IMG/VR virus record: IMGVR_UViG_3300022937_000169 | Span: 1 to 21,791 of that record | DNA length: 21,791 nucleotides | Reading direction: 5' to 3' (one strand) | From: a virus | Position numbers and translations under genes: made by a program | Part shown: piece by piece, positions 1 to 21,791 of the stretch | Layout of the letters: each line of letters opens with the position of its first letter | Position numbering within the stretch: position 1 is the stretch's first letter | Notes under the pieces: generated by a model | Seen by the model: the letters and a program-made list of their open reading frames with translations, nothing else | Told to the model about the DNA's origin: nothing | The model's database searches: none

Positions 1-1221
1 CTTGATAACAGGAAGGACTTGACTGACGAAGAGTTCAAGTCAGTTCTAACTATTGTCGAAACACTATCTGATGCACAGGTTGATATGCAGTGGTTGGTGG
101 ATACGACAGAAAAGTTTTGTAAGGATAAAGCAGTCTACAATGCTATCCTAAACGGTATTCAGATTATTGAGGGGAAAGATAAAGAACATACCGCTGAAGC
201 AATACCGTCCATTTTATCTGAAGCACTTGCAGTTGCATTTGATCAGAATGTTGGACACGACTATGTAGAAGATGGTGAGAACCGATATGAGTTCTACCAT
301 AAGAAAGAAGAAAAACTAGAGTTCGATCTTGAGTACTTCAACAAGATTACCAAGGGCGGACTACCACAGAAAACTTTGAACATTGCACTTGCTGGAACAG
401 GTGTTGGTAAATCGTTGTTCATGTGTCACATGGCTGCGTCAACACTTATGCAAGGAAAGAATGTTCTATACATTACTTTGGAGATGGCAGAAGAACGGAT
501 TGCAGAAAGAATTGATGCGAATCTAATGAACATTACTATGGATGACTTACACGAGTTGCCCAAGAAGATGTTTACTGATCGCCTCTCCAAAATTCAAACA
601 AAGACCAACGGAAAGTTAATTATCAAAGAATATCCAACTGCATCTGCTCATACTGGACATTTTAGAAGTCTGATAAAAGAACTGGCATTGAAGAAATCAT
701 TTAGACCAGACGTTATCTTTATCGACTATCTGAACATCTGTTCATCTTCACGATTTAAGGGGAATGCAAATGTTGGATCATATTTTTATATCAAAGCGAT
801 TGCAGAGGAACTTAGGGGCCTTGCAGTTGAAAATAATGTACCAATTATGTCGGCAACACAAACGACTAGAGGTGGATACTCCAATTCAGATGTGGGTTTG
901 GAAGATACATCAGAAAGTTTTGGTTTGCCTGCTACGGCTGACCTCATGTTTGCCCTCATCTCGACAGAAGAACTAGAATCTCTAAACCAGATAATGGTAA
1001 AACAGTTGAAAAACCGATATAATGATCCTGGCTCCAACAAAAGATTTGTTGTCGGCATAGACAGGGCGAGAATGAAACTATATGATTGCGAACAGGAAGC
1101 ACAACATGACATTATTGACAGTGGACAGGAAGATGACACCCCAGCATTTGATAAAACGACTTTCGGATTGGGTCTTGGAAAGAGCAAGACTTATGAGAAA
1201 TTTGAGGACATCAAAGTATAA
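1..1221 (+). CDS. 41: Replicative DNA helicase, T4 gp41/DnaB-like (5' partial)
   Basis: This is the C-terminal part of a hexameric DnaB-type helicase that unwinds duplex DNA 5' to 3' at the phage fork with the gp61 primase. The frame is open to the first base of the window, so the gene starts upstream; a TTG at 19 is only an internal Leu codon. About 406 residues remain, against roughly 475 in T4 gp41. Visible motifs: Walker A AGTGVGKS near residues 131-138 of the visible part, a DnaB H1a-like region with ITLEMAEE after it, Walker B VIFIDYLNI near 238-246, and the SATQTTRGG segment near 284-292 that carries the phosphate-sensing Gln. The acidic C-terminal tail is typical of the family. The primase partner is encoded about 13 kb downstream in the same orientation. 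The family assignment is firm; the symbol follows T4 nomenclature. Confidence 0.95.
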   Translation, partial: LDNRKDLTDEEFKSVLTIVETLSDAQVDMQWLVDTTEKFCKDKAVYNAILNGIQIIEGKDKEHTAEAIPSILSEALAVAFDQNVGHDYVEDGENRYEFYHKKEEKLEFDLEYFNKITKGGLPQKTLNIALAGTGVGKSLFMCHMAASTLMQGKNVLYITLEMAEERIAERIDANLMNITMDDLHELPKKMFTDRLSKIQTKTNGKLIIKEYPTASAHTGHFRSLIKELALKKSFRPDVIFIDYLNICSSSRFKGNANVGSYFYIKAIAEELRGLAVENNVPIMSATQTTRGGYSNSDVGLEDTSESFGLPATADLMFALISTEELESLNQIMVKQLKNRYNDPGSNKRFVVGIDRARMKLYDCEQEAQHDIIDSGQEDDTPAFDKTTFGLGLGKSKTYEKFEDIKV

Positions 1222-1417
1222 AAAACCAAAGTACTTTGTAAATAAAAATGGTATGTGGTGGGAAGTTGTTGAATTTCCTACAAACGACATTATACGCTCC
1301 TTTTCTAATAAAAGAGAAGCAGAGATGTTGTCAGAACAAATGACTAAGAACCCACCTTTTGGCGAAAGAACAATACCAAAGTTCTTAAAAGGTAAGAGTA
1401 TTGACATTTCTGAATAA
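1193..1417 (+). CDS. Small conserved phage protein of unknown function
   Basis: A 74-residue protein whose ATG lies inside the last codons of the helicase gene, overlapping it by 29 bases in another frame. The frame is also open further upstream (an ATG at 1082), but that part would lie wholly within helicase coding sequence, so the ATG at 1193 is preferred. The protein is basic and aromatic at its N-terminus (KYKKPKYFVNKNGMWWEVV), then has a helical middle (SNKREAEMLSEQM) and a polar tail. I recall similar short proteins next to gp41 in other marine T4-like phages but know of no function. Translational coupling to the helicase is likely from the overlap. No catalytic motif, membrane segment or signal is visible. 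Confidence 0.7.
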   Translation: MRNLRTSKYKKPKYFVNKNGMWWEVVEFPTNDIIRSFSNKREAEMLSEQMTKNPPFGERTIPKFLKGKSIDISE

Positions 1418-1426
1418 TTGTGTTAT

Positions 1427-1434
1427 TATAAATA
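1427..1434 (+). promoter_or_regulatory. T4-type late promoter (TATAAATA)
   Basis: An exact match to the T4 late promoter octamer, the only element read by the gp55 late sigma factor with the gp45 clamp. It lies in the non-coding gap between the small gene and the following virion-type gene, leaving a leader of about 30 bases. One or two chance matches are expected in a window this AT-rich, but this one sits exactly where a late unit should begin. Confidence 0.65.
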
Positions 1435-1473
1435 GTAATGAAGAAACTATTTGTATGAATGGACACAGTGTAA

Positions 1474-2715
1474 ATGTTAAACTTTTCAGGCTTTCTTGCC
1501 GAAGATAAAGGTGGGAAGAATCTACACCTAGAACATATCGAAGATGAAATTCTAAATTTCGGAATTGATGGCGGCCGTGCTTCCATCAATTTTGTTCGTT
1601 CTCTTAGAGATATGTTAGCAGGTGCATCTCGTTCATCTGTAAATATGACTGTCAAGTGGGATGGAGCTCCAGCAATCTTTGCTGGTATCGACCCAGAAGA
1701 TGGTAAGTTCTTTGTTGCAAAGAAATCAGTTTTCAACGTAAATCCAAAACTATACAAATCTTCTTCAGAAGTTGACGCAGACGTTTCTGGTGCATTGAAC
1801 TCTAAGTTCAAAATTGCACTTGCAGAGTTTTCTAAGTTGGGCATTAAAGGTGTTCTTCAAGGAGACTTGATGTTCACTGACGATGTTGATACCACAACAA
1901 TTGATGGTAAATCATTTTATACATTTCAACCAAACACAATCGTATATGCAGTTGATGTAAACTCAGACTTGGGTAAACAAATCAAGAATGCAAAGATTGG
2001 TGTAGTGTGGCACACCACATATTCTGGAAATGCACTACAAGATATGAAAGCATCATTTGGTGCAAACATCAGTGGATTAAATAAAACATCTACAGTTTGG
2101 ATGGATGATGCCACTTATAAAGATGTATCTGGTAAAGCTACAATGACTGCCGCAGAAACCGAAAAGGTTACTGCATCACTATCTTCTGCTGGTTCTACAT
2201 TCAGAACAATTAACTCTGCACTACTTACAAAGTTCCTTACACTACAAAATGGATTCACTGGTAATCTTGCTGGTGCATCTCTAAAAACTTACAACAATAG
2301 TAAGGTAAGACAAGGACAAAAGATTACTAATGCAAAGGCTCATGCCACTGGTTATCTGAAGTGGGTTGAAGATGCATTTCAAAAACAAATTGATAAACTC
2401 AAGACACCAAAAAATAAAGAGGCACTTGAGGTAAAGAAAAAAGAAACAATCAGAGAACTAAAGAAACACACTACTAATCTTGCAAATATTATCACATTTC
2501 AGAATCACATTGTTGATGCAAAGATGGGTATCGTAAGTAAACTAAATACTGTTAAGAGCATTGGAACTTTTATTAAAACTTCTAATGGATTTAAAGTTGT
2601 TAATCCAGAAGGATATGTTGCTATTGATAGGGTTTCTGGAAATGCAGTCAAATTAGTAGATAGAATGGAATTTAGTTTTAATAACTTTACTGCGATTAAA
2701 AGTTGGGATAAGTAG
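1474..2715 (+). CDS. Probable virion-associated protein with ligase-like nucleotidyltransferase motifs
   Basis: A 413-residue protein that I cannot name from family memory with certainty. Its first ten residues (MLNFSGFLAE) resemble the capsid-targeting leader of T4 internal proteins, with LAE at residues 8-10. The body has motifs in the order seen in covalent nucleotidyltransferases (DNA/RNA ligases, capping enzymes): KWDG at 61-64 (motif I, KxDG), GVLQGDLMF at 126-134 (motif III-like, with Asp for Glu), PEGYVAI at 378-384 (motif IV-like) and VKLVDR at 392-397 (motif V-like). The spacing between the third and fourth motifs is much longer than usual and would need an insertion, which fits the Lys-rich helical stretch at 270-360. 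The ATG has no good Shine-Dalgarno, but a late promoter lies just upstream and the next ATG directly follows the stop. The function is inferred only. Confidence 0.75.
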   Translation: MLNFSGFLAEDKGGKNLHLEHIEDEILNFGIDGGRASINFVRSLRDMLAGASRSSVNMTVKWDGAPAIFAGIDPEDGKFFVAKKSVFNVNPKLYKSSSEVDADVSGALNSKFKIALAEFSKLGIKGVLQGDLMFTDDVDTTTIDGKSFYTFQPNTIVYAVDVNSDLGKQIKNAKIGVVWHTTYSGNALQDMKASFGANISGLNKTSTVWMDDATYKDVSGKATMTAAETEKVTASLSSAGSTFRTINSALLTKFLTLQNGFTGNLAGASLKTYNNSKVRQGQKITNAKAHATGYLKWVEDAFQKQIDKLKTPKNKEALEVKKKETIRELKKHTTNLANIITFQNHIVDAKMGIVSKLNTVKSIGTFIKTSNGFKVVNPEGYVAIDRVSGNAVKLVDRMEFSFNNFTAIKSWDK

Positions 2716-4845
2716 ATGAAGAAGTTTTCAGAAATAAGAGAGGCTCGTGGTGACACTTGTGTATTTACCTTTGGTAGATTCAATCCACCAACGACAGGAC
2801 ATGAAAAACTATTAGACGCTGTTGCGACACAGGCAAAGAAGAACCCTGGCGCACCTTACTATGTGTTTGCTTCTCATTCTGAAAACGCAAAGAAAGACCC
2901 ATTACCATATGCAAAGAAAGTTGCATATATGAAAAAGATGTTCCCAAAACATTCACGGAACATTGTTGTAGATAAAGCAAGAAATGTGTTTGAGATTGCA
3001 GTCTCACTACACAACAAAGGACACAAATCAATCGTAATGGTTGTTGGTTCAGATAGAGTTGCAGAGTTCGATTCTCTATTGAACAAGTATAATGGTGTTG
3101 AAGCAAGACATGGATATTATGGTTTTGACAACATCGAAGTAGTCTCTGCTGGTGAGCGTGACCCAGATGCAGAAGGTGTTACTGGAATGTCTGCATCTAA
3201 GATGAGAGCAGCTGCTTCTACAAATGATTTTGACCAATTCAAACTTGGACTTCCAAAAGGTTTTAATCAAGGAATGTCACTATTTAAAGATGTTCGTAAG
3301 TTTATGGGCATTCGTGAATCATTCAACGGTTTAAACTACGTTATGACTGAAGAAGATGTTATTCGTGATATGTATGTTCGTGGAGAAGTTTTAAACATTG
3401 GTGAAGAAGTTACAGATACATATACTGGTGTAACTGGTAAAATTATTCGTAGAGGCACTAACTATCTAACCTTTGCAGAGGAAGATGGAACAACCCATAA
3501 GAAGTGGTTGTATGAAATTCAACTTGCAGAAGATTGTTGGCCTGGCTTTAAACAAGTTGGAATGAAGGATAAGAACGGAAAACAAGTTCCTAATTGTGTT
3601 CCAGTTGATGAGAAACAAGACAAAGATATTAAAGACAAGAAGGGTACTCAGCCTGCTAAGTATTTTGCAAAAGATGCTGAGGGTGATGAGATGGCAAAGT
3701 CTACTAAAGACAAAAGAGATGCACATTTCAGAAAACAGGCCGCAAAGGATGACGATGATCCTAATGCATATAAACCTGCCCCTGGCGATGCAACTGCAAA
3801 GACTAAACCATCAAAGTATACAAACAAGATGAAGAAGTTGTTCCCAGATTTATATAAAGAGAGTGCAACAAAGTCATTACAGAAAAAGGCAGATGCTTCT
3901 GGTATTTCACTAGGCATTCTGAAGAAGGTTTTTGATAGAGGTGTTGCAGCATGGAAGGGTGGACATCGCCCAGGCACAACTGCTGTTCAATGGGGTCATG
4001 CAAGAGTAAACTCATTTATTTCTGGCGGTAAGACAAGAACTACTGCCGATGCAGACTTGTGGAAACAACACAAGGGCAAGTCTGAAGATGTGGAAGAGGC
4101 ATTTAAAAAAGACAAGAAACTTTCAAATCTAAAAGTTGCAACAGGCAAGAGTGCTGTGTTGGCAAAAGACAGACTAAAAAATATGAATAAAACCCCAAAG
4201 ACGAGAGTTGCAGCTGAAACTGATATCGAAGAAGATCCTCGTGAAATTGGTACAGATGCATATAGAGAAGTGAGACAACAAATGACGCCAGGACAGGAAG
4301 TAAAGAAGTTCTCGTTCAAGGAACATCTGAACTGTGGAACAACAGATTGTTGTAATGAATGTGAGACTTCAAGTCTAATTGAGTCTAACGTATATCGTGT
4401 AGGGTCTGAAAAGTATTTTGAGTTTTTCCAAGAGAAGAGAGATGCCTATAATATTGGTGTCTACAATCCAGTAGGTTTTGATAAAGAACTGATGGAAGGT
4501 GATCTTGGAAAGTATGATATGTATCAAGGGGAACACGTTCCACTGGACTGCCCTATGATGGTTGAAGAAAAAGATGTAGAACTAAACAAACCAAAAGTTG
4601 GTGGGCCAAAGAAGTACTATGTGTACGTCAAAGATCCATCAACAGGTAATGTCAAAAAAGTCACATTCGGCGATACAACTGGACTGAAAGTCAAGTTGAA
4701 TGACAAGGAAGCAAGAAAGAGTTTTGCTGCTCGTCACGATTGTGAAAATCAAAAGGACAAAACCAAGGCTGGATATTGGAGTTGTAATCTTCCAAGGTAT
4801 GCCAAACAACTTGGTTTGAGTGGTGGTGGCAATTTCTTCTGGTAA
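2716..4845 (+). CDS. Multidomain virion-type protein with N-terminal NMNAT-like nucleotidyltransferase domain
   Basis: A 709-residue multidomain protein. The N-terminus MKKFSEIREA matches the pattern of T4 internal-protein leaders (compare MKTYQEFIAEA of T4 IPI) and contains an IRE-A prohead-protease-like site. Residues 15-195 form an HIGH-superfamily adenylyl/cytidylyltransferase domain: FTFGRFNPPTTGHEKL with TTGH in place of HxGH, and MSASKMR near 158-164 for the ISSSxxR motif. A second region (205-300) has CWPGFKQVGMKDKNGKQVPNC. Residues about 385-455 (GHRPGTTAVQWGHARVNSF) look like DUF5824, and the C-terminus (625-709, ending GGGNFFW) like DUF5872; both names are from memory. Further protease-like sites at IRE-S (199-202), VEE-A (459-462) and LIE-S (554-557) fall between domains. 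The start directly abuts the preceding stop. NMN adenylyltransferase activity is plausible but unproven. Confidence 0.85.
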   Translation: MKKFSEIREARGDTCVFTFGRFNPPTTGHEKLLDAVATQAKKNPGAPYYVFASHSENAKKDPLPYAKKVAYMKKMFPKHSRNIVVDKARNVFEIAVSLHNKGHKSIVMVVGSDRVAEFDSLLNKYNGVEARHGYYGFDNIEVVSAGERDPDAEGVTGMSASKMRAAASTNDFDQFKLGLPKGFNQGMSLFKDVRKFMGIRESFNGLNYVMTEEDVIRDMYVRGEVLNIGEEVTDTYTGVTGKIIRRGTNYLTFAEEDGTTHKKWLYEIQLAEDCWPGFKQVGMKDKNGKQVPNCVPVDEKQDKDIKDKKGTQPAKYFAKDAEGDEMAKSTKDKRDAHFRKQAAKDDDDPNAYKPAPGDATAKTKPSKYTNKMKKLFPDLYKESATKSLQKKADASGISLGILKKVFDRGVAAWKGGHRPGTTAVQWGHARVNSFISGGKTRTTADADLWKQHKGKSEDVEEAFKKDKKLSNLKVATGKSAVLAKDRLKNMNKTPKTRVAAETDIEEDPREIGTDAYREVRQQMTPGQEVKKFSFKEHLNCGTTDCCNECETSSLIESNVYRVGSEKYFEFFQEKRDAYNIGVYNPVGFDKELMEGDLGKYDMYQGEHVPLDCPMMVEEKDVELNKPKVGGPKKYYVYVKDPSTGNVKKVTFGDTTGLKVKLNDKEARKSFAARHDCENQKDKTKAGYWSCNLPRYAKQLGLSGGGNFFW

Positions 4846-4873
4846 ACCATACACCCAATCTTATGATAATGAT

Positions 4874-5113
4874 ATGATTATCAGAAGGTTTGATGAGGAA
4901 GTTGACAGTAGTGAACTGGTATGGCATAGAGATAAACATACTAGAGAAGTCACTGTTTTAGAAGGAACTGGTTGGCAGTTACAACTTGATAACAAGATAC
5001 CAGTGGAACTAGAACGAGGTAAAATATACGTTATTCCAGAGATGGAGTATCACAGATTAATAAAAGGAACAGGGAAACTTGTTGTAAAAATATGGGAAGA
5101 AAAAAATGACTAG
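4874..5113 (+). CDS. Small cupin-like protein
   Basis: A 79-residue protein with the pattern of a minimal cupin (double-stranded beta-helix): HRDKHTREVTVLEGTGW, then LERGKIYVIPEMEYHRLIKG with a late His and alternating Gly turns, then a final strand LVVKIWE. The frame extends back to a GTG at 4820 inside the preceding gene, but that extension only re-reads the Gly-rich end of the upstream gene, so the ATG at 4874 is preferred; no strong Shine-Dalgarno decides it. Cupins of this size usually bind a small ligand or metal, or act as sugar-modifying or structural folds. The metal-binding His set is incomplete here, so enzymatic activity is uncertain. It overlaps the next start by eight bases, indicating coupling within the late unit. 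Confidence 0.75.
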   Translation: MIIRRFDEEVDSSELVWHRDKHTREVTVLEGTGWQLQLDNKIPVELERGKIYVIPEMEYHRLIKGTGKLVVKIWEEKND

Positions 5114-6704
5114 ATATAGCTCAACTATAACAGAGGCCCTGCAAGAGATTCGTGAGGGGTTCTCTTCAAAACAAATTAAAATGGCAATTGGTATTGCATC
5201 AGATAAAAGATATGCTGGTGGTAATATGACAGGTGCTGTTAATGCAATTGAAAAGATTAAAAAGGGATTGTCTGATCATCCACAGGTTGCAGCAGTTCTA
5301 AAAAGACAGAATGAAGATATTCAAGAAGATGGACATACAGATGTTGCGTCTGCGAAGAATCAAGTTAAGGTTGCCATGACTGCATTGCAGAAAATGGAAA
5401 TGGAACTTGGTAAACTGAATGATGAAGATTCACTACCCTCATGGTGGACAAATAAAGTTGCAATCGCAGTTGATAAAATTGATGGTATGGCAGATTACCT
5501 TGATACACAAGTAGAAGGTGTAGAACCTATTCAATGGCCTTCCCAACCACTAGAAGAAAGTGTGACGATTGATGAACTTAAAATGGATGATCCAAAACTG
5601 AACAGGGTTTTTGATAAACTAAAAAGAGGCGATACCGTTAAACTAAAAACTAGTTCCACAATCAGTAAAGGCACAGACTTTGTTGATTATGTTGTGAAAT
5701 CAAAAAACACGGTAAACAAGGGTAGAGTAGAAAAGGTTACTCTTGTTACTAAAGGTAATGAGAAGGCAGTCAAGAAGTTCCTATACAAGAGAGATGGTAA
5801 AGTAACATTCGCTATCGGTGATATGGGTGCATCTATTGATGATATCAAAGAAGCCGCACATGAACTTGCAGAGAAATTAAAAGTCTCTGATGGTTTGGGT
5901 GCATGGATTACAGATTTCCAAAAATCAGACGCACCACAGTTTGCTGGTAAATCTGACGAAGATAGACAGAAAATGGCAATCGCTGCATTCACAGATGCTG
6001 GTGGTAAACTAGATGAGATGGCATATAAGCCTGGTTCATTCAAAGATATTCGTCCACAAGAAAAGGCCGCAAAGGCATTGGACGCACTTATCAAATCTGG
6101 TGGACTAGACAAGAGTGATTTCCAAAAGGCAAGAGCAATGTATGTTCAGGCATCTGATATGCAGTCAAGAAAGAAACTTAAAGACTTTATCAGTAATCTA
6201 GATACAGAACCATTGGAAGCAATCTTGGATATTATTGGTAGAAATGATCCAGATACTTTCCAAAAAATGTATCCAAACTCAAAGCCTGGCGAGTATCTAT
6301 CTACAATTGCATACAAACATAGAAATGCAAAGAATGAAGAAACTGAACTGGACGAAAAAGCACCAAAGATGACATATGCTCTTGTTGGAACAGATATGAA
6401 AATCTATTCAATGGGCAGTGATGAGAGAGATTTGAGGTTGGATCGCAAAAGTCTTGAAAAGAGATTCAAAGATGTTGCACCACTAAAAATGGCAAGACTT
6501 AAAACTGCACAAAGTATTGGTGACAAAGTAGATAAGTCTCAACTCAAAGAAGAAGAAGAACCAAATAAACCAGATTCTGCCAAAGCGGTAGATCAAATGC
6601 GAGATGACAAGAAGAAAACTCGTATTGCACAGTTGCAGTTGCAAATCGCAAAGGCAAGTGAAATGATTAACAAACTAAACTCACAGGAGAAACCAGATGC
6701 CTAA
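5106..6704 (+). CDS. Long helical virion-type protein with capsid-leader-like N-terminus
   Basis: A 532-residue protein of unknown function. Its N-terminus, MTRYSSTITEALQEIREG, holds two back-to-back sites that fit the T4 prohead protease pattern: ITE-A at residues 8-11 and IRE-G at 15-18. Next comes a segment (SSKQIKMAIGIASDKRYAGG, 20-39) that I recall as recurring in marine phage proteins. Further matching tripeptides are LEE-S (149-152) and IKE-A (247-250). The protein is charged and predicted mostly helical, has no membrane segment, and ends in a Lys/Glu-rich coil followed by a leucine-spaced helix (IAQLQLQIAKASEMINKL). This fits an internal head protein or scaffold-like component. Its start overlaps the cupin-like gene and its end overlaps the next gene by eight bases. 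Confidence 0.75.
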   Translation: MTRYSSTITEALQEIREGFSSKQIKMAIGIASDKRYAGGNMTGAVNAIEKIKKGLSDHPQVAAVLKRQNEDIQEDGHTDVASAKNQVKVAMTALQKMEMELGKLNDEDSLPSWWTNKVAIAVDKIDGMADYLDTQVEGVEPIQWPSQPLEESVTIDELKMDDPKLNRVFDKLKRGDTVKLKTSSTISKGTDFVDYVVKSKNTVNKGRVEKVTLVTKGNEKAVKKFLYKRDGKVTFAIGDMGASIDDIKEAAHELAEKLKVSDGLGAWITDFQKSDAPQFAGKSDEDRQKMAIAAFTDAGGKLDEMAYKPGSFKDIRPQEKAAKALDALIKSGGLDKSDFQKARAMYVQASDMQSRKKLKDFISNLDTEPLEAILDIIGRNDPDTFQKMYPNSKPGEYLSTIAYKHRNAKNEETELDEKAPKMTYALVGTDMKIYSMGSDERDLRLDRKSLEKRFKDVAPLKMARLKTAQSIGDKVDKSQLKEEEEPNKPDSAKAVDQMRDDKKKTRIAQLQLQIAKASEMINKLNSQEKPDA

Positions 6705-7179
6705 GTATCTAAAAACCAAAGAAGGTAGTCTTGAAAGTGCAGTACTGGAGGCGGTATCTCCAGCACAACAGGCTGCAATCGCAATTTCTAAAAAAGAAAA
6801 GGGTGAGAAACCTAAAAATGAAGAAAAAGTAGAATGTCCTAAATGTAAAGGTGAAGGATGTGACCATTGTGATGGTAAAGGTTATCACACAACTGAAGAA
6901 CTTACTGCAAAGCAGAAGAAGATCGACATGAACAAGGATGGCAAAATTACTGGTGACGATCTTGCAAAACTAAGAGCAAAGGGCGCCAAGAAAGAAGAAG
7001 TGAAAGAAGAACTTTCCCTTGCAGAACTTGCCGCAAAACATATTGCTGATATGTGGAAAGAGGCATCTAAATCTCCTAAGAAGGAAGAAGAAGATCCTAA
7101 GAAAAAAGAATCCAAAACTACTATGACTGGCAAACCAATGTCTGGTGTCGAAATTAATCCAAAGTCAAAAGAGGACTAA
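6697..7179 (+). CDS. Small virion-type protein with DnaJ-like zinc finger and EF-hand-like loop
   Basis: A 160-residue protein with a good Shine-Dalgarno (AGGAG nine bases upstream). The N-terminal leader contains VLE-A at residues 16-19, matching the prohead-protease pattern. Residues 47-62 read CPKCKGEGCDHCDGKG, a compact version of the DnaJ zinc-binding repeat with four Cys (47, 50, 55, 58). Directly after lies DMNKDGKITGDD (77-88), which fits the 12-residue calcium loop of an EF-hand or dockerin (Asp, Asn, Asp, Gly, Ile and Asp at positions 1, 3, 5, 6, 8 and 12). The remainder is a Lys/Glu-rich helix with low complexity. Possible roles are metal-stabilised binding of DNA or of another head protein; no function is known to me. 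It overlaps the previous gene and is four bases from the next. Confidence 0.75.
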   Translation: MPKYLKTKEGSLESAVLEAVSPAQQAAIAISKKEKGEKPKNEEKVECPKCKGEGCDHCDGKGYHTTEELTAKQKKIDMNKDGKITGDDLAKLRAKGAKKEEVKEELSLAELAAKHIADMWKEASKSPKKEEEDPKKKESKTTMTGKPMSGVEINPKSKED

Positions 7180-7182
7180 TAC

Positions 7183-7695
7183 ATGAAACATCTTGTGGAA
7201 CTCACAAAAATAGAAGAAGCAGAGCTTCCACAGATTTACTGTGACATGGACATGGTATTATGTGATTTTATCGGCGGTTATCAGAAAATGACTGGCAAAG
7301 ATTTTGCCACTACTGATAAAGATGAACGCTGGGAAGAAATAAAGTCAAAGAAAGATTTCTGGGCAACACTTGATTGGATGCCTGGAGCTGAGAGAATGTG
7401 GAAACTAATTAATAAATATAATGCAAATATTTTATCTGCATACTCAAATAGAGATGCAAACAGTAGGCCAGGAAAGAAAAAGTGGTTATCACGATTTGCT
7501 AAACCTACTGGTAGAATTCATCTTGTTGTGAGAGCAGATAAACAGAAATATGCCACAACCAATGGTAAACCTAACATCTTGATTGATGATTATATCAAAA
7601 ATATCAAGGAGTGGGAAACCAAGGGTGGTATTGGGATTCATCATCTGAGTCCAACACAAACCATTGCTCAATTGAAGAGATATGGATTTAGATAA
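7183..7695 (+). CDS. HAD-family 5'-nucleotidase/phosphatase-like protein
   Basis: A 170-residue enzyme of the HAD superfamily, closest in pattern to 5'(3')-deoxyribonucleotidases, which remove phosphate from nucleoside monophosphates. Motif I is YCDMDMVLCDF with nucleophile Asp21 and acid/base Asp23; motif II Ser lies in NILSAYS (85 or 87); motif III Lys is probably in RADKQKY (120/122); motif IV is LIDDY with Asp135/136. The small cap (KMTGKDFATT...DFWATLDWMPGAE) matches the nucleotidase type. The N-terminal 12 residues, MKHLVELTKIEE followed by Ala, are extra to the fold and contain an IEE-A site like those of head-targeted T4 proteins. An AGGA lies upstream of the ATG. Activity is likely because the motifs are intact; the substrate is unknown. 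It may instead be a nucleotide-pool enzyme acting in the cytoplasm. Confidence 0.85.
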   Translation: MKHLVELTKIEEAELPQIYCDMDMVLCDFIGGYQKMTGKDFATTDKDERWEEIKSKKDFWATLDWMPGAERMWKLINKYNANILSAYSNRDANSRPGKKKWLSRFAKPTGRIHLVVRADKQKYATTNGKPNILIDDYIKNIKEWETKGGIGIHHLSPTQTIAQLKRYGFR

Positions 7696-7698
7696 ATA
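7691..7698 (+). promoter_or_regulatory. Possible late promoter variant (GATAAATA)
   Basis: One mismatch from the TATAAATA late octamer, overlapping the stop codon of the nucleotidase gene and 37 bases before the next ATG. The following genes are short, strong-SD, structural-type genes that would suit a late start point. Weak evidence on its own. Confidence 0.35.
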
Positions 7699-7700
7699 GA

Positions 7701-7715
7701 AGAGTAACATACTCT
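7701..7715 (+). other. Short hairpin in 5' leader of structural gene
   Basis: AGAGTA and TACTCT form a perfect six-base stem with a three-base loop, located between the nucleotidase stop and the Shine-Dalgarno AAGGAG of the next gene. There is no T-tract, so it is not an intrinsic terminator. It could protect an mRNA 5' end or mark a processing site. Confidence 0.4.
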
Positions 7716-7734
7716 ATAACTAAGGAGAAAGACT

Positions 7735-8316
7735 ATGGCTCTATGGGGCGTTTCAACAACAGATGAGTCCAAACCAAAGTGGCTCACTGCTGAACAAAAG
7801 AAGACCGTTTTCGCAACGGACAGAGGTTGGGTTCAACTGAATGGCAAAGGACTTGAAGAAGTTATTTGTGCAATCGGTGGACTTGCCGGTACAAGTGCTA
7901 TTACTGGTATTGGTGCTGCTACAATCACTTCAATGGACTTTGTAACTACATCGTTCAGTGAGGCTGATGGTGGTAACATTGATATTCGTGTAATTTTTAA
8001 CGAGAGAGTAACAGTAGATACTTCTGGTGGTACACCAACTATTACTGTAACAAACGATCAGGCTGGTTCTGGAACTGATGCAACATTCACTGCTGCATAT
8101 CAGGCTGGTTCATCAACCAACCGTTTGACATTCAGAAAAACATATGCTGCTGCCAATGGCGGTGTTGCAGAGGATGACGTACTTTCAGTTGCTGCACAAA
8201 ACTTGGCACTGAACTCTGGTACAATTGTTGACCAAGCAGACGGTACAACTGCTGTAGCAGTTGCAATTAGTGCTGACGCAGCTGCCGCTGCTGGCACACT
8301 TACAGCATCTGCATAA
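7735..8316 (+). CDS. Virion structural protein with bacterial Ig-like domain
   Basis: A 193-residue protein with strong AAGGAG upstream. The N-terminal 60 residues (MALWGVSTTDESKPKWLTAE...TDRGWV) form a head that I recall from many marine T4-like phage structural proteins beginning MSLWG or MALWG. Residues about 65-185 read like a bacterial Ig-like fold of the SwmB/Big type: IDIRVIFNERVTVDTSGGTP, TITVTND, a repeated NRLTFRKTY edge strand, and LSVAAQNLALNSGTIVDQADG. Such domains occur on capsid, neck or tail proteins and on large bacterial adhesins, where they bind weakly to sugars or cell surfaces. The Ala-rich C-terminus may be flexible. The likely role is surface decoration of the virion, possibly analogous to Hoc, but the exact location in the particle is unknown. 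Confidence 0.75.
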   Translation: MALWGVSTTDESKPKWLTAEQKKTVFATDRGWVQLNGKGLEEVICAIGGLAGTSAITGIGAATITSMDFVTTSFSEADGGNIDIRVIFNERVTVDTSGGTPTITVTNDQAGSGTDATFTAAYQAGSSTNRLTFRKTYAAANGGVAEDDVLSVAAQNLALNSGTIVDQADGTTAVAVAISADAAAAAGTLTASA

Positions 8317-8337
8317 GTAGTATTAACGGAGTAAATT

Positions 8338-8592
8338 ATGTCTAAGAATGAACGGACACTTAGTGTCGGTGATATTGAAAAAAAGAAAACGGAACTGGAA
8401 TCTGACTTGGAGAAAATCCAAAGTCAGATCCAGAACCTTGATAAAATGAGAGTGCAGTTAACAGCACAGGGTAATGCCATTAATGGTGCAATCCAACAAT
8501 GCAATTTGTTTCTGCAACAACTTGAGGCGAGTTCCGCCAGTAGCATCCCCTCGCAAGACGATAACCCAGCATTAAAAGCTGTGTTGAGTTGA
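8338..8592 (+). CDS. Small coiled-coil protein
   Basis: An 84-residue protein with an upstream GGAG. Residues 8-66 form a long amphipathic helix with heptad-spaced hydrophobics (IEKKKTELESDLEKIQSQIQ...), ending in a Ser-rich and Asp-rich tail. It sits between two structural-type genes, each with strong Shine-Dalgarno sequences, so a virion or assembly role (for example a trimeric or dimeric spacer or chaperone) is likely. No family name can be given. Confidence 0.75.
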   Translation: MSKNERTLSVGDIEKKKTELESDLEKIQSQIQNLDKMRVQLTAQGNAINGAIQQCNLFLQQLEASSASSIPSQDDNPALKAVLS

Positions 8593-8619
8593 GGGTTTTA
8601 ACAATTAGGAGAAATAAAA

Positions 8620-9066
8620 ATGGCTGATAAGAAAATTACAGCACTTACGGATTTGGGTAGTGCGATTGCATCTGAAGATTTACTTCATGTGATTGATGAT
8701 CCAAGTGGAAACCCAATTAACAAAAGAGTTAGCGTTGCTAATGTTTTTAATAACATTCCAACATATGTTGCACTTGACGGTACAGCACAAGTAATCACTA
8801 ACACTACTGATGCAGTCAATGTATCAACTTCAATTACACATCTCAATACCACAGGTGGAGCTCACGCTGGTGGACTTGCCGATGGTACTAATGGTCAAAT
8901 TAAAATCATTACAATGATTGCTGATGGTGGTGATTCTGTTATTACACCAACAAATCTTGCCAATGGTTCTACAATCACATTTAACGATGTGGGTGATACT
9001 GCAATGCTTATTTTCACAAATACCAATTGGGTTGTTGTATCAAACAATGGTTGCTCGATTGCATAA
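8620..9066 (+). CDS. Probable virion structural protein (beta-rich)
   Basis: A 148-residue protein preceded by TAGGAG. It starts MADKKITALTDLGSAIASED with LLHVIDDPSGNPINKRVSVANVF, a stretch seen at the N-termini of many phage fibre and decoration proteins, where it forms a short attachment segment. The remainder has repeated Thr/Asn/Gly-rich strands (TVTNTTDAV-like, GSTITFNDVGDTAMLIFTNTNW), as in beta-sandwich or fibre tip domains, ending NWVVVSNNGCSIA. No membrane segment or enzyme motif is seen. Its short length suggests a separate decoration or tip subunit rather than a full tail fibre. It is followed within ten bases by another gene with its own GGAG. Confidence 0.75.
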   Translation: MADKKITALTDLGSAIASEDLLHVIDDPSGNPINKRVSVANVFNNIPTYVALDGTAQVITNTTDAVNVSTSITHLNTTGGAHAGGLADGTNGQIKIITMIADGGDSVITPTNLANGSTITFNDVGDTAMLIFTNTNWVVVSNNGCSIA

Positions 9067-9076
9067 GGAGTAAATT

Positions 9077-9247
9077 ATGACAACTAGAATGGGCGCAAAT
9101 GGTATGCCAATGCCAGAGAAAAAAGAAGATAAAAAACCAGAAGCGCTTCAAGAGATTCTTGAAGTTAATCCTAATACAGTAGAAGAGGAAGAAGAACTTT
9201 CTTCTGATTGGGAAGCAGAAGAGGAAGAAACTGATGAAGAACTTTAG
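9077..9247 (+). CDS. Small acidic protein
   Basis: A 56-residue gene starting MTTRMGANGMPMPEKKEDK and ending in a Glu/Asp tail (EEEEELSSDWEAEEEETDEEL). AAGGAG lies eight bases before the ATG. The stop codon overlaps the next gene's first codons by 14 bases in a different frame. The strongly acidic tail resembles DNA-mimic or head-core peptides, but nothing identifies its function. I support it as a gene because of the ribosome site, the tight spacing and the in-frame reading with no gap on either side. Confidence 0.7.
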   Translation: MTTRMGANGMPMPEKKEDKKPEALQEILEVNPNTVEEEEELSSDWEAEEEETDEEL

Positions 9248-9644
9248 TAAATATATTACAGAAAAAGCAACTGATGCTGGTTATCCAGTAGACGGTTCTG
9301 ACTTCACCAACGACCTCGCCAAACCAGAAACAATCACAAGAATTAATGCATTCCTTGGTTCTATGGGTAAGATGGAATATCTTGTTCCAGAACACGCACT
9401 GAACAAGATGCAAGAGAAACTTGGTAGATTGGGTATCTCTTTTGAAATGCCAAGTTTGTCAGAGGATGGTGGCGAAATGTCTGTTCCTCTAACACAGTTT
9501 GGTGGAAGAACAGGAAAAGATGAAAATGGCGATGATATCAATGATGATGGTATCTCTCATAAAGTTGAAGGTGGACTATCTCTTAAAATTATGCACGAAA
9601 AGACAGCATCTGGAACACACTTTTTGATGGCCAAAATCGTTTAA
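9234..9644 (+). CDS. Virion-type protein with capsid-leader-like N-terminus
   Basis: A 136-residue protein beginning MKNFSKYITEKATDAG, close in pattern to the T4 internal-protein leader (M-K-x-F/Y-x-x-F/Y-I-x-E); the ITE is followed by Lys, not the favoured small residue. After the leader there is a Pro/Asp-rich segment, a helix (ALNKMQEKLGRLGISFEM) and an Asp/Gly-rich turn (GKDENGDDINDDG, 99-111) before two beta strands ending FLMAKIV. The Asp/Asn-rich loop could bind calcium, but it does not fit the 12-residue EF-hand exactly. The start lies inside the preceding acidic gene. The function is unknown; an internal head or decoration protein is my best guess from the leader. Confidence 0.7.
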   Translation: MKNFSKYITEKATDAGYPVDGSDFTNDLAKPETITRINAFLGSMGKMEYLVPEHALNKMQEKLGRLGISFEMPSLSEDGGEMSVPLTQFGGRTGKDENGDDINDDGISHKVEGGLSLKIMHEKTASGTHFLMAKIV

Positions 9645-9658
9645 TAACGTAGGGCAAT

Positions 9659-10021
9659 ATGTTTGAAAAATTAACGAATGATAATATCACAATGTTTGCT
9701 ATCAAGCATTATGATAATCCACAATGTGAAGGTGAAGCTGAGTTCCATGATGACATGAAACGCTTTAAGTATATAAAGCGTTTGTTGAGAAAGTATCAAG
9801 AGTCTGGTGAATTAAAAGAAAGACTTATACTGAATCATATGACTGTCATTTATAATGTTTTTGGAGTTGATGCTGGTTCTACATTACTATTATTTAAAAT
9901 TGAACCAGAGTTTTGGGGTATACTTAAAACATTTATGGTATTTTTAAATATGTTGCCAGAAGGTGAACTTTCAGAGATTGAAGTAAACGAAGAAATTAAA
10001 AAGGTATTAGAGAAACTATAA
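9659..10021 (+). CDS. Conserved T4-like phage protein of unknown function
   Basis: A 120-residue helical protein. The start has a modest GTAGGG upstream. The N-terminal half is charged and aromatic (ITMFAIKHYDNPQCEGEAEF, then KRFKYIKRLLRKY), the middle is hydrophobic (NHMTVIYNVFGVDAGSTLLLFKIEPEFWGILKTFMVF) and the end is acidic. I recall closely similar proteins in cyanophages and other marine T4-like phages, but no role is established that I can name. Its last A is the first base of the next ATG, so both are translationally coupled and probably act together. The hydrophobic middle is amphipathic rather than a clear membrane helix. Confidence 0.75.
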   Translation: MFEKLTNDNITMFAIKHYDNPQCEGEAEFHDDMKRFKYIKRLLRKYQESGELKERLILNHMTVIYNVFGVDAGSTLLLFKIEPEFWGILKTFMVFLNMLPEGELSEIEVNEEIKKVLEKL

Positions 10022-10635
10022 TGGGAAGAGCGATTGATTTATTTGTGACATACCGTTTCATCAGACTTTTAACGACTCCTTTTAAGGAAAGTGAAGCTTT
10101 CAAATTAGGTATCATAGATGAAGTTGGTAAAAGAACAGATAAGAAACTTACAACGTCACAAGAAAAGAATGCTTATACCGTTCTTCACAAACTTGTATAT
10201 AATATCAAAAAGATTTTTGAAAAAGTTCCAGGCCTTAGAACAAAGGTGGGAACTTATGCCGCTGCTCTATTTTTACTGAAAGATACTTTTAGAGAACATA
10301 TTGAAGATCCAAAGATGTTTGAAAAAGAATTTCTCAAATATCTAAAAGAAAACAATATAGAATTAGATGATTCAATTGTTGAAGAAGTAACTTTGGACAA
10401 TGGCAAACTTTCAAAAGGAATCTATGTTCTCACACAGGATGTTGTGACAACAGAAGAAGATGAAGATGAGATTAGTGCTGTAGAGGGTGATGAGGTTGAA
10501 GTCTTTGAGGATACTCCACCAACTGATACTATTCTTGGTGTTGATGTGTTCTCTGTAGTACATAAAAACACAAAGCAGAAGATATTTGTTTCTGCTGAAG
10601 ATATTAAAGAAGTAGATATAGGGGATCTATTATGA
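10021..10635 (+). CDS. Conserved T4-like phage protein, probable virion component
   Basis: A 204-residue protein whose ATG overlaps the previous stop. The N-terminal 95 residues (MGRAIDLFVTYRFIRLLTTP...KVGTYAAALFLLKDTF) are helical and basic-aromatic and are, from memory, well conserved in marine T4-like phages. After a hinge the C-terminal half has an acidic run (EEDEDEISAVEGDEVEVFED) and a beta-type ending (VDVFSVVHKNTKQKIFVSAEDIKEV). No enzymatic motif is visible. Its conserved pairing with the preceding gene suggests one complex. A virion or assembly role is inferred from the surroundings only. Confidence 0.75.
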   Translation: MGRAIDLFVTYRFIRLLTTPFKESEAFKLGIIDEVGKRTDKKLTTSQEKNAYTVLHKLVYNIKKIFEKVPGLRTKVGTYAAALFLLKDTFREHIEDPKMFEKEFLKYLKENNIELDDSIVEEVTLDNGKLSKGIYVLTQDVVTTEEDEDEISAVEGDEVEVFEDTPPTDTILGVDVFSVVHKNTKQKIFVSAEDIKEVDIGDLL

Positions 10636-11144
10636 GTCTAAAATTCGATGATATAATGAAAAGATTTTATTCTGACCCTAAATTGGGTATTCAAACAGAG
10701 GAAGTTCCTACTAACAATGCTAGTAGTGGTGCAGTCTCTATGCCGCCTGATGTTCAGATTGACAAAAAGAAAAAGAAAAATCCATATGATGGTAGAACTA
10801 AAGAAGCAAAACAGTTCTACAAACGTATGGCTGAACGCAAAGCAAAGAGAGAAGAAATGAAATCAAAACTCGCACAGAAAGTTCAAGAGAATACTCTAGA
10901 AAGATCATCACACCTTGCAGAAGATAATGTTGATGTTCTAAAAGATATTGTCAAAAACAAACAAAACAAAAATATCAAATTCAAAGATGGTAGTATGAAA
11001 GTAGACTTGTTTACTGCATCTGCTGTTACACAAGTTTTCGATATGGTTAATAAGTCTAACCAAGAAAAGATGAGAAAACTTATTAACGGTAAGAAGGCAG
11101 AGTTTATGAAGATTTCTGACTTTGCATTGTCAAAAGTAAAGTAA
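10632..11144 (+). CDS. Basic, helical phage protein of unknown function
   Basis: A 170-residue protein with a start overlapping the previous stop (ATGA). The N-terminus (MSLKFDDIMKRFYSDPKLG) is an amphipathic helix, followed by a flexible Ser/Asn segment and a very basic stretch (DKKKKKNPYDGRTKEAKQFYKRMAERKAKREEMKSKL). The end (SAVTQVFDMVNKSNQEKMRKLINGKK...) is also helical. The basic patch could contact DNA or an acidic head protein such as the neighbouring acidic products. No known fold is recognised. It belongs with the two preceding genes by overlap and spacing. Confidence 0.72.
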   Translation: MSLKFDDIMKRFYSDPKLGIQTEEVPTNNASSGAVSMPPDVQIDKKKKKNPYDGRTKEAKQFYKRMAERKAKREEMKSKLAQKVQENTLERSSHLAEDNVDVLKDIVKNKQNKNIKFKDGSMKVDLFTASAVTQVFDMVNKSNQEKMRKLINGKKAEFMKISDFALSKVK

Positions 11145-11145
11145 T

Positions 11146-11487
11146 ATGGCAACCCATGTAATCAAAAATACCACATCTAATTACACGGTAAAGGTAATGA
11201 ATGAGAATTCATATACACTTACTTTGTCTGATACTACATTAGATGGGGTTACTCCAACTGGATTGGTTATTAATGCTGCATTTTGGTCTGTATCATCTTC
11301 TGGCAACGAACATCTTGAGATAACCAGAAATAGTATTGAAGTTATGGATTTACATGGGAATGGATTCATGGATTTTACTGACCATGGCATGGTGTTATCA
11401 GAACAATCAACTCAATCAATTGTTATCGCACCAACAAACTCTGGGCATCACTATAGTCTTATATTGTCATTAGGGAAAGTAATCTAA
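11146..11487 (+). CDS. Probable beta-sandwich virion protein
   Basis: A 113-residue protein made almost entirely of Thr/Ser-rich beta strands: HVIKNTTSNYTVKVMNENSY, LTLSDTTLDG, VINAAFWSVSSSGNEHLEITR, then TQSIVIAPTNSGHHYSLILSL. This pattern fits a single compact beta-sandwich such as a decoration or baseplate/tail accessory subunit. It starts one base after the preceding stop and its last base is the first base of the next ATG. No signal peptide, membrane segment or enzyme motif is present. The family is not known to me by name. Confidence 0.72.
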   Translation: MATHVIKNTTSNYTVKVMNENSYTLTLSDTTLDGVTPTGLVINAAFWSVSSSGNEHLEITRNSIEVMDLHGNGFMDFTDHGMVLSEQSTQSIVIAPTNSGHHYSLILSLGKVI

Positions 11488-11936
11488 TGAAAACCTTTAA
11501 ACAGTTTGAACAGTCATACTCTGGTGTTCCCTTTGGAACATATCATCCTGTAGCAGACTTGAATGCTGCCGCTGGTGATGCACAGATTTCTAAAGCAGAT
11601 TTAGACAACGTAGAGAAGTACGCTGACAGACTATATAAAGCAGTAGGTATTGATGTTGAATTTACTCGACACTTCCTAGACAGAGTGAATGATGCGAGAA
11701 ACAAGAAACAGATTACTGTGGCTGAACTTATTAGATTGTTCAAACAGTCTTTTAAGAAACATGGTAAAAAGATTGCGGCACTTGGCCCAGATGCTGAAGC
11801 CGTTTTAAATGATATGCAGACAGATGTTAATATGCCGTTTGCATTAAAATGGGATGGAAAAGAATTAGACTTAATCGCAAAGACTGTAATGAGAAAACCA
11901 AACTTTGCAACATCTAATCAGAAACTATCTTTTTAA
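11487..11936 (+). CDS. Virion-type protein with MKTFKQF leader
   Basis: A 149-residue protein starting MKTFKQFEQSYSG. The first seven residues match the T4 internal-protein leader pattern (MKTYQEF), but there is no clear prohead-protease site after it (FEQ follows). The body has a helical Asp-rich part (YADRLYKAVGIDVEFTRHFLDRVNDARNKKQITVAELIRLFK) and a beta ending (DLIAKTVMRKPNFATSNQKLSF). The RHFLDRVNDAR...ITVAELI segment is often found in marine phage proteins of this kind, usually placed after a linker, and may be a separate domain of unknown function. Placed at the end of the structural block, just before the membrane/lysis block, it is the last gene of this set. Confidence 0.72.
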   Translation: MKTFKQFEQSYSGVPFGTYHPVADLNAAAGDAQISKADLDNVEKYADRLYKAVGIDVEFTRHFLDRVNDARNKKQITVAELIRLFKQSFKKHGKKIAALGPDAEAVLNDMQTDVNMPFALKWDGKELDLIAKTVMRKPNFATSNQKLSF

Positions 11937-11946
11937 GGAGAATAAA

Positions 11947-12108
11947 ATGAAAAATTGGATTAAAGCAAGAATCGAAGAAAGAACATCTTGGGATGGTGCC
12001 GCACTTGTGGCAGTAGGAGTAATCGTATTGATTGCAGGCCCGTTTGCAAAACTTGCTGCATACGCAGCGATTGCTTATGGTGCATGGACAATTTGGAAGG
12101 CTGAATAA
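11947..12108 (+). CDS. Small two-helix membrane protein, holin candidate
   Basis: A 53-residue protein with AAGGAG eight bases before the ATG; the frame is open upstream into the previous gene, but this start is decided by the ribosome site. A basic amphipathic N-terminus (MKNWIKARIEERTSWDG) is followed by two hydrophobic segments, about 18-34 (AALVAVGVIVLIAGPFA) and 35-50 (KLAAYAAIAYGAWTIW), and a short charged end. The size and topology are those of a small holin-like or antiholin-like inner-membrane protein, and spanins follow within 600 bases. Similar proteins are widespread in marine phages, as far as I recall. The holin role is inferred; a general membrane or superinfection protein is possible. 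Confidence 0.7.
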   Translation: MKNWIKARIEERTSWDGAALVAVGVIVLIAGPFAKLAAYAAIAYGAWTIWKAE

Positions 12109-12206
12109 TGTTTAAGTGGTTTATGAAATGGTGGAATTTTGAACACACAGGTGATTTGTCAAAGCATAGATTATATACCACAAGATATGAGGATTTGTGT
12201 AAATGA
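12108..12206 (+). CDS. Tiny basic/aromatic peptide
   Basis: A 32-residue open frame, MFKWFMKWWNFEHTGDLSKH followed by RLYTTRYEDLCK, beginning at the last base of the previous stop (TAATG) and ending in an ATGA overlap with the next gene. The coupled spacing on both sides is the main support. The aromatic and basic N-terminus may associate with the inner membrane, but there is no full transmembrane helix. The function is unknown; the position between two membrane proteins suggests a part in the same block. Confidence 0.55.
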   Translation: MFKWFMKWWNFEHTGDLSKHRLYTTRYEDLCK

Positions 12207-12553
12207 ATATGAAATTTGGTATTGGTGTAGTAATTGCAATTGTATTGCAAGTATCTGCTTTTGTTTGGTGGACAGCACAACAAGCACAAACAATAGAAAC
12301 ATTAAAAGGTGAAGTGAATGAACTAACTGCAAAGTCAGTAGTGGCAAACGAAATCAATCTTCAGCGTGATATTGCAGACTTAAAAGAAATCATTGCAAAA
12401 CACGAACAGTGGATTGAAGAAAACTATGCTGATATTGCAGACTTGATTTACTTTGCAACATTTACCGAAAATAGATGGTCAGATACATATGCAACTGACC
12501 CATCATATGAGAGGAAATTTGGAACTAAGAATCCAATGTTACAAACAAAATGA
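12203..12553 (+). CDS. Single-pass membrane protein with coiled coil
   Basis: A 116-residue protein with an N-terminal transmembrane segment (FGIGVVIAIVLQVSAFVWW, about 5-23) followed by a periplasm-facing heptad helix (TIETLKGEVNELTAKS, then LQRDIADLKEIIAKHEQWIEE) and a soluble tail with several aromatic residues. An alternative ATG at 12209 would remove only two residues. The topology resembles an inner-membrane spanin-like or other lysis accessory protein and it precedes the real spanin gene by a four-base overlap. Its tail is not repeat-like and contains no lipobox. I infer a role with the spanin pair or as a membrane sensor, without proof. Confidence 0.7.
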   Translation: MNMKFGIGVVIAIVLQVSAFVWWTAQQAQTIETLKGEVNELTAKSVVANEINLQRDIADLKEIIAKHEQWIEENYADIADLIYFATFTENRWSDTYATDPSYERKFGTKNPMLQTK

Positions 12554-13053
12554 TTAAACTATATGGAATTATTATTCTCGTAGCAATATTGGGTGGTGTG
12601 GGTTATGGTGCAAAATACTATTACGACACCACCCAAAATACTATTGCACAATTGCGTGAGAATAATGCTCAGTTAGAAGTTGCAGTAGATACTGCACAAG
12701 AGAGTGTAAAGACTTTGCAGAGTGATATTGCAAAGGCAGCAGAACTTAATCTATCACTACAACAAGACTTGCAGAAAGCAGAAGCGTATAGTGATGAGTT
12801 GAGAGGGAAACTAAGTAGACTTGACCTTGTGGTTGAGGCTTTAAAAAATTCTAAAGTATTAGAAGGAAAAATGAATGGTGCTACAGCGAATATATGGCGT
12901 GACTTCATGGGTGACACTGGTAACAGTAATGAGTATCCTCTTCCTATCTGGTTGCAGCAGTCTCCGGCCGGAGCCGGAGATCAAGACGGTAACGAAGATA
13001 GAGAAGGTTCAGATACCAGTAGTAGCTCGCCCGAAGCCACTCCAACTAAATGA
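12550..13053 (+). CDS. Inner-membrane spanin (Rz-like)
   Basis: A 167-residue i-spanin candidate. The N-terminal transmembrane helix covers about residues 3-23 (KLYGIIILVAILGGVGYGAKYYY), with the rest in the periplasm. Residues 28-110 are a long coiled coil (TIAQLRENNAQLEVAVDTAQ... and LQSDIAKAAELNLSLQQDLQ). The tail is low-complexity (Gly/Asp/Ser/Pro), which is the region that also encodes the second spanin in another frame. In T4-like phages, Rz-like proteins link the inner membrane to an outer-membrane lipoprotein and fuse the membranes at the end of lysis. The nested lipoprotein gene makes the assignment much stronger than the topology alone. It starts in an ATGA overlap with the previous gene. 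Confidence 0.82.
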   Translation: MIKLYGIIILVAILGGVGYGAKYYYDTTQNTIAQLRENNAQLEVAVDTAQESVKTLQSDIAKAAELNLSLQQDLQKAEAYSDELRGKLSRLDLVVEALKNSKVLEGKMNGATANIWRDFMGDTGNSNEYPLPIWLQQSPAGAGDQDGNEDREGSDTSSSSPEATPTK

Positions 13054-13264
13054 TACCAGAGTATTCGTAGTTACCAAAGATAACTATGAAGAGTTTGCCA
13101 AAGAGTTCACAGAAACTTATGGCGAACTGGCGTTTGTTGCATTGTCAATGAAGGACTATGAAAACCTTGCATTGAATATTGCAGACATTAAAAGGTTCTT
13201 AGAACAACAAAACGAAATAATCCTATATTATGAAAAGGCGGTGACAGAAGAACCTAAAGAATAA
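12875..13264 (+). CDS. Outer-membrane spanin lipoprotein (Rz1-like), nested start
   Basis: A 129-residue lipoprotein encoded in a different frame, starting inside the inner-membrane spanin gene and extending past its end. The signal (MVLQRIYGVTSWVTLVTVMS, then ILFLSGCSS) has one Arg near the start, a hydrophobic core and an LSGC lipobox with lipidated Cys27; Ser at +2 favours the outer membrane. AGAAGGA about seven bases before the ATG supports this start; a later ATG at 12929 would leave a very short signal with no charge. The mature part is Pro/Lys-rich at first (RPEPEIKTVTKIEKVQIPVV) and then helical with Glu/Lys. In known spanin pairs this protein contacts the inner-membrane partner. It is longer than a typical Rz1 but matches the separate o-spanins of other large phages. 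Confidence 0.82.
   Translation: MVLQRIYGVTSWVTLVTVMSILFLSGCSSLRPEPEIKTVTKIEKVQIPVVARPKPLQLNDTRVFVVTKDNYEEFAKEFTETYGELAFVALSMKDYENLALNIADIKRFLEQQNEIILYYEKAVTEEPKE
12961..12980 (+). repeat. GC-rich perfect inverted repeat inside overlapped spanin genes
   Basis: TCTCCGGC and GCCGGAGA form an eight-base stem around a CGGA loop, with the 12-base palindrome CTCCGGCCGGAG inside and a second CCGGAG copy. It is notably GC-rich against the AT-rich surroundings. Both spanin frames are coding here, downstream of the nested start. Confidence 0.6.
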
Positions 13265-13279
13265 TAATAGGAGAGAGAG

Positions 13280-13861
13280 ATGGACTTTATTTTAGAACAA
13301 CTTGTCACATGGTGGCAGTTTACAGTTGTTGGAATACTCATCATTATCGGATATATTATCAACCTTTTTGATGATAAAGAACCAAAGAAAAGAATAGGAT
13401 TTGAATACAACGAAATGCCACATATGAAACCAATTCCAATTCCAACAAAAGGAAAGGGATTTTGGAGTGCAATCTGGATGTGGTTGACTGGCACAAGAAA
13501 TTGGGTGATTGCAAAAGATTTTGTCTTTAAGTTAGATGAAGTTGAATATGTTATTCCAAAAGGATTCCAGTTTGATGGTGCTTCCATTCCTAAATTTCTA
13601 CACACATGGTTATCTCCAACTGGTGTTCTTCTCATGGGAGGCCTTGTTCACGATTATGCCTATAAGTACGAAACCTTAAAGAAAAAATCAAAGGGTACAT
13701 GGGGCAAAATGAATCAGAAAGAGGCTGATGTAATCTTCAGAGACATAAATATAGAAATAAATGGATTTAAGTTTTTGAATTATCTTGCATACTGGGCATT
13801 AAGAATTGGTGGTTTTGTTGCATGGAACGGACACCGAAAGAATAACGCCAAAATTAAATAA
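13280..13861 (+). CDS. Membrane-anchored DUF1353-family protein
   Basis: A 193-residue protein with AGGAGAG upstream. An N-terminal transmembrane segment (about 13-29, TVVGILIIIGYIINLF) is followed by a basic linker and a DUF1353 domain: VIPKGFQFDGASIPKFLH (91-108), LSPTG, and GLVHDYAYKYE with His124, Asp125 and Tyr128, then KEADVIFRD. DUF1353 proteins commonly sit in phage lysis cassettes; their activity is not settled to my knowledge. The H-D-x-x-Y helix looks superficially like the active-site helix of phospholipase A2, which would suit a membrane-directed role, but this is a resemblance only. It follows the o-spanin by 15 bases. No recognised endolysin is present in the window. Confidence 0.8.
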   Translation: MDFILEQLVTWWQFTVVGILIIIGYIINLFDDKEPKKRIGFEYNEMPHMKPIPIPTKGKGFWSAIWMWLTGTRNWVIAKDFVFKLDEVEYVIPKGFQFDGASIPKFLHTWLSPTGVLLMGGLVHDYAYKYETLKKKSKGTWGKMNQKEADVIFRDINIEINGFKFLNYLAYWALRIGGFVAWNGHRKNNAKIK

Positions 13862-13867
13862 AAAAAC

Positions 13868-13895
13868 TTGACAGTGGTTGTAGTCAAATTATAAT
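13868..13895 (+). promoter_or_regulatory. Sigma70-like promoter with inverted repeat
   Basis: A perfect TTGACA (13868-13873) and a perfect TATAAT (13890-13895) are 16 bases apart in the gap before the next gene. GACAGTG (13870-13876) and CACTGTC (13896-13902) form a seven-base inverted repeat that spans the promoter and could be an operator. This is the strongest host-type promoter seen in the window. Confidence 0.8.
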
Positions 13896-13917
13896 CACTG
13901 TCATTTTCTTGACAACC

Positions 13918-13925
13918 AATAAATA
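13918..13925 (+). promoter_or_regulatory. Possible late promoter variant (AATAAATA)
   Basis: One mismatch from TATAAATA, 21 bases before the following ATG and downstream of the sigma70-like promoter. It could allow late expression of the same gene, but the match is weak in an AT-rich gap. Confidence 0.3.
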
Positions 13926-13946
13926 AAAGTAGGTATAGAACTTGCA

Positions 13947-14399
13947 ATGGCTACAATGAAAACGATAGAAACTGAAGTCGAACTTCTCAAAAGAGAAGTT
14001 GCAGATATGAAGGCAATTCATCTTAGACTCGATTCAGCAATTGAAAAGATTGCTGACGTTTCTCAGTCTTTGCATACTATCATGGCCGTGCATGAAGAGA
14101 AACTCATTCGACAGGAAGAGCAGTTGGAAGATCAAGAAAAACAATTTCGTGACAATATCCAAGAATTGCATTCTCGCATTACAACCAATGCGAAAGAAAC
14201 CTCGACTCAAATGGGCGACATGGAACGCCGTCTTGTCGATGCAATGAACGAACACAATCGCAAGGAAACAGAACAGTTTCTAAAGTTGCGTGAAGAATTA
14301 TCAACCAGAGTAGGCATACTGGAAAAATGGAGACACCTTATTATAGGTGGCGCCATCGTCATAGGTTTTATAATACAAAGACTTCCTATTTGGGGATAA
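13947..14399 (+). CDS. Coiled-coil, tail-anchored membrane protein
   Basis: A 150-residue protein that is almost wholly heptad coiled coil (residues 5-128, for example ETEVELLKREVADMKAI and EEQLEDQEKQFRDNIQEL) followed by a single C-terminal transmembrane segment (LIIGGAIVIGFIIQRLPIW, 131-149). Topology and size recall the hemolysin XhlA-like proteins of phage and prophage lysis regions, but that family is shorter. It could act on the inner membrane, for example as a lysis accessory, a superinfection factor or a tether for replication. It is the first gene behind a consensus-like host promoter, so early or continuous expression is expected. There is no good Shine-Dalgarno; the ATG at 13947 is chosen as the first one. 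Confidence 0.7.
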   Translation: MATMKTIETEVELLKREVADMKAIHLRLDSAIEKIADVSQSLHTIMAVHEEKLIRQEEQLEDQEKQFRDNIQELHSRITTNAKETSTQMGDMERRLVDAMNEHNRKETEQFLKLREELSTRVGILEKWRHLIIGGAIVIGFIIQRLPIWG

Positions 14400-14405
14400 A
14401 ATCTA

Positions 14406-14434
14406 TTGACAATTGAGGTGAAACACTGTATATT
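14406..14434 (+). promoter_or_regulatory. Sigma70-like promoter for primase/RNR unit
   Basis: TTGACA (14406-14411), a 17-base spacer and TATATT (14429-14434) directly precede the primase gene. The ATG at 14442 begins seven bases after the -10 element, which is at the expected transcription start. Confidence 0.75.
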
Positions 14435-14441
14435 ATGACAT

Positions 14442-15461
14442 ATGAATTACATCGACACAAAGTACATTTCCCTAATCAGCCATAGACTAAGGAACTTCAC
14501 CAAGAAAGGTGATTACCTGTGGAACTTCTCTTGTCCATTTTGTGGTGATTCACAAAAGAACCAGAGAAAGGCAAGAGGGTTTGTTTATCGAACAAAGAAT
14601 GACTTGTTTTACAAATGTCATAACTGTTCGCATGGAACAAACTTATCTAAATTGATTGAGTATGTAGATATTTCTTTACACAAAGAATATGTACTAGAAA
14701 GGTATAAGGAAGGCCTTACCTCTTCTGGTCGAGGAGATAAGACGCCTGGAGCTGGTATTGAGAACCCAAAATTCGATTTCCAGAAACCTGTGTTCAAAAC
14801 ATTTGATGGACTGAAAAAATTCAGTGAACTGGATGAAAATCATCCAGCCGTCAAATTTTTATTGAAAAGATCCCTTCCTAGAGATGCTTGGAATGATATA
14901 TATTTCTGTCCTAAATTTTTTGAGTTCAGTAATACATTTATTGAAAACAAATTTCCATCACTAGAGGGCGATCATCCAAGAATGATTATACCATTCAGAA
15001 CTAAGGATGGTGAAATCTTTGCTTATCAAGGACGGGCGTTTGGGAAAGAAAAACAGAAATACATTACTATCATTATTGACAAAGATCAACCCAAAATTTT
15101 TGGGTTGGACAGGTTGGACACTTCTTTCACAATTAATATCGTGGAAGGCCCTCTTGATAGTCTATTTCTTCAAAATGGTATTGCTGTTGCCCAAAGTGAT
15201 TTACGACTGCCTCAGTATAAAGATAAAGCAGTTCTTATACCAGACAACGAACCAAGAAACAAAGAAGTCTGCAAACAAATAGAAAAATTCATAAGTGAAG
15301 ATTATTCTGTTTGCATCTGGCCTAAGGGCATAAAAGAAAAAGACATTAATGAGATGATTCTTTCTGGAATCACCTCGGCAGAGATTATGGGGATTATACA
15401 TAGTAACACCCATAAAGGATTACAAGCACAAACTGTTTTCAATTCTTGGAAACGGACATAG
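14442..15461 (+). CDS. 61: DNA primase, T4 gp61-like
   Basis: A 339-residue primase that makes RNA primers for the lagging strand with the gp41 helicase. The zinc-binding domain has CPFC (31-34) and CHNC (59-62) around a short basic sheet. The TOPRIM domain has EGPLDSL (235-241; catalytic Glu235 and Asp239) and VLIPDNEP (264-271; metal-binding Asp268), followed by KEKDINEM (298-305). Length matches T4 gp61. The N-terminus MNYIDTKYISLISHRL is, from memory, typical for marine relatives, supporting this start although no Shine-Dalgarno is visible; the preceding promoter may make the mRNA leaderless. Gene order primase then ribonucleotide reductase places DNA synthesis functions in one early unit. 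Confidence 0.93.
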   Translation: MNYIDTKYISLISHRLRNFTKKGDYLWNFSCPFCGDSQKNQRKARGFVYRTKNDLFYKCHNCSHGTNLSKLIEYVDISLHKEYVLERYKEGLTSSGRGDKTPGAGIENPKFDFQKPVFKTFDGLKKFSELDENHPAVKFLLKRSLPRDAWNDIYFCPKFFEFSNTFIENKFPSLEGDHPRMIIPFRTKDGEIFAYQGRAFGKEKQKYITIIIDKDQPKIFGLDRLDTSFTINIVEGPLDSLFLQNGIAVAQSDLRLPQYKDKAVLIPDNEPRNKEVCKQIEKFISEDYSVCIWPKGIKEKDINEMILSGITSAEIMGIIHSNTHKGLQAQTVFNSWKRT

Positions 15462-15481
15462 AAACATTAGGAGATACAAAG

Positions 15482-17293
15482 ATGGCCCTTGAGAACGTAG
15501 TAACATTCCCAAGTGCTGAGGAAACTGGTCTTGACCACCTTGGCATCACAATCGACAGAACACGAGACAAAGATTTATCAGAACAAGCATACAAACTACT
15601 CAAGGATTATTATTGTAACAAAGACGAAGATTCACCACAACAGGCATATGCTCGTGCCGCAGTTGCGTATTCTGGTGGAGACTTAGAACTCGCACAAAGA
15701 ATTTATGATGCAGTATCCAAAGGCTGGTTTATGTTTGCATCACCAGTATTGTCTAATGCACCTCGCCCAGGCGAGAAAGCAAAGGCTCTTCCTATTTCAT
15801 GTTTCCTAACCTATGTTCCAGATTCACTTGAAGGACTAATCGACCACTCAGCAGAGTTGCGTTGGTTGTCAGTCAAAGGTGGTGGTGTTGGTGGACACTG
15901 GAGCGACATCAGAGCAATCTCTGACAAGGCGCCCGGCCCAATGCCGTTTCTACACACGGTTGATGCAGATATGACTGCTTACCGTCAAGGTAAAACTCGT
16001 AAGGGTTCTTATGCAGCCTACATGGATGTATCACACCCAGACATTATTGAGTTTTTGAACATGAGAGTTCCAACTGGTGACGTAAACAGAAAGAACTTAA
16101 ACCTACATCATGCAATCAATATTACAGATGCATTTATGAGAGCAGTAGAAAGAGGAGAGATGTGGGATTTGCGTGATCCTAATGATTTGGATGTTCGTGA
16201 GTCAATGCCTGCAAGAACTCTATGGCAACAAATTCTAGAAGTTCGTTATAGAACTGGTGAACCATATCTAAACTTTATTGATACTGCTAATCGTGCATTA
16301 CCACACACAATGAAGGCAAAGGGTTTGAAGATTCATGGTTCTAATCTATGTAATGAAATTCACCTACCTACTTCAGATGATAGAACTGCTGTTTGTTGCT
16401 TATCATCTTTAAATTTGGAGAAGTTCGATGAGTGGAAAGAAACTACACTGGTTCGTGATCTTATTCGTTTTCTTGATAATGTTTTGCAATTTTTTATTGA
16501 TAACGCAGGCGATGAAATCTCTCGTGCAAGATACTCAGCAACACAAGAGCGTTCACTTGGACTTGGGGCAATGGGATGGCATTCACTCTTACATCAGAAA
16601 AGAATTCCTTTCGATTCATGGGAAGCAAGAGAATTAAACCATAAAGTATTTAAACATATCAAACAGGAAGCAGTCAAAGAATCAAATACATTAGGTTTTG
16701 AAAGAGGTGAGGCACCAGATATGCAAGGAACTGGTAGACGTAATGCACATCTACTTGCAATCGCTCCTAATGCAAACTCTTCTATTATTTGTGGTACATC
16801 ACCATCTATCGAACCATCAAAGGCAAACGCATATACACACAGAACTCGTGCAGGCTCACATTTGGTGAAGAATAAATACCTTGAAGAAGAACTAAAGAAA
16901 GTTAAACAGAATACACAAGATGTTTGGTCAAGTATTATCACAAATGGCGGATCTGTCCAACACCTCGACTTCTTATCACAGAAAGTCAAGGATGTTTTTA
17001 AAACAGCAATTGAAATCGATCAACTGGTGTTGGTGGAACAAGCCGCAGACAGACAAGAATATCTCTGTCAAGGACAATCCCTAAATCTATTTTTCCCTGC
17101 TGGTGCAGAAAAGAAAGATTTGCATAAAACTCATTTCGCTGCTTGGAAACTGGGCACGAAGGGTTTGTATTACCTAAGAACTGAAACTTCACAACGTGCA
17201 GAGAATGTATCACAGAAAGTTGCTCGTGATGCATTGAAAGATTTTGAAACACAGGCAATGACGCAAGACGAATGTGTTGCGTGTCAAGGATAA
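15482..17293 (+). CDS. nrdA: Ribonucleoside-diphosphate reductase large subunit (class I NrdA)
   Basis: The R1 subunit (603 residues) reduces ribonucleoside diphosphates to dNDPs with the R2 radical. AGGAG eight bases upstream fixes the ATG at 15482; an in-frame ATG at 15446 overlaps the primase gene and is not used. Visible features: LPISCFLTYVPD with the first redox Cys (about 107), SNLCNEIHLPT with Asn288, radical-site Cys290 and Glu292, AVCCLSSLNL with the partner Cys (305/306), PNANSSIICGTSPSIEP for substrate phosphate binding, LYYLRTE for the Tyr pair in the radical path, and a C-terminal CVAC pair (598, 601) that is recharged by a glutaredoxin. The protein is about 150 residues shorter than E. 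coli or T4 NrdA and lacks an N-terminal ATP-cone, so dATP inhibition via a cone is absent. Confidence 0.96.
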   Translation: MALENVVTFPSAEETGLDHLGITIDRTRDKDLSEQAYKLLKDYYCNKDEDSPQQAYARAAVAYSGGDLELAQRIYDAVSKGWFMFASPVLSNAPRPGEKAKALPISCFLTYVPDSLEGLIDHSAELRWLSVKGGGVGGHWSDIRAISDKAPGPMPFLHTVDADMTAYRQGKTRKGSYAAYMDVSHPDIIEFLNMRVPTGDVNRKNLNLHHAINITDAFMRAVERGEMWDLRDPNDLDVRESMPARTLWQQILEVRYRTGEPYLNFIDTANRALPHTMKAKGLKIHGSNLCNEIHLPTSDDRTAVCCLSSLNLEKFDEWKETTLVRDLIRFLDNVLQFFIDNAGDEISRARYSATQERSLGLGAMGWHSLLHQKRIPFDSWEARELNHKVFKHIKQEAVKESNTLGFERGEAPDMQGTGRRNAHLLAIAPNANSSIICGTSPSIEPSKANAYTHRTRAGSHLVKNKYLEEELKKVKQNTQDVWSSIITNGGSVQHLDFLSQKVKDVFKTAIEIDQLVLVEQAADRQEYLCQGQSLNLFFPAGAEKKDLHKTHFAAWKLGTKGLYYLRTETSQRAENVSQKVARDALKDFETQAMTQDECVACQG

Positions 17294-17297
17294 GGAA

Positions 17298-17552
17298 ATG
17301 CGTAGATTACAAAAGATGATTGAAAACGCTCTCATTGATCCAAGAGAGCAGTATATCGAAACAAGGATCACACAACTAAAAGACGATATGGATAAAGCAC
17401 ATGACGAGCATGATAGGAATTGGTACAACAGACTAATTCAAGAGTTGGATTGGGTTCAACAGATGAAAACAAAACCAACACATAATTGTCATATGCAAAG
17501 AAACTACGGCATGAATAAAAAAGATTTTCAGAAAGGAATGATGCAAGAATGA
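17298..17552 (+). CDS. Small conserved phage protein between nrdA and nrdB
   Basis: An 84-residue, charged helical protein starting MRRLQKMIENALIDPREQYI. TAAGGA just before the ATG supports this start rather than an upstream ATG (17274) inside nrdA. Residues 20-55 form an amphipathic helix with Asp, Glu and His (TQLKDDMDKAHDEHDRNWYNRLIQELDWV); the end is basic with a lone Cys-His-Met stretch. The stop overlaps the next ATG by four bases. I recall small hypothetical genes at this position in other marine phages, but no function. A partner of ribonucleotide reductase or an unrelated passenger are both possible. Confidence 0.72.
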   Translation: MRRLQKMIENALIDPREQYIETRITQLKDDMDKAHDEHDRNWYNRLIQELDWVQQMKTKPTHNCHMQRNYGMNKKDFQKGMMQE

Positions 17553-18754
17553 AGGTAGAAATTTATAGTAAGTCACATTGCCCATTTTGTGAAAAGGCAA
17601 AACATTGGTTTGATTCACATGGGTATGAGTACACAGAAATTAAAATGGATAATGAAGAAGAAAGACTTGCTTTTTATCAAAGAGTTCCTAACGCTCGTTC
17701 TGTTCCACAAATCTTTATTGATGACAAACTAATCGGCACATACGACCAGTTTATGGAAGTTGCAGATAATTTTGTTAAGAAAAAAGGTGGGGGTTTGATG
17801 GAGTTCTCAGAAACTTACAAGCCATTCCATTATCCTTGGGCAGTTGAAATCACAACAAGACACGAGAAAGTTCACTGGATTGAGGATGAACTTGACTTGT
17901 CAGAGGACGTTGCTGATTGGAAGTCTGGTAAAGTCAGTGCAATCGAAAAAGAATATATCACAAACATTCTTAGACTGTTTACACAGTCAGATGTTGCAGT
18001 AGGACAAAACTATTATGACCAGTTCATCCCAAAGTTTAAGAATAACGAAGTACGAAATATGCTTGGTTCATTTGCAACTCGTGAAGGTATTCACCAACGT
18101 GCATATGCACTTCTTAACGAGACACTTGGGCTATCTGATGCCGAATATCATGCCTTTCTAGAATATCAAGAGATGGCAGACAAGATTGAATTTATGATGG
18201 ATAGTGATCCTAACACAGTTCGTGGCCTAGGCCTATCACTTGCAAAGTCAGTATTCAATGAAGGTGTTGCTCTCTTTGCATCATTTGTAATGCTTCTTAA
18301 CTTCCAGCGTTTTGGTAAGATGAAAGGTATGGGTAAAGTTGTTGAGTGGAGTATTCGTGATGAATCAATCCACGTTGAAGGTGTATCAAAACTTTTCAAG
18401 GCATATTGTGCAGAACATCCTCGTATCATTGATGATGAGTTTAAAGGCATGATTTATGAAATGGCTAGACAGTCAGTCAAACTGGAAGATAACTTTGTTG
18501 ACTTGGCGTACAAACTTGGAGATATTGAAGGACTAGATAGTAAAGAAGTCAAACAATATATTCGATATATAACTGATAGACGCCTTCTTCAATTGGGGTT
18601 GAAGGGTAATTACAAAGTAAAAGATAATCCACTACCTTGGTTGGAGTGGGTGCTGAATGGCGCAGACCATACTAACTTCTTTGAGAACAGAGTAACCGAA
18701 TATGAGGTTGCTGGTTTAAGTGGTAAGTGGGATGACGTTTATGAAGCCGCATAG
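17549..18754 (+). CDS. nrdB: Glutaredoxin-NrdB fusion: class I ribonucleotide reductase small subunit
   Basis: A 401-residue fusion. Residues 1-80 are a complete glutaredoxin: VEIYSKSHCPFC (redox CPFC at 11-14), the VPQIFIDD cis-Pro motif (52-59) and the GTYDQFME end. After a Gly-rich linker (KKKGGGL) the R2 domain follows from about residue 84. Iron ligands and radical site are intact: Asp148, Glu179, His182 and Tyr186 (REGIHQRAY), Glu238 (FNEGVAL), Glu272 and His275 (RDESIH), with spacing equal to the last part of the E. coli pattern. This indicates a di-iron tyrosyl radical enzyme. The fused glutaredoxin is the likely electron donor to the CVAC tail of NrdA. The overlap with the upstream gene implies coupling. 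Linked Grx-NrdB proteins are known but uncommon. Confidence 0.94.
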   Translation: MKVEIYSKSHCPFCEKAKHWFDSHGYEYTEIKMDNEEERLAFYQRVPNARSVPQIFIDDKLIGTYDQFMEVADNFVKKKGGGLMEFSETYKPFHYPWAVEITTRHEKVHWIEDELDLSEDVADWKSGKVSAIEKEYITNILRLFTQSDVAVGQNYYDQFIPKFKNNEVRNMLGSFATREGIHQRAYALLNETLGLSDAEYHAFLEYQEMADKIEFMMDSDPNTVRGLGLSLAKSVFNEGVALFASFVMLLNFQRFGKMKGMGKVVEWSIRDESIHVEGVSKLFKAYCAEHPRIIDDEFKGMIYEMARQSVKLEDNFVDLAYKLGDIEGLDSKEVKQYIRYITDRRLLQLGLKGNYKVKDNPLPWLEWVLNGADHTNFFENRVTEYEVAGLSGKWDDVYEAA

Positions 18755-18762
18755 AGAGGCTT

Positions 18763-18927
18763 ATGAGTAAAAAAGAAATCTTATGTGAATCATGTGATGC
18801 TGTTTTTAGAATCCAACATAACATGGAAGAACACTACTATTCTGTCAAACATTGCCCGTTCTGCTCGGACGAACTAAATACTGAAGAGCAAGACGAGATT
18901 GAGGATTTTGATGAAGATGAATGGTAA
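18763..18927 (+). CDS. Small zinc-ribbon protein
   Basis: A 54-residue protein too short to be obvious but well supported: GAGAGG lies upstream, and four Cys in two pairs (CESC at 8-11 and CPFC at 31-34) flank a His-rich helix (RIQHNMEEHYYSVKH), the pattern of a zinc ribbon. The end is strongly acidic (EEQDEIEDFDEDEW). The stop overlaps the next ATG in a TAATG. Similar small CxxC proteins follow nrdB in other marine T4-like phages as far as I recall. A nucleic acid- or protein-binding role is inferred. Confidence 0.78.
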   Translation: MSKKEILCESCDAVFRIQHNMEEHYYSVKHCPFCSDELNTEEQDEIEDFDEDEW

Positions 18928-19364
18928 TGTGGACATACAAAGGAAATCCAGTAGACGAACTTCCAGAGGACTGTGAGGGGTTCGTCTATATCATAACGAA
19001 TCTAACCAATAATAAAAAATACATTGGTAAGAAACTGGCAAGGTTCAAGGTAACAAGGCCTCCCCTAAAAGGTAAAAAGAATAAAAGACGTTCAACAAAA
19101 GAAAGTGATTGGAGAACCTATTGGGGTTCATCCGACCATTTGAATGCTGATGTTGAAGAACTAGGTGAAGAAAACTTTACTAGAGAGATATTACATTACT
19201 GTCAAAGTAAAGGAATGTTAAGTTACCTAGAAGCAAAAGAACAATTTGATAGAGAAGTTCTTTTAAGTGACGATTACTATAATGGCATTATCAATGTCAG
19301 AGTGGGAAGTTCTAAAGTATTGCAAGAAGGTTTGAAATTATATAATGAAGATACTGATATTTAA
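18927..19364 (+). CDS. GIY-YIG family nuclease
   Basis: A 145-residue GIY-YIG endonuclease-like protein. The hallmark strands are FVYIITN (19-25, GIY strand) and KYIGKK (31-36, YIG strand), followed by a basic, lysine-rich loop (PPLKGKKNKRRSTKESDW), RTYWGSS, and a Glu in YLEAKEQ (102) as the expected metal ligand; Arg in KESDWRTYW or the loop could fit the catalytic Arg. The start is the TAATG at 18927; an upstream in-frame ATG at 18921 is also possible. No separate DNA-binding domain is visible, so it resembles Seg-type or single-domain phage nucleases rather than an intron homing enzyme. It may degrade or nick host or rival phage DNA, or act as a mobile free-standing nuclease. Confidence 0.85.
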   Translation: MWTYKGNPVDELPEDCEGFVYIITNLTNNKKYIGKKLARFKVTRPPLKGKKNKRRSTKESDWRTYWGSSDHLNADVEELGEENFTREILHYCQSKGMLSYLEAKEQFDREVLLSDDYYNGIINVRVGSSKVLQEGLKLYNEDTDI

Positions 19365-20193
19365 TGATACAAGAAACTACCATCATGGTTGTGCCAAAGT
19401 GATGGAGTACTTACATAAAGACTTGATTGACAATGGGCATACAATCCTAAATTCTATTACTGGTAACAGAGACTTGCTTCCTAATGTAGAAATGCAATTT
19501 ATTGAAGCAGATATGATTCTTGTCAATGGTGAAGGAACAATGCACCATGACGCTTCCACAGCTCAACAGTTACTTGCAATCCTAAGAAATGCAAAGACAC
19601 TAGGTAAAAAGACTGCACTAATTAATACAGTATGGCAGTCTATGACTATTAATGATGAAATTAAGGACGTATTATCTGATACATACATTTCTGTTCGTGA
19701 AGTAAAATCTCAATATGCAATGTATGAGACTATTGGCCGTAAGGTAGATTTACATTTAGACTTGTCTTACTTTGTCGATGTACCAACACAAAACTTTGAA
19801 CACAAAGATTTGGTGATAGGCAAATTCTTTATGCAACAAGATTACAGACCAGAAAACATTCCTGTTCTGGATATCTTCAAAACAGAATGGAATGAATGTG
19901 TGAACACTCTTAGAAACACTGATTGGTTCGTAACTGGTAGACACCACGAACTGTATGCAGCTTGCAAGGCACGTTGTCCATCTACAGTTCTATCTGGTAA
20001 CACTTGGAAGAACGAAGGATTGTTTGAAACTGCTGGTGTGGATATTCCTTGTGCTGATGGAAAACTATTGCATGATAAAATTCCAAACTTCATTGATGAG
20101 TGTAAAGAAAAGAAAGACGAATACACAAAATTATTTGATTGGATGGAAGCACAACCAAAGTGGACTTGTGCGAAATTGTCACGGCTGTTTTGA
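19345..20193 (+). CDS. Polysaccharide pyruvyl transferase-like protein
   Basis: A 282-residue protein of the polysaccharide pyruvyl transferase (PF04230/CsaB) type. Signatures: MKILIFNDTRNYHHGCAKVM at the N-terminus, ADMILVNGEGTMHHD (55-69) with the Gly-rich turn, YISVREVKSQ (114-123), and the late VTGRHHELYAACKAR (196-210), all in the usual order. In bacteria this family adds ketal pyruvate to cell-surface sugars using phosphoenolpyruvate. In a phage it would alter host surface glycans, modify sugars on phage proteins or produce a nucleotide-sugar precursor. The start lies inside the preceding gene, giving a 20-base overlap. It is not a typical T4-core gene, suggesting that it is an acquired auxiliary gene. 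Confidence 0.82.
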   Translation: MKILIFNDTRNYHHGCAKVMEYLHKDLIDNGHTILNSITGNRDLLPNVEMQFIEADMILVNGEGTMHHDASTAQQLLAILRNAKTLGKKTALINTVWQSMTINDEIKDVLSDTYISVREVKSQYAMYETIGRKVDLHLDLSYFVDVPTQNFEHKDLVIGKFFMQQDYRPENIPVLDIFKTEWNECVNTLRNTDWFVTGRHHELYAACKARCPSTVLSGNTWKNEGLFETAGVDIPCADGKLLHDKIPNFIDECKEKKDEYTKLFDWMEAQPKWTCAKLSRLF

Positions 20194-20235
20194 CAAACAA
20201 ACCTCAATGAAACGTCAATATTACTGACATAGTTT

Positions 20236-20243
20236 TATAAATA
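20236..20243 (+). promoter_or_regulatory. T4-type late promoter (TATAAATA)
   Basis: An exact late octamer in the only gap between the transferase gene and a 21-residue open frame, about 30 bases before its ATG. A good Shine-Dalgarno (AAAGGAG) and a terminator follow, consistent with a short late transcript. Confidence 0.7.
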
Positions 20244-20273
20244 AATACGAAACCCCCCAAAGGAGATTCAATA

Positions 20274-20339
20274 ATGTGGCCTTACACAGATGAGGAAGCT
20301 CAATACTTGAGTGAACCTCAACCCCAAAGACCAAACTAA
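20274..20339 (+). CDS. 21-residue microprotein
   Basis: A tiny gene, MWPYTDEEAQYLSEPQPQRP followed by N and a stop. Support comes from its surroundings: a perfect late promoter, an AAAGGAG nine bases before the ATG, and an intrinsic terminator four bases after the stop. The N-terminus is aromatic/acidic and the C-terminus Pro/Gln-rich. I recall short peptides that start MWP or MDWP and continue [FY]T-x-E-E in other marine T4-like phages, but cannot prove homology here. No function is known. The dedicated transcript suggests that it is made in quantity late in infection. Confidence 0.65.
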   Translation: MWPYTDEEAQYLSEPQPQRPN

Positions 20340-20342
20340 CTA

Positions 20343-20366
20343 GGGATGCCGTTTTGCATCCCTTTT
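20343..20366 (+). terminator. Intrinsic terminator
   Basis: GGGATGC and GCATCCC form a seven-base perfect stem around a CGTTTT loop, followed by TTTT. It ends the transcript of the 21-residue gene. Confidence 0.8.
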
Positions 20367-20390
20367 ACCGTTTTAGAGGAATGAAATAAA

Positions 20391-20549
20391 ATGTCAAAAT
20401 GGATAGCAAAATTGTTCCGTAGCAAACAAAACTCAACCGATATTATTCGTTATATTAGAACAGAATACGCCCAAGACACAAGACATCTTAATGACGAAGA
20501 TGTTCTATCTTATTATGAATACATCACACACAAAAGGAGAAAGACATAA
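20391..20549 (+). CDS. Small basic protein of unknown function
   Basis: A 52-residue protein (MSKWIAKLFRSKQNSTDIIR, then YIRTEYAQDTRHLNDEDVLSYYEYITHKRRKT). It has an amphipathic basic N-terminus that could lie on the membrane, a helical middle and a very basic end. AGGAATG lies upstream, and the stop overlaps the next ATG (TAATG). It is the first gene after a terminator with no recognised promoter of its own, so it may be transcribed by read-through or from a promoter I did not recognise. No family is known to me. Confidence 0.65.
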   Translation: MSKWIAKLFRSKQNSTDIIRYIRTEYAQDTRHLNDEDVLSYYEYITHKRRKT

Positions 20550-20758
20550 TGTCTATAGGACTAGTACTAAATCATACATACAAACAAACTTGTGAAATCT
20601 GCGATTGGATTGCAAAGATGACACAAATAGCATTCGTTGCCGTAATCGCTTTCGGCGAGAGTGCTGGAAGAGCAAGAGCTGCATCTCATCTTTCCAGTAT
20701 GGGATACTATGAGGAAGCAAAATATTTAATGTTGAAGGAAGATAAAGATGAAGAATAA
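20549..20758 (+). CDS. Small phage protein of unknown function
   Basis: A 69-residue protein beginning MSIGLVLNHTYKQTCEICDW with a lone CEIC pair, then a mildly hydrophobic stretch (MTQIAFVAVIAFGES) and a helix (AGRARAASHLSSMGYYEEAKYLM) ending acidic. The hydrophobic part is only about 12 residues and is not a confident membrane helix. AGGAG lies about 13 bases upstream of the ATG and the start overlaps the previous stop. It overlaps the next tiny gene by 11 bases. The function is unknown. Confidence 0.62.
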   Translation: MSIGLVLNHTYKQTCEICDWIAKMTQIAFVAVIAFGESAGRARAASHLSSMGYYEEAKYLMLKEDKDEE

Positions 20759-20855
20759 AATTAAAGACTTTATGCAAATAACATCTGGAATTTTAACTCT
20801 TCTCGTAGTGTTGGGTGCTGTAGGAGTTGTTACAACCCTACCAGTAATTGCATAA
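20748..20855 (+). CDS. 35-residue single-pass membrane peptide
   Basis: A very short gene, MKNKIKDFMQITSGILTLLV followed by VLGAVGVVTTLPVIA. A basic N-terminus precedes one hydrophobic helix (about 12-34), so it likely inserts into the inner membrane. The Shine-Dalgarno (GAAGG) is about nine bases before the ATG, inside the end of the upstream gene. It is the last gene before a hairpin and a strong terminator. Small hydrophobic proteins in T4-like phages can act as holin-like or immunity factors, but no specific role can be claimed here. Confidence 0.6.
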   Translation: MKNKIKDFMQITSGILTLLVVLGAVGVVTTLPVIA

Positions 20856-20856
20856 G

Positions 20857-20878
20857 CGAATCACCTAACACCGATTCG
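20857..20878 (+). other. Hairpin after membrane-peptide gene
   Basis: CGAATC and GATTCG form a six-base perfect stem around a ten-base loop, a base after the stop codon. It lacks a T-tract and may protect the mRNA 3' end or pause transcription ahead of the real terminator 70 bases on. The rest of the 20856-21057 gap holds only the terminator and promoter below. Confidence 0.35.
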
Positions 20879-20946
20879 GAGAAATAACCCTATTTTTGGG
20901 AATATATCTTCATCCAAAATAAAAATATTTTAAAAAAAATGATAAG

Positions 20947-20972
20947 CCCCTGTTTTTACAGGGGTTTTTTTT
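20947..20972 (+). terminator. Strong intrinsic terminator
   Basis: CCCCTG and CAGGGG form a six-base perfect stem around TTTTTA, followed by eight T. It ends transcription of the small-gene group and separates it from the next promoter. Confidence 0.92.
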
Positions 20973-20993
20973 CGTCTTTTTGCTATTTTTCTC

Positions 20994-21022
20994 TTGACTT
21001 TGTTATGATAACAAGGTATATT
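20994..21022 (+). promoter_or_regulatory. Sigma70-like promoter
   Basis: TTGACT (20994-20999), a 17-base spacer and TATATT (21017-21022) lie directly after the terminator and about 35 bases before the next ATG, which has its own GAGAGG. The palindromic TTATGATAA lies between the two boxes. Confidence 0.78.
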
Positions 21023-21057
21023 AATTAAGTAAGATGAGTTGAAAGAGAGGACTTCAA

Positions 21058-21324
21058 ATGACAGACAAAACAGTTTTTATCGGTGCGAACAACGGTGGCC
21101 TTGAGATTTTCTTGGGTGCCGGAAACTTGGTTGCTGGAAATATCCAGACTGCAAAGACTTTCAAATATGTGATGGATACCTACGGTATCGACATCGTTAA
21201 CGACACAATCTACACTACCAGCAGCATGGACTTTGCTACTGAGTATGGTTTTGAAGATGATGACGATGCTAGAATTCTGATGGAACAAGGTATCAAGTTA
21301 ATCGAAATGACAAAGACTCACTAA
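21058..21324 (+). CDS. Small phage protein of unknown function
   Basis: An 88-residue acidic protein (MTDKTVFIGANNGGLEIFLG, then AGNLVAGNIQTAKTFKYVMDTYGID) with an acidic bend (FEDDDDARIL) and a short helix at the end. GAGAGG lies seven bases before the ATG, and a sigma70-like promoter lies upstream. No membrane segment or catalytic motif is seen. Being the first gene behind a host-type promoter, it is probably expressed early. The family is unknown to me. Confidence 0.72.
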   Translation: MTDKTVFIGANNGGLEIFLGAGNLVAGNIQTAKTFKYVMDTYGIDIVNDTIYTTSSMDFATEYGFEDDDDARILMEQGIKLIEMTKTH

Positions 21325-21336
21325 GGGAGAATGATG

Positions 21337-21573
21337 ATGAATATTGAAAAAGTTACAAATATGATGTGTGAGTTCGTTGCCTATGTTGACGATTTCTACA
21401 ATGAAAAGTCTGGTATCTATCCTATCATTGGAATGACAGACATGATGGTTATCAAGGCTGTCCAGAAACACGTTGCAAATGTTGGAATGGATTTCTGTGC
21501 TGACAGTGTTGACAGAGAGAAAGTAAGGGATATTATCCTTGAAGATAATGATGTAATATGGAGTGCAAACTAA
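21337..21573 (+). CDS. Small phage protein of unknown function
   Basis: A 78-residue protein beginning MNIEKVTNMMCEFVAYVDDF. Three consecutive in-frame ATGs (21331, 21334, 21337) are available; AGGGAG seven bases before the third decides for it. The content is helical and acidic with a central turn (NEKSGIYPIIGMTDMMVI) and another helix. It overlaps the next ATG (TAATG), so the two are coupled and share the upstream early-type promoter. No family is recognised. Confidence 0.7.
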   Translation: MNIEKVTNMMCEFVAYVDDFYNEKSGIYPIIGMTDMMVIKAVQKHVANVGMDFCADSVDREKVRDIILEDNDVIWSAN

Positions 21574-21791
21574 TGGGTTATTTTTATCAAGATTGGAAGG
21601 ACAAGAAATTGTTTGTAGAAGATTCAGAAGGTCAGTTCGTAATGAACTTTGGTGAGGCAGAAAAATCAATGATTGAGAATCTTGAAAATGCCATTATCAA
21701 TATCACAGAGGGTGCCTCTGATGAAAAGAGAATGGCGATTGGATACATGGAGTATCTTGCCGACTGCCTGAAAAAAGGTAAACTTGAAGTT
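21573..21791 (+). CDS. Small phage protein (3' partial)
   Basis: The visible 73 residues begin MGYFYQDWKDKKLFVEDSEG and continue through helices (FGEAEKSMIENLENAIINI and DEKRMAIGYMEYLADCLKK); the frame runs off the right edge. The start overlaps the preceding stop as TAATG. It appears to belong to the same early operon as the two previous genes. No motif or family can be named from the visible part. Confidence 0.65.
   Translation, partial: MGYFYQDWKDKKLFVEDSEGQFVMNFGEAEKSMIENLENAIINITEGASDEKRMAIGYMEYLADCLKKGKLEV

Follow-up and report, generated by a model that had tools for sequence, protein, structure and literature searches.

The 21,791-nucleotide window analyzed here comes from a marine T4-like phage (Kyanoviridae) whose nearest named relative is Methylophilales phage Melnitz; it covers only part of the genome and has no head genes. 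We consider it highly probable that it contains a cargo cluster, in which six or seven unrelated proteins carry a T4-type capsid targeting sequence and are packaged, cut by a gp21-type protease, and ejected. Given this row of unrelated genes with a T4-type head tag, the virus probably carries ready-made enzymes with its DNA into the infected cell. The shared leader pattern is real and not due to chance. The initial annotation was right on most points, the exceptions being the sequence assigned to IPI and the unconfirmed ligase identity. Its reading as a capsid-targeting signal is supported, since it held in all the tests that could be run, with neither proteomics of this phage nor N-terminal peptide evidence at hand.

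Leaders and genes of the cluster

Seven N-termini of the same type, on seven unrelated families, were located in the window sequence at the genes starting at positions 1474, 2716, 5106, 6697, 7183, 9234, and 11487, all on the plus strand. The initial annotation had given all seven a common leader. It is complete in six, where it spans 9 to 18 residues with an aromatic residue (or Leu) at position 4, a usually fixed residue at position 7, and [ILVM]xE at the end, while the seventh protein (MKTFKQF) has only the front half. Residue 4 is F/Y (L/I in the nucleotidase) across all seven families and residue 7 is F/Y/H, T, or I/L by family, both near-invariant among homologues. The cleavage-type [IL]xE closes the leader in 6/7 families, mostly as MxE in the 532-aa family and as VxE in the 160-aa one. 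The starts look sound, since an in-frame stop immediately precedes those at 1474 and 2716 and purine-rich, ribosome-site-like sequences lie just 5' of several of the seven. The cluster is flanked by helicase and primase/ribonucleotide reductase genes, in a region of replication and nucleotide genes. The tagged proteins reach 709 aa, with a pI of 8.1 to 9.4 in six and 5.2 in one. A small cupin-like gene without leader (positions 4820 to 5113, plus strand; weak cupin match, E=2e-4, under the Pfam cut-off) lies inside the cluster. A simple and too narrow DNA pattern, run on the window's own record, gave no match.

The first gene (1474 to 2715) encodes a 413-aa DUF6267 protein of unknown function (Pfam E=2e-107) with a KWDG motif, conserved among homologues as VKWDG. 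Its leader MLNFSGFLAE (1474 to 1503) has a predicted cut after Glu10, before D; in 54 distinct homologues F4 and E10 are invariant, position 8 is L/I, and position 9 varies. The ligase-like identity suggested earlier for this protein could not be confirmed, as a profile search against PDB sequences gave no match and the AlphaFold model, of low quality (pLDDT 62), yielded no fold match. The second gene (2716 to 4845) codes for a modular NMNAT/cytidylyltransferase-like protein of 709 aa (542 to 861 aa across relatives), with DUF5824 and other modules (PHROG 3041/395). Its short leader MKKFSEIRE (2716 to 2742) is predicted to be cut after Glu9, before A; F4, E9, and A10 are invariant and position 7 is I/L in 56 distinct homologues. 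With Pfam CTP_transf_like over the cut-off, a PHROG cytidyltransferase assignment, and conserved FGRFNPPT.GH and SASKMR motifs, the protein meets, at the level of sequence, the criterion for a putative NMNAT/HIGH-type nucleotidylyltransferase (a domain with an (H/T)xGH-type motif); its substrate is not established.

The modular 532-aa protein (5106 to 6704), of unknown function and conserved in 34 loci, has one module in common with a 251-aa protein of Melnitz. Its leader MTRYSSTITE (5106 to 5135) would be cut after Glu10, before A, with a second candidate, IRE-G, at codon 17; Y4 and E10 are invariant with M/I at 8 in 25 homologues, and E17 is kept in 22/24. Next comes a 160-aa protein (6697 to 7179) that contains CxxC pairs and a segment resembling an EF-hand (sub-threshold EF-hand match). 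Its long leader, MPKYLKTKEGSLESAVLE (6697 to 6750), has 18 residues followed by A, with Y4 invariant and E18 present in 15/16 homologues. The gene at 7183 to 7695 encodes a 5'(3')-deoxyribonucleotidase-like protein of 170 aa (PHROG 2643, E=2e-29; Pfam NT5C just under the cut-off), with the leader MKHLVELTKIEE (7183 to 7218) and a predicted cut after Glu12, before A (in 12 homologues, E12 does not vary and position 10 is I/V). Neither this protein nor the NMNAT-like one matched any PDB sequence, so both activities rest on Pfam and PHROG. A 136-aa protein of unknown function (9234 to 9644), conserved in 11 loci and without match in Pfam or PHROG, starts with MKNFSKYITE (9234 to 9263), with a predicted cut after Glu10, before K; all 11 homologues keep K2, F4, and E10. 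The last, probable cargo gene (11487 to 11936; 149 aa; PHROG 23027, E=1e-23) has the half leader MKTFKQF (11487 to 11507), with targeting residues 4 and 7 and, as noted before, no [IL]xE near the start; its relatives begin with MKTFLQF, MKTFKKF, or MKTFKIF.

Correspondence with T4 and tests against chance

In T4, the leader residues have been mapped, positions 4 and 7 serving targeting and positions 8 and 10 processing (PMC9026906), and we found that the conserved leader positions of the window families coincide with them. The initial annotation had taken MKTYQEFIAEA as the start of T4 IPI, which is wrong; this is the start of IPII and IPIII, while IPI begins MKTFKEFTSTTTPVSTITEA (MKTFKEF...), a 19-residue form to which the 160-aa protein, comparable in leader length, and MKTFKQF correspond more closely. 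As in the cluster, the three T4 internal proteins combine a leader of 10 to 19 residues, aromatics at 4 and 7, and [IL]xE with unrelated mature parts (PMC9026906). However, they are small and basic, whereas the cargo here includes the 709-aa NMNAT-like, nucleotidase-like, and DUF6267 proteins, forms an operon-like block between replication genes, and includes a 9-residue leader version. T4 Alt resembles the proposed cargo in being a catalytic enzyme, an ADP-ribosyltransferase, that gp21 processes and that enters the host along with the DNA; it is cut at the C-terminus as well (PMC9026906). No ADP-ribosyltransferase was recognized among the seven proteins of the window. In the giant phages SPN3US and phiKZ, a gp21-type protease cuts many head ejection proteins behind a short motif whose last residue is Glu (PMC9026906), but they are only distantly related and their propeptides have their own cleavage motif. 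The leader site (SFLTE, FLAE) agrees with the gp21-type site of the T4 major capsid protein and with the corresponding region of related phages. Among complete genomes, the nearest one, Melnitz, encodes both a gp21-like protease and a gp23-like capsid protein (38% identity each).

Leader conservation was counted in 11 to 56 distinct homologues per family. The P1 Glu was invariant in five families and present in 15/16 homologues in the sixth, with a hydrophobic P3 and a variable P2. Conserved [ILVMF]xE triplets occupy <1% of columns elsewhere in the proteins, yet they occur at residues 9 to 18 in all six families, for which we calculated a chance of about 1e-6. A rule derived from T4 mutagenesis, M..[FY]..[FY][IL].E, was run on 717 kb of DNA from relatives and matched 80 of the 7,223 frames that open with ATG, all 80 being starts of cluster genes, in five unrelated families. 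The invariant columns of one leader alignment (A5) follow from the search pattern and were not counted as evidence.

From these features we propose that, during prohead assembly, leader residues 4 and 7 would dock each protein into the scaffold core, the gp21-type protease of the phage would cleave after [ILVM]xE, freeing the mature enzyme in the head before DNA packaging, and at infection the enzymes would exit together with the DNA and start working immediately. For this phage, targeting and cleavage are inferred, and so are ejection and the role of the enzymes in the host. Some proteins, such as the one starting with MKTFKQF, might be targeted to the head without being cut, as Asp at position 10 stops processing in T4 with targeting unaffected (PMC9026906) and the 149-aa protein lacks the site. 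We regard this as unlikely, though worth keeping in mind, given that the Glu is kept essentially without exception in the other six families.

Virion proteomes of relatives and competing explanations

The cyanophages S-CREM2, S-SCSM1, and S-SZBM1 have homologous leader-bearing NMNAT/cytidylyltransferases, and published proteomes place them in the virion in all three: S-CREM2 gp154 (MKNFSSFLTE), S-SCSM1 ORF91 (MKSFLQFLKE), and S-SZBM1 gp140 (MRFRQFIIE). Their similarity to the window protein is confined to the NMNAT domain and one short stretch further along. As far as the main text of the three papers was searched, no targeting signal was offered for the virion NMNAT. In S-CREM2, 5/6 tagged proteins were in the virion versus 52/219 overall (p=0.003), and pooling the three phages gave 7/11 versus 130/719 (p=0.001). 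For the pooled count, the rule had been relaxed with the data already known; under the strict T4 rule, the count was 4/6 (p=0.011). The tagged proteins undetected in virions were S-SZBM1 gp191 and gp192, S-SCSM1 ORF30, and S-CREM2 gp175 (4/11). Some virion proteins of homologous clusters had no clear leader (S-SCSM1 ORF90, 92, 93, 95, and 97). The tagged virion match is limited to the NMNAT family; the 532-aa, nucleotidase, and 136-aa proteins have no homologue in the three phages, and the 160-aa protein is only partially similar to the S-CREM2 virion protein gp111. S-CBWM1 was left out as not belonging to the Kyanoviridae, and the portion of the S-CREM1 record examined had no virion labels. 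No experiment placing an N-terminus at the predicted Glu was found for any marine relative.

The capsid-targeting reading was to be refuted, according to the initial annotation, by homologues without the leader. These were found only for DUF6267, in the distant phages S-SZBM1, S-SCSM1, and S-CREM2, where the protein starts at about the end point of the leader, and the leaderless forms were also undetected in the published virion proteomes of these phages.

The leader could instead be a docking peptide for a cytoplasmic assembly, e.g., a replication or nucleotide-metabolism complex, its Glu being a docking motif and not a protease site. The setting of the cluster among replication and nucleotide genes and the NMNAT and nucleotidase would suit such a role. 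However, the adjoining replication enzymes have no tag, unrelated tagged proteins include cell-wall hydrolases, the pattern of hydrophobic P3, variable P2, and Glu at P1 agrees with the gp21 cleavage site of the capsid protein, and the tagged NMNAT homologues were in CsCl-purified virions of three phages; we therefore judge it improbable. The virion detections could also be abundant lysate proteins that co-purified, with another cause for the leader similarity; the proteome authors themselves caution about co-purification, and some detections rest on 1 to 3 peptides. This seems very improbable to us, as replication proteins were mostly undetected whereas tagged enzymes were detected, the leaderless DUF6267 homologues were not, and leader conservation over many unrelated families would be left unexplained. 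Finally, a nucleotide or translation-start constraint, to which the similar opening codons such as ATGAAA might point, was rejected and has practically no chance of being the cause, because codons at the fixed Phe, Leu/Ile, and Glu positions differ synonymously among homologues, indicating selection on the protein, and the T4-derived rule excludes almost every other gene start in the DNA examined.

Spread in marine T4-like phages

A pattern scan of IMG/VR recovered at least 120 stretches with the tag, whereas the reversed pattern gave 0. The tag was observed on 36 unrelated protein clusters, and 78 of 80 tagged loci contained T4-like genes. The tagged proteins comprise NMNAT-like and GNAT enzymes, glucosaminidase, RlpA-like wall enzymes, and, judging from sequence resemblance, ADP-ribosyltransferases; the S-CREM2 set also has a SAM hydrolase, a kinase, and a Cas9-like nuclease. 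The T4 targeting mechanism was already known, while the literature searched appears to contain no report that it extends to enzyme cargo across marine T4-like phages. We lean, with some reserve, towards a broader view in which one portable head-address tag serves marine T4-like phages as a general delivery system, with dozens of unrelated proteins packaged and injected and some long cargo perhaps being polyproteins that the same protease splits into modules. For internal [IL]xE sites, the NMNAT-like and the 532-aa protein showed no more than a weak excess (z of about 2), and some other Melnitz proteins have a similar one, so polyproteins are left as an idea.

T4-like phages rank with the most numerous viruses of the ocean, and for the majority of their genes no role is known. 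If packaging can be predicted from a leader, many genes now labelled "hypothetical" or "auxiliary metabolic" would be recognizable as coding for proteins that are delivered at infection. The leader would also account for the repeated finding of NMNAT-like enzymes in the virion proteomes of cyanophages, where the authors were unable to tell them from contaminants. If the portable tag is indeed a general delivery system, the injected effectors of a phage could be read from its genome by means of the leader.

Gene content and leaders of the cluster

The closest named relatives of the window, a virus fragment of 21,791 bases, were the Methylophilales phages Melnitz (Kyanoviridae, T4-like), with 79% identity across 41% of the window and a syntenic arrangement of helicase, cluster, small virion-type genes, primase, B12-dependent ribonucleotide reductase, and NrdB. 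Their head module encodes portal, prohead protease, prohead core protein, and major capsid protein, and by alignment the protease and the capsid protein were each 38% identical to T4 gp21 and gp23, respectively. The seven N-terminal leaders described in the initial annotation (cluster, 1474-11936) are all present in the sequence. They open a DUF6267 protein (Pfam E=2e-107), a 709-aa NMNAT-like protein (2716-4845) with a cytidylyltransferase-like domain and DUF5824, proteins of 532 and 160 aa, a nucleotidase-like protein, and two small proteins. All seven proteins are retained in Melnitz, where the leaders have diverged but keep the same pattern, and two further leader genes occur (MQGFKTFLSEA and MKKFSELTSELIE). 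MKTYQEFIAEA, previously given as the start of T4 IPI, is actually that of IPII and IPIII; the N-terminus of IPI is MKTFKEFTSTTTPVSTITEA, whose cleavage site falls at residue 19. This makes the MPKYL leader (18 residues) and MKTFKQF IPI-like rather than poor matches. As for the proposed ligase-like nature of the DUF6267 protein, a KWDG motif as in ligases was found, but no evidence for a ligase fold was obtained.

The NMNAT-like protein ranges from 542 to 861 aa among relatives (alignment A4) by gain and loss of modules, namely, DUF5824, DCWPGFKQVG...NCVP, and a C-terminal KKYYVYVKD...GGGNFFW. Some of these are separated by [IL]xE sites, which, together with the modular make-up, raised the possibility of a polyprotein that is cleaved inside the head, although the excess of such sites was weak. 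A CWPGY...NNCV module similar to the second of these was seen in a virion protein of cyanophage S-CREM2 (gp160). Separately, a KQIKMAIGIASDKRYAGGN module lies within the 532-aa protein in the window (5106-5300) but in an adjoining 251-aa protein in Melnitz (L001:18520-19275), in both cases directly after an [IL].EG site. Outside the Melnitz cluster, a RimK-like ATP-grasp protein (L001:82-1131, MTQKFSQFITEE) and a P-loop kinase-like protein (L002:15855-16523, MKTFAELQEG) have leader-like starts and are possibly more cargo.

Conservation and specificity of the leader

Among 80 IMG/VR relatives fetched by DUF6267, the leader was observed in essentially all 77 DUF6267 and 75 NMNAT genes with a readable start. 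Counting columns on distinct sequences, the DUF6267 leader had F4 in 54/54, F/Y/H at position 7, L/I at 8, seven residue types at 9, and E10 in 54/54, while the NMNAT leader, one position shorter, had F4 (56/56), I/L7, a variable position 8, and E9 (56/56). The remaining families showed Y4 (25/25), M/I8, and E10 (25/25) in the 532-aa protein; Y4 (16/16) and E18 (15/16) in the 160-aa protein; L/I4, I/V10, and E12 (12/12) in the nucleotidase; and F4 and E10 (11/11 each) in the 136-aa protein. The fixed residues are encoded by differing synonymous codons, placing the constraint at the protein level. In T4 IPIII, residues 4 and 7 are the main determinants of targeting and residues 8 and 10 of processing, with gp21 cutting after [LI]xE (PMC9026906); these are the positions observed to be constrained in the marine leaders. 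Conserved [ILVMF]xE triplets numbered 14 in about 1,700 columns outside the leaders but occurred at residues 9-18 in all six families, with a chance of about 1e-6 by our own arithmetic.

With a strict rule taken from T4 positions alone, M..[FY]..[FY][IL].E, applied to ATGs opening at least 60 codons in 717 kb of relatives, 80 of 7,223 frames matched, each at the first codon of a cluster gene and in five unrelated families. A looser rule gave 189 matches, on the coding strand only, with two internal ATGs as the sole clear false positives, and also found additional genes that certain relatives carry as insertions within the cluster (locus L013, 504 aa; L036, 97 aa). In 37 loci (e.g., L065, L050, and L036), the gene between those for DUF6267 and NMNAT encodes a small, strongly basic protein that has a leader-like start, RRKMGLRMKKMAKSSAFKAKVARK, and is reminiscent of T4 internal proteins; the window lacks it.

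The T4 capsid protein site is SFLTE/AE (slashes mark cut points, predicted in the marine phages), and the equivalent region reads FLSE/AAPT in Melnitz, LLTE/APT in S-CREM2, and SFLAE/APT in S-SCSM1. The same end letters were observed in leaders such as MIKFSSFLTE/D and MKNFSSFLTE/A. By inference from T4, the marine phages may cut their capsid protein at these sites.

Tagged proteins in published virion proteomes

Whole genomes of three Kyanoviridae were compared with their virion proteomes: S-CREM2 (Table 3 of PMC10665884), S-SZBM1 (Table 1 of PMC9146016), and S-SCSM1 ("virion protein" labels in GenBank, 48 proteins versus 45 in PMC9602691). The NMNAT homologues (up to E=3e-78) carried the leader and were observed in the virion in 3/3 phages. 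That of S-SCSM1 has about 90 extra residues between leader and enzyme domain, so the leader remains terminal while the protein itself varies. The DUF6267 homologues start at or after the point matching the end of the window leader; these leaderless proteins were undetected in all three proteomes. The tagged set of S-CREM2 comprised a cytidylyltransferase, a kinase (MKRFDAFLTE), a SAM hydrolase (MKDFDSFLEE), gp136 (MQTFSMFFSE), gp13 (MKDLHSFLTE), and gp175, and all but the last were in the virion (p=0.003). Pooling the three phages, 7/11 tagged proteins were in the virion versus 130/719 overall (p=0.001), and the strict rule gave 4/6 (p=0.011). Counting against packaging, four tagged proteins went undetected in these proteomes; three have 105-165 aa and the other has 55 aa.

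The virion-associated Cas9-like nuclease of S-CREM2 (gp12; L089:7704-10313) contains RFASFMAE/A about 17 residues from its annotated N-terminus, preceded in frame by a CTG. Translation may begin at that codon (annotated as Leu17), which immediately precedes RFASFMAEAA; the protein would then have a leader resembling the one on S-SZBM1 gp140. A further point against packaging by the leader is that, in the genome blocks corresponding to the cluster, some virion proteins have no clear leader (S-SCSM1 block, 7/9 detected, p=8e-5). The window encodes a leaderless MALWG protein (7735-8316), and virion proteins with a similar MALWG/MSLYG start occupy the corresponding position in S-SCSM1 (ORF95) and S-SZBM1 (gp136).

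Spread and proposed role of the leader

A degenerate DNA pattern for the leader type MK[ST]F..F[IL].EA hit at least 120 IMG/VR stretches, versus none for the same pattern reversed. Because the pattern sets the leader letters, only the excess over this control and the diversity of the remainder are evidence. Among the matches listed, 79/84 leaders (80 loci) open frames of at least 60 residues, 78/80 loci carry genes resembling ones from Melnitz, S-SCSM1, or S-CREM2, and the downstream sequences formed 36 unrelated clusters. The observed spread to unrelated proteins included CTP_transf_like, DUF6267, GNAT acetyltransferase, glucosaminidase, and DPBB wall-enzyme domains. A few proteins looked ADP-ribosyltransferase-like by eye only (L103 and L108), and in two loci (L139:1016-1351 and L161) a AAPTNSTGSGVDN-like sequence, similar to the N-terminus of the mature major capsid protein, comes after the leader.

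Targeting and cutting in the window phage, and ejection, are inferred. Most likely, each protein would be docked in the scaffold core by its leader and would then lose that leader to the prohead protease; the freed enzyme would remain alongside the DNA up to infection. Capsid targeting was discovered in T4, and a T4 review already suggests that T4-like phages might use it to load a variety of proteins (PMC9026906). In the PMC library searched (subscription papers and supplements were outside the search), "capsid targeting sequence" appeared together with "cyanophage" only in that review, and among the papers listed for cyanomyovirus, Kyanoviridae, or pelagiphage, none contained "capsid targeting". 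The tag is of the T4 type; what appears to be new, within the literature searched, is the clustered, enzyme-rich, interchangeable cargo set bearing it, in which the window phage and its relatives differ from T4. Judging from its NMNAT-like and nucleotidase-like members, the cargo may act on nucleotide or NAD pools of the host at an early stage of infection.
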